A DNA stretch of 64,000 bases. It comes from Sthenelais limicola. Its lineage: Eukaryota; Annelida; Polychaeta; Phyllodocida; Sigalionidae. The stretch's first letter is position 1; the number at the start of each line of letters is the position of its first letter. The stretch covers positions 45,445,744 to 45,509,743 of the forward strand of contig OW804096.1 of assembly GCA_942159475.1 (NCBI GenBank). The letters run 5' to 3'. The notes beneath the pieces were generated by a model, which saw only the letters and a list, made by a program, of their open reading frames with translations, searched no databases and had not been told where the DNA came from. Positions 1-64,000 of the stretch are shown piece after piece. The position numbers and the translations under genes are program-made.

Positions 1-1254
1 TCATACATTTATAGTCTTCCCCGTGATCAAGACTGCCACGAACTATGGAGCAAGCGTAGGAAGAAGATAATGAGAGAGGCTATGAGACAACAAGAGCAAC
101 TTGGGACCGGTGGGCAGAAAACGGCTGATTCCCGACATGCACAGTCCGGGATGGCATCACACAAGCTACCACGGCCTGACAGCAACCCACACTTGAGTGG
201 CTCAGACTTTGACTTAGGTAAAACAGGAGGCCCTCAAAGAGGGGACTCCATGTTAAATAGAAACCCCAAGGATACGGAGAGTGGGCACGACGCTGGTAAA
301 GGCAGCAATAGTGGGAGTAGCAGCAGTAGGACTGTGAATCAAAACTTGCAGGGCATACAGAAGCAGTTGATACAGCTGGCTCTGCTCCTACAGGAGAAAC
401 AAGGCAAGATGACTCTAGATGAGCTTGCCAATGCTGTCAATGTACCCAATGACCCCTCTAACCGTGCACTCTTAGACAATTTAAATGTCCAGCTTACTAA
501 AGCTGTTCAAAATCAAACGAGGAAACCTTCGCCAGCTCCGCATCCCAACCGGCCCAACTCGGACCATGGACATGGTAAAGACTCTAGTGACAAAGACAGT
601 GGTGTGCAAGCTGCGCTAGCAAAACTCCTTGCCCACCACAGTCAACATAGTGGTCAACAAAGTGCTTCTAAAAGTGGCCAGTCTATGAGTGGTAATGGAG
701 GCTCGCGATTTAGTAGTGGGTCAGGTAGGTTTGATATAGATAACCCCTCACAGGACGCATCGAGGAGTGGTACCACAGGACATTCTGACAACTCTGGTCT
801 ACCTCCTTCTTCAGGCAGGTCTAGACAGTACTCACAACAAAGTAGCTATAATACACAAGCCATGTCCATATCTGAGGGTTCTAATAGTCCTTATTCCTAT
901 GACGGTCATGGTGGAGATAGCTTTGGACACCAACGGTCAAGACGCGAGGACTTGCTTGACCCTGGTGCAGAGCCACTCTCCGCTAAGGCCAAAGTGCACA
1001 ACTATCTTGATAAGTATGGGCAAGAAGCGCCCCGGCCAGTTCCTGGTGCAGACCCCGCTTTCCGGACTGGAGACCGGAGTGGGGGAGGGTCTAGACCATC
1101 AAGTCATCAGTCACACCGACCGCCTGGTGGCATGGTGCCCAAAGGACAACCTCAAGGGTCTAGATCCTCTATGAACAATCCCGGCTCTTACAAAAACTTT
1201 GGTGGTAGCTCAGGACCATCTGGTGGGGCTCGGCATAGCAATCAGTGGAACTGA
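1..1254 (+). CDS. CDK12: CDK12/CDK13-type kinase, C-terminal tail exon (partial at 5' end)
   Basis: The reading frame is open from base 1 to the stop at 1252-1254 (417 codons visible); the kinase domain lies upstream, outside the window. CDK12/13 phosphorylate the RNA polymerase II C-terminal domain together with cyclin K in the nucleus. The assignment rests on the segment QDCHELWSKRRKK near the start, which matches the conserved element just after the kinase region of vertebrate CDK12 (QDCHELWSKKRR). After it come two short amphipathic helical segments (around LQGIQKQLIQLALLLQ and VQAALAKLLAHH) in the same order as the leucine-rich segments of the vertebrate tail. The rest is low-complexity Ser/Gly/Asn/Gln/His sequence, expected to be disordered. 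The ATG at 70 is internal, not the start. Family is fairly certain; CDK12 versus CDK13 cannot be decided, and invertebrates usually have one gene. Confidence 0.85.
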   Translation, partial: SYIYSLPRDQDCHELWSKRRKKIMREAMRQQEQLGTGGQKTADSRHAQSGMASHKLPRPDSNPHLSGSDFDLGKTGGPQRGDSMLNRNPKDTESGHDAGKGSNSGSSSSRTVNQNLQGIQKQLIQLALLLQEKQGKMTLDELANAVNVPNDPSNRALLDNLNVQLTKAVQNQTRKPSPAPHPNRPNSDHGHGKDSSDKDSGVQAALAKLLAHHSQHSGQQSASKSGQSMSGNGGSRFSSGSGRFDIDNPSQDASRSGTTGHSDNSGLPPSSGRSRQYSQQSSYNTQAMSISEGSNSPYSYDGHGGDSFGHQRSRREDLLDPGAEPLSAKAKVHNYLDKYGQEAPRPVPGADPAFRTGDRSGGGSRPSSHQSHRPPGGMVPKGQPQGSRSSMNNPGSYKNFGGSSGPSGGARHSNQWN

Positions 1255-3420
1255 GCTCTTCCCCAACCTTAGACTTTCATTACAAGACACAATACAGTAT
1301 TGATTCATTCTTTGTGCCCGTCGTGTGATGATAAAGTGTATACCCTGGAAGTAAGCAATTGGGTGAAAGAAAAAATGTGGCAGGAAAGAGGGCCTAAACC
1401 AGGAACTAGGAAAGCCGGTACAACTTTGCGCATACACTTCAAGATGCACTGTTACATATTTTGATAGAGTGAGACTTAATTTTTACTATTGTTAACTAAG
1501 AAGGACGAGAATATGTGCTCATTTAGATTTCTGCGTTTCCATCCATAGCTGTTCGAAAGAAAGAAAAACCACCCGTTCTGGTCAGGCAAATGGAAGAAGT
1601 GGAGTGGCCATTGTCCTTTTTTTTTGCATTTCTATTCAGATTGGTGTAATAATGAGTAATGTCTGTGCCTTCGGTAGGGAATCTAATTGAAGTGCTTCCT
1701 CTGTTGATGACGACTGTACAGGAGATAAATGATATCAAGGTATGCACAGGGGACAGTACCCAATGTTAGAACCTGAGGTCATTCTGCCGACAAAGCATGC
1801 TTAAGGAGGCTACCACTTGTACTGTAGATTCGTACATCGTTGTCCCATCTTGGTTATTTAATGGAGAATGTTGGGAAGGCAAACCAGTAAGCTTGAATGC
1901 CTGCCATTTCTTCGTAGGATTGCATCATCTCGAGTCCTATAGTTGTCCAAATTTCATTGTAATCTGAGGTCATGTGCACAGGACTCTCCTCTAAATAATA
2001 TTTTATTTAATATAAGGTATACAATATTGAAAAGGCTTCTCTCAAATGTTTTGTTAACCAAAGTGATTATTGTGATGTGAGAAAGGTTCAATGTTTTGAC
2101 ACAAGGCTGCACATTGTCGATAAACTAAAACTGTACATATACAAATTCAACCGGGCGCCAAGACACATTTGAAATGATCTCTGAATTTGAAAATAGTTTG
2201 CTGGAGAGAGAACGTTTGTGTGCTGGGACCAAACCGCATGGATTGGGCCCAAGTTTGTTGGTTTTGGAAAGAATGCTGAGGACGAAATGGCTGGGTGGGG
2301 TGGGGTTTATGTTAACAGTTTGTGTATGAAATGTTGGAAGATTCCCGCTACTATTCCTTTTAAAGGGATTTAGAGTCAAGGCCAAAGCATCATCTCCCTC
2401 TTGGCTGCTAGGCGCTCCAGATTGACTTTCTTTTGCGAAAAATGCTCCCGTGATTGTTATTATTCAGTCGTGCCATTTTTGACAGAGCCTGCATATTCTA
2501 ATCCTGCGGAGATATTTTTCCTTATACTAGAATCGAGATTTTTTTTTGTGGCAAAGAAGTTAGAAATTCTAAAATTAATAGAATTTATATATTTTCATCA
2601 TTAGAAAGCCTTACAGATTAAATCTTACCCGGCAAGAACCTATATTTAATCCTTATTCTGTGGCGGGCATCTCTTTGTGTTACTTCCTACTTTTGGAATC
2701 GGGACTTACATTCGACCATCTCGGATTTCCTGAATGTGTCGGAATTAATTTGCATGAATAACTATTTTCAAATCGTGCCCATGATAATTCCGTTTTTAGT
2801 TCCAACCGTCTGATTTATATGTGGCAAAAACAAACTACAATCTCCCTTGTCTTAGGTGTAGTATATTCAAAGTTTATTGTAGCTCTGAGAAAGTTGTTTC
2901 TTAATGAGAAAAATAAACCCTTGGAGCCAGAATTATGTGATCCAAATGATTTAAACATGTTCTCATTTGAACGCCTGTAACGAGTGGAAACAAAATTTCT
3001 CCAAGGCTGGTAATTTGTTCTTGAGAGGAAGTCTACGCCAAATCTACTTTTTTTAAATAAAAAAAAAATAGACAATGGGTGATGTTCAAATAGGGATTTA
3101 CCATGTTGGATTGTGTTCGTATAATTATGAAAATAAATAGGAATGGTGAATAAGTGAATATTTTTGATACCCAACAATGTGGGTAGGATCCCGAGAACAT
3201 GTATATGTATTGGTTATGATGGCAACACCCAAGGTAGGGGCGACTGATTTGCAAATGTGTAATTTGTATGAGCTGTGTATCATGATGTGTATTGACCTAA
3301 GATATAATAAGAAAATAATTGCACTCTTCGCTGTAAGTGGCTTTGATGCAATCTGTATGTGTTGCCAATAAATCATTTATATATAAATGTTTATGTTTGT
3401 CTGGTGTTGTTTTTAACCAA
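1255..3420 (+). other. 3' UTR of the CDK12-type gene with a likely polyadenylation site
   Basis: AT-rich sequence without convincing coding potential follows the stop codon. Several AATAAA hexamers occur. The best is at 3367-3372, followed 15-40 bases later by a GT/T-rich stretch, the usual arrangement of an animal poly(A) site. This would give a 3' UTR of about 2.1 kb. Small open frames here on both strands lack splice logic or domain content and were not called. Confidence 0.5.
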
Positions 3421-6400
3421 GACGCTTAACCCATTCTGACGTTATGGATTTGCTGACTGATCTAGTTGTCCAACTATGACAACTCTAATAGTCTACAATA
3501 GGCCATCAGCTGTACCCCAAAAGAGTGATTTTCGTTCCGGATTTTGGGCACTACTTTTTAGTAGCAGATTCCTATTGCTAATACCCTATATTATAATATC
3601 CCAAAAGTTCTCCATGCAATTCCTGCCAGATTTTGAGTAATTGGGCATTGTTTCTGACAGTGCAAAGCCTATGGAGCCAAAGGTCTGGCTTCATTTTAAT
3701 GGTCATTTTAATAGAACATCATTTATTTGATGAATGTTGAATCTTCAGTCATACCAATGATTTTGTTATTGACTCCAGATCTCTGGAATCTTCTGATTCT
3801 GAATCTGCCATTTTTAACTTTCTAACTTTTGAGGAATTTTAGTTCTCCATGTTTGGAAAATAAAATGTAAAATATTAAATAAATAAATAATAACAAATAT
3901 TATCTTCTATATTTAGAATGAAGTGACTAATATCAATCAATAGAGAATACTGTGCCCTAAATTTGTTTTCTTTTGACCTAAGATGTCAGTGCATTATTTT
4001 CAGAGTTATTAGCAAAATGCCTCATAAAGGTCAAGGTCAAAGGTCATTAATCGTGAGGTATTTTGATGGCCTACAACACTTGTTTATTTTTTTTATTAAA
4101 TATTACTTACAATAATATTCCCTTTCCACTCTTCAAAGTCTAAACCCTCAGATTGATAAAAATGGCATGTCAGTGATTAGACGCCTACTTCGCTAATCGG
4201 TTTTCTGGCCTATTCGGTTTTATGACATTTTGCGGTCCTAATGGAATTATAATAGCAGTTTGAAGGGACTTTCAGTTTTGGGCCTAGACTGTTTCCCTCA
4301 TTTTCCACTGAGCTGACACAATTTTTCCGTCTTTTGAAGATTTCAAGAATTCCTGCTTTTCATGCAGGGAATTTGTTGTGGCTATTTTCCGTGCTGTGGT
4401 CAGCTGATTTTTCTAATTTCTTTAAAGTGCATCGTTCCATGAACGTCAACGCTAGATGTGCGGTATTGATTGCTCTTGAAGATGAAATAATTTTTCTCTA
4501 AATCGAACACAGCGGCTAGGTTGTCGATGCAAGTCAACACCAGGGTACCGTTACATCTTATGCGCATACCGTAATCTGAAAATTATTCGAACGAGCATCC
4601 TTATCCGTGTGTAACATCTGCCATTCTTTCGTATGTACACTGCTTGCTAAGGGTGGTACTAGTCTAACTGCTCGCGGTTGGAGATATATTACAGTGGCCA
4701 TGTATCTGGTATCTAGGAAATCTGATCCCTGATTCACAATAAATATGATATTCTGTCAATCCCCAAATGGCAATGACCCGGACGCAACTTGAACAATTGA
4801 TCTATTTTAGAGCCACTTATTGCAATGTACTCAGATCGAGTGCCCCATCTTTTGACGTCTAAAGTTAGTTATTTTCTTCAGGTCTCCTTTTTATGTAGAA
4901 AGACATATCCACAACCATATTGTCGATGCATTTAAATTGCATGTTCTAGTAACTAATGTTTAACATTATAGCAGCTACACCTGTAACAACGTCTCTTTAG
5001 GAATTCAAAACATTAGACTCAACATCATATGTAAAAATTATATTTCGTTTCAAAAGATCATCGAACCCATGGGAACTACAGTAATCGGTAAAATCAACAA
5101 GCTAAAATGGTGAAAAAATATGACTATATACTACTACAGGCAATGTAAAACAACAAACTCAAGAGTAAAGTAATGACCTATAAAGCGATATAAACCTCAG
5201 TAGGAATGGCGGGGCATTCTAAACAATACTTTACTGATGCTGTAAGTAAACGTAAAGTAAAAGCTGTACCCGGGACTTCCCTATTCAAACCACACTTACC
5301 ATGTTCTAATATATATTATCTCAGGGATAGCGCACTATTCCCACACCAAATGTGTCAATAATAAAACAGAAATGGTTACCTGGTTCAAAACATTACGGAG
5401 AAAACACCCAAAAGTGTATTTCAACAGGAAAACATAAGAAAGAATGCTCTAAACAGGTTTACACGAAGCTCCTTTCTACCTTAAATAACAATTCATAGCA
5501 AACATAGTTTATAACTCGAAGGCAATTATAGAAAAAGATACTAGTTAAATATCAGACCATTCAATCGCGGCCTTGAGTGTTGTTAATAGTCTCTGCATTC
5601 ACATTAAACACAGGAATGTTGATATGCCCTGTGATATAATTCCCGCTGAAATATATAATTGTTTTTTGCATGGTAAAAACTTGCAAAACAATTATATTTG
5701 GATTCTAAATGATTTTAAGAACATGATCATTCTCGTAAATAATTTATTTGAGTAAAATTGGGTGTCAATTCCTAGGTGAAGACCTCATTGAATCTTGATA
5801 CCAATTAAGAAGCAACGTGCAGGGATAGGTCTATCATCTGAGTGCACCCAGTGAAAATATTGGCATTTCACTTCTATAAAACCATCTTAATGTTATTATA
5901 CCTGCTAAATATTTCCTGATAATAGCAAAGGAAGGGATTTCTTTACGGAATCATCGGGCTGAAACATGAGTAATGTGCCTCTATAACAATTTGATTGTCA
6001 CGCGAGTTACAGTGATGCATGAAAAGAAAGAAATTCATCACAACATAAGTATGTATATACTATGGATAGCCTAGTACGTTATCCGTATTTAACACATTAT
6101 CAAACTCTTCACAACAATGTGAAGACGCATGTGCAACAATATCTATCGCATATATAATACGCACGGAACATGTTCTCCCAAAGTTGTACCTCTTTCTATT
6201 TATAACTATAGGCCAAATTGTGATAGCAGGATATTTTTGGTGGGTGTCCATGTATAAAGTAACCCCAAAATAAAAAAGAATGAAAAACAAAATTGCCATC
6301 TCGTTTTGGTCTACGTACAGTATAGCAGTGAGATCAGATACAAGGTACAATCTCCTTGGTTTTTAGGCATGACAGAGGGGCGTTTTCTAGAGAAACACAT

Positions 6401-6448
6401 TTTCGTCCCCTATATGGCGTTTGTATTTCCATATTACTATTGCCACTT
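3421..6448. other. Intergenic interval, no gene seen
   Basis: About 3 kb of AT-rich DNA lies between the CDK12-type gene and the converging HMG-box gene on the minus strand. I see no supportable coding exon. The only notable motif is a triple AGGTCA half-site array at 4028-4046. A TTTATT at about 5743 (AATAAA on the minus strand) could serve as poly(A) signal for the HMG-box gene. Confidence 0.5.
4028..4046 (+). promoter_or_regulatory. Triple AGGTCA nuclear-receptor half-site array
   Basis: Three AGGTCA hexamers lie in the same orientation at 4028-4033, 4034-4039 and 4041-4046. The first two abut (DR0) and the last two are spaced by one base (DR1, the RXR/HNF4 type). The central site also reads TCAAGGTCA, the extended monomer site of ERR/SF-1-type receptors. 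Function is inferred from motif knowledge only. Confidence 0.35.
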
Positions 6449-9400
6449 TTAGAAAGTCACATAATCCTTCAGGCTATATTGATCATTGTTACTTTCGGAG
6501 TACTGCGGTCTTCCGTCCATTCCCTGTGTCTTCACAATTTCATCACAATCAGGGTCGTCCTGGTCTTCATCGGCATCGCAGTGATTCTTTGGTGCCCAGT
6601 TCAGTTCGCAATACCTTGATTACAAATTGTCACACAGAATACATCTTTCTATTCGCCATTTGAAATAACAGATATATCATATATTTTAATTTTAAGTGGT
6701 TCGGTTTACTTACGATAAACTGAGAAAGATACCCTTTTGTCTCTCCAAGTTTCAACATTGAATGGATCTCTAAATTGTACCAATATAAATTGCTTGGATT
6801 GAATACGTGCATAAATTAAAATGATTGATATTGAAATTATTCAATCCTACAGTTACTCACCATTTTTCTGGGATGTTACTTGTGCTAATACCATATGGTA
6901 ATTGTCTCCATTTGTCGCACCTGTCGCACTGGACCCATGTGAGGTGAACCAGGGCGTTTTTTCCACGCCGCTTGTACGACCTTTTCAGCTTTTGGATCTG
7001 TTGAGGGTAGGAAACAAAATTGTGTTGGTTCTATTTTTAAATGTATACTTGTGAAGAAGTGTGCATTTCTTTCAGCGTTTTACTACAAGAGTGGAAGAAA
7101 ACATAAAAGGAGAATTTTCCTGGAGCAGAGATATTAAATTCTTGCGTAATTATTGCCTGACCCTGCTAAAAAAAAGACAACTATTAGAAGAACAAATTCC
7201 AGAAGAACGGAGGTATATACCTGTGGAATGATAATAATAATAATACAATATATGGAATCGTATTTACTATTTGCAAAACAGGGGCGTATTCCGTCGTCCA
7301 TCACAGGTGAAAAAGTATACAGTAGTATATCCTTAAATCAATGTTCCATGCGCAATATCTGATATTGGATTAGGAGTGATTGTATTACATGGATATATAA
7401 TATGCATTTTGACATTGAGGTATCAGACAGGCTTTCGTTTTAAACATACATTGAGAAAAGCAGTTTCTTGTGCACAAACAGCTCTCTGATTTGAACATTA
7501 TTTATTCAGTCTGAGTGGTTGTGACCACAGTAACTTTAGCAAGGACATGGGGAATAATTTAAGGCGTTGGGAATTGGGTTCGTACAGACAGCTTGAGTGG
7601 AGCGATTTTCGCTCACCTGCATTTCTCAAACGTGAGCCTGAGGAATACGCCCCTGTTTTGCAGTGAACATGTATGCAGTTGCATGCGTTATTTCTCTAGT
7701 CCCTGGCATCCATTGGAAGATTGAGCAATCAGAAATGGACAACCAAATTTTGAAACGAAATAAAGAATACATTCAATTCAAGGTAACAAACGTACGTAAA
7801 AGCAACGACTCTCTCGTTGGTAAAAGTAAAAAAAAAAAAAAAAGAACTATAACACGAAATGGAACATATGGAAATATGGCAACAATGACGAATAGAATTC
7901 AAAGAACGCTTTAACAATAGTCGATGTATATTATGTGTGCACCTTTATACGTTTAAGTGTATTTCGTGGTCGTAGACGAGAAGGGATAGGCTCCAGTGCT
8001 GCTGGATCTACATATTGCCTTACGCCTCCATAGCGCCATTCTGGATGCTCCATTTTTCTAGCGTTCATTTCTGATTGGAATTCAACTCTAATGCAAACAC
8101 AAGATAAGATATGAAGGGTGTCAGTTTTGTTTTTAAAAAGTAGAGCTATATATGTGTTGATTCAAATTCTAGGCCCATACTTAGATAAGGATAAGGGGGA
8201 AAGGGTGTTTCCTATTTACCCCGCCTACCTAGAAAACCTATACTCCACCTAATCATTTTTGACCTTGCCTAATTTTTTTGGGTGAATTTGTTTTTATCAA
8301 TAAAAGCTAATAAAAGCAGGAAAACAAGTCTTCATAACCAGGAACCATATAAAGGTACAATTCTCATGGGTTTTTTTAAAAAAACAAAACCCAACTGAAC
8401 TATTGTTACAACATAGACATTTATTTTTCGTTCCTGGAAGGAATTATAGAAAAGAAATGGTCCGTACCTAACTTCATTCATTACTGGAGCTATGATTGTT
8501 ATCACCATTGTAATTTCTACCGCTGCACGTCGTCGTTTAGCATTTTAAGTAAAAACGAAATACTTTCATACTTGAAACGCAATTCAGCTAAGAAGCCCAT
8601 TTATTAAAGCTAATAAACTTACTCGTAAGCTTTCTTTTCATCCTCGGGTAGCTTCCTCCACCGTATACCGAGAATCCTGGAGATTTCTCTGTTGTCCATG
8701 CGAGGATGATTGTCTGCTACCTTTTTGCGGAACTTCATGGCAAAGCGGATAAAGCCGTTTTTCGGTCGCTTTAGCGCTTTGGTGTTCCCTGTCGCCTTTT
8801 CTGTGAGAGAAGCGGAGAGTGATGATCGCTATATTAATCTCAAGACTCTCTGCCAAAAATTGTTATAAATAGAGGACGCCATCACAGTACCCTTTTTGAC
8901 GTTGCGTAGCATACCTTTTTTTACTAACAACAAGTCCAATTTAATAGATCAGATGAAATGCGCGAGACTGACTCTTTAAAGGGATTTTTAAAAATTGTAA
9001 TTATAAAAATTGTTATCAAATATCATATAGTCAACAACAAAATAGAAAAGGAAGATCAAACATGACATATATAGCTAGCCATATCTAACTCAAGACAAAA
9101 CGTGTGTGTAGGGGGGGGGGGGGGCATTCAATTACAAGGATCTGGAAATAGAAATAACAACCACCACAACAACAATAGCATCATTTAAAAAAAATAATAA
9201 TAGAATTATCCAGATTAATATTTTTGTTTACCATTATACTCCTTGGCGGTACTCTCCCTCTGGCTTTGTGGGCGTTCTAGGACTTCTCCAGAACCTGAAG
9301 TGTCATTTCCTATTAGTTGCTGATCACGTCTACCGGAATCACTTGAGCAAATCTGGGGTAAGTGAACATCAGAGTAGTTGACACAAGGTAGACAGTCGGC

Positions 9401-11310
9401 CTCCTCGGACTCTCGGTATTCAGGAGAAGCTTCAACTAAAAAAAAATAACCCGATATAGAACTGAATACACGCAAACATAGACTTTACAACTTCCAAATT
9501 GTGTACATAGAGACTCGCGTTATAGCTAGCCAAAAATTTATTCACGTCTCAACCTTAGCAAAATATGTATCCCCTTTCAACATAAAAGCAACACATTTAT
9601 AGTGGTATTAGTCAGTTAGGAAGGAGCTCATCAGGCGGATTTTAAGGTCAATTTTCCTGATTGTAGTTGTTTTAATTTATATGTCATGAGGTCCGATAGC
9701 ACCATAAAGTATTAATCCTGTGACTGGACTACAAACATGTTCACAGTGAAGATAAGGAAACATAGAAAGATCACCTTTCGCTGATTCATGATTCATACAG
9801 GCCAGTTTTGTTCTGTCTTTTATACCAGTGTATGATGTCTCTGTAAATAAAAAATAAAAAGTGATACAGTTGAAAAGGTTTGCACATTATGACACTGTCG
9901 CTATAAAATGCATATGTACAACATGTTGTTTTTACCACAAAAAGTTAGATTAGTAGTATAATAGCATTAGGATAAACCCGCACCATCAGAACCGCGTGTA
10001 CGTGGGAATTCGGTGAGCAGAGTTAGATGGGGCAGTAATTAGTTATAGTATTAGTCTAGGCTCAGAGCTTATCAGGTCCGTTGAAACTGAGGGAAAGTAA
10101 CTGCAAACTCCCATTAGGAGTTATACATATTTTGGTAGGAATGGGCTGACTCCAGGGCCGGGAAAGCCATTGACATACCGATCTTATCTCATAATTTGTG
10201 TATGTGGTGTGTGTGAGTGAGTGATGGTTGCTTAATGCCATGACGACACCCAAGTGGAGTCATATTCACGGCAATGAGGGTTAGTGAAATGAGATGGGAT
10301 TGTGTGTGTGGGGTTGGAGTTGGGGATGGGGGGAGGTATACAACCATTTAGTTGAGTCATTTAGATTACAATAAGTGCAAAACGCTCATATAAAAAAACA
10401 CATTTAGTTTAACATTAAAAACACATTTAGTTAGAAAGGTACAATAATTCAGAAACCAATTCCAATGATAGTTATACTAAACCAATAGATCACTATAACT
10501 TAATAGAGGATATATAGGTCAGCGTTTATGGCAAAATAACAATTAATGCTTATGATTCTGAATAAATACATCAAGCATTGTTGATATTTCGGTCCCTTGT
10601 GATTGGAACTTGATTTACTTAATTTTTTCAGAATTTAATATTTTCAAAGTATAAAGGCTCGTAAATAGATAAGATTCCTATAATTTACCTGCATCTATGG
10701 GTTGCCACAAGGCCTCAATATCATCAATGTCTCTGCGAGCAGAAGAAACATCACACATCAATTGCCAACCGGTCAAATAACCTGGAGGAAGGGTCGAGGT
10801 CAGTTGATCAGCCTCTAGGCACTCCTCTTGACCCCCTATTTCTAGGGAAGTGGCCTGCAGGTCCACGTCAAATATGATCTTCTGGTCATTCTGCCAATCG
10901 TCGCTGGAGAAAGAGACAGAAAGTCCCGAATCACCACTAGTGTTATCATACCCAGGAGTCTTGGGACCATTGACTATATCTGGTAAATCAAGCTCTTGGT
11001 AGCAGGGGCTTGGCAGCTGTTTTAACTGATTTTCCATTTTTGTGAAGTCATCAGGTTTGCAGTCCGGTGGTTGTTTAATCCCGTCCGTTTGATTCGTTGG
11101 TCGTGAGGCACAGCTTTCGATTGGACTAATATTCATATGGTCGACTGAGGCTGGAAGCGTATTGTGTTCATGCAAAGAGATTGTGTAGCTATTAGTAATT
11201 TTCAGTTCTAGACGTGGGGATTCGTCAAATCCTATAAATAATCCTGCAAAGGATGTGGATGGTGGTATTTCTGCCATTTGGGTCAATTTAGAAGACGTTC
11301 GTGCCAAGTT
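6449..11310 (-). CDS. HMG-box plus CW-type zinc-finger protein (7 exons assembled)
   Basis: Coding exons in transcription order are 11310-10689, 9840-9775, 9435-9232, 8800-8623, 8087-7943, 6997-6861 and 6614-6449 (stop 6451-6449). All junctions are AG/GT and all phases join, giving 505 codons, or 494 aa from the first ATG at 11277. Residues about 297-365 form an HMG box (KRPKNGFIRF at its start, LGIRWRKLPEDEKKAYE in the middle, EHPEWRY at the end), split between exons 4 and 5. Residues about 412-455 form a CW zinc finger: W415, C418, C421, W424, W440, C442, C452, with WVQCDRCDKWRQLP diagnostic. HMG boxes bind and bend DNA; CW fingers typically read histone H3K4 methylation. The first 290 residues are acidic and Ser/Thr-rich with no recognised domain. 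The first exon starts in an open frame after a good acceptor, so coding may continue upstream. The HMG sequence (NGFI.F) faintly recalls MEIOSIN/BHMG1, but I cannot name the gene. Confidence 0.8.
7272..7662. mobile_element. Small MITE with 21-bp perfect terminal inverted repeats
   Basis: The 21-bp ends are exact inverted copies containing CAGGGGCGTATTCC. The element is 391 bp, non-coding, and sits in the fifth intron of the HMG/CW gene. The CAGGGGCG core resembles hAT-type MITE termini, but no clear 8-bp target duplication is visible, so superfamily is open. Confidence 0.65.
10084..10190. repeat. Dispersed repeat, copy 1 (partner at 57659-57780)
   Basis: This stretch shares in the same order the blocks AACTGAGGGAAAG, ACTCCAGGGCCGGGAAAGCC and GACATACC followed by TCTTATCT with 57659-57780. 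Two copies in one window indicate an interspersed family. The copy here lies in the first intron of the assembled HMG/CW gene. Class unknown. Confidence 0.5.
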
Positions 11311-12047
11311 CTAGTTTAAGATAAAGAAAAAGTACCATTAATTATATATGATATCCAAACTTTGACAAATTGATATGATCAACATTTTGGGGTTTGATCG
11401 ATTAATGCATTGCTCAATATGGGGAGTGAGGGAAACACTGACTGAAATGATATGTAGTTAGAGGGGAATGGAATGTGATCAAAGGTGTGGGTTGGGGGAA
11501 GAAAAAGGTGGAAGAATAGATTGCTGAAGTATGCGAATAGGAAATGGGGTGGAGGACTGGCTGCCAACCCGTGGAAGATTAGGAGTTGCATGTTGCTAGT
11601 CAGGAATCTGGTATGGCCAATAAGGAAAGATGAAATAGATGATTACTAACTTCCTTAAGTGTAAGGGATTTGAAGAATAGGAAGAGTGCGGGTTGGGCCA
11701 ACGATCCTATAGGCTATAGCTTCACAAAGCTACCCCGCGGCTTTTCCTATGGCTAATTCGACTTTACGTTTCCTGATTTACATATTAATCTTCCAATTGT
11801 TGAACTTGAGGGATGGATTTATACATGTTTAACACACTTTTAGGGGGTTTTAGGGCATTATTACACGTCTTTATTCTGAACAAATTCACAGGAAATCTGG
11901 TACAAATAATTACAAGGCGTCTTTATAGGATTCTAGTAGGATAATAATGACCACCCTGTGCATTATACTTAATTGGATAGTTGGATAATTGGACATAATT
12001 AATGGCTAATTGGCTTGGATTGCGCTGGACTGGCATGCATTGGTGCC

Positions 12048-12200
12048 TTGGCTGAGTTGTATGGCGAGTCATTATGACCCTGGAGCTACTCTGATCTGTA
12101 TGCTGAAACATTATTGTGTTTCCAGGTGTTGGCTGAGTTGTATGGCGAGTCATTATGACCCTGGAGCTACTCTGATCTGTATGCTGAAACATTATTGTCT
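12048..12200. repeat. Tandem duplication with 81-bp period
   Basis: A segment beginning TTGGCTGAGTTGTATGGCG occurs at 12048 and again at 12129, nearly identical over about 70 bases and separated by a short unlike spacer. The near-identity suggests a recent local duplication. The surrounding interval 11311-13800 shows no other supportable feature apart from the GC-rich patch at 13130-13250. Confidence 0.7.
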
Positions 12201-13129
12201 TGGACATCGTTCATCCTCCTCAAAATGAAATAATCTGAGCCTCCTATTTCACTCCCCTCCTCTCTTATCTCTTATCTCACCTCTCATTAGGGGACCCCCG
12301 CCGCCTCAAAGCCCTCCAACAGTAGTGGACATAATTGTGACCACATGTGCATGTCTTGACATTTTTTTAAAAAAGAAATAATAGTTACTGAAGCTTTGTA
12401 GTGGAACAAATAAATTCTACTAGTTTGTAGGATAATAATCTTTTTTGATTCATATTCCTACCATACATAGATCCAAAGTTAGAAAATAAGCCCTACTGTT
12501 ATTTATATGGGCACTTCCCATGAAACGTCAACAAGGGCCCTATATTTAAGGCCATTTCCACCAATTTGACAACATTTGGGCCCTTAGACACCCCCTGAAT
12601 ACCCAAAAATATTGTTTTACATTTATCAATTGATTTGTTATTTTTCATCAACCTTATATAATGCGCATTAAACTGCCAAGTTTGGAACTCTTCTGATTAT
12701 AAGTATTTTTTTACAGGCGGGTCGAAAAATAGATCCCAAAATAATATGAAAAAAAATGAAAGAAATAGCATGACGAATAATGGTACATGAATGAGGATTT
12801 AAATTAGGAATAAATAAAACAAATATGCACATAAGGTATTGAACTATTTTGTACTTGATAGGTCTCGATATAGGGGTCATAACACTTTTTATTTTGTGAG
12901 AGTATTCTAATTAGAAGAAAAGTTGCAGCCAAATAACCATTCAGTAATGGTAATCAGAAACACACGTATATTTTTTGGCCTAAAATCCCTAAAGATTTTG
13001 CCTCTAATTACTTAAAAGAACAGGAACAATCGATACAAGTATTCAAATCAACTTAAAGAAGTAAACCAGGGTAGGTAATGAATGTTATATATATTCTAGA
13101 TACAGAGATGCCATTCACAATTGCAAAAA

Positions 13130-13250
13130 AACTCGGCACTGCAGAGGTGTATCAATCTGGCAGTGGCAAAGCCACTGATGCAAGCGCCGTCGGGACGCCG
13201 CCCCACTAGGGGGGTCGGGGGGCATGCCCCCCCCCCGGAAATTTGTTGAA
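13130..13250. repeat. GC-rich repeat-like patch
   Basis: In otherwise AT-rich DNA there is an abrupt GC-rich block containing a short inverted repeat (AGTGGCAAAGCCACT), then CGTCGGGACGCCGCCCC and a G-run/C-run pair. The composition jump suggests the terminal part of an inserted element. No family can be assigned by eye. Confidence 0.35.
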
Positions 13251-13800
13251 AATTAAGAGTAAAATGGTGATTTTGAATATCTCTTGGTAACTTCATTTGA
13301 GGAATGAATCACTCTTTCTATGCTTTTTATGAGATTCGTCTACAGTTGATTAATGCCAAGAGATATAAAATAACATTTTTATTTTATGTTTTAACTAAGT
13401 TTGAAAAAACACATTTTTGGTTGATGTCAAAATGGCAGCCATATTTCGTTGACAATTTTGATTTTAAAATTTATATTACAGTTCTAGTAGTATTGGGAAG
13501 ATATTATCTTTTCTATCGATTCAAATATCAAGCAACATATACGCCAATTTTCATTATTCTAGTATTGCCCGTTCTAATTATATTTCTATCAAAAGTGACG
13601 GAGATAACTATTTCCTATTACTGGATAAAGGCCCATTTACTATAGCATCTGTTAACGAACCTCTTAAAGCTTGCTTAATTATGATGAAAGCGATTTTTCT
13701 TTTAATTAAACACAAACATTTCAAATTATATTCTAAGATAGTTTTATCAATTGTCTGCAACAAAGCACTAGCATCCCCATACCCTGATGAACGATATAAT

Positions 13801-16157
13801 GGGCCCGTTGTATAAGGGATGCGAGCCTCTCGTAAGTCTTCGTAAGTCTATCGTAAGTTGAAACCATGTGTATAAGCAAAGAAAATCGTATTTTTTTCGT
13901 AATTAGTGTCTCGTATTTCTCTCGCAACTCAATTCCATGTGCATAAGGATTTCAGATTCGTATATTTCTCGCAAATGTCTACGAGCAATTTGAGGTCTGC
14001 GCATCTTTTCGTATGTCCTTGTAACCTGGTTTGGATCAGCTAAAAGACATGAACAGAGAGAGAGAGAGGAAGGGAGGAGAGAGCGGAGATGAAAGAGAAA
14101 TGTGTTAATTAGATTACAGAAGTCTCTTTCTAGAACTAGAGCTACTTGTTTGAATAAATGATATGAATACATGATATTTTGATTTGAGTTGAATAAAGAG
14201 AGGGCAGCAGGGGGGGGGGGGGAAGGAGGAAAGCAAGATTGATAAGGTTAAGTATTTATGTACATATGTATGTATACATACATGTATACGTGCACATGTA
14301 TAATATATGATGATATATTCATTATATAGCTTAATAGGCTATATATATGAATCCAAGCCATCCAGCCAAGAGGGTACTGGAGGAGGTTACTAGATGAGAA
14401 ATACTGGAGGAGGAGGTACTGGAAGAAAGTACTGCAGGAGGTACTGGAGGGGGTACGGGAGGGAGTACCAGAGGGTGTACTGGAAGGGGTACTGGAGGGG
14501 GTACTTTAAGGGGTAATGGAGGGGATACTGGAGGGGGTACTGGAGGGGGTACTTTAAAGGGTAATGGAGGGGATACTGGAGGGGGTACTGGAGGAGGTAC
14601 TGGAGGGGTAATTTAAGGGGTAATGGAGGGGGATACTGGAGGAGGTACTGGAGGTGGTACTGGAGGGGGTACTTTTAGGGGTACTGGAGGTGGTACTGGA
14701 GGTGGTACTGGAGGGGGTACTTTAAGGGGTATGGGAGGGGTTACTGGAGGATGCACTGGAGGGGGTACTGGAGGAGGTACGGGGGTACTGGAACAGGTAC
14801 TGGAGGGTGTACTGGAAGGGGTACTGGAGGAGATACTGGAGGAGGTACTGGAGGAGATACTGGAGGAGGTGAGGTAGTAGTACCTCCTCCAGTAACCCTC
14901 CAGTACCTCCTCCAGTACCTCCTCCAGTACCCCTCCCGTACCTCCTCCAGTACCTCCTCCAGTACCCCTCCAGTACCTCTTCCAGTACCTCCTCCGGTAC
15001 CCCTCCAGTACGTCCTCCAGTACCCCTCCAGTAACCCTCCAGTACCTCCTCCAGTACCTCCTCCAGTACCCCTCCAGTACCTCCTCCAGTACCTCCTCCA
15101 GTACCTCCTCCAGTACCTCCTCCAGTACCTCCTCCAGTACCCCTCCAGTACGTCCTCCAGTACCCCTCCAGTACCTCCTCCAGTGCCTCCTACATTACCC
15201 CTTACAGTGCCTCCTCCAGTACCCCTTACAGTACCTCCTCCATTACCCCTTACAGTGCCTCCTCCAGTACCCCTTACAGTACCTCCTCCAGTTCCCCTTA
15301 CAGTGCCTCCTCCAGTACCCCTTACAGTACCTCCTCCAGTACCCTTACAGTACCTCCTACAGTATCCCTTCAGTACCTCCTCCAGTTCCCCCTCCACTAC
15401 CTTCTCAAGTGTTGCTTCCAGTTGTCCCTCCAATACCTCCTCAATTGCCGCCTCCAGTACCCCCTACATTACTGAAAGAGGAGGAGGATATGTTAATTAA
15501 TGTAGTAGGGTCACCCTGGAAGAACTATGACTATCATAGAATGGAACACCCATTACAAGATGTAAATTCCTGTCAAATTGTATCTTGTTGAACTTGAAAT
15601 AAACAATATACATGTGTATATGTATACATACATGCAATGAGTATATTTGGTAATCCTTAATTCAGACAAAATTAAAATTTTTTTTTGCCTTAATTGTACA
15701 TTTTCTGACGACTTCACCCACATACATCAAACTTACATGTATACAATATACATACACAATTACATAAATACATACATACATGTAGTACATAATACATACA
15801 TGTAGTACATGTATACGTGTACATATATATAAAGAATTAATTAACCATTACGCATTATTATATAAATCATAATAACCATTCATAGCATACCATACATAAT
15901 TGGTTTCTAATGCTATTTGATTCCAAGTTCAAATACCGTAATAAATCTTCAATTCAATCAAAACTTCAGATACGAAAAGATACGAGGAGATGCGATGTGT
16001 TGATTAATACAAAATCACGAAATTGTTGCGAGGGTTGTTATGCAAAGCACCCCTCGTATGTCTGTCATATCTCGTAAGTCCCTCGTAAGTCAAAAAGATG
16101 CGATAGGAAACGAGGAGATGCGAACCACTTACGAGCGTTTTGTTATACAACGGGCCC
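13801..16157. mobile_element. 2.36 kb non-autonomous TIR DNA transposon
   Basis: The ends are inverted copies starting GGGCCCGTTGTATAA (13801 onward and, reversed, ending at 16157). They are flanked on both sides by AAT (13798-13800, 16158-16160), consistent with a 3-bp target duplication. The subterminal 150-300 bp on both sides are rich in CGTAAGT / ACTTACG motifs in inverted arrangement. No transposase ORF is present. The centre is a long palindromic minisatellite (separate entry). The superfamily is uncertain; a 3-bp duplication would suit a PIF/Harbinger-type element. Confidence 0.7.
14370..15470. repeat. Palindromic 12-bp minisatellite (two head-to-head arms)
   Basis: From about 14370 to 14878 the plus strand is a tandem array of 12-bp units of the form GGTACTGGAGGG, with variants such as GGTACTTTAAGG and GGTAATGGAGGG. 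At about 14880 the array flips and continues to about 15470 as CCTCCAGTACCT, the reverse complement. Both arms contain TAAGGGG-type variant units, so they probably arose by inverted duplication of one array. Because 12 is divisible by 3, long open frames appear here on both strands (Gly-Gly-Gly-Thr and Val-Pro-Pro-Pro repeats). They are consequences of the repeat, not genes. Confidence 0.9.
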
Positions 16158-16722
16158 AATGAGTTATGTAATGTGTATTTATACATGTATATGGGCAGAG
16201 GGTCAATGACCTGCCTCTCTCTTTCCTCTCTCTCTCCCCCCTTTTTCCCGTAATATTCATGTAAAACCTAGTCGGAAATCTAAACTATATATATATATAT
16301 ATAAACTAATATTACATAGAATTAATATTAAATATCAAATTTAAAGTTAATTATTAAAATGCTACCTCGTAAGAACATAAAATCGTTAATCTTCATGACC
16401 TCTGCATGTTTCCCATGTGTGGCTGGCGTCATGCATTTTGTCTGCTTGGGTCCGAAAAAACTCTGACCAATACCCTTAATGTTCATTACATATCAAATCC
16501 TATGCATTTTATCATTATTTGTTATATTTGGATAACTTTCATATTTTTTTTTTAAATTCCACCTTAATAAAAACCCTTCCTATGCTAGAGCAAATATGAC
16601 TCAGGCATGGAAGTGAAGGTGACCAGATGTTGACTTGATTAGACCATCGATGATGTGGTATGTGGTTTGAGATTGTGGCCAGTGATTAATTAATTAATTG
16701 GTCCTCTTGGGACGTGTGCTAA

Positions 16723-16855
16723 AATGGTTAATGAATGTGTGGTGTTGCGGGACCCATGGTTTGCCGCTTATAAAGGAACTCGACGGCTAAAGCCGTCTGC
16801 GTTCTTTATAAACAGTAAACCATGAGTCCCTGACCCACACATCCATTATCCATTA
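16723..16855. repeat. 133-bp imperfect palindrome
   Basis: Two arms of about 65 bp are inverted copies of each other, closing on a perfect tip GACGGCTAAAGCCGTC at 16782-16797. Both arms contain CATGGTTT and TTATAAAG. It may be a fold-back MITE or an old inverted duplication. No coding content. Confidence 0.6.
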
Positions 16856-17068
16856 AATAAATGGCTTTCCATAGTATTGACAGTAGAACTCCCTGTGGGT
16901 GTGGAAACAGCATGCAGTCTTTCGAGTGGAATCTTTCGATGTGAAATTAAGTACGGTACCGGTAATTAATATTTGCCAAGGCTGTGAATGAAAATATCAA
17001 CATTATTAATATCATAAATCCCGATTAGGCCTAGACGAAGTATCTATATCCCCTTGCCCTCAGACTCA

Positions 17069-17354
17069 GACCCAGCTAACACACTACGTAATTTCTACGT
17101 TGTGATTGTTTACGTTGCAGCAACGTAAATCTGTATTGAAGAAATAACGTGAATGCAACGTAAACATTTTTTTCATTTTTTTAAACAAAAGAAAATTTAA
17201 ATTAAAGAATAGGCCTAATAATTTTTTAAAAAAACAATTTCTACGTTGTATTCACGTTATTTCTTCCATACAGATTTACGTAATTACAACCGACCAAAAA
17301 ATAGAAAATAACGTCGCCACAACGTGAATACAACGGAAAATTGTTAGCTGGGTC
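17069..17354. mobile_element. MITE-like element with 13-bp inverted ends
   Basis: The element begins GACCCAGCTAACA and ends with its exact reverse complement TGTTAGCTGGGTC. Inside, CTACGTTG, ACGTTATTTCTTC and their complements recur in inverted order, so the whole can fold back. No ORF and no clear target-site duplication. Confidence 0.55.
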
Positions 17355-18065
17355 GAGGCAGAGGCAGAGCATTTGGATCGGGGAAGCAAGGCCAGGCGGC
17401 CTGTAGCCGTGTAGGCTAGCTAGCATAGATTTATATACCCGGTGACACAAAAATTAAGTCATTATAACTTTCACATCTCATTTTCCTGATTTTGGATATT
17501 GCGACTCTCTCTCACCCCACCCATCCCCCGCCCATTTTCCACAAATTAATATGCTAGCAAGATATTACCATATATAGTGTGAAATATAAATAATAATGGG
17601 AAATATTAAGTCAAGTGGACACGTACGTATAGGCTAAAATACGCGCCGTGTGCCGGTACCGTAGGCCTACTGACACAACTGTAACAAACGTGGCAAAGAT
17701 CGAAAACAAAGTTCTAGGCTAGGCTAGATCTACCGGTATTTGCCCAATAACTAGACCTAGGCCTACGCCTATCGTACCTTGCCCATTAAGAATTTAAGTA
17801 ATTACGGTAATTACAAATGTTCAAAAGTATTAATACGGTACTTAAGTTTGTGCTAGTCTAATTATTGTTAAGGGAAAACACTCGATGAACACGACCAGAA
17901 TTAAACAGAGCATAGGCTATGGCTGTATACCGATTATTTTGTAAGGGGGTTGGTGCAACTCCTACTACGTAGACTACGGCGCACGTGTGCGAATTTCCCC
18001 ACATTTTGCAAGAATTGATCACATTTAAACAAAAAACCATTAGATCTATGTCCAATATTACCTAC

Positions 18066-18179
18066 CACGTTTGTTGACTTGTCTGCTTCGATAAAAATAC
18101 GGCAATTGCCCAGGGCCCAGTGGTCTTCGGAAGAGAACAAGTTGAATGTTGATAGTAAACTGGACGGTATTGGTCGCAT
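18066..18179 (-). CDS. Possible first coding exon of the HMG/CW gene
   Basis: On the minus strand an acceptor-like TTTTCTAG is followed immediately by ATG and 38 open codons, ending at a donor GTAGGT. The exon ends in phase 0, and the first assembled exon of the HMG/CW gene (11310) also begins in phase 0, so the two could join to give a 543-aa protein. The encoded peptide has no recognised motif, and a 114-base open frame can occur by chance. The location beside a promoter-like region supports it only weakly. Confidence 0.22.
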
Positions 18180-18199
18180 CTAGAAAAGCTTGGGTAGGT

Positions 18200-18910
18200 C
18201 CATTCCCGCCAATCTGACGTCACCATAATGAATATACACACATCAGCTCAACCGGCAGCGCAGCGACACAGCGACGCAGCACAGCGACGTAAAGTCAAGG
18301 CGAAGCGCAACGGGATGGACGTGTCGTCATGACGCAACGAGACGTGTCGTCATGACGCTCCTATAGCAACATCGCGTCTTCCCTCTAGGCCTATTAAGTA
18401 GAATATAGTCGACCTACTACCTATTCTATTTATAATTTATAAATATTACTTTTGGGATACTATAAAACAATTACCCCACACAAATGGAAAGAAGCTTCAT
18501 AATTACTTATTATTTTTTTCTCGTCTGTAGGCTAGGTGATACTTAATTAAATTTGGCTAGGACCTGGGCCTAAAAAAGATATAACTTAGACCCCTACTGG
18601 CCCTAGCCATAGTAGTAGTAGCCTACTCTGGTTGCCGGGAATCCTATAGCTAGCCCTTCTTCTACCTGGCTGGTGTTTAGCCTGAGCCGGAGGCAGGTTC
18701 GACTGACTAACTAAAAATCTCAACTCGAGATGCAGACCAAGTCTAACGTAAACCATTTTGCCTTTTGAAGTGTAGGCCTACCTGTTAGATAAAAGCAATA
18801 AAATGATTACGTTACATAACATATGTACATATACATACTATGTATAGGCCTAGGACGAGAACGGATATATGACGGCAGAGAGCGTACTTATAAAGATGGC
18901 GGGAACATAC
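18200..18910. promoter_or_regulatory. Likely divergent promoter region (CRE, E2F-like, YY1-like motifs)
   Basis: The region is richer in CpG than its surroundings. It contains TTCCCGCCAAT (E2F-like joined to a CCAAT core) at about 18204-18214 and a perfect CRE TGACGTCA at 18215-18222. Two copies of GACGTGTCGTCATGACGC (18318-18335, 18341-18358) each hold the palindrome CGTCATGACG with two TGACG half-sites. AAGATGGCGG at 18893-18902 matches the YY1 motif often found at transcription starts of housekeeping genes. It lies between the plus-strand GTPBP10 gene and a putative minus-strand 5' exon. Confidence 0.4.
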
Positions 18911-18928
18911 AACATGTGCTGCTCATAG
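18896..18928 (+). CDS. Upstream ORF in GTPBP10 5' leader
   Basis: An ATG within the YY1-like motif opens a 10-codon ORF (MAGTYNMCCS) that stops 79 bases before the GTPBP10 ATG. If transcription starts upstream of it, this uORF could reduce translation; if it starts within the YY1 site, it is absent from the mRNA. Which applies cannot be told from sequence. Confidence 0.3.
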   Translation: MAGTYNMCCS

Positions 18929-19007
18929 CGGTGAAAACCGGCATTTGGTGATCACCGCGGCGCCACCTAACGCAAGAAGCCTGCGAAAGTTTGGGCGAAA
19001 GGCAAAC

Positions 19008-22000
19008 ATGCCAAAACTGTTATTCCCGAATATTTATTATTGTGCAGCTTGCCGATATTACTCACAGGCACATAGCAAGGTAAAATATCGACTTCAGTTC
19101 CTTTGATTCACTCATTTACCGAACTACGCTTTTTAAACGACAAATGGAGCTCATTGATATATTACTTCCTTATTATCGCTCAAAACAATGTGAACGACCT
19201 CGAGTTTATAGTACCGTACGGCCTACTACAGGGATTCTTGCAGTGAATCACTAGGAAAACAAAAGTCATTTATTCAAAGACCTCACTTCATTACTTTTCT
19301 CATTTCAGATATATTTACATCCATGTCAGAACATGTTGGTCATGGACTTTAATCTTAACGTTTTTACTCTTTACGGTGAATTAAAATTTAATTAATAGAA
19401 ATAATTTCCGGTAATAATTTCGCCGTATTTTACAGTGACAATTACAGATAATCTAGCTACATCGTCGCGCGCTAATACCGCACTTTGCGTTAGCGCTAGG
19501 TCCTAAGGGGGGGGGGGGCTAAGCTTTACATTTTTTTTATAGGCTAAGCCTAAGGAGTTTTTTGTGGAACCCCCCCCCCCCCCTAGGCCTAGGGTAGTCA
19601 GGGCCAGGGGGTCTTAAATAGTTATGTTTCCCCGGATTATTTATTTTGAAAAACAACCAAACCGCTAGGACTGGGGGTGGGAGCTTCTAGGGGGCATGAT
19701 TGACAGAATGACACATTTTAAGGCATTCTGAGTGGTGATTTTGCGCATTGAGTGATTTTCAACCATAAAAGTTACACGAGATCTTTGAATGTTAATCATA
19801 TCCTAATAAATATATGATAACAAAAAAATATTTACATAGTTTTGAGTACGGTGCGAGGTAAAGCTTCTGGTGATTTTGCGCATTGAGTGATTTTCAACCA
19901 TAAAAGTTACACGAGATCTTTGAATGTTAATCATATCCTAATAAATATATGATAACAAAAAAATATTTACATAGTTTTGAGTACGGTGCGAGGTAAAGCT
20001 TCTGGTGATTTTGCGCATTGAGTGATTTTCAACCATAAAAGTTACACGAGATCTTTGAATGTTAATCATATCCTAATAAATATATGATAACAAAAAAATA
20101 TTTACATAGTTTTGAGTACGGTGCGAGGTAAAGCTTTATTCGTTGACTTTTATAAATTCTTCATTCAGAGATGCCAACGTTTTTGTTAGGCTTGCGGGAC
20201 ACTACCCCAGCCATTAAGGCGTAGGGTCTGGGGCCCGCCTAGGGCCCCAGAAGCCAGAGGGTTTTCTTTGCTCTCTGGTGCATTTTAAGCATTTTGGGTG
20301 GTTAAATATTGTCCAAATGATAATATAAACTTCTTACTTTGATTCGCATAAAAAAATAAAAATATAGACTTGTACTTTTACAATTTTTTACTTTTAGTTT
20401 TACATGAAGAATGGTGGCTTTGGTGTATTTTCGGCATAATTTCCTTAGAGACGTCAGTGCTACAATTTTATAGATTTTTCACTTCTACCTTGGAGTAATA
20501 ATTTTATTTTACACCAAGCTTCTACCTAGCAAATCCACGGATGTCACTAAGTTTTGTGTAAGGTGGCTATTTAGGATTTTTATTATATTTTGAATATCTT
20601 TATGTAGGTAATTGTTATGTTGTGATTGTATTGTGATTTCGTTACTTCCCTTTCAATTTGTGAACATGAGCTTTGAGGACAACTTAATTGTACTGTATCT
20701 CAATCCATGAGGCATGGGGTCTGGGGCCCGCCTAGGGCCCCGGAAGCCAAGGAATTTTGCAGGGCACAGGACACAGGGCTGATTTCCGGGACTGTCCCGG
20801 ACAAATCGGGACACTTGGCATCTTTGTAATCATTCAATAAAAGTTAACATACAATTTACATGAGCTATTTGAATGTTTAATGGGAATTCGATATACCACT
20901 ATACTAGTACGGTACTCCATTTATAAGCCTACAATATGTTGGTCAGACAGTATCAGATAACTCAATTTTCGCCGTGATTTGTACACATTTCTCTTTTTAC
21001 AATGATTTCTTAATCATGATACTCAGATAGCCTACCTGTAGTATATAATAACATGTCCTAAATATTTACGATATCGCTTCTTTTGAGCTTTGCGTTTTAT
21101 ATATATCTTGTGTTAACTCTATAACCCTTCCGTTTAGAAACTCTTGGACAATGTGCGCGTCTATGCACGCGGAGGAGGGGGAGGTCAGGGCCTGCCCCGC
21201 TATGGTGGTGTCGGTGGTAAAGGAGGCAGTGTTTATGTGATCGCAGATGAACACACTACCCTAAAGAAGCTGGTCCAGGGTCCAAAAGGCAGGCGTTTCA
21301 TCGCTGGCCCTGGTATTAACAGTGGGTACGGACATTTCTTCCTGTTTTTGTATCGTTTAGCTGGAGTATCCAGACAGTTTTCCCCTGCAAATATATGATG
21401 TTCATAACTAGAAAGCCACTGTTCCATCGTTTTGTAGGTTTTTCGATGATGTACATACAGATTTATTATTGATATTCAAAAGAATAGAATGTTGATAAAT
21501 AGTACCATAGACATACAATATCACTAGATATTATCTCTATATATGGCTCTTTAATCTATATATTACCTTTGCCTCCTACTTCTTAGCCCTCGTGCACTTC
21601 TTGGTGCCTCAGGAAAGGATGCTGAAATCTTAGTTCCCCCAGGCGTGGAAGTTGTGAATGAAGCTGGGAGAAAGTTAGGTATATGTTGCTCACAATAATA
21701 TATATTAATAGTTGAAGGATTGAGGCAACTCAACTGAAACAGACCATGTTTGTAGTTTTGTAGTCTTAGGGTCGAAGCCAATAATATATATTATATCATT
21801 TTACGTTTTCTTGTAAATATCGTGTATTATATATGGGTGAGTTATATATGTCACGTTCGTCTGCGATTTGCTAACTCTTATTTTGGATCGAATTTTTATA
21901 CAAATCAATACAATCTAATATTTTGGAGGCTTAAATCGAACACATAATCTTCCTTCTTTTTTTTGTTTTTAAAACTAATCTTCCTTCTTATACCAAGTGT

Positions 22001-25000
22001 CGAAGGAGCGAGAACTAAACCCCAAATCTCTGAGTCACCATTGAAAGTGGGAAACCTCTCTTTAAAGTAATTTTACCATCGTTTTGCAGGTGAAGTGAAT
22101 GAACATGGAGATAGACTACTAGTGGTGAGAGGAGGAGTTGGCGGCGGTCCTTGGAATAATTTTAATGGCCAGAAAGCTGCTTCCCTTCAGATCAGGTTGG
22201 ATCTGAAACTGATCGCTGACATCGGACTTGTGGGGTACGACTTATTTGTGTTTTGAAAAATTGAATCAGTGGAAATTAATCATAGATAAATAATGATCAT
22301 TCAGTTTTCATGTTCTATTTTAAAGCTCTCTAAGCTCGCATACATATCAATGAGATATCAATGGTAGTACTCTTGTCTTGTTTGCTCCATGTGACGTCGT
22401 ATTTGCTATAATTATACTAAAGCGGTCGTGAAATCTTTTTATAGTTTTAGACATTATTTATTGTAGTTTCTGTATGAAATAGTATCATCTATTTTACTTT
22501 CACAGCTTTCCTAATGCGGGCAAATCCACTCTTTTGAGGGCAGTATCTCGCGCTTCACCCAAAGTAGCATCATATCCATGTACGTCATACGAAATTTACA
22601 TAATTATAGTCATTTTTGTTTACAGTCTGTTTCAGTGAACATTATATTGGTCTTTGTTACCCTCATCCCTGACATTAACGTCTTCCTACTAAGTGATTGC
22701 CATTCAATGAACTTTTGTAATGTGAAGTTTCCTGAACCTGCTTATTCTTGAAATAATATGGTTTCTATACTATGATAAACAAAATGATGGGGAGTCATTT
22801 CAGGGACTCATCCAAGTAGGAACTCTGTTGAAGTTTAATTGGCAGATTCTATATTGGCATATTAGCAACCACATGATTCGTACTCAAAATATGTGTGTGT
22901 GTTTTCAGTTACCACACTTGAACCTCAATTAGGAATAATGGAATATGAAGACAGGAGACAAATAAGTATGGCCGACCTCCCTGGGCTGATCGAGGGTGCA
23001 CATCTTAATGTTGGATTGGGATATAGATTTTTAAAACATGTGGAGCGAACTAAGGTAAGTCCACCAGGTTTTCTATTTGTGTGGTGGAGGTGTTGAATGG
23101 TTTTTTTTCCTGTGTCAGTTTGAATCTTATTCACCTGGAATTTCGAGGGTGTAAGATCCTTTACAAAATTCTCCAAGGAAAAGATTATCATGACTGTGTC
23201 GATTTAGGAACGACATTTGCCCTGGAATATGCAGCAGTTCTCCTTTTCTGAGGTCGAACACAGTATCTTTTCAAGGATGACATCTGTCAGAAATCAGAAA
23301 TTGGCTTATAGTCCAGTCAATCTAAGTGAAATTTGGGCAAAGGTAGGAACAAATTGCAAGAAATCATTTTTTTGCTGGATCATGTAGGGATGGTAGAGGA
23401 CATTTACCAAAAAAAAGTCCCGTGCCCTGGGCCTCTGCAAAGGTTCCCGAAATGGCCACTAGGGGAACCTGCTTTCACTTTTTATTTTATAACTGCCGGA
23501 ATATGAAATCTAGAGCTTAGGTCATATTAAACCATCTTTAGAGGACTTAATACTCTTTCGTTTCATATATAACATGTGTCTCTGGCCCTAATAGTCACTG
23601 AGATATGATACCTCAAAAATTAAGGTTTTTTTTGAAATATTTTGTTATCAACAATCAACTGGAAATATTTCATAGATAACGAATAGTAGCAGCCTAGTAC
23701 TTATTAAATTATTTGTAGGGAATAAAGTGACCTTTCATTTGAGCTATAATTTATGTTTTTATCATGAGAATTTGATTTTCTAGAATTTTTTTCCCCAAAA
23801 AACTGTTGATCGATTATCTTGGATTTTGGTGGGAAATGGAGAAATTCCATATATATCAGCTATAATTTTCATAATATTTAATTGAAGGCATCAATCTTTC
23901 TGTTTTGAGTGCCCAAGAACCTATTGATGAGCTTCATTCTTTATTGAGACCAGAGATGCCCAAAATCCAAAATGGCGGCCACCCGAAAGTTGAAATTTTT
24001 CGATTTTTGAGGTGAAAATGAATGTATCATTTCTAATATGTATTTTTTCTGAACACAATCCACTTAGAAAACTTTTAATATGTGTAGACACTCTTAATTA
24101 TTCCATTTCAGTTAAAAAATCTACAGTCATATGAACACACTGTGTGTTTTATGCATGATCGGGCAGTAATTCCGCTAAATCAGTAAATATTTAAGATTGA
24201 CCACAACTTTCATTTACACTGTATTTTATATCAGAACTGTCATTATATGCTGTGTTATCAATGATTATATCTCATATCATATTAGAAATAATATCCATTG
24301 TCATTCAATGACCCAAATGGCAGCCATCTTGGATTTTAATGCAAAAATACAACATATATTCATTCAAAATTCTTTCTTTCAAGTTCACTGTTATTATGTA
24401 CAACCCTTGCTTAGATGTGAAGCATAATATAGAATAGAAATAATTAAATTCAAGCTCATCCTCTTCATTCTCTTCAATCTGCACAAGGGCCTTACTGTTT
24501 TGGCAAGCATATCCTTGGCAGCTCTTGCACATTGGAGAGCAGTTAAGGCCATGTTTCCTGCATGTACACTTGGCCCCAGCACAACCAGATGTTGTGTAAT
24601 TTGACTGATTTGAGCAGTTCTGGAGGTCCCACAGGCATATCTGTAGGTATGGGCTCATATTGACCATTAACTAGTTTCCATCCCCAGTCAGCAGGATCTA
24701 CGTCGTTTTCTGTCTATTCCTGAACCTGACAATACACTCTTTCTGAATGCCTGGACATGGCAGCTTTGGTAGGGGGCAAGTCCTTAGGGTGTATGAATGT
24801 ACTGGTTTTCTTTTTCTCCTTGTACTTGTAGCATGGTTTATCAAGGTCTTGATCTCCTTTCCTGCCTTTATGAACCTTGACCATTATATTAATGCTGGCA
24901 TTGTGTACTTCCTCTTTGGAACTGTCTGTACTTGTAAAAGTGGCTATATCTGATTGAGAGTTCTTCTTGGTGTGCTTGTGTGCGCACATCGTGCTATACT

Positions 25001-28000
25001 GTACCTGCTTCTGGTAATGGCTTAATGGTAACGAGACCCAATCAGAGCCTTGAGGTTAATGCTAATGAGTTTGGAAACGACAATGCTAACAATGGGTATT
25101 GTGGTTACTGTTGCGTATGCAACTGTCCTGACTCTTCCCCTTGGACACTACCTGTTGAACTTGTGCTACCCGAGCTGGTGGCGTGCTTTCATAATAAATT
25201 GGAATCCAACCATTCCACCACTTTCTTCATATTGGCTCTGTGAGAGAGCTGGCTATCTTCTGCAGACAGAGAGGGGGAGGGGGTCCTCAGTCCACACAGC
25301 CCCTGTGCTGCTAGAGTTACATCGCTATCCGGAGCAGCAATTGTGGTTTCTTGATAAACCGTCTCAGTGGTGAGCATAGGTGTCTGATTGGTGGGAGCTG
25401 GTATTCCCAGCTGCATTTTCTCACCATCTACACACGTCTTAATGTCCGTGTGAACTACTCTTACCTCTCCCCTCACAATCTCAGGTACCATTGCATCTGA
25501 TCCAACTCCTCCTGGAGATAATGCCTCTGTCTTTTGCTGGTAGCACCTGCACCTTATCTTAGCTGGAGGAGGTGTAAAAGGAGGAGCAGGAATGGCGTCA
25601 GCTGCTGTGGGTGGTGCATTCCTGAAACCAATTCTAGACAGGTGTTGCTCCTCTGGGGTAGCAACCCTCCCTCTCTGACAGGGACCAACACATCAGACAT
25701 GGCTACGTCCTCTTCCATGCTATCTCCATGTGCTGTCCTCCTATGATTTCTCATATTCTGTTGGCGGCCAGTCCTAAAAATCTTTGCACAGTCTCCACAC
25801 TTTTTCCCCATTGTAAGGTTCTGATGTGTCCTCACGTGTTCAGCTAGTTTGCTGGCACTGGGAAAAGTCCTGAGACACCCTTCATTTTATTCACTTAGTT
25901 TTGCCTTGCTTTTACTTTATTTTGTAATATGTAGCAGGCAGGTCCAATATTAGACACTGTCTATATTTTAACTAGAAATAGATGTACAAATAATAGGGAT
26001 AGCAAAATAAAACAAAATTTAAGGGATATTCGGAAGAGCTGTGACTGTCACAGAGATTATTCCTCTTTCCATAGGTTTCTCTCTTTTAATTCTACATTGT
26101 ATGACAATTGTTGCAAATGTAATATGGAAATAAAAATCTATTATTATTATTATTAATAGCAGGCACAGACCTGCTTCTTTCCCATGTCTCTGAATATTCT
26201 CCCATGACCTCAGGTCTACGCGCTTGAGAATGGCCTTCACAAGATCTGTGTGCTGTTGTTCTTTGCTCCTGGTGTCTGTTCTCTTTTAGGGGTCAAGAGG
26301 TGGTGGTGTAACAGGTCGCCCGTACTGGTCTTCACTTGGTTTTACGGTATCTGGGACCACCCTGGCTCCAACATGAGCTGGTTTCATGATGTCACCGTGG
26401 ACAACCTTTTTTCTCCTTCCTCTCTCCACCCTGTAAACCACATCACCAAATCTCTCTATCACCCACCATGGGCCTGTCCAAAACTTCGTAAACTTTGGTG
26501 ACCTGCCAACATGTTTTATTGGCTGGAATATCCACACACTTTGGCCTTCACTATACTGAACTTCCCGCACATTCATATCACAGTATTCCTTTTGTCTAGC
26601 CCTGGTTGTTTGCATGGCTTCAAAGGCTGTTACATGTGCCTTCTCTAACCTCTCCAGCAGGTGGAGGGCATATCCACTGGTAGTCTCTGCTCGCTGGCCT
26701 GGCGGGTTTCCATAAGCCACATCCCAGGGCATATTCATCTCTCGACCTAGGGCTAAGAAGTTTTGTCTGAAACCTGTGGTTTTGTGTGCTGTTGCACGGT
26801 AAGCACTCGTGACAAAGTTGATGTAATTATCCCAATCTGTGTGTGTTTCATTTACTAGCCCCGACATCATGGTTCCAAGAGTTCTATTAAGCCGCTTGAC
26901 AACCCTGTTTGGAGTGGTATGGAGTGGAGTGGGTGCGCCAAACCCCCAACAATTTGGCTACTTCATTGAATAGGTTGGATTCAAAATTTCGCCCCTGGTC
27001 TGTATGTCAGATAAGTGGTGTTCCATATCTGCATACAACCTCTGTGACTACCACCTCAGCCACTGTTTTAGCTGTGAAGCTGTGAAGCCTCTGGTTGGAG
27101 GTGTCCTCCTCTAACAGGCTGTGCAGGTAGCCACATACAGCCCCACGTCTGTAGAGAGGGCGGGTGAATATGCTAACCTCCTGACCTTATCCAATGTCTC
27201 ATCTCTCCCGAGATGGCCTCCTAAAGGCCTCTCATGCATTTCGACGAGATACTGTGCTGATGGTGGAACGTATGCTCTCCACTCCCTATGACCTCCTGGC
27301 GTCCACCTCAGAACTCCCAGCACGCCTTCCTGATCCAAAGTTCTGTTTGAGCCACAGCCAATCTTTCCCTGGTACTCCCAGGTGGCAGCAAGAAAATATC
27401 TTCCTTTCTTGGTGGCTGTCTGTTGTATGTCTAATTATCACTCTTAAATGAATGCATATTGGTTTTGTCATATATATGAAGGTTTCTAATGACATTTTAT
27501 CGCTATAAAATATAAGGGGGACACATGGAGTGTTTTTTAAAAAAATATCATAAAAGGGAAAAATAATTGATCAACATTTTTTCAGGAAAAAATTTCTAGA
27601 AAATTGAATTCTCCTGATTAAAGCGTGGACTATAGCTCATATGAAAGCTCTCTTTATTTCCTACAAACCATTTAATAAGTACTAGGCTGCTACTATTTGT
27701 TATCTATGAAATATTTCCAGTTGATTGACGATAACAAAATATTTCGAAAAAAACCTTAATTTTTGAGGTATCATATCTCAGTGACTATTAAGGCCAGAGA
27801 CACATGTTATATATGAAACGAAAGAGTATTAAGTCCTCTAAAGATGGTTTAATATGACCTAAGCTCTAGATCTCATATTCCGGTGGTTATAAAATAAAAA
27901 GTGAAAGCTGGTTCCCCTAGTGGCCATTTCGGGAACCTTTGCAGAGGCCCAGGGCACGGGACTTTTTTTTGGTAAATGTCCTCTACCATCCCTACATGAT

Positions 28001-30757
28001 CCAGCAAAAAAATGATTTCTTGCAATTTGTTCCTTGCAAAATTTTAGTTTGACTGGACTATTAGTGTGTCGCTCAACCGAAAAGAAATCACCTTGGTTGG
28101 ATAAAATCGGTCGGCCAACCACCGATTTTTTCCCCTAAATCCGTCGGTCCGTCGGCTTAGTGCGTCTCTTGCTTAGGGTCCAGGGATGCAAGTTCTCAGA
28201 TTATCAACTGAATTCAGATATATGGAAAAGTTGGCAAATGTCCCATACAATACACTAAACTGACTTATAAATACGAAAATTTTCTCAAAATCTCATTTGA
28301 CAATATTGTTGATTCAATCTTGTGTTACACCAACAAATGTAGGCAGTTTGAGTAGAGGTTGTACACATGCCATAGGGGAGTGATGTGTAGAGACCGCTAT
28401 CTAAGTGTTCTCACAGAGCCTGGAGCTAACGGAGCTGCCTATCCCTGCCGGGGGAGAGGCGGCCTCAGATCCTAACTGAAGTGAGATTCCAGATATTTCC
28501 GTTAGTCTTTAGCATTGGGTCTATGGAGCGCACGGAAATCCCCGAGTGCCTCCGCTCAAGAACTCCGGGAAGAGTGCAGCAGGTGGAGATCTTTTACACC
28601 CCTTGGACTGACCCAGATACCCACTGTTAGTTAGGCCGCACTGTCCTACAAACACATATGGTCATTTATATGACATATACGCCTTTATATACCTCCCCTT
28701 GGAGCTTGGAAAATATTCCGATTATTTTACCTTAACCAACTTGCATCCCTGACCTGGGTCACTGTCATGCTTGGTGCATTCAAACCCTGCTTTTCGTTGC
28801 TAATCCATTTTATTGGACGTAATTAATTTTGATATGATTTGGGAAAAGTCTCATTTACTGGGAATTGTTCCCTACCATTACCCATAACCTTTCTCATGTA
28901 AATATTTAAAGTGACACTTCTCACTGGACGGAGCCCCATGTCACTGGGACGTGGTCAATAAATTGGAAATTAGTTCCTTTTCTGTCCAATTTGGGCATGG
29001 GGGCAGCACCTTATGATGGCTAGACCGTTTCCACTGGGATTTGAAATGAGTAGAGGCTTCCCGGGAGGCTTCTAACCCATTCATTACACATATTCAATAA
29101 TCATTGAATGAAAACACAATGTTGGTACTCAATACTTCAGATACCGCTATACCTATCATACATGATTACACTAAAAAAGTTTCACTATATTTGATGACGA
29201 CTCATTTTAACTATCTTAGCCACCTTAAGGTATAAATGCCTAATCTCTTGGCGGCGTTAATATATTTAATTTACGGAACAAGACATGCTTTATTATAACA
29301 CAGCAATAATATCAATACAGTCTATTTACTCGGTGTTTGATAATAATAATAATAGCTATTGAATATCAAAATGCGCTACTATGACCAACCTTCCAACATA
29401 CATATCTGTTTCTTTATTCAACCAGGTGCTGCTTTTCGTTGTCGATTTACATGGGTTCAGATTAAGTTTAGATCATCCGTATCGGTCCGCACTGGATACA
29501 GTATTATTACTTAATAAGGTACGTTGAAAGTTACGACAGTGTTTTGGAATTTGTCATCCAAGTTACGTCTAGGTCATAACATATAGTATTATGCTAGAAC
29601 GTTGTCGTGTGTAATACATTTATGTAGATATAACAACGATAAGTTTATGTACTCTAATGAGATTCATAGTGTTATATCTCCAAGGAGCTAGGCTCCGCCC
29701 CCTAGGTGCCAATCAAGTGACGCACGCTTCTGGGGTCGAAGGCCCCAGCTCACATATGCACTGAGCAACTCATCCGATATTAAACATATTGTCTACTACA
29801 AGCTATCTTTCCCTCAAGACCTTATTCTTATTACTCCCTCCTCATCGTAGGCTCCCCTATCTACCTCACTAATAATAGCTCAATATAGATATATCAATGG
29901 TATATGAACAGCTGAACGAGTTACAGGACAAACCCACAAACCCAATCATACGTACACGTTCTCTTTAACTTTTCAATGATATTAATAATTATGTAATAAA
30001 AAAATACTAAAACTGTTGTGCACATAAAGATATAAAAGTCTTCTTTTGTTTATGAGTGACATCATTATGTTTTCAATTTTCAGGAATTGGAACTTTACAA
30101 GCCTGAACTTATTGGTAAACCAGCCCTACTTGTACTAAACAAAATTGACCACGAAAATCCAAGTGTTAATGTAGAGGAATTGGTGAAGAGAGCGAAAGAT
30201 TTATCTTGTAAGTTTAAATCTTTTGAATTTCTCCGAGGGAACGGTTTTAGCTAAAATAGCTTAGTAAAGACATACATATCTGTATTAAAAGATTATAACT
30301 ATTCTATTTATAACTGTACACATTTGTATATGCTGGAAATGCCTCCTGGAGGGTCAAACAACTCCTGATCCCTGAACAGTCTGGTCGCTTAGCAATGTTC
30401 TTCAATAATAATTGGTTTTCAAATTAGTTTAATAGAACATGCTCGTAATTCTTCTTTATTTCCCAATATTTCCCTGTCTTTTGCCGCATTAGATAATTTC
30501 TCACTATTTTCTCTCCTTCAGCCTATGAAACAGATCTTGATGAAAACTTTCGCCCTGCCAATTTCGTACAGTTTGATGACGTCATATCTATATCTGCCAA
30601 GCGGAAACTATCTACAGATTATCTTAAGGACAGATTGCGAGAGTTCATAGATTTATATGCCGATAGGGAATTATTTGCTCATAGTAAAGAAACAAGCTTA
30701 GACACTGCGAAACAAAACACTAAAACAGTTACTCAAAAAGGACCTGTACTCATTTAG
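19008..30757 (+). CDS. GTPBP10: GTPBP10, Obg-family mitochondrial GTPase (9 exons, complete)
   Basis: Exons: 19008-19079, 21138-21325, 21587-21678, 22090-22234, 22506-22579, 22909-23054, 29426-29518, 30084-30207, 30522-30757. All junctions obey GT-AG and phases join, giving 1170 nt and 389 aa, close to human GTPBP10 (387 aa). GTPBP10 assists late assembly of the large mitochondrial ribosomal subunit. The N-terminus is short and basic, consistent with mitochondrial import. An Obg fold follows ([19 protein letters not shown]). The G domain shows GFPNAGKST (G1), [10 protein letters not shown] (G3), NKID (G4) and SAK (G5). The lineage-typical RRFIAGPG and FLKHVERT segments are present. The second exon junction was chosen at GG|GTACGG because this keeps frame and alignment length. 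Intron 6 (6.4 kb) hosts a large TIR element; intron 1 hosts a tandem repeat and a MITE. Confidence 0.93.
19734..20138. repeat. 135-bp tandem repeat, three copies
   Basis: Units begin GGTGATTTTGCGCATTGAG at 19734, 19869 and 20004, giving a constant 135-bp period. Read by eye, the three copies are essentially identical through the end near 20138 (GAGGTAAAGCTT). The lack of divergence points to very recent amplification. It lies in GTPBP10 intron 1. Confidence 0.9.
20166..20826. mobile_element. hAT-like MITE with TIRs and imperfect 8-bp target duplication
   Basis: The ends CAGAGATGCCAA and TTGGCATCTTTG are inverted with one mismatch. The flanking octamers TCTTCATT and TAATCATT match at 6 of 8 positions, consistent with a worn 8-bp hAT duplication. 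Inside, the block GGTCTGGGGCCCGCCTAGGG occurs twice in direct orientation (about 20225 and 20716). Near the right end are CCCGG and GGGACAC blocks. No transposase ORF. Confidence 0.6.
21697..21795. repeat. Short dispersed repeat, copy 1 (partner at 41345-41443)
   Basis: About 95 bp with ends AATATATATTA / TAATATATATT and a core containing CAACTCAACTGAAACAGACC. It is similar (roughly 80% by eye) to 41345-41443. It lies in GTPBP10 intron 3. The inverted AT ends suggest a tiny MITE. Confidence 0.5.
24421..25890 (-). pseudogene. Degraded ORFs with C2H2 fingers and a Cys-rich CXC-like tail
   Basis: Read along the minus strand, 25890-25554 encodes two finger-like units ([17 protein letters not shown], then CGDCAKIF...HRRTAH); 25491-25189 is an open frame without motifs. 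The frame from 24989 ends [20 protein letters not shown], then a TAG, then continues as [13 protein letters not shown] frameshift after that leads to the cysteine-rich stretch [21 protein letters not shown] to about 24440. The DP..WGW plus CXC arrangement resembles the tail of large repeat-encoded proteins common in invertebrate genomes. Stops and frameshifts show it is dead. No function is assigned. Confidence 0.5.
26286..27338 (-). pseudogene. Ty3/gypsy-type integrase fragment (H2C2 finger, partial core, C-terminal domain)
   Basis: From 27338 downward the minus strand encodes an H2C2-type zinc-binding segment ([22 protein letters not shown]). It is followed, with stop codons and a frame change, by the second half of an rve integrase core ([16 protein letters not shown]). 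From 26870 to 26286 comes a clean frame for the post-core and C-terminal domain ([37 protein letters not shown]). The spacing between H2C2 and core is too short, so the part with the first catalytic Asp is deleted. A retrotransposon-derived or Ginger-like origin is possible; it cannot be functional as read. Confidence 0.75.
28064..29425. other. Remainder of GTPBP10 intron 6
   Basis: About 1.36 kb between the TIR element and exon 7. A GC-richer block at about 28380-28640 differs in composition from its surroundings and may be another old insertion. I recognise no gene, RNA or element in it. Confidence 0.4.
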
Positions 30758-30960
30758 ATACGCTTGAAATATCTTGTTGAAAGAATGTGATACCGAAATA
30801 TGTTTGACTTTGTTTCAATAATACATTAGAGCCCATTGTCCACTCATACTAATTGGGCATATCATAGTCATATCAGTTTTGGTAAACATTTGAGCCAGCA
30901 TGTCTGAAGGTTCCTTAACGAAATCAAAGAAAACACATGCATGTATATTGACAGATAATT

Positions 30961-30966
30961 AATAAA
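30961..30966 (+). promoter_or_regulatory. Candidate GTPBP10 poly(A) signal
   Basis: AATAAA lies 204 bases after the GTPBP10 stop codon, the nearest canonical hexamer. The next gene converges from the right on the minus strand, where TTTATT at 31075-31080 (AATAAA on that strand) could end the TMEM272-like transcript. This would leave only about 100 bp between the two transcript ends. Confidence 0.45.
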
Positions 30967-32920
30967 GGACTTATATGGACGCAATATTGAGTCTACTTTG
31001 AGAATGAATTATCAGCATTAGGGACGCACGAAATAAATTAATGAATATACTCAGACAGATTCAAACAATTAGATTTTATTTGTAGCAAGAGAGAATAAAC
31101 CTTAATGTCATTCATGGTACAGCTTCTATATGTCTAAATAGACCATCACCACTAATGTCGTACTCTTGTTGCCCATTAGCCGGCGCGAATGAAGATCAGC
31201 AGTCCATATACAAAAATAAAACACACAAATTCCTGCATGGTTCATGAAAGAACACGCAGATACAAACATTTACATCGTGTATGTATCTAGCTAATCAAAT
31301 ACTTGGTACTCACTCTCGTCAACACAAACAGCGAAGCACAGTTTAGTAAAATATTCATGAATACATCATATGCGCAATACATTGTTCCATTATACCAGGT
31401 TTGGCGAACTGAAACTTTCGAATCAATATATATCACTCAGACAATCTGTCTATTTCCCCATGGGTGGATAAGAAAATACCTTACAAACTCTGAATCAAGA
31501 ATAAAGTACCGGTATTAGGATATGCGGACAGATCTACTGGGGCAGTGTTAGTGGAATCATACTATCCGTATGCTAAAGATCTCTAGCGCTTTCATGTCAT
31601 GTTAATAACATAACATGAAACATAAGTTTTAGTAAAAGAATACCATGTATAATGGTAATAAAGTAAGCCTGATCAACCAGGAGTGGGTCCAAATATGGAG
31701 ATGGAGTATGAAAATCGAAAAGCTATCTTTTGTTACAGATACAGAGCACCTTGTGTTAATATTTTCAATTCATAGGTTAGTCTTGGTCTAGGAGGAGCCC
31801 CCTCTCAGCCCGCCATGCACCCGCCCCTGATAACATGCCAGGACCTTTAATCATGGCTTTTCAATCAATTTAATTGAGCTGGAGCTCCAAATTCTCATTG
31901 GGTGGAGAGAGGAAGATTTATCCTTGTTAACCAATTTTTGAAATTTGCATTTTTATAATATCGACACAGTCACCATTTGATGACCGAATCCAGTATCAGA
32001 AGACAAATCAATTTGTAGTTCGTAGCAGAATAACTTTCGTAGCAGACTTTTCAGCAAGAAAATAGGACATGTGTCAGTTTTTGTCACGACATGACGTTTT
32101 TTTAAAAACTCAATTTTCCTTATGCTACTTCCTATTTTGAATTTTAAGGGGTTATGTCCTTAATTATCTAGTATACCTTTTAGTGATTATTTCAAGTGGG
32201 ATGCAAAGATACTGGGGAAACTTTCGAGTTTTCTGCTGACACATACACAACACTTATATATAAATGAAATAATAAAACAAACATCCATAACAACAAAAAC
32301 AATAGTTTGTTTGAAAGCTCGCATAGTACTAGTATAACGCGATAAAAATGTGTTAAGGCTTGTCTACCCACTAATTTGACTTCGATCTATATAAATTCTT
32401 AAAATAAATTTCTTAGATAGCCACAATATAACTGCTTTTGCATCGAGTGAAGAGTTACGGTGTTGTCATGGATATAAGTTCGGGCCATCTAGAAGGACAT
32501 CTCCACTTGGATAACTATTTTGAGTAAGTTTGGCGCATTGTCTATTGAAAAATATATGAGATTTCATGACCAATAGAGGAATAACCATCACCCTTACAAC
32601 ACTTAATTTTACCAAGAGGCCATCAAGGGAGTGTTCACGAAATACACGACCCTAAGTACGTAGTGCACGTATCGTTGACATGACATTAACTGATTTTGTT
32701 GATACCAAACTACATGACGGTTCTTCAGCTGCGTTACAATTATTTGAGAATAGGTCGAATCGTTTTCAAAGGCGTTAGAATTTAAGGATAAATAAAAATA
32801 TTGCTGGCTGCTTGGGGCCGGTACAACTACAAAGCAAACTTAAATCCCCCATGTCTAATATTGATATGACCCATGAACACCCCTATTGCCTCTCTAACAA
32901 GTATTGGACTGTGTTGTTCC
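30967..32920. other. Probable 3' UTR of TMEM272-like gene A / intergenic
   Basis: AT-rich DNA without coding exons. Most of it may be the minus-strand 3' UTR of the gene ending at 32921. Nothing else is recognised. Confidence 0.4.
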
Positions 32921-35900
32921 CTAGTTGCTCTCCTCATCGGGCTTTTTGCCACAAAGACCACAGCAGATCATACAGCAACAGAAGCCAAAACAGAAGAGGA
33001 GACTGAGGGCCATAAAGATCCACTTGATGGTGATGAGCCAGAAGGCAAACAGGTACGTGCCCTCCTGACAGAAGTGGTTAGGTCTAAGTACGTTTAGGGT
33101 GCCGTCATAGTCGCCATGGATGTGATAGACCCAATAGCTCCCTGAAAGAAAAAGATATGGGATTAACTCGACCCATGTCAGGCAATGATTGTAATTAAAT
33201 TAGCTTTATCTACATCGGCACTAAACCACTTCTAGCTTGGGTAGCACGACTATAGTATTCCTTATTATAAACTAAAGTAGGGCCTACACATAGTTTTCAA
33301 AGACAACATATTAGATTTTTATGGCTAGGGTTTAGTAAGATAAGTTAAAGTAACCCCATTTCCGTATCTTGGAGGCATGAAACGTATCTTGGAGGCATGA
33401 AACGTCGCCATGACCTGGCATTGCAAATGATTTCCACTGAAGGGTCAAAACTCCATTCTATTGATATGAAATATAACCTCCATAATTATGTTGAATTCAT
33501 TTAATTGTGAATATCACGTAATTCGTTTACAAATACATGTACCGTACAGCACTTACCTGCGATGAACCAACCGAAGAGGAAGATATTAATACAACCGTCG
33601 AAAGGGTTTGCTGGCTTCCTATCGTCTTCTGTGGTTTCCTTTTTCCTGTGGAAGCACTATGAGGGAAAGAGGCAATAGATGGTTTTTGAATGACAAAATA
33701 TCATATCTCCAGTCTGAACAAGGTTAATGCACAGATATCAGCTATACATGTATACATGCACGACCTGTGAAGCAGATTCCATACGCATGACAATGTGTAA
33801 CTATAATCATTAATTAGCCCTCATTATCGTTTATGAACATATAGGCTCCACCCATAAGCAGTCACATCCCATCAAATACATGAATGTTCATAAAGCTAAA
33901 ATTGTTTCTATGTCACTTTCTAGTAATGGCAAATGTATCTTTATCGAGAGGTTGTGATCACAGGGGGGGGGGGGGGGGGGGGGGGGGGCTGTAATGTGCA
34001 CGAACGTATATCCACCTAGCTCATGCATGGGCTTATGAATATTGAAGATCGCTATGTTACCGATATAATATATGAGAGATCAATTGAGTTATATGATATG
34101 TTAGTCCGTTGATTTATATATTATTTCCAGTAGAAGATGATACCTTACAAGTCTAAACTATTTGGAATCTACCAACCCATTCTCCAAGGTTTGCCAGAGC
34201 TTTCAGTAGGCCAAATGCACCCGCTACTATCAGATAAATGGGTACATAGCGCTCCCGGGGACACTTATCCAGTCCTTTAGCACCTGTCAATACACATGAT
34301 GTCATATTTATATGGATTATCCTTCAGATTATGCTAGTTATCTATAGACAATTTTGTTGTAACTTCATAATATTATGTGACGTGTTACCAGAAAATGAGT
34401 CATAAGTCACAAAATTGATATTATTCAAAGTGTAAACTTATCCACACGATCTCCATGTAGAAATGCTCTCGTGTTTTTGGTATCTGGCGCGTTGAGTAGT
34501 ATGAATTCATGTACCAAATTTCAAGACAGTGACAGGTGACAAGACAAACATATTCTTGCATTTTTATATTTAGCTACTTTATTAGTAATTGTCCACGCAG
34601 AAATATTGCAAACTTTGTTTTTCAAAAATAAAAGATAGAAATACTCTTCTAGATTTCCAGAATGTTAACATCATTGGAATCTACTTGATATCATCTTTTG
34701 AAATATGATGATGGTGTCTCAAAATCCTTTTTTCGACATATGACTCATTTGTCTATGACACATCACATAGGCATATATATGGACTAACTGCGGTATACTT
34801 TGGTGGATTTGGTGGATTCACAATACCTGGTATAATAAGATTTGACAAGTAGAAGATAGTAGGTTCGCTTATAAGATCAGAGTAATATAATGAATACAGA
34901 TACGTACCTACTACTATCATAGCAATGGGAATGATAAAAAGTATCACAATCCATATGAAGGTACAAACTGAAAACAAATAATATAAAATATGTAAAGTCG
35001 CTTTTCATTGTTGGTATTGCATTTTTCTGAATTAAATAATGTACAGTACATTCGGAACTTAATTCGTGTCTTGATGAATGATATTCTGATTTGTTAAAAC
35101 TTGAAATGATTTAAGAACTAAGAGCTGTTAATTGTTAATATGTTGTAAAATTTAGGGCAAACGAAGGGAACCTTTGTTCCATAGAATTTATAATTGAAGC
35201 ATGGTGAGTAGATTTTACCCCATCCGAAAAGATTGTAAAGTCTTTCCAAATGTCAAGAAATTCATTATATTTTTAGCTATGCATATTGCTCTCACCCGTT
35301 CAGACAATTGTAGCCTGATCAAGGATAAAGATACACGTTTATATAACGGAAAGTACACTAATTAAGACCACAGAACTACAACTATGTTACTAGTTCTGGG
35401 TTAAGAGCAACCCTAGATATTCATATGGAGCACACCAAAATTCTATATCTGGTAGGTATTGCCCAATCTCTATGAATTATGGACCAACGATGAAGACCAA
35501 GAATTGGCTGATGAACAACCCAAGAATAGCGACGGCAACAATATATATTAGGCCTACTGAGACATAATGGAACCCGTCTTTACAGACGATGGGCCCCAAA
35601 GCTACAGCAGTGGCCTGAGGTATGATTTCTACAAATTGACGACCACACTCTCACTAGTAAGCTCAGTGTGATGGATAGGCTGAGGCTGAGACATATAGTC
35701 CCAAGTAAAAGTACAACTACTTCAAAGAGAGTAAATTGTATCCAATCTCCATCTGTCAGTGTCAAACAATACATTTCTTATACAGTAAATGCAAGTATGT
35801 CAGCCAATGAACTGTTACGAAAATAATATAAGGAATCAAACATAACTATAAACTTAATAGATACAATAAAAAAAAAACGAAAAATATCTTATGAAAACAT

Positions 35901-36724
35901 GCAAGGTCACCAATGGTGGTATCATATTTATATAATATAACATAATTATAAATAACGGTTTTGTGACTTACCTGTACCACAAAAGAAGTGGTTAACAACT
36001 CTTCGGCCATAGTCCACATTCCCAGAAGACTGGGCTTTCATAGTATGTAATTGTCCCTGGATCTCATCATAGGAGGGCGGCTTGCCACTACTCTTAGCTA
36101 GATGAGAGAATAGAAATATAGCTTCTTTTAATGGCGGGCAACCTATAGTCATTTTAATTGTATAATCATTATTTGATAGTCAAGAGCACTTAGGTTTGAA
36201 TATATTTTTTAATCGCCGGACAGATTAATAATATCTGTTATGAATTAACTATTTTTTAATTGGAGAAGTTATCAATCAGAGATCCTATTTTTTTTTACAT
36301 AGCGTTAACTTATTTAATTTATTATTTTATTTATTTTTATTTTTTCCCCAGCCATTGCCAGATCGGGGAAAAATTAGGTAGAAATGATTAATACAAAGTA
36401 TGACAGAAACTATCCCATATTTATATATTGATTGATTGATTAACATTTTCACAGATTCAGAAAACATACCCATGGAGATGTAAGTTATAGGTTTTTAGTC
36501 TTTTCATTTGAATGGTTATAATCCTCTATCATTTTGTATAAAGTAACTAGATGCATTAATTATAAGAAATGCTTCTTTATTTATAAATAGTGAGACAATG
36601 TTGTGCTCTTTAAGATCTTGGAGTATTTATATCAATTTTGCAGACATAGGTGCATCCTGCACTCACCTGGGGTGTAGGCGGGCGGCCTGGTCTCTGTGTA
36701 GTCGGGCACTTCGGAGGACTCCAT
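32921..36724 (-). CDS. TMEM272-like four-pass membrane protein, paralog A (6 exons)
   Basis: Exons in transcription order: 36724-36667, 36097-35972, 34967-34908, 34283-34177, 33656-33557, 33141-32921 (stop 32923-32921); 672 nt, 223 aa. All phases join. The N-terminus has two PPxY motifs (PPAY 14-17, PPSY 26-29), then an SSGNVD segment. A first hydrophobic helix follows (FIWIVILFIIPIAMIVV), then CPRERYVPIYLIVAGAFGLL, FDGCINIFLFGWFIAGSYWVY and a last helix YLFAFWLITIKWIFMALSLL leading into a Cys-rich FCCCMICCGLC tail likely to be palmitoylated. The pattern fits the TMEM272-like family of small vertebrate and invertebrate membrane proteins, whose function is poorly known. PPxY motifs recruit WW-domain proteins such as NEDD4-type ligases. 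A TTTAG directly before the ATG suggests a separate 5' UTR exon. Donor of exon 4 is a weak GTTGGT. Confidence 0.82.
33963..33988 (+). repeat. 26-base poly(G) tract
   Basis: An uninterrupted run of 26 G lies in the fourth intron of TMEM272-like gene A. It can form G-quadruplexes, and its exact length is prone to sequencing error. Similar shorter G/C runs occur at about 9111, 14211, 19508, 36999 and 38947. Confidence 0.9.
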
Positions 36725-37590
36725 CTAAAGCAACGATACATATTCTACATTAATTTCATATTCCAGTAATATTTATTTTTTATTGTGAATTTACGTAGCA
36801 CCAATAATATATAATATATATATACTGCATGGTATAAGAGAAGCAGGGACAGCTTTCAAAGAAATTATTCCTGTAAAATATTATCTCAGACTACGATCCA
36901 GAAGTAAATCGCCCCAGATTCTACATTTTAATGTGATAAATTAGCTGCTTATGAGAAAACGTTAACCTCTCTCTATAGTCTATTGGACCGTCTAGCCTCC
37001 CCCCCCCCCCCCTCCCACACAAAGCTCTTGATTGTTGTGTTGACAAATGTTGGTCATGCTCTGTTGAGCCTGACCAACTCCACCCGGTAGGTAGAGTGTT
37101 GATAGGTACTTATTTGGCAATGTTCGGTAAGCAATGTTTGTAACGGAATTCGGTAACCACATTTTTTGTTCGTTTTTTAAATATGGCCTTATGAAACTAT
37201 TCCTTCCGTCCATGTTGTAGAGTAGTATCACTGATATAGGTAGAGAGTGATAATAGCGTAGTTTTACGGGGGAAATACATCAGAAAACACATATCCCCTC
37301 GCCATGCATAAGTATATAATGAGAGACCCGATTTATCGGGCATCGGTCGAATGTTCAATGAATAGCCACGCTATGTACACATAGGCGATTAGATGCCGTC
37401 CGTCCAGAAGTATCAAAACCGCTAGGTGGCCCTTCGGGATGATTTATTTTTGTGCCAGTGTACTACCGTATACCCTTATTGTTTTGGTTGCCAACGAACT
37501 CCCCTCCACCCAGCCCCCGACCCAGCCGTCCCCTTCCCACCCCCCAAGCTACCCCACCCCCACCCCCATCCCAACCCCACCCGTGGGGTA

Positions 37591-39370
37591 GCTATCCATT
37601 TCGAATATATCCCATTTGCCGGTTACGTTTATTAGCGTAAACATGACTTCCGGGAACGGGTGCAGTAAGCACAGTGGTTCCCTTAGGGCTCCAACGTGGT
37701 GGCTCCAACGTGCCAACGCATCCCCATAGGATTAGTATAGAAATATCGAAAATCTATTTTACAGCCTAGATTGATTAGTTCTTCGGACAGAACTTGCAGA
37801 GGAAGTCATATCGTTGCGATTTCTGTGTAAGGTTGTCAGCTATCGGTATGTTTAATAGGAAAACGACACGGCCAGGTTGAGTTGTGGAAGGTATTGAGCC
37901 ATGGCTGTGAAGGCCCGGGGCGACAGAAGGGTTCGAAATATGCCTGCTTGCGCACCGCCTTCTTAAGGCGGTTATTGGTCGCCTCTCGTCCAGAAAGTAT
38001 CCGCACAAGGTATTTATTTGTAGGAAGTAAATGGGTTATATTTCAACGCTTTTAGATTGTTTTTATTTTAAATTTCCGACGAATTACCCTACACCCACCC
38101 GTCGCGTCACCCCACGTCCCACCCGGGCCTCGGCGCTGTTTATTCAGTCAATAAACAGCGCTATCCATTTCGAATCCCATTTGCCGGTTACGTTGATTAG
38201 AGTGAACGTGACTTCCGGCTCGTACGGAACGGAACAAGGGATCGGAATGGTCAACGCGATAATGGCGTGGATGTAGCTGTGTTGGTTGAGTGTGGAGGTT
38301 GAAACGAAAACCAATTGTGGAAGCGTGAGTACCTGAATCGACAATCTAAGTACGCTAGGCTGTAGGCAACAACCTAAACTAAGTATTCCATGCGTCAATA
38401 GACATTCTCAGAGGGGAAATTATTGAATGCAGGCAGAGAAGTAACCACATGGAGTAAGAGGAAATTCGTTGGACACTAGTAGTCTGTGCACCGTTCGAAA
38501 TTGTAAATAGAGTCATTCTGACTTCTTCCAAGGAAGAAGCGGGGGTGCCGACCGTCAAGATCTCTACGATAATTTATACATACTATGAAAAGCAATGTTT
38601 CCCGAATAAGACAAATTGACAAGAGGTAAAATTCGTTTGCATTTTCAATGGAGTCTATAAACTCCCTTTACTTCTTCATTAACAGCATGCAATCCAAGAT
38701 AACCAGAATTGGAACATTGAACAGCCATTCCTGACATCGTACGTTTCATTACAAAGGTATATCTTACGTTTCATTACAGAATTAGTTGGATAATTCCAAC
38801 CATGGTAATTTATAAATATGTGAATATATATCTATGACGTGGTTATTTAAAGACCTGATGTTATCCAGAAGTATCAAACCGCCCATAATATGTTTTTTCC
38901 TGTGATAAATGAGGTGCTTGTGACTGACGTTTACCTTACAGATTGTTGAATGATCCCCCCCCCCCCCCCCCCCTCTCCTGCCCCGTCCCCGCACACACCA
39001 CCGTGTGTGCGGGGAGCACGCTCAATGCTATAAGCCTGGCCTGGGTGCCCTTAGGGCTCCAACGGGGTGGCGCAAATGGCGGTCGGCAGTCCCAACGCAT
39101 CCCCATAGGATTAGTATAGAAAACTCGAAAATCTATTTTACAGCGTAGATCGATTATTTCTTCGGACAAAACTTGCAGAGGACATCCTATCATTGCGATT
39201 TCTGGGTAAGGATGTCGGCTATCGGTATGTTTAATAAGAAAACGACGCTGCCAGGTTGAGTTGTGGAATGTACTGAGACATGGCTGTGAAGGCCCGGGGC
39301 GACAGAAAGGTTCGAAATATGCCTGCTTGCGCACCGCCTTCTTAAGGCGGTCATTGGTCGCCTCTCGTCA
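37591..39370. repeat. Locally duplicated block with a conserved hairpin
   Basis: The segment 37680-37990 is repeated in the same orientation at 39049-39370 with roughly 88% identity by eye (shared CCTTAGGGCTCCAACG, GGATTAGTATAGAAA, CGGTATGTTTAATA, GGTTCGAAATATGCC). Both copies keep CCGCCTTCTTAAGGCGG (37955-37971, 39334-39350), a perfect 7-bp stem with a 3-base loop. A flanking segment, CTATCCATTTCGAAT...CCCATTTGCCGGTTACG, is also doubled (about 37592 and 38161). A block of several parts was therefore duplicated tandemly. No ORF is conserved between copies in a shared frame. Confidence 0.65.
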
Positions 39371-41240
39371 AGCTATCCGTTTAGTTGCTTTCCTGAATTG
39401 CATGTTTGCATGCGGCTCACCCACATGGCAAATTTTAAAGTTAAAAAGCAGTCACGACACGGTCAAAATATGGTAACACGAAGGCAACGAAGAAAATATT
39501 TGAAAATATTACACCTAGTTGATAATGTAACATCTCTACTAATCACAATAAAGCTGTTAATAAGGTGATTAGTAAAATAGAAGGGGACATAATTTACAAT
39601 GATTGAAAGTGAAGCAAAAGTATTCCTTTAGCAAGGTTCGCATATAAATCACGTACGTGAATAAACATAAATTATCATATACTTTAGTACACATAAGAAC
39701 TAAAATTGAATCATGTGCCAATGTGTACACATATGTGGCTCATCTATAGGTAACGATTATTCAATATTAATGTTAGACTCATCAAGCATGATCAAGCTCA
39801 CCGGGACAAGTTTTTTCAATATTTTCTCAGCAATGTAACAATAATAACATGCAGTCTTGGGGGTCATTATATCTCACTTACATTTCAAGAGCACTTAAAA
39901 AAGAAGCGGATCTGAAAAAAGTCTTAGTCGTATTAAGTATTATGTCCGCCGATGCTGGTGCAGTTCGGGTTCTCATTATAGCTGACAACTTGTGAACATC
40001 CGAAACTCTCCTACCACATCTTTTTATAAACCTACTACTTTTTCTTCTAGAGAACCCACCTACACACACCCTTATATTTCTTTTCTTACACTGTACAGAC
40101 ACTTAATAGTTAAATATATAAAGATTTGTATTCCGTATTTCTTTTTACATGAAATGGTCAAGAACTTCTGCTCGGCAAGTCTTCCAGACTAACCATAAAG
40201 TGAAATAAACATATGGTAGCAAACGTTTCACAGACTTTCATTTGATATATTAAAAAATAATGTAAACAGAGGAACTAATTGTTTTTCTGCGTTTTGATTA
40301 TGATTGCCTCGAGATTATGCACGAGCAGTGCGCCAGCAGGCCAGAAATATCGGCCATTAATCCAGTCTCTACCCAAGTTGGTTATATTGCGGAGTCTGCT
40401 TCATATTCATGGTTATATAAACATCATCGGATATATTGATACCAAATAATTAAAGTACTGTACCTGAATATTTTTCTCGTTTCAAGTCGACGTCTGAATT
40501 AATGGAACCGGCTTTGAGTATAACCAAAGATACTTTGAGTATAACAACTGCCAATGACTAAAATGCCGTTAACCGCGCGTGTTTATCCAGAGATCATGAG
40601 GAGGGATGCATGGACGTCCTAGTGCCCCTATTTAGTTCTTTCCCCCTGTGTTTAATACAAAAAAACAACCCGCACTCTGGACCCTCAACATTTATAGATA
40701 GACCTCTATATCATGGCTACGCCAAATACTAAAGAAAATGGAGGGACCTAAACGGAATAGTAAAGTAAACTTGAGGCCCATCATTATTATTTAGTTATCA
40801 TGGAGTACTTCTGTAAACAATTCCCAAAAAGTATTAAAGGGAATTTTGCATTAATTAGATTGGAATGTATCTCTTAGAACTGACTAATGAGATAATAAGC
40901 TTCGCGGGGTGCCGAATTGTCCAGATTTAATAATCAGGGTTAAGTTGCTGTTCTATATTTTACCAGACTTTTTAATTCAGCCCTGCCACTACCAGTAATT
41001 CCCGGGGTGATATAGGCCTACTATACAATAGAACTTAGAAGTCCTTCACGTTGATATCAATTATCACTGCAATTAACTCGGAGCTACTCAGATGAACCAC
41101 GCTAACGACTTAAGTTCCAACCATCAGTCAAGCACATTGGAGTTAAAAGTTTTTGTCAGTCTGCATGACAAAACCGATGGAAACCCTAAAATCACGTAAA
41201 ATAAATTAACATATGATATTAGGGCTATGATCCGTAGCTA

Positions 41241-41336
41241 GGGTGGATCGGGATTCGAACCCATAACACACACATAATATATGCCTCTGCATGGTCCAAA
41301 GTCAGCACCTTAAACCACATAAACCACAGGGCCCCC
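41241..41336 (-). repeat. tRNA-like segment, probably the head of a SINE
   Basis: On the minus strand a tRNA-like unit starts GGTGG and ends CCACCC after a canonical B-box GGGTTCGAATCCC. GTGGTTTAAGGTGCTGAC occupies the D-arm/A-box region, and CTTTGGA can be read as an anticodon loop with TTG (Gln). At 96 bases it is too long for an ordinary tRNA without intron, and the A-box is poor. A tRNA-derived SINE or pseudogene is more likely than an active tRNA gene. Confidence 0.4.
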
Positions 41337-41344
41337 ACCTTATC

Positions 41345-41443
41345 AATATATTATAAGTTGAACGATTAGGAGGCAATTCAACTGAAACAAACCATGGTAT
41401 TTGATTTTGTAGGTCTTTATTTGGCGACCCTTATTAATATATA
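41345..41443. repeat. Short dispersed repeat, copy 2 (partner at 21697-21795)
   Basis: It shares the AT-rich inverted ends and the core CAATTCAACTGAAACAAACC with the copy in GTPBP10 intron 3. It directly abuts the tRNA-like segment at 41241-41336, so the two may be parts of one composite element. Confidence 0.5.
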
Positions 41444-44400
41444 TCAAATTAAATAATGCTGAAATTAAATCGTATAATAAGCTAAACGACAGGTTTGGGA
41501 TCTATAGATTTGGTGGCTGATATCAAGGGGGATTTTTACCGGTGAAGTTATGCGAAAGAATGTTGTCTCACACCCAGATTACACATATTAGAATGGTAGA
41601 GTTAAGCGTGTTGACACGTACAGCAAGGAAGATGGGTTAGAAGGAATATAGGGGAGAGTACGTATTGGGGTGGGAGTAATGGGGGAATGGTAGGTGCTAG
41701 TTGTGAGGGGAATAGTAAAACATTAAACACATTTATGGCCTACAAAGTGAACAGCTATGTAACGGAGGGAGATAGACATGAGGTAGACAAAGAGTAAGAA
41801 CTATGTAAATTTTATACATAAGGGGAAAATGGACGTAGGCTGTCAAGAATTGAGGGGGGGGGGAAGGCCATGGATAGGAGAAAAACGTGCACAGGCTGGA
41901 ATTCGTAAAACAAAGAAGCTTCGGTAAGATGTGTTTGTGTTGAATGATGTAAGTAATAGAAGAGTTAATAATGTTTAATAGACAAGTTAATAATATTTGA
42001 CAACAATTTTCAGTGGAAAACAATAATTATTGGCTAGTCCCACAATGAGACTGTCGACACATGGGCCTCCGTCAACTTATGGACGCCCGACTTATTATTA
42101 TACACCGAAATGTGTGTACATAATTAATCAATCAAATGGAATCGTACAAAATTCGAATAAATGGCTCCCACAGGCCATATGACCAGGCCAATAGAGTTTA
42201 AAAAAATAACGGTGGATTTACCACACAACTCTAGATAAATATGATTCAGCCTCTGTTGTTTGGCTGGGGCAAATAGCTGCATGGGTAGACATTAGTAGGG
42301 TGAACTCAGAACTTGCAAGCCCAATGGCATGTGAGAGAGTATTCAGTATTATGTTGAGACTTATTTACCGTTAGAGCAAATTCTGCCGCTCTAAATCCAT
42401 CGGTTGCCCCGTGTCGGTGGAGAAATATATTTTGATATGGAGCCAGATGTTTAGTATACCGATTTTTGGGGTAAAATATCACAAAACTGGATTCGAATAT
42501 ATATAAGTATATACGTGTCCCCAAAATTAGTGTTAAGATATGAGATCAATGAGCTTTAATTTGAGATTTTACATTATGTGTTGACTTGGGTTAAGAGCTA
42601 ATGAATGAACCAATAAATGTACTTTGGACTAATGCTATAAAAGAAAACTGCAAGAAATCCCACAGTAAATTATTTTTTCCATCCTGGTTCATGAAGTCAC
42701 CACTGGGGTCGCATGGAGCATAGTACTAACATTCTTTAGATTAGCGTTAAAGCCTTAAAATGAAAGCAGCAATGCTTAGACATATTAATTGTATTATGTA
42801 CCGGTGGTAAGAACTTTAGTATGAGGTGGTCCGTACTAAGTATAATTGTGATGCGATGTAACTGATATCAATAAATAATCGCTTACAGAGAGATCCTGCA
42901 TGATGACAGCATACAGTGCATGAATTATGAGAGCTCTAATAATGGAGATATGATTCACGTCTGCCATATAATTACCAATGGTATGATATAAACTGCTATG
43001 AAAGAGTGACAACCTTGTCATTCACCTCTTGTTATTCATTCACCAGAGAGTTTAGATTGTTGACCACTTTTCTGCATGTGAGCAAAGTTTCCTTTTAGTA
43101 TTTCATCATCCTCACGGAATTCTGTTAGTAGAGTTTTTTAAAAAGTAGTGTTACTGATAAGAAGCCCGAAAATGAAGGACATAAATATATCAAGAATATC
43201 ATTATTTCATGGTTATTAAATCACTGCAAGTCAGGCTGGATTTAAGAAACATGCATTTATTTTGTATAGCATGGCTCGGTGAAAAAATATCATATATTTT
43301 ATTATATTGTCAGCTTGATATCCGCGTCTCTCACTGCTTTTAAATGATATTTACTTGTCCCTTCTAAGGTGTGTGTTTGTGTTGGGGGCGGGGACTTTGG
43401 GATAGTGAGTGTTTCTGTAACGGGGGCTACTGGGGATTGTATATATCTACGGTATGTATAATAGTATGGCTAGTTAATATAAGCTACATGCATAACTTTT
43501 CCCACTCGAGATCTGTGGCACCCTCCTTTCACCTCTAATGAAGTGACATTAATTATTAGCAATTAATGTCCACACAGTTATTTATACGGCATAGTGTATA
43601 TATCAGTGAATATATTCTTCTCACGTCCTCGCCTTTGATCCTCTGTGACTGGGGCATATAAAGAAGTGTCCAACATTAGGGTCATGCTGCCAGGGGTGAC
43701 ATGAGTTACTGTACCTGAGTTATCTACCTTCCCATTACTGTCGAAACACTTATTAATATAATATGCAACTTCTATATCGGTGCAATTTTAATTTGGGATC
43801 AGTGCATATATATATAGAGAGAGAGCCTGGCTAATATATTGGTAGAGCCAATAAAAAAATATACACCATGCCCCAGAATGTGTGAGTGGTGTATACGCCT
43901 CAACACTAAATTCCTAATCATAGAATGTACTCAATGTTAAGTCAAACAAAGATAAACTCCAGAATTATGCAGTAATATAGAGACGCATGTTTTTGTGCAA
44001 GAATTGTAATGCTTTGGAAAACATGACACTTTACCATATAGATCGAAGCCTTTCATGTTATGATAATTTATAACATTTCGATCATTGGGATTGGGGAATT
44101 ATTATAATGGGTGTCGATAGTTTATGTCTATTATGAAGCTCGCAGTGTGCGTGCCTGTAACATGTCCATGAAACTAACCAAAATCTATATCAACGCAACC
44201 ACCGAAATTAGAATTGAGAGTTGTCCCGGAACTTGAAAGTAAAACCACAAAATTAAGTCAACGTATGTATGTCATCTATGTCAATGATAGCATAGAGAGT
44301 TGTTCCCATGTAGAAACCAAAAGTAAAACCACCAAGTAAACGTACATAGGCCTATGTAGGACAACGATATATTTCTTTCCAATATGCGAGAATAACGTAC

Positions 44401-47400
44401 ATTAATCTTCTCTTTATGTGTCCAGACTCTGTTGAGGTTTTTCTGTGTGGGTATGCATGTATTTGAGATTAAATGTGCATATAAACGCATACATTGCACT
44501 TGTGTAAATGACAGTAATCAGTACCGATGTGTCAGCCAGAGGACACACAGTCACAAGCTCAAATAATATTATTAGCTCTCTCAATAGTTGTTATTTAGTC
44601 AAGCAGCACCCATAGTAATCATCGTAGTCAAGTCTTCAAGATAGTCAAGACTTGATAATTTGGAGGCCCCTAGACGTTCGCCCTTAAAAATTAGATTTAC
44701 TACTGTAGGCCTACACTGCAAGGGAATTTCCCTAGATACCTCATGATTCCAATAATCTAATTTCAGTATCTAAGACTAAGAACAAGTCATTGTAGTATAG
44801 ATGTTGAAACTCCCACGAAACTATCATTGTATGAAAATGGACCCAATAAAATTTAATAAAAAAATAAATACGCGAACCATTAAATCAGAAGAATTCCGAT
44901 GAAATGGCATAAAATATTCATTGAAAAGGCGCACGGAGTCACGTTAAGTAAAGTACCGCGTATATCAATACTTCATAATGCAATACTCGATGGCCGGTAG
45001 ATAAACTCTAAACTCAGTTTCGACCATGGCCAGAATTGATCAGGCATGAAAGATATTTGATATTCACAACTACGTCAGGTGGTACCCTTGATAAACACAA
45101 AATATTGATTGCGATTAAACAAACAAATACTGTGTCATGTGTTTAAATAGTCTCCTCTTGCGTGAAAGCAAGTTTTTCTTCCAATCGAACGAAATTATAT
45201 GCTTGGAAGGAATCATTATATTCAATATGAAGATATATAAGGTAGGCCTAATGTTAAAGTAGAAAACAAAAAAAACAGAAAGCAGTAACGTATTCAAATT
45301 AAAAATTGTGGCGAAAATGATAGGGAAATAGTTAGGACTCTTCTAAGACGCAAATGGTAAAAAAAAAACATGCTAGTCGGGCGGTGATGGTTGATTGATT
45401 GGATGTCCGACTCGGCAAGTAAATATGCGAGCCTAGCGACATTGACTATTTTCGTAAAAGTGCCAACAGAATCCTACAGAATGAAAGATTTTGTTAGTAT
45501 GCGAATAAAGTACATTGAACTCCACTAAAAATACACATCTAGATAAATTCATGCATTAAATTAGAGCTTACATTCATCGATACGTGCCTGGATGATCGTT
45601 CACACATAGATTAACACAATTATAGGAAACGTACATTTTACATCCATGGGGACATAATAATATGTTATACGCATGCACATGTGCATACATATATATATCT
45701 TTCAATGTATATACATGTAGGATCAACGAAATCTATATATTCGTTGAACAGATGCACCATGCAAGTTAGATTTAGAGTATAAAGATGTGTACTGCTGGGC
45801 AAAACAAAACCGAACATATGGAAGATATAATTATATACATGTATATATATAGGGGGATAGGACGGGAAAAGAAAGGTTAAATTGTTGAAATAAAGTTTAG
45901 AAGTGGAGGGATGCCATAATGACCAAGAAGATATGTATATATAGTGTTACAGCATATACGAATAATGTCTAGATAATACCCACGGTGGAATTTAGCTCTA
46001 TCCAACTCCAAGTACTTCGAACGTGTATCCCAGACAGCTAGTTTCTATGACAGTGTACACTTCTATTCCTCCAGCTTCTCCTGCTCCACTTCAACTAAAA
46101 AGAACACTGAGGGGTAGTACTGAGGTAACCTTCCCTGTGTGCCCCACTACATGTTGCTCAGTATAGATCTCAACATTGCCGCCTCCTGGACCACGTTAAA
46201 GAGGCTGTCTCGACCAATTCTACTAGGAACAGTTAGCGCTCCTACAATGACATCCTACAACGCAAATCCGACTTAAATTAATGTTTTTCTTCATATGGTT
46301 ATGTCTCATTTATCCTGCACCTAATTGGCGTGGTGCCCTTATTCCCCAGTAGTATGTCGCAAATCAAGATTAAACGTCCATCTACATCATCTGTTGCTAA
46401 TAGAGTGAGAACCCTCGACGCGAAGAAAAGTATAAAAATAAAATGGAACAGAACCAGAGTTAATAGCAGGGATCAACATATCCTTCACAACTAACTTTCC
46501 TGTACAATATTTAATTCATGGTACGTGTTAAAAGGGCGCTCGACAGAAAATTGACAACGAGTTTGATATAGGAATCAGCGCGGATGCATTATTATCTAAC
46601 ATAGTATGCATGTTTGCGCTTTGCTCTTAGTAGGTTAATTATGCGAGTTCTCTTTCTTTTTCCTCATTCTCATTTGCTTCTGTGACAACGATGATATATC
46701 ACAACGATTATATATATAAATATAATCGACACACTCTACATATTGACGGGTATTTCTGAAGCTGGCTTTGCCTTTGAAATTTGACCTAGTAATTATTATT
46801 GTCCTATATATTGTTTCAGCAGAGCTAGGCCCTTGATATATAGTTTAAAACATATTAACTCCGCCACCTGGTCTACTTTCTCCAGATCAAACAGACATAG
46901 CTGTATAGGGAATACATGATAGCGCTTACCAAAAATAAATATTAAACATGGGTGTTGTGGGTATTATTCATATCCTATCACATAATTATTTCATATAACA
47001 CATTTCCATCATTAGCACTGCCTCTAAGAACTAGTTCGTTATCACCCTCAAGTTCTTTTTAGATTGATGTTATCATCAATCTAAATGGATTGGGGTGAGA
47101 TCTGTCAATCATTGATAGCATCTTGGCTCCTCCCATCCTGGATATCAGTGTGAAGAATCGGTTGATTCTGATATCAGCAGATGGGATCAGAATCATGCTG
47201 GTAATGGCTGGGAGGGGGAGGGGATGGCGTTTAGGTGTGAATTAAAGGGTAGACCATGTGTGAATTAAAGTGGCAAGTTGCGAAATAAGATGCCTCATAT
47301 GCAAAGGTGTTAAAGGGACCAACAGAATCACATGGAATGACCAGTCATATATGGGATAGGGATTTCATGTTTTCTGTCTCCACTTCCTCTCCCTCCTACT

Positions 47401-48491
47401 ATCCCTCCCTCTCGAACTTTACATTTAACACCAATCTCCGTTTCCCTTGGAAACGCAATCTTCTACATGAACCGGAAATAAATAAATAAATGTAAACTGA
47501 TCACTGTTAACTATTTCTTGTTTAATTATTCTAACCGGTTATTTCTAGTTCTGCCTACTATAACGCCTGTTTTCCGCTCAATGGGTTATCATGTAACCAG
47601 AAAGTGAAAGTAACTCTGTTGACATCAGACGTGGTGGTTTTATCTGGCGATTAAGTACGTGGTGGTGAAAGTTTGTTGTCTAAGAGGCTGTTATCTATGA
47701 ACAACTTATTTTTTCTCTTATGCAAATTTCTAGGAATATCAACCATGGAGTGTTACGAACACACATTCTATATGGTACGATACATATAGAAAGTGGAACG
47801 AGGTGCTAGTGATTGGATATTTATTGCAATTCATTCACTATCCTAGTATAGAAGAATGTTGAAATATAAACTTATTATTTTAGTTTTGAATCGTGATAGA
47901 TCTAAAAGCTAAAAGAAATTCAATTCGAATTTGTATTGCACCCCTCAAGTGGAAGGCAAATATGATAAAACAAACTAAGGACTAAGGAATATAAGATCAA
48001 TTAAGTTTAAGATATACTATGCGAGCCTTTTCCTTAATTGGTAGATTGGGATAAATTGTATAATCAATTTAATATTGGGAAAATAAACAAAATTAATTAA
48101 TATATAGTTTTAACGGCGACGCATATCAACTGTAAGTCGTTATAATATGCCCGTTTTCTACATGTTGCATATTATACTGTTGTTCAAAATAGAATGATAC
48201 ACATGTAGTTGTAAAAGATTTCTGGCCGTGATGCATGGCGCATGCATGTTACTGTATAGTGAGTGATATCGTCATCGTTTTCTGTTTGATTTACGTCTAT
48301 TACACTGTATAGATATAATTTACGATGAAATGGTTGACGAAATCTTTGCACGGATTGCATTACGCCCTGTGGATGACAGAATAAGCCACGTCATGATGAT
48401 ATAAGAATAGACGAAACGTCCCTCGCACGTATAGAGAATATTATGGATGCCTTTCCTTAAAGACTCCACCATTTAATACATCTATATACAG

Positions 48492-48589
48492 ATTAACTAA
48501 CGAGATGGTTGAAGGAGTGTGAATATTGCACAAGTTGCGTAGCAACGAGTGCAATATTCTAAGCGACTGAAACCAGCGAGTTAGTTAAC
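48492..48589. repeat. Nested palindrome / stem-loop
   Basis: Three inverted pairs share one centre: ATTAACTAAC (48492-48501) with GTTAGTTAAC (48580-48589); GAATATTGCAC (48521-48531) with GTGCAATATTC (48549-48559); and GTTGC with GCAAC (48534-48538, 48542-48546). The whole folds into a long hairpin, compatible with a fold-back MITE. Confidence 0.6.
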
Positions 48590-49920
48590 AGATTTATTAT
48601 ACATGCTTTCAATCATGAAAATTTTAAAAAATCGAGTCATAAATGTATATTTTACTGGTAATCTTAGTAAAAAAAACCAGATTGGTTGCCATGACAACCC
48701 CACACGAATCACTAGTGAAATACGCACTATGCGTAAATCACTCTACATACGTTGTTTTCAGAGCAATGCGTGTATAATAAAAACAAAAGTCCAAGGTCTT
48801 TATTACGTTTGAATTATCCTTGCCCAAACTAGCTGGGATTGCTAATTGAAATAACTCCTGTATAGAGTACCACATGGGAGGATTCTCACGATGGTTTATT
48901 TTCACACATTAATTATCCAAGACATGTAAAACCTTATCTTTAGAGAAGATTAACTTCACTGTCATGTGGTATGTGGTCATGTGGTATATATTAATTGGCT
49001 TTAGGTAACTGGAACGAATGAACCCGAAAAGGAAACAACCCCATATAGGGAATCGAATGCGTTAATTCCCTCAAATTCTAGTTTCAGGGGCGTATCGTAT
49101 TTTGATGATGCAGACGTTTTACAACAAAACCATGACAAAGTTATTTATTGAGTCGGGCACCGAGTGCACACTAGTATTTTGTGCATGTAACCATTGACAA
49201 AGATAAAAGTCGTGATCCCTCCTGTTTAACACCTTTATTTATATTATTGTGACAAAATCTACAAAGACTGAAGTCGAGTTACAGTATGCATTCGCTTCGT
49301 ATCACATTGGCTGCTTGTATAGATATGCATGCATGGGACCTTCTTAATCTAATTTATGATTACATAAGTCTAATAACTTTAATTTCTTTGGCGTATTTGC
49401 TTTCGCACATCTTTTTCAAATAAGACATTTCCGAAGAATGAGATCCACTATAGCTGCAAGTGACTAAAGCCAACAATCCCCATGTTTGCTGACAGAGGTA
49501 TACGTGGTACAAAATGAAATAATATTATTATGCTATGAGTAAGTCCTTAGTTGCTTAAATTCCCAAAGATCTATTTTGAATTATTACTACTTCATAAACA
49601 GAAAACGTATTAGAAATGACATTAACACTGTTCATCGATACAAAAATGGACTAGACGTACAATTTGAACTGATACATAAACTTATATCACATGCATAACT
49701 TTTAAAATTTGACCGAACAACATGACTAAAGAATGGGGGATTAGAAGACTGAATAATAATATATATTCATGAATTCACATGAGTATTACATTCTGTTCAA
49801 ATTCTGTTTCTGAATTTAAAAGCTGTTTTTTATGGAGAAATAAATCTTGTTTTAGCGACAAGTATGTTATACAAATTCCTGAAATATCTTTCCCTCCTTG
49901 AGAATGTGCCTCTACTAAAA

Positions 49921-52900
49921 TTAATTTTCTAGTGCTTGTTCAGCATTGGGATTCCATTTCATCGGCGGCGCCTGCTTCTTACAGGCAGAGGCACAACACA
50001 TTCCAATGCAGATTCCAAAGATGCAAAAGACGCAGAAGAAGGCTGGGATGATGTAGGTAAGAGTGATGGTCCAGAAAGCGAAGAGGTAAACTGTCTGGTC
50101 ACAGTAGTTTGGCTGTAAGGCGTCAATGCTTTGGTATACTGTGTGTACGCTGTATACCCAATAATTACCTGCGAAAACAAAGCACTAATTAACATAACTG
50201 TTCTAGAGTAATTAACATTCTCAGTGGTGAGTAACTGAGCTCCTGAGTGGTGAGCTCCTCTATAGTTTTTAACGCGTTTTCAGGGGACCAAATCCCCAAT
50301 ACAACCCTATATATTCGCTGACCATGCCGGTATCCCACCTTTAATTAGTCAGATGATCAATCAATTAATCAATTCACTTCCTTTGAATGGGGCAGACACT
50401 TTTGGTTAAAAAATAAGATTATTGTGATATTTTCATTATTCCTCTCACAAGCAACATGTCTGGGTGGATATTGACATACCATGGGAGGAATAGCACGTAC
50501 CATATTTATATACCGCCACTCCCCCTATCATATCAACGCCCAAATACTAGTAATCCCAGTCTGTAGGCCAGACGCCGCCAGCAACTATACTTTGCATTGG
50601 GATCGTGGGACGGCTTAATTACAGACTACACACACTCAAACTCACCCCACATTTCGCCAACCACTTTAACAGTCAGATACCATATTTTGAAAGCAAAACT
50701 ATTTACTGAGACACTTGAGAAAATATTCAGATTTCCGTTCACAGTATATACAATTAGGTTTGAAAGGATACGATTGTATGTGGGTAGAATACACATACCG
50801 GTATATATTCTGAGAAAGGCACTGACTACGATCTTACTACATTCACTTCACTATGAAAGCAATGACTTCTCTCTAATTCAAGTAACCCGTAGAGTGATAT
50901 GTATATCCCCAAATCGCAAAACTATTGTACCAAACTGGTAAAGCTCCTCAGAATATGATAAGACTCCAAAACATAGATTTATAACGCACTAACATTATTT
51001 TGTATATAGAGCTAGACAGCAAAAATCTCAAGAAATGACCAACACCTATTTATGTTAATATAGAAATAAACAAAATATTGTAGAAAACATTATTTCTGTT
51101 ATTTATTAAAGCGAAACAGAAATTTCTGTTTAAACCATAAAATCAACCACTTGATAGGATGAAAAATGCATTCCGTACACTTCAACGAAAGACGAGCGAC
51201 TGAAAATCGTGTCGTTTATTTTACCCAATGATAATTCTAACCTAATAATTATGTGTACTTACCAGCAAAGAACCAACATGTGAGGAAAAGATTAACGCAT
51301 CCATCGAAGGGATTGATCGGCCGTTTGCCCTCCTCGTCGTTCTTCCTCTTAGCATTGTAGATCTGCAATAGACCCAAGTCGGGTACAAAGGGATTGATAA
51401 AGATGGACACAAGTAAGACTGGTTCTTATACTATTATTGCCTAACACAATGGGAGCGCTGCGACCCACGATTTCTTTTATTCCCAAATTCCCACCACATA
51501 TACCCGTTACAATAGAGAAAATAGCTATTTTACCCATGTACTATAACCAAAATAGCTATTTTACCCAAGTACTATTACCATCTGGCAATACGTGCACGAA
51601 GGTAATACTAGACCTTTAATGCCATACCTTTTCTACCTTTCTATTCATTAACACTGCACTAACAACAATAATCCTAGGCAGAAGATCATGGACAATAAAT
51701 AACAGTCTAGCCCCGCTCTCATGCGCACGTCAAACTAAAGAAATGCAAATATTGTTGCTCTTATCATGTGTGTATTCGTTTCCAACAGCAAATTTTAATC
51801 TTGTCCACTTTTTTTTACTCATGGTGTATTTATATACATTGGAAACAATTGACTTTCCAATTGGCTGAAATTTATCCTGATGAATTGCCATGAGAGGAGT
51901 ACTCCTCAATAACGTTTCTGATTTGCTGATCCCGTCGTATTTTCATTGGCAAACTACCTAGTGTACCTGTTTAAGAAAACTGGTCACTAGCTTTTGCTTC
52001 TGGACCTGCAACCAATCCCGGGCAGGTGGTCGACCACTAATTATTGACCGGTATATATGGGGTCCAAACGTTTTCTAATGCATGGTAGTCCCCATGAGTC
52101 TTGTAAATCTTTTGTGTGATTCTTTTATCTATACATGATACATTTGAAACCTACCCATTCTCCAAGGTTAGCAAATGACTTAAGCAAGCCAAATGATCCT
52201 GCCACGACCAAGTATATGGGAATATACCTCTGTATGGGGCAGGACTGAAGACCTCTGGCGCCTGTAAGTATAATAATCAATGCACACGTACATTACAATA
52301 CGCACAATAATCATACAAAGCTTTTTTTTTAAGATTTTATTTCCACTGGGTTACATCGCCTCCAAGAGGAGTAGGCTATTCCGGCGGAACCCAGCCTGGG
52401 TTAGAAATTTACATATGTACATACGGTAGTCAAGGAACATTATATAATGTAATAAAAGGTAGAAGGTAGAAGACAACCTCTTGCAGTGAGAGAGACTTCG
52501 AATTGTTTGAACTGAACTATTGGTAAAATCTTAACATCGAATTAAAATATAGATGTCCCCACAACACACACAAATAATAATAATCATGATATGATACATG
52601 TACATGTACTATGAATCTTATTGTATGAACAAACTGCTTTTATGAAAAAATTGAAATAGTTACACATTGATATGATATGTTAATAAGTTAAAAGATGATA
52701 CATTTTATTACGCCAAGAGCCCCAATAGTTGTCCATTATAGGCTATATAATAGCTAATTGAAGAAAACGAAATACGTATGAAATCCGTTACATTACATAC
52801 CTATGACAATCATTGCAATGGGCACTGCTGCTAAAATCCCGATCCACAAAAACACACACACTGAAATTGAATGCATTGATAATAAGTTGAATGTATACAT

Positions 52901-54083
52901 TAATTTTGGTAAATGAAACTACAATGCTTTCGAACAGACGAGCATGTGACCTCACATATGATATAAAATATCACCGATACCGTTTCACCTCTGTGAAGTC
53001 CCAATATACGTTTATTTGTAACATATGCAAGATATTTCTCTTTCAACTCATCATGTGATCCTTTGGACATACTGACCGGTGCTGCAGAAGATGTATTTGA
53101 AGACCTTGTTGCCTAAGTCCACATTACCGGATGATTCATCCTTCATGTGCCTCAGCGTCCCGAAGATATCATTGTAGGAAGGAGGCGGTGTTTCTGTGGC
53201 CATAGAAAAAGCTCAATTAACATTATACTTGAACCTGGTAATCTTGCTGCATTTAATAATTGCAGGACCAGTCCCTAATGTATGGGCTTTGATATGGATA
53301 TTAATTAAAATAGCTTTGTTTCTGTTTTGTTTTTTGCACCATTAGTGTTTGTTAATAATAATAATTATATTATGTAAATTGAACGATGTTTACGCTATGA
53401 CGTGCTACCACAAAGTGAGTCAAACGCTCGTACGACGTGACGTCAACAATTCTATGACGCAACAGAACACCCCAGATTAAGGGTTTTGATTGGATTATCC
53501 TCATCTGGTTGTTAATCTCAGTCCATTTACATGGTTACCTGTTGTTTGTCAACAAGTGGCCAGGTATGGTGGCTTTAGAGTTTGAATACTGAATAAAACC
53601 ATTGACTGATCCATCAAACCGAATTAAAGTTTTCATTTGGCTTGGCTTAATGGTTAAATAATCTGAATATTTTAGATATCCAAAATTAAGTGTAGGTTGT
53701 TTAAATTCTGCCCTTTTGAAGTGACCCGAAATTCCAAAATTTCTAGTGCTTTTAGGAGGACTAGTTTTATTTGTTTATTTATTTTGGAAAAAAAATATGT
53801 AGAAATGAATCATGTTCATTTCGCACCATTGAATTAATAATGTTTTAATTATCGATTGGAAAGTAGGGTGTTCATAACGAAAGAAATACATTGTTTCCAT
53901 TAAATCCATGAACTAATGATTTTTACTCGTCGTATTTGTGAATGAACACAGATTCGAAACGAGGTGCAATTATCTATATTTACCATAGAGCCTTGAATGT
54001 TATAGATAAGACTTACCTGGCTCTGAGTACGCTGGGGGCTGATCCCTACTTTCTGTGTAATCCGGTACAGCTTCAATATCCAT
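49921..54083 (-). CDS. TMEM272-like four-pass membrane protein, paralog B (6 exons)
   Basis: Exons in transcription order: 54083-54017, 53193-53077, 52860-52801, 52261-52155, 51362-51263, 50168-49921 (stop 49923-49921); 699 nt, 232 aa. Exons 3, 4 and 5 have exactly the same lengths (60, 107, 100) as in paralog A, and every intron phase is the same, so the genes arose by duplication. The start MDIEAVPDYTES parallels MESSEVPDYTET of A. PPxY motifs are at 16-19 (PPAY) and 26-29 (PPSY). Conserved parts include SSGNVD, VPIAMIVIG, CPIQRYIPIYLVVAGSFGLLKSFANLGEW (read in pieces), FDGCVNLF, NYWVY and YLFAFWTIT. The C-terminal tail is longer and lacks the CCC cluster of A but keeps MCCASAC. Function unknown. 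Donor of exon 2 is GTCAGT, slightly weak. TTTTAG precedes the ATG, as in A. Confidence 0.82.
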
Positions 54084-54898
54084 CTAAAATATGAACACGG
54101 CATAAGATTACCAGTGTATATATTACATATAAAATATGATGGGACTTAAAACTCCATGGAAAACCTTAACTAGATACGAAAGAGAAGAACTCTCAGGAGG
54201 AGCATTTTAGGTTGATCCTTCAAGAGGTCAAGGTTTAGTCTTATACTATCAATCATGTTAAAACGATATTAGCATTCATATACTGAAATAAGATTAGTGA
54301 TTCAGATATATGCAGACTTTTGTGTGTTAGATTTATGAATATGTGCCAGCACATAGTCTCTCCAAACATAGAGGAAGATATATCAAGGTCAGATTTAATA
54401 TGATGTCAAACTATTATATATATATAAACTTACCTTAATAAGAAACAAGTTTGTGGAAGATTAGTAGAAGACCTTATTCTAGGTGTTGAGTAAACCACAC
54501 GGAGAAGTTGGAAGTGCTTTCGTTGTACCCATGTGGGTAGAATGTAGATTAAAGTAGGTAAAAACACACTTGGTATTTTAGTATAGAACTTTCTTCTGCG
54601 AAGGCCCAACCATGAGGATTAATTTGTAGCAGACAGAGTAATTATGTAAATATCTGCACCCAAACCAAATCAAAGCTGGAGTGCTTGGTGACATTTTCCA
54701 ACTAGCGGCTATTCGAACAGAACACTAGATGCGTTGTAAAACGAAACGGTGTATTTCTATCTTTATATATTTATTATTTATTATTTGATAACAAGTCGGG
54801 TATTGAATTAGTTATATAATATAAACCTAGGGGTGTGAGGTTCAGCCCGAAAACGGAGTAGACAGGAGAGGGATATGAAGTTTTGGTTCAGTTTATTG

Positions 54899-54940
54899 GG
54901 GTCCGACGTTTCGGGCACATTTGCCCTTTTTCAAGGATGT
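54899..54940 (-). ncRNA. Degenerate hammerhead-like motif
   Basis: On the minus strand the sequence CTTGAAAAAGGGCAAATG is followed by TGCCCGAAACGTCGGACC. GGGC/GCCC can form stem II, and CGAAACGTC matches the GAAA-C-GTC side of a hammerhead core. The other core strand, normally CTGATGA, reads CTTGAAA here. Hammerhead-derived motifs with this look accompany Penelope-like elements and retrozymes. As read, self-cleavage is unlikely. Confidence 0.3.
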
Positions 54941-56080
54941 AATATAAACGTCATATTTATGTTACTACAACATATTGATTGTAATAAAAAATACCTTAAC
55001 CTTAATTAACCAATACATCTACAGTTTTACTTAATAATTATATCTTACAATATGTATAAATATGTATATAAATCTTAATATACACCAAACTGCAACAATA
55101 CCCCACTAACATCTGCTGCTATGGAAAGCCCGCTATTTTTGTTGTTTAGTTTAGAAGAGACAGGATTGTTAAGTAATCTAGCTCGGAGAATCAATTGATT
55201 TTATTTAGGGAGCAAGTATAAGATCCTTGAAAAAATGATCCGTAGTGTGGACATGGTATGTAGTGAGTATTGTGTAACCTCGAGTCAGATCCTGAATGGT
55301 AGACATGGATAGAACAATGCTATGGCATTATCATAATTAGCGACTTTGGAAATATGATAATGATAAATGGGTGTTAATTATTTATCAATATGAATATAAT
55401 TAGGTTGAAGAATGTTACGTAATGTTACACAACAGAATCAGATAAACTATCTATTTGTCATCAACACGTCTTGACGCTATCAATATCTTAAATTATTTTC
55501 ACAAGCATATAATAACTGGCTTATACTAAGCGTTGAAATAGTCCCTTTCCCACACAATTAACTTTTCCTACATCAAAATAAAGGAACGCTATTAGTATAG
55601 TTAAGTTCATGGCCTAATATCTATTAGATCACACACCTGTATCAATGGCAAACTGTTTTAATTAAGGACAACGACATGAGTTATGCCAAACATCAAATAT
55701 AATTATTCCCACTATAATCATGTAGATATAGTTTACAATAAATACTTAAGCATCGATAAGACTTTTCACTACTAATATGCTATGCTGAACGCAGTGTGCA
55801 TTGGTCTTGACAGTTGCGTCACAATCTTTTACTTCAATGCAGTAGTAGTCTTGATAAACCGCTCTGACGTACTTTGGCCAATAGCTTGGTCGTTGCTTTG
55901 TGAATGACCTCTTCGGTACTTCTGTTATTCATGTTACAGGTATTATATTACTCTTGTGTGCCTAGCCCGATTTTACGTGTACAATTTTAACATTGTATGC
56001 CGTATAGCTTACTATGACATATATGTGTTTGCCTGTAACAAAGCACGCTTCACTAGATGCAATATTGTTAATAATTATAG

Positions 56081-56202
56081 GAAAGAGGTGGAATAAGTTA
56101 CAGCAAGAGTTGAACGTGACTGAAGACAGTAATATGTTAAAGGCCAGAATACAGGGACTGTATGTGAAAATGTTCCTGGAGGAGGGATGGATAAATCCTT
56201 GA
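56081..56202 (+). CDS. Possible terminal exon of an unidentified gene
   Basis: After an acceptor-like TTAATAATTATAG, a frame runs to TGA at 56200-56202. It encodes a charged, amphipathic peptide (KRWNKLQQELNV, ARIQGLYVKMFLEEGW). An AATAAA near 56693 is followed by the GT-rich GTTGGTGTTGATG, a plausible poly(A) site. No upstream exon was found, and the open frame is short, so this is weak. If real, it belongs to a plus-strand gene divergent from TMEM272-like gene B. Confidence 0.2.
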
Positions 56203-57658
56203 AGCTGTGATTCGATTCTGTTAACACTTCAGTTGACCTTCAATATGTATCTACGAAATGTGCTTAAAAACATCTGGGGATTTTGGATTTGCCCATTATT
56301 CTGAAGTCCATGCAATAGCATTTACAATAGCAATATTTACATATTTGCCTATTGTGAAATAGAGTAAAGATCGCCTGGTATAGCTTAGTTTTGTATCTTT
56401 GACTACACGGTAGTAAGATACAACAATGTTTTTCTGTTTTAAATATTGATGCATTATTTTCTTTGAAATACTGGAATATGTCTCTAAGGTATGTGCACGT
56501 GCGCTAAACGATTGTTAAGCTTTTCTTCCCTTTTTTTTAAACAAATTTTTATCCAGGTTGTTGTGTTGGTATATGCCAAGAGATTTATGTATTTCCTTGC
56601 TATATTACATATTTCTATTTAGTCGATGGGAAGGGGGCTCGCTGTATATCGGGGTGGCCGAAGTTTTTATTAGATGATAATTATAAAGAACATAATAAAG
56701 TTGGTGTTGATGAAGTTGGTGTAGATTTTATTAGTTATATAATATTTGTTAATAAATGAAAAGTTGCTTTATATTTATACAGAGATCTGAAGTCCACTAA
56801 GATATCTGAATATCTGACTAAATAGTGACAAAATGTGGAGTAGAAAATAGAGTAGAAAAGATGAGGACTTAACAAGCATCTGGGCCGCCTCTTATCAAGG
56901 TTGTATTACAGAATCGAACACTTTATGTAATATGGTTTATTATCTGAACCCTTATAAGTACTTTAGTCGTCTATGTTATATAAATAATAGTTCTATCGAA
57001 ATCAGACATGTCTAAGAATAGCATCTTACTTGATTTAATGTCACTTCCTGTAATAAAAGCTTTCCCAAATTAAATCAAAATTTGAAGAAATGAAACAATA
57101 TTTGCCAAATACCGTAGCTTAATGCCATCGCTTAATTCGTATCTATGTCTGATAAAATGATATGTAGTATATCAGTAGAATGGGGAAAGAAAGCTACCAG
57201 CTATGAAAGCTGCTCAAGTAGCTCCTAAAAACCGTTAGGTTATTCTGCATAAATTAAAGCTCCTTGTGTTAATATGGATGGACAAATAGACGTAATGCGA
57301 CTTGTTTCAAAACGTCTTCGCATACTGAAGAAAATGCCGACGATGCAAATTCACATAACTCTAAATACAAGTTACAATGTACCCCAGGAGAATAATTCTG
57401 AATACATCCCGGGTACATACCTGCCGCCTTGTAGAATGTTTCGCAGCTCAAATATTGCCATTATCTAAATGTTGCGCTCATTAGAATAGGGTAGGCCTAT
57501 ATATAAGAGCCAATGTACCACGGTTGTAATATAAAGAATACAGTAATATAATAACTGCATGTGAAGAATTTAAATTTCTGTGTCTCTCATGAAAGAACAA
57601 AAGATTGGCTCCACATAGTATAAATGACAAAACGCAGAGAATTGGGGGAATCCCTCCA

Positions 57659-57780
57659 AACTGAGGGAAAGCCTCTCTCAAACCGTAAAATACCATTATA
57701 AACCTATTAGGACGCCTACTCCAGGGCCGGGAAAGCCATTTACGCAGATGGCGTCCAATCACTGACATACCATTCTTATC
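57659..57780. repeat. Dispersed repeat, copy 2 (partner at 10084-10190)
   Basis: Shares AACTGAGGGAAAG, ACTCCAGGGCCGGGAAAGCC and GACATACC with the first copy. It lies just before the non-LTR retrotransposon and may mark the pre-insertion sequence or part of its 5' end. Confidence 0.5.
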
Positions 57781-58070
57781 TGATATGATCTGAGTAAAGT
57801 AAGGTTTGGTATGCATGTAGGATACCTACTTATTCGTTTTGTTTTCATATGAAAATCGTCAGAGGTGACGGACGTATTTTCTGGAGCTACGCCGATCGCC
57901 GCTCAAACATACCATAACTTTGGACATACCTGACTCATCATTCTATAAAGGACATTGCTAAAATGAGCGAGAGGAGGAGAGCTGAGTGAGTCCAAAATTG
58001 AAACTTTGTTATATGTTTATCACCATATTTGAGCAACATTTCACTGAAAATCACCCAATATCGCCTCAAT

Positions 58071-60023
58071 ATGGAAGGGGATAAACCAGCATTTCTAACC
58101 GGGCAGCAGTTAACGAAAGCTTTCTCACACCCACTAATCCCTCAACTACAAACAACCGTGCAAACACTGTCTAAACCATTGGAAGCTATCCCAACATATG
58201 AACTTTCACAGATATCTGAATATAAGATCGCCGACGAGGATTCGTCTGTAGATTCTCTTAAGAAATCATTGAAATGCGCTCACAGAAATCTTGAACAAGT
58301 GTTAAGTAAAATGGATGATATAGTAGAAAGTGAAAATAACATGAGAGAGGAAGTTATCTCACTGAGAAAACAACTAAGCAAAGTAACTGAAGAAAAGAAT
58401 CAAGATCACGAGAAAATGCTCTCTCTGGAGACTGATCAACGTCGGTCCAATGTCATTATTGCGGGGGTCCCATATGACCGTTCTGAGGATATTGATAGAG
58501 TAGTGTTGCAGGTCTTACGTGTGATTAACCCTAGAATACAAGAGGAAGAGATTTTTCATGCGAGAAGGCTAGGTAAATACCAACTGGGCACAAAACAAAT
58601 TCTAGTGAAGCTTAAGAACGAAGTGGTCCGTAATTACATCTACGACAAACGTTCCAGGCTTAAAGATAATACATCATTCCCCAAAGTGTTCATCAACCCG
58701 GACCTTCCGGAGGAGATTCAAGAAAGAAAGAGTAAACTCCGCACAGTAAAATATCACGCAGAAAAGCAAGACGGAATTGAAGTTGGCAAAATAGTGAGAG
58801 ACAAGATCCAAATAGGAGGAATTTGGTATAGACACGACCAACTGGAGTTGTTGGACGAGGGCCTGAAACTTAGTAATGCGAAGACCAAATGGACCAATAA
58901 AGGCATCTTCTTTCAATCGCAGTACTCCCCACTAAGTAACTTTTACCCCTCACCAATCAAAGTGGATGATCTCGTATTTAACTCGGTTGAGCAGGCCTAC
59001 CACTACGCCAGGGCAAATTTATTAGGAAGTAGGGAAGAAGCCACACGAATCTACCTGGAGAAGGATCCAAGAAGGATCAAAAAGATCGCATCCGAAATTG
59101 AGTCCAATGAGAAGTGGAATAAGGTAAAGATAGCAGTAATGCGTGCTGTGGCAGAAGAGAAATTCGCGCAGAATGAAGATCTGGCCGACTACTTATCTCA
59201 AACAGGCACCACCCCTATATATGAAGCGACCAACGACCGATTCTGGGCGATAGGGTGCAGCCTACAATCTGAACATATTGGCAGTGATAAATACTTAGGT
59301 GACAACCTAATGGGTCAAATATTGGAGGATATAAGATCATCGCTCAACCACTATACCACTGCAGAGGATCGCCTAAAAGTTGTATTCAAAGGGCATGACG
59401 GTAACAAACCAAAGCCAGCAGGTAGCAGCTCACCAAAATTTAATAGGAAAAAAGACAACAAATCTGAAAAAAAGAAATTAAGCACAGCCACAGGAGGGGT
59501 AGCTCATAGTAACTGGACAACCGACCACCAAGAGGACCTTTCTGATGTCGATTTCCCAACCTATGCACTTAGCCAGCAAATGCCACGCTCTATACCAACC
59601 AACCTAGAGGATACAATTCTTGGCCCACGAGGACGGATACGCTCTGAAATGCCCCCACCCTCATCTCCGCAGCAGCAAGCACACACACCACCCAAAGCCA
59701 CCGTTGGGTCAGTCACTATGCAGAGTACGTCCTACGCTGAGAAGTTGACTCCTTCCTTTACACGAACAAGATCTGAATCCGCCGGTAGAGAGGATAAAAT
59801 ACCTAAAAGCTCCAATACTACTCAGGAGCAAGGAAAATCAAAGCCAAATAATTCCGCTACAACCCGCAGCAAAGGACAGCAAAAGAATCCGGCCAAATCA
59901 CAGGTAAAAGCGCAAAAACCTGACAGTAAAACTTCTAATCCTTTAGACGAGATTTCAATTGATAATAGGGTCTCGCTTAGCCACATGTGTAAACTTTCCT
60001 CAAATGGTCTGCTTTCTAGCTAG
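58071..60023 (+). CDS. Retrotransposon ORF1: coiled coil, L1-type RNA-binding module and NADAR domain
   Basis: 650 aa from the ATG at 58071; the frame is open upstream but without another ATG nearby. Residues about 60-121 are heptad-like and charged (coiled coil). Residues about 125-265 match the Transposase_22/L1 ORF1p pattern (QRRSNVIIAGVP, FHARRLGK, ILVKLKN, INPDLPEEIQERKSKL), an RRM-like plus C-terminal RNA-binding module. Residues about 279-424 are a NADAR/YbiA-type domain: SPLSNFYPSP (286-295), VEQAYHYARA (306-315), KFAQNEDL (364-371), GTTPIYEA (379-386), DRFWAIG (389-395) and GDNLMGQILEDIR (410-422). NADAR enzymes cleave N-glycosidic bonds in ribosylated small molecules or ADP-ribosyl-guanosine. 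The tail is Lys/Ser/Pro-rich and probably disordered. The conserved Asp and Trp of the DxxW motif are retained, so activity is plausible. Confidence 0.85.
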   Translation: MEGDKPAFLTGQQLTKAFSHPLIPQLQTTVQTLSKPLEAIPTYELSQISEYKIADEDSSVDSLKKSLKCAHRNLEQVLSKMDDIVESENNMREEVISLRKQLSKVTEEKNQDHEKMLSLETDQRRSNVIIAGVPYDRSEDIDRVVLQVLRVINPRIQEEEIFHARRLGKYQLGTKQILVKLKNEVVRNYIYDKRSRLKDNTSFPKVFINPDLPEEIQERKSKLRTVKYHAEKQDGIEVGKIVRDKIQIGGIWYRHDQLELLDEGLKLSNAKTKWTNKGIFFQSQYSPLSNFYPSPIKVDDLVFNSVEQAYHYARANLLGSREEATRIYLEKDPRRIKKIASEIESNEKWNKVKIAVMRAVAEEKFAQNEDLADYLSQTGTTPIYEATNDRFWAIGCSLQSEHIGSDKYLGDNLMGQILEDIRSSLNHYTTAEDRLKVVFKGHDGNKPKPAGSSSPKFNRKKDNKSEKKKLSTATGGVAHSNWTTDHQEDLSDVDFPTYALSQQMPRSIPTNLEDTILGPRGRIRSEMPPPSSPQQQAHTPPKATVGSVTMQSTSYAEKLTPSFTRTRSESAGREDKIPKSSNTTQEQGKSKPNNSATTRSKGQQKNPAKSQVKAQKPDSKTSNPLDEISIDNRVSLSHMCKLSSNGLLSS

Positions 60024-60067
60024 CATATATATATCTAACTAGAAATATTTCATATATTTCAGCCACA

Positions 60068-60688
60068 ATGAATACTACCACTCTAATTGTAACTGATTCC
60101 CGTGGAAAACGATTACAATCCTTCATTGACTCAGACGACATCTTGGTATACGCATTTAGTGGTGCAAAACTAGAAAGACTCACTTATGAACTGAAAACTC
60201 TAGTTAATAGACACCATCCAACCAACGCCATACTCATCGGCGGAATATGCGACTTCTGTTGTAAAAACCCAGAAACAAAAGAGATAACACTCGCCTCTTG
60301 CCATGAAGGAGACCTAGTGCGGCTAATGAAAACCAAGTACGATCTCTCTCTAGAAAACCTTTACCAGGAACGCCAAATATGCAACATCGCCCTCGGGGGT
60401 CTAATTGGGGTAGATCTAAACAGAGCGAACAGATTACATGACTTCTCACCATACCAAAACATGATTTCCGATGCAATACTCACTATTAATCAGGACCTAA
60501 GAATGTTAAACTCCACTCGAAATATCAATCACCCCCATCTCATCACGAAAGTCCACAAGTATGAGCGCCACAAACCTCGCCACACGTACACAAGACTACC
60601 AGATGGGATACACCTGGACGATTTGGTATTACGGAACTGGTCAAAACAGATTAAACTCTTTCACAATACACCAAGACTAGATATATAA
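60068..60688 (+). CDS. Retrotransposon SGNH/GDSL-like hydrolase ORF
   Basis: 206 aa, 44 bases after ORF1 and in a different frame. TDSRGK at residues 9-14 matches SGNH block I with the nucleophile Ser11. IGGICD at 57-62 corresponds to block III, with the usual Asn replaced. LPDGIHLDD at 177-185 gives the block V D-x-x-H pair (Asp179, His182). Esterase domains of this kind are known in the first ORF of CR1-like elements. Here it is a separate ORF, so translation may need reinitiation or a separate message. Substrate unknown. Confidence 0.75.
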   Translation: MNTTTLIVTDSRGKRLQSFIDSDDILVYAFSGAKLERLTYELKTLVNRHHPTNAILIGGICDFCCKNPETKEITLASCHEGDLVRLMKTKYDLSLENLYQERQICNIALGGLIGVDLNRANRLHDFSPYQNMISDAILTINQDLRMLNSTRNINHPHLITKVHKYERHKPRHTYTRLPDGIHLDDLVLRNWSKQIKLFHNTPRLDI

Positions 60689-61788
60689 TTTCCAATTACT
60701 TAGACTACGATGGGATGATGATAATCATCGCTTATTGTTTGACCTAATGCTGTTGGATTCAATATATATCATACCAGAAACTGAACTAAAAACCACGAGG
60801 TCGCTCTGTTTACTATTGTTTATTTACCAATTACTCTCCACTTGCATATAACCATTGTTTATATTATGATCAACCTAGCTATTTCAGATTGTAAAATGTA
60901 CGCTAGTCTGACGACGATACCTCATCGCTGGCATAAGGTGGGCTTGAAATTCATGTGCTTTCACAATCTGCGGACGAGGTAACACTTGCATTTTGTATGA
61001 TCTCTAATAAACTATAATCATAATGTTGAAATATAAAGTTGACAATTGCTACTTAACAGTATACTGTACATCCACAATTGATTATGTATATATCACTGGG
61101 TTTGGAGATGACAATTTATGTTCAACGATGATAATCATCCGGATCCATCTGAACCTATTGAAAAATTGTAATTTACATGTGCCTAAAATGTTCATTGATT
61201 CAGTATTGGTGGGTCTCCCGCATTGGGGGATTGGCAAAACACAGCGATGATAATCATCAGGTGTGGATCTGATTGACCCAGTCCGAGAGGCCTACCAACA
61301 TATACACTGATTTGTATATACTTGTTTCCATTGACCCTATATGTACTGCTCTCTATTTTTACACAACTGGACAGAGACGCCAACCCAAACCTTGGTACCA
61401 GATTGGACTCTCTATCTAAGCGTGTCACTTGCCTTAAATGTATGTGTACGACCCACACTAGGATTCTCACTGAATGTACTGGTATTTAACTTTATTACCT
61501 TCCCGCATGGCTGGTAAGTCTCTGAATTTTCTATCCTTGGATGATGTATTAGTAATGATGCATTAGTCATGTTGATAACTATAGCAATTAGGAAACCAAG
61601 TAACTATTATGTGGACTGGGGCTCCCACGATGACGATAATCGTTCCCTGGGACCCCAGACCGCCCTCTATTCTATTCCTCTTTTGAGATCTGCTTATACT
61701 ACACCATTGCGATGTATATACTGGTGAATAGGCAATATACTAATGTGACTAAACGACTCTATCAGAGAAGACAGACTAAGCTGTAGGT
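60689..61788 (+). other. 1.1 kb inter-ORF spacer of the retrotransposon
   Basis: Non-coding in its main part. GATGATAATCATC, a near-perfect palindrome, occurs at 60717-60729, 61127-61139 and 61246-61258, with a variant GATGACGATAATCG near 61629. At 61331-61489 a short frame reads LYVLLSIF...LDRDANPNLG and then a Cys/His-rich peptide (CLKCMC..H), resembling the degenerate N-terminus of CR1/L2-type ORF2 proteins but in a different frame from ORF2. Confidence 0.5.
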
Positions 61789-64000
61789 ATGATAACTGAA
61801 ACTAGCTTAGATGGCTGGGATAGTCTTAATAGGCAAACGGGTCTTAAAATTGTACACCTGAATATTCGCTCAATTAATCATAAAATTGACCAGGTTAAAA
61901 GAGATATTTTAAGTGCAGACCTTGATATAATATGTTTCTCAGAAACGTGGTTAAAGAATGATGCGACCCTTGACCTATTAAGTCACCCAAATTATAACCT
62001 TATCAATTATAATCGGTCATCAAATAAACATGGTGGAGGACTATGTGTGTATATTAAGAACGAATATCAGTACACTATCGATTGGGACCTTTCCACTAGT
62101 AATGAAACAATAGAACTACTACACATAACAGTCAAGAAAGATTTTATGAAACCCATACGGCTAGGACTAATTTATCGGCCACCGCAATCGAATATTAATC
62201 AATGTTGTATCAAGCTCAGAGAAATCCTTCAATCCCACGAAGAACTTAAACATCCGGGTACAATAATCCTGGTGGGTGACTTTAATATTGATCTGTGCGA
62301 CAAAAAAGACCCTAAATATAAAATGATAATTGAATTAGCCCAAGATTTTGACCTTAATATTAATAAAAAATTTATTACACGCTATGGGCTCCAGAAAGAT
62401 AGCATATTAGACTACTTTATGTTTAAATGCAATAAAGCTGTCACAGCAGGCACAATAAATTATAACATTTCGGACCACCAAGCCATATATCTTACTATCA
62501 AACATAAGCGTATCAAAAAAACACCAGGGTCGAAAAAGAGAATCAGATCAATGAGAAAATTTAACCAGGAATCAATAAATGCCATCCTTGCAGATATTGA
62601 TTGGGACGATTTTTACGATATTCAGGATGTGGATAGAGCATGGGATAGACTTTTCTCTGTTATATTGGAGATTGCAGATACACTGGCCCCCTGGAAAAAG
62701 ATACACTTTCATAGTGGTAGGCCTGTCTGGTACTCAGTTGAAATTGCGGAGGCCTGTAAGGCTAGAGACGAATTATATAAAACTTCCAATATTACCAAAG
62801 ACTCAAATGATATTCAAGCTGCTAAGAACCAGAGAAATTATGTCAACACTTTATTTAGAAGGGCTAAATCACAATATTACACCACTCTATTAAGAAATAA
62901 TTCTCATAATAGCAAGAAACTTTGGCGCACCTTAGATGAAATTACCTCGAAAAAGAAAAAAGATCTAACTAATATATGTGATGATAATAATATTGAACTA
63001 AATACTTCTGACTCAGCAAATTTCCTAAATGAACATTACTGCACTATTGGCGACAAAATACAAAATAAAATTGAAAAAATCCCTATCACATTGCATGACG
63101 AAATATTAAATGAAGACTGCCCTGCTTTTAACCTGTTGACTAACGAATCCCTCTTAGAACTGATTGCAGATATTGATATCACAAAATCATCTGGATGTAA
63201 AGAAATCTCTGCCAGCATTTATAAAGAATTATTTTACCTCTTATCAAGACAACTACTTCATGTCATGAATACGTCTATCAGGCAAGGTATATTTCCATCA
63301 GCATGGAAAGTGGCTATTGTAAAGCCAATTCCAAAAAAACCCAATACTATCCATCCTGGGGACACCAGGCCTATAGCACTCACTCATATAGGGGGTAAAC
63401 TCCTAGAAAAATTCATCGCAACCCAAATTTGGAACCACTTGGACAATAATAATATCCTAACAGAGCACCAATACGGTTTCCGTAAAAATAGATCCACACA
63501 AGAAGCCCTTTACGAATTGATAACATTAATAAACAAGAATAACAATTCTAACCTTTTGACAGCAGCAACGTTTATAGACTTTAGTAAGGCTTTCGATAGT
63601 GTAAATCACGATATAATTATTAAGAAACTCGAAAAAATTGGCTTTACGGATCTTGCTCTAAGTTGGTTGAAATCATATCTTCACGAAAGATCGCAGTATG
63701 TAAGACTAGGTGACACATATTCTAAACAACTTCAAATAGGCTGTGGTGTCCCCCAAGGATCGATTCTTGGACCTATTATTTACCTAGTATTTTCCAATGA
63801 TATAAATAAGTTGAATTTGTCATGCAGATTTTTATTGTACGCTGACGACACTGTTTTGTATACTACCGGCGAGAACATTTCTGACCTTGAAAAAAGTATG
63901 AACACGGATCTGGACAAATTTTATAAATGGTCAACTGCTAATAAAATACTCATAAATGCCAATAAAACTAAAACAATCCTGTTTGGAGAAAAAAGAAAGA
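61789..64000 (+). CDS. Retrotransposon ORF2: endonuclease and reverse transcriptase (partial, runs off the edge)
   Basis: The frame opens at ATG 61789, just after an in-frame TAA, and stays open for 737 codons. Residues 20-235 are an APE-type endonuclease: HLNIRSI (N25), SETWL with the catalytic Glu52, GDFNID (D164, N166) and SDH at 228-230. The RT follows: PIPKKPNTIHPGDTRPIAL, YGFRKNRST, DFSKAFDSVNH (Asp597), GCGVPQGSILGP and YADD (684-687). All catalytic residues expected in the visible part are present. The RT thumb and 3' UTR are outside the window. The protein nicks target DNA and primes reverse transcription there. Confidence 0.92.
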   Translation, partial: MITETSLDGWDSLNRQTGLKIVHLNIRSINHKIDQVKRDILSADLDIICFSETWLKNDATLDLLSHPNYNLINYNRSSNKHGGGLCVYIKNEYQYTIDWDLSTSNETIELLHITVKKDFMKPIRLGLIYRPPQSNINQCCIKLREILQSHEELKHPGTIILVGDFNIDLCDKKDPKYKMIIELAQDFDLNINKKFITRYGLQKDSILDYFMFKCNKAVTAGTINYNISDHQAIYLTIKHKRIKKTPGSKKRIRSMRKFNQESINAILADIDWDDFYDIQDVDRAWDRLFSVILEIADTLAPWKKIHFHSGRPVWYSVEIAEACKARDELYKTSNITKDSNDIQAAKNQRNYVNTLFRRAKSQYYTTLLRNNSHNSKKLWRTLDEITSKKKKDLTNICDDNNIELNTSDSANFLNEHYCTIGDKIQNKIEKIPITLHDEILNEDCPAFNLLTNESLLELIADIDITKSSGCKEISASIYKELFYLLSRQLLHVMNTSIRQGIFPSAWKVAIVKPIPKKPNTIHPGDTRPIALTHIGGKLLEKFIATQIWNHLDNNNILTEHQYGFRKNRSTQEALYELITLINKNNNSNLLTAATFIDFSKAFDSVNHDIIIKKLEKIGFTDLALSWLKSYLHERSQYVRLGDTYSKQLQIGCGVPQGSILGPIIYLVFSNDINKLNLSCRFLLYADDTVLYTTGENISDLEKSMNTDLDKFYKWSTANKILINANKTKTILFGEKRK

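Follow-up and report, generated by a model that had tools for sequence, protein, structure and literature searches.

NADAR domains have been described in retrotransposons before. In the Pacific oyster (Crassostrea gigas), ORF1 of several families of Tx1 LINEs appears to contain a NADAR domain of the YbiA family (PMC12477816, 2025). In the same source, NADAR is also reported for Gypsy elements of Ectocarpus, and a role in the processing of RNA intermediates is suggested. The presence of a NADAR domain in a LINE ORF1 is thus already known from PMC12477816, which is prior art for the core observation of this work.

NADARs, including those of the YbiA type, were shown to remove ADP-ribose from guanosine (PMC11543638, PMC11125620). 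NADARs encoded outside DarT operons were active in vitro and were inefficient antitoxins against DarT1, and the role of animal NADARs was called unclear (PMC11125620). An activity that ADP-ribosylates DNA at the N2 position of guanine was reported for six edible clams, from one of which CARP-1 was cloned (PMC11209040); CARP-1 has been proposed to counter DNA viruses and/or to regulate NAD+ (PMC8053099). Invertebrate positive-strand RNA viruses also carry NADAR (PMC9503650). For LINEs of the CR1/L2 lineage, a survey of 448 elements lists RRM, CCHC, PHD, esterase, zinc finger/leucine zipper, coiled coil and Tnp22 as domains (PMC4120745).

The present analysis concerns a stretch of 64,000 nucleotides from the annelid Sthenelais limicola, referred to as the window, for which an original prediction made from the sequence had placed a NADAR domain inside ORF1 of an intact non-LTR retrotransposon. 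In the literature searched (outside Repbase, preprints and subscription journals), no earlier account was found of NADAR in non-L1 LINEs, of NADAR alongside an SGNH ORF or of a selection analysis for it, and PMC12477816 was the sole paper on the term NADAR domain with transposable elements in its title. NADAR is not mentioned in the gastropod LINE paper PMC11203168.

Organization of the element and its ORFs

The LINE of the window consists of the following features:

57855..64000, + strand: visible part of the LINE, with its start set by homology with the copies L010 and L011
58071..60023, + strand: ORF1, 650 aa, with coiled coil, RRM, CTD, NADAR and disordered tail in this order (open frame, Pfam, AlphaFold, fold searches)
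58248..58439, + strand: coiled-coil helix, ORF1 residues 60-123 (AlphaFold model)
58443..58880, + strand: RRM and CTD, ORF1 residues 125-270, with the fold of human LINE-1 ORF1p
58881..59351, + strand: NADAR domain, ORF1 residues 271-427
59352..60020, + strand: low-complexity tail of ORF1 (low pLDDT, higher omega)
60068..60688, + strand: third ORF, 206 aa, SGNH-hydrolase fold (AlphaFold, Foldseek, alignment of 10)
60689..61788, + strand: spacer separating the SGNH ORF from ORF2, in which GATGATAATCATC occurs three times (pattern count)
61789..64000, + strand: ORF2, cut by the window end, 951 aa in full (Pfam on the complete copy L009)

The window copy extends to about G000:C3:45510709, with a total length of roughly 7.1 kb and a 3' A-tail. 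In L009, the genome copy covering the window LINE, position 2855 corresponds to window position 57855, and homology with L010 and L011 was found through L009:9966. In ungapped alignment, L010 shares 99.12% of 3865 bases and 99.29% of 2966 bases with the window copy, and L011 is 98.54% identical to it over 7113 bases. Because it is near-identical to these two copies, the window copy is considered to be young. Candidate target-site duplications of 5 bases, ATGAA for L009 and ATCAA for L011, are weak and were read by eye from the copy alignment. L010 contains about 1.2 kb of extra sequence at about 5810-7034, between the SGNH ORF and ORF2, in comparison to the window copy and L011. The frame of ORF1 is open as predicted, running uninterrupted from the ATG at 58071 to the stop at 60023. 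The designation of the element as intact could also be retained: ORF2 exits the window at position 64000, yet a complete frame of 951 aa is present in L009.

Elsewhere in the window, a frame of 194 aa at 26286-26870 on the minus strand resembles, judged by eye, the terminal part of an integrase from an LTR retrotransposon. At 14741-15500, both strands contain long open frames with PPVP and GTGGG-type repeats, which probably represent a tandem repeat and not genes.

The predicted NADAR domain inside ORF1 was identified by Pfam (105.9 bits with a cut-off of 35.1, E 3.5e-30; residues 281-425 counted from the ATG, which are 295-439 in a TTG-started frame), by NCBIfam and by sequence matches to the PDB entries 8bau and 2b3w (YbiA). 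The NCBIfam model TIGR02464 for the YbiA-type N-glycosidase, which carries the name riboflavin-intermediate N-glycosidase, matches ORF1 with 104 bits at a cut-off of 73.7, and the anti-phage NADAR model NF053876 stayed below its cut-off on ORF1 (47.1 versus 240 bits). In the predicted structure and in fold searches, the YbiA fold is present. Together with a glutamate at both positions 43 and 125, profiles and fold all fit the NADAR superfamily and its YbiA subfamily, so that this assignment of the ORF1 domain is confirmed.

The residues of the active site were mapped onto the P. nicotianae NADAR, with residue roles taken from PMC11543638. ORF1 residues E307, R314, K337, W349, E385, D389 and W392 correspond to E43, K50, K75, W89, E125, D130 and W133 of that protein, in which E43 and E125 hold the distal ribose (PMC11543638). 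In a table of 50 LINE NADAR rows (46 LINE rows and four of L1/Tx1 type, near-copies counted; 47 of the rows are distinct, since the genome copies L003/L013, L005/L012 and L008/L014 were each read twice), E43, E125, K75, W89 and W133 were kept in 50/50 rows and D130 in 48/50. The catalytic E43 together with a glutamate at position 125 is the criterion for the YbiA subfamily according to PMC11125620 and PMC11543638, and position 125 was Glu, not Asp or His, in every row. Position 50 is occupied by Lys in 27, Arg in 21, Gln in one and Glu in one of the 50 rows (Lys or Arg in 48), and the window clade has Arg. For the E. coli C7 NADAR, the exchange K95R, which corresponds to position 50, was reported to keep hydrolysis in vitro and to lose cell rescue (PMC11543638). 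The LINE NADARs do not retain R79, Y84 and D86, which make contact on the adenosine side. The expectation that the motif residues are kept was thus borne out for the ribose cleft across the LINE NADAR rows. A conserved ribose-cutting half combined with an adenosine-reading half that is not conserved is compatible with an N-ribosyl hydrolase whose substrate has changed or is less strictly defined, and with R79, Y84 and D86 lost, the substrate may differ from ADP-ribose as bound in 8bau.

For the N-terminal part of ORF1, the coiled coil, RRM and CTD fold of a Type II (L1-like) ORF1 is present in the AlphaFold model and in fold searches, with block means of the pLDDT of 83-94 for residues 91-420. 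The L1-type RNA-binding module proposed earlier is thereby confirmed by fold and not by Pfam, in which Transposase_22 was not matched at E up to 10 in the window region 58413-58890; a match to this family is usual, not defining, for a Type II ORF1. The tail of ORF1 has a pLDDT mostly below 45.

The original prediction did not include the third ORF (60068-60688), which starts 44 bases 3' of the ORF1 stop. Pfam gave nothing for this ORF up to an E of 0.1, and its AlphaFold model has a pLDDT of 87.6. Foldseek related this model to sialate O-acetylesterase and GDSL lipases, with a best E of 5.3e-8. In the ten aligned SGNH ORFs, Ser11, Gly32, Asp179 and His182 are invariant, and the block-III Asn of the oxyanion hole is replaced by Cys61, likewise in 10/10. 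Because of this Cys61, the third ORF is described as a predicted SGNH fold with a divergent oxyanion hole and is not filed as a proven esterase. In the spacer that follows, the near-palindrome GATGATAATCATC occurs at 60717, 61127 and 61246, with a variant near 61628, by pattern count. It was also found three times each in L010 and L011, twice in L014 and once in L015. A search of L009 against Rfam gave no match at E up to 1.

For the full 951-aa ORF2 of L009, Pfam identified Exo_endo_phos (2.3e-9) and RVT_1 (6.4e-37), and neither RNase H nor zf-RVT was listed at E up to 0.01. ORF2 is therefore predicted to be composed of an apurinic-type endonuclease and a reverse transcriptase. For the part of ORF2 within the window, the match to the chain 8c8j (core of human L1 ORF2p) was confined to the RT region (47.7 bits, 6.4e-12), and for the full ORF2 no L1 chain was listed among the structure matches at E up to 1e-3. 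As relatedness to L1 ORF2p over its length was not found, the window ORF2 is not of the L1/Tx1 type. The ORF2 of L047 in the same genome, with 1266 aa, matched human LINE-1 ORF2p (9k6g) over residues 12-988 with an E of about 1e-75, and also the LTX endonuclease 2v0r; LTX is presumably Tx1L. The combination that marks the Jockey superfamily, an APE endonuclease and RT without RNase H, was found for the window ORF2, and the motifs of its RT appear to resemble those of this superfamily (CR1/L2 and kin). The window element is an APE-type, non-L1 LINE, which probably belongs to the Jockey superfamily and is CR1/L2-like.

Distribution, selection and origin of the fusion

In a search of the genome (1.13 Gb) for NADAR, the best 150 of 5561 candidates were scored. 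Since these matches are the best-scoring ones, the share of intact frames among them is biased upward: 148/150 were without an internal stop, and 86 of the 150 sit in frames of at least 600 aa. The first reading covered forty loci that contain a NADAR frame, three of them being the repeat reads named above. Three clades were distinguished. Clade A, which includes the window, consists of ORF1, SGNH ORF and ORF2, with the SGNH ORF present in 9/9 ten-kb loci. Clade B consists of ORF1 and ORF2, with no DGxH frame between them in 4/4 ten-kb loci. For clade C, an SGNH ORF was identified in L012, L024 and L025 and a DGxH frame in L027; of the clade C loci L033 and L039, ORF1 alone was read. The other NADAR loci comprise a further type (L017, L029), a stretch cut by an edge (L028) and a non-LINE element (L026).

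The stretch L026 (G000:C1:66980187-66990186) is Polinton/adinto-like by eye and contains a separate NADAR ORF of 162 aa at 2947-3432 (Pfam 2e-30). It also contains a frame of 1440 aa, DNA polymerase B-like by eye and unmatched in Pfam up to an E of 0.01, and an ATPase-like frame of 245 aa, with a match to Pox_A32 below the cut-off. NADAR frames of 162 aa occur three times among the best 150 of the 5561 candidates. A clade A element in L014 (G000:C5:11690073-11700072) has repetitive flanks on both sides, with frames of ISDISYSGN-type repeats, and the stretch includes 200 N.

The ORF2s of clades A, B and C can be aligned along their whole length of about 950 aa, with 26-34% identity, and their best alignment to the ORF2 of L047 covers the RT core only. 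For 13 elements, the tree of RRM-CTD-NADAR was congruent with that of ORF2 for groups A, B and C, and also within B and C; the two trees conflict inside clade A, at weakly supported branches. By this congruence, ORF1 with its NADAR has moved along with ORF2 inside these groups.

A second NADAR set of the same genome was found in a search with the related ENA protein P0007, which is known without its ORF2 (best 69 of 5807 candidates). For L047, the NADAR ORF1 was seen as a search match just upstream of ORF2. In L042, L043 and L045, NADAR ORF1s of the L1-type set were read, each with an endonuclease frame behind it. In one genome, L1/Tx1-type and non-L1 LINEs both carry ORF1s composed of coiled coil, RRM, CTD and NADAR. 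The same fusion in further copies and LINE families, which had been proposed as a check, was therefore present, as identified by genome searches and the reading of loci.

Selection on the NADAR segment, suspected from its open frame and motifs, was analysed by codon models. For six clade A elements covering ORF1, the SGNH ORF and most of ORF2, omega was 0.024 for NADAR and 0.025 for RRM and CTD. It was 0.033 for both the RT core and the SGNH ORF, 0.041 for the endonuclease and 0.126 for the tail of ORF1. The median amino-acid identity in this set was 73% for NADAR, 72% for the RT core, 63% for RRM and CTD, 70% for the SGNH ORF and 42% for the tail. The set comprises 6/9 ten-kb clade A loci, leaving out the near-copies L010 and L011 and the broken ORF2 of L023. 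For 13 ORF1s, drawn from 18 clade A loci after removal of the near-copies L010 and L011, the short frames L002 and L007, and L008 (the same locus as L014), omega was 0.033 for NADAR, 0.030 for the coiled coil, 0.040 for RRM and CTD and 0.185 for the tail. Since dS is saturated between families and absolute omega values are rough, what counts is that NADAR differs from the tail and resembles the RT, rather than the values themselves. Pairwise dN/dS by NG86 between families left 1 to 7 usable pairs out of 66-78 in each segment and was of no use. With an omega of 0.024-0.033, like that of the RT and below that of the tail, NADAR is held by selection about as strictly as the element's own reverse transcriptase, in agreement with the original prediction.

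The junction from CTD to NADAR lies at a matching position in 28 rows, as judged by eye. A NADAR tree was calculated from 45 rows, 28 of LINEs and 17 others, and another NADAR set comprised 55 rows; the rows were hand-picked from loci and from the best 120 of 169 search matches. In the free tree, the NADARs of L1-type LINEs and of other LINEs stood apart, and clade C was placed beside bacterial-type rows with weak support. A single common LINE NADAR clade was not rejected (AU p 0.303). One fusion with subsequent exchange of ORF1 between LINE groups is favoured; such an exchange has a precedent in the reticulate evolution of ORF1 described for CR1 and L2 LINEs (PMC4120745). Two independent captures at the same point, by L1-type and by other LINEs, are the less favoured alternative.

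In a search with RRM-CTD only, 86 of the best 150 of 2838 candidates were in frames of at least 575 aa and 42 in frames below 400 aa. Four of the latter were read (L049-L052), and among these no relative lacking NADAR was seen: the NADAR sequence was present in 4/4, broken by a stop, frame change or deletion. On the minus strand at G000:C4:124994489-124994965, an RRM-CTD match lies in an open frame of 1449 aa, twice the usual length of ORF1, which may be a further fusion. A spurious or chance ORF was rejected by the Pfam match, the fold match and purifying selection, and a recent private chimera of the window copy by the many genome copies, the near-identical L010 and L011, the congruent trees and the RRM-CTD search. 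The prediction had named as evidence against itself a missing profile match, or domain-less copies with a chimeric junction and no purifying selection; neither was encountered in the material examined.

Possible functions of the NADAR domain

LINE-1 ORF1p coats the element RNA in cis. By analogy, the coiled coil, RRM and CTD of the window ORF1 would coat the element's own RNA, and the NADAR, as a fixed C-terminal domain of ORF1p, would be tethered near the ribonucleoprotein. There it would hydrolyse the N-glycosidic ribosyl bond of a substrate close by, most likely ADP-ribose on guanine of the element RNA or the new cDNA, and through the removal of ADP-ribose the template would stay readable in spite of host ADP-ribosyltransferases. 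This removal of guanine ADP-ribose from element RNA or cDNA by the ORF1p-tethered NADAR, directed against host ADP-ribosyltransferases, is considered the best overall explanation, with a probability of roughly 0.45. For its parts, the strength differs: the LINE NADAR is very probably active as an enzyme, its action on nucleic-acid ADP-ribose has somewhat less than an even chance, and the proposal that the activity answers a host defence is tentative. The counter-defence reading would tie together the guanosine chemistry of NADARs, CARP-1 of clams and the NADARs of RNA viruses. Several points speak against the preferred reading: the Arg at position 50 in the window clade, in view of the K95R result, the poor antitoxin performance against DarT1 of NADARs from outside DarT operons, the loss of R79, Y84 and D86, and the riboflavin-intermediate name of the matched model TIGR02464. 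Of the interpretation given in the original prediction, the real NADAR, its ribose-cleft residues, purifying selection and the fusion in other copies and families were upheld; a status as first report was not, since PMC12477816 precedes it.

Alternatively, the NADAR may process element RNA at its ends or at its caps, the target being an NAD or ADP-ribose cap or ADP-ribose from RNA repair; this would be a housekeeping function within retrotransposition instead of counter-defence and is unlikely. Such a role would suit a NADAR tethered to an RNA-binding module, and it is in line with the RNA-intermediate processing suggested in PMC12477816 and with the association of NADAR with RNA repair (PMC9503650). 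However, the nucleic-acid chemistry demonstrated for NADARs in PMC11543638 takes place at guanine bases, and no ligase, kinase or Nudix family was found in Pfam scans of the element ORFs. The destruction of soluble ADP-ribose derivatives, as alarm signals, near the particles of the element is improbable: for RNA viruses of animals macromolecular targets were favoured, even though soluble signals were proposed for viral NADARs, those of phage above all (PMC9503650), and an RNA-coating protein would be an odd site for a sink of soluble signals.

The ribose-cleft glutamates, invariant in 50/50 rows and across groups with 28-35% identity to the window NADAR, speak against a mere binding module for nucleic acid, ADP-ribosylated protein or a host factor, in which catalysis would be irrelevant. 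Such a module has little probability, although the contacts to ADP-ribose are only partly kept, with R79, Y84 and D86 lost, and enzyme folds are reused without catalysis, for example in the SGNH protein Oskar (PMC3905857). A NADAR captured once and carried along without function is very improbable, given the RT-like omega of 0.024-0.033 and the retention of NADAR in the LINE groups examined. No positive evidence was found for it; broken copies such as L049-L052 would agree with it and are expected of old insertions anyway.

The preferred reading, removal of guanine ADP-ribose by the tethered NADAR, can be extended to an animal counterpart of the DarT-NADAR conflict known from bacteria and phages. 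ORF1p would then be a self-tethered eraser of guanine ADP-ribose, and RRM-CTD-NADAR would have been passed between LINE superfamilies because hosts with guanine-modifying ADP-ribosyltransferases of the CARP-1 type direct nucleic-acid ADP-ribosylation at mobile elements; this extension is doubtful. If the NADAR is active, some animal LINEs would carry their own enzyme for nucleic-acid repair or counter-defence, and nucleic-acid ADP-ribosylation would be a candidate restriction pathway for retrotransposons. It would also imply an in vivo role for animal NADARs and for CARP-1-like guanine ADP-ribosyltransferases.

Comparison with known systems

The LINEs of PMC12477816 and the window LINE share a YbiA-family NADAR in ORF1. 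The former are Tx1 elements of the L1 superfamily, whereas the window ORF2 is not of the L1/Tx1 type and an additional SGNH ORF is present. Selection and active site were determined for the window LINE; in the text consulted of PMC12477816, a mechanism is merely suggested and a selection test was not found.

With the Type II (L1-like) ORF1s of LINEs from the CR1/L2 lineage (Metcalfe and Casane, PMC4120745), the window element has in common a coiled coil, RRM and CTD in a non-L1 LINE. In that paper, neither the term NADAR domain nor its older name DUF1768 occurs. The ORF1p esterase of ZfL2-1 (PMC3905857) is a further case of an SGNH fold in a LINE, and the catalytic Ser, Asp and His are kept in both. 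In contrast to ZfL2-1, the window LINE encodes its SGNH fold in an ORF of its own, which follows a complete L1-type ORF1, and this fold has Cys in place of the block-III Asn. A setting of genetic conflict is described for NADARs from RNA viruses of invertebrates and from the DarTG1 toxin-antitoxin pairs (PMC9503650, PMC11543638) and may be shared by the window LINE. The NADARs of those systems are part of a polyprotein or stand alone, whereas the NADAR of the window is fused to the RNA-coating protein of a retrotransposon.
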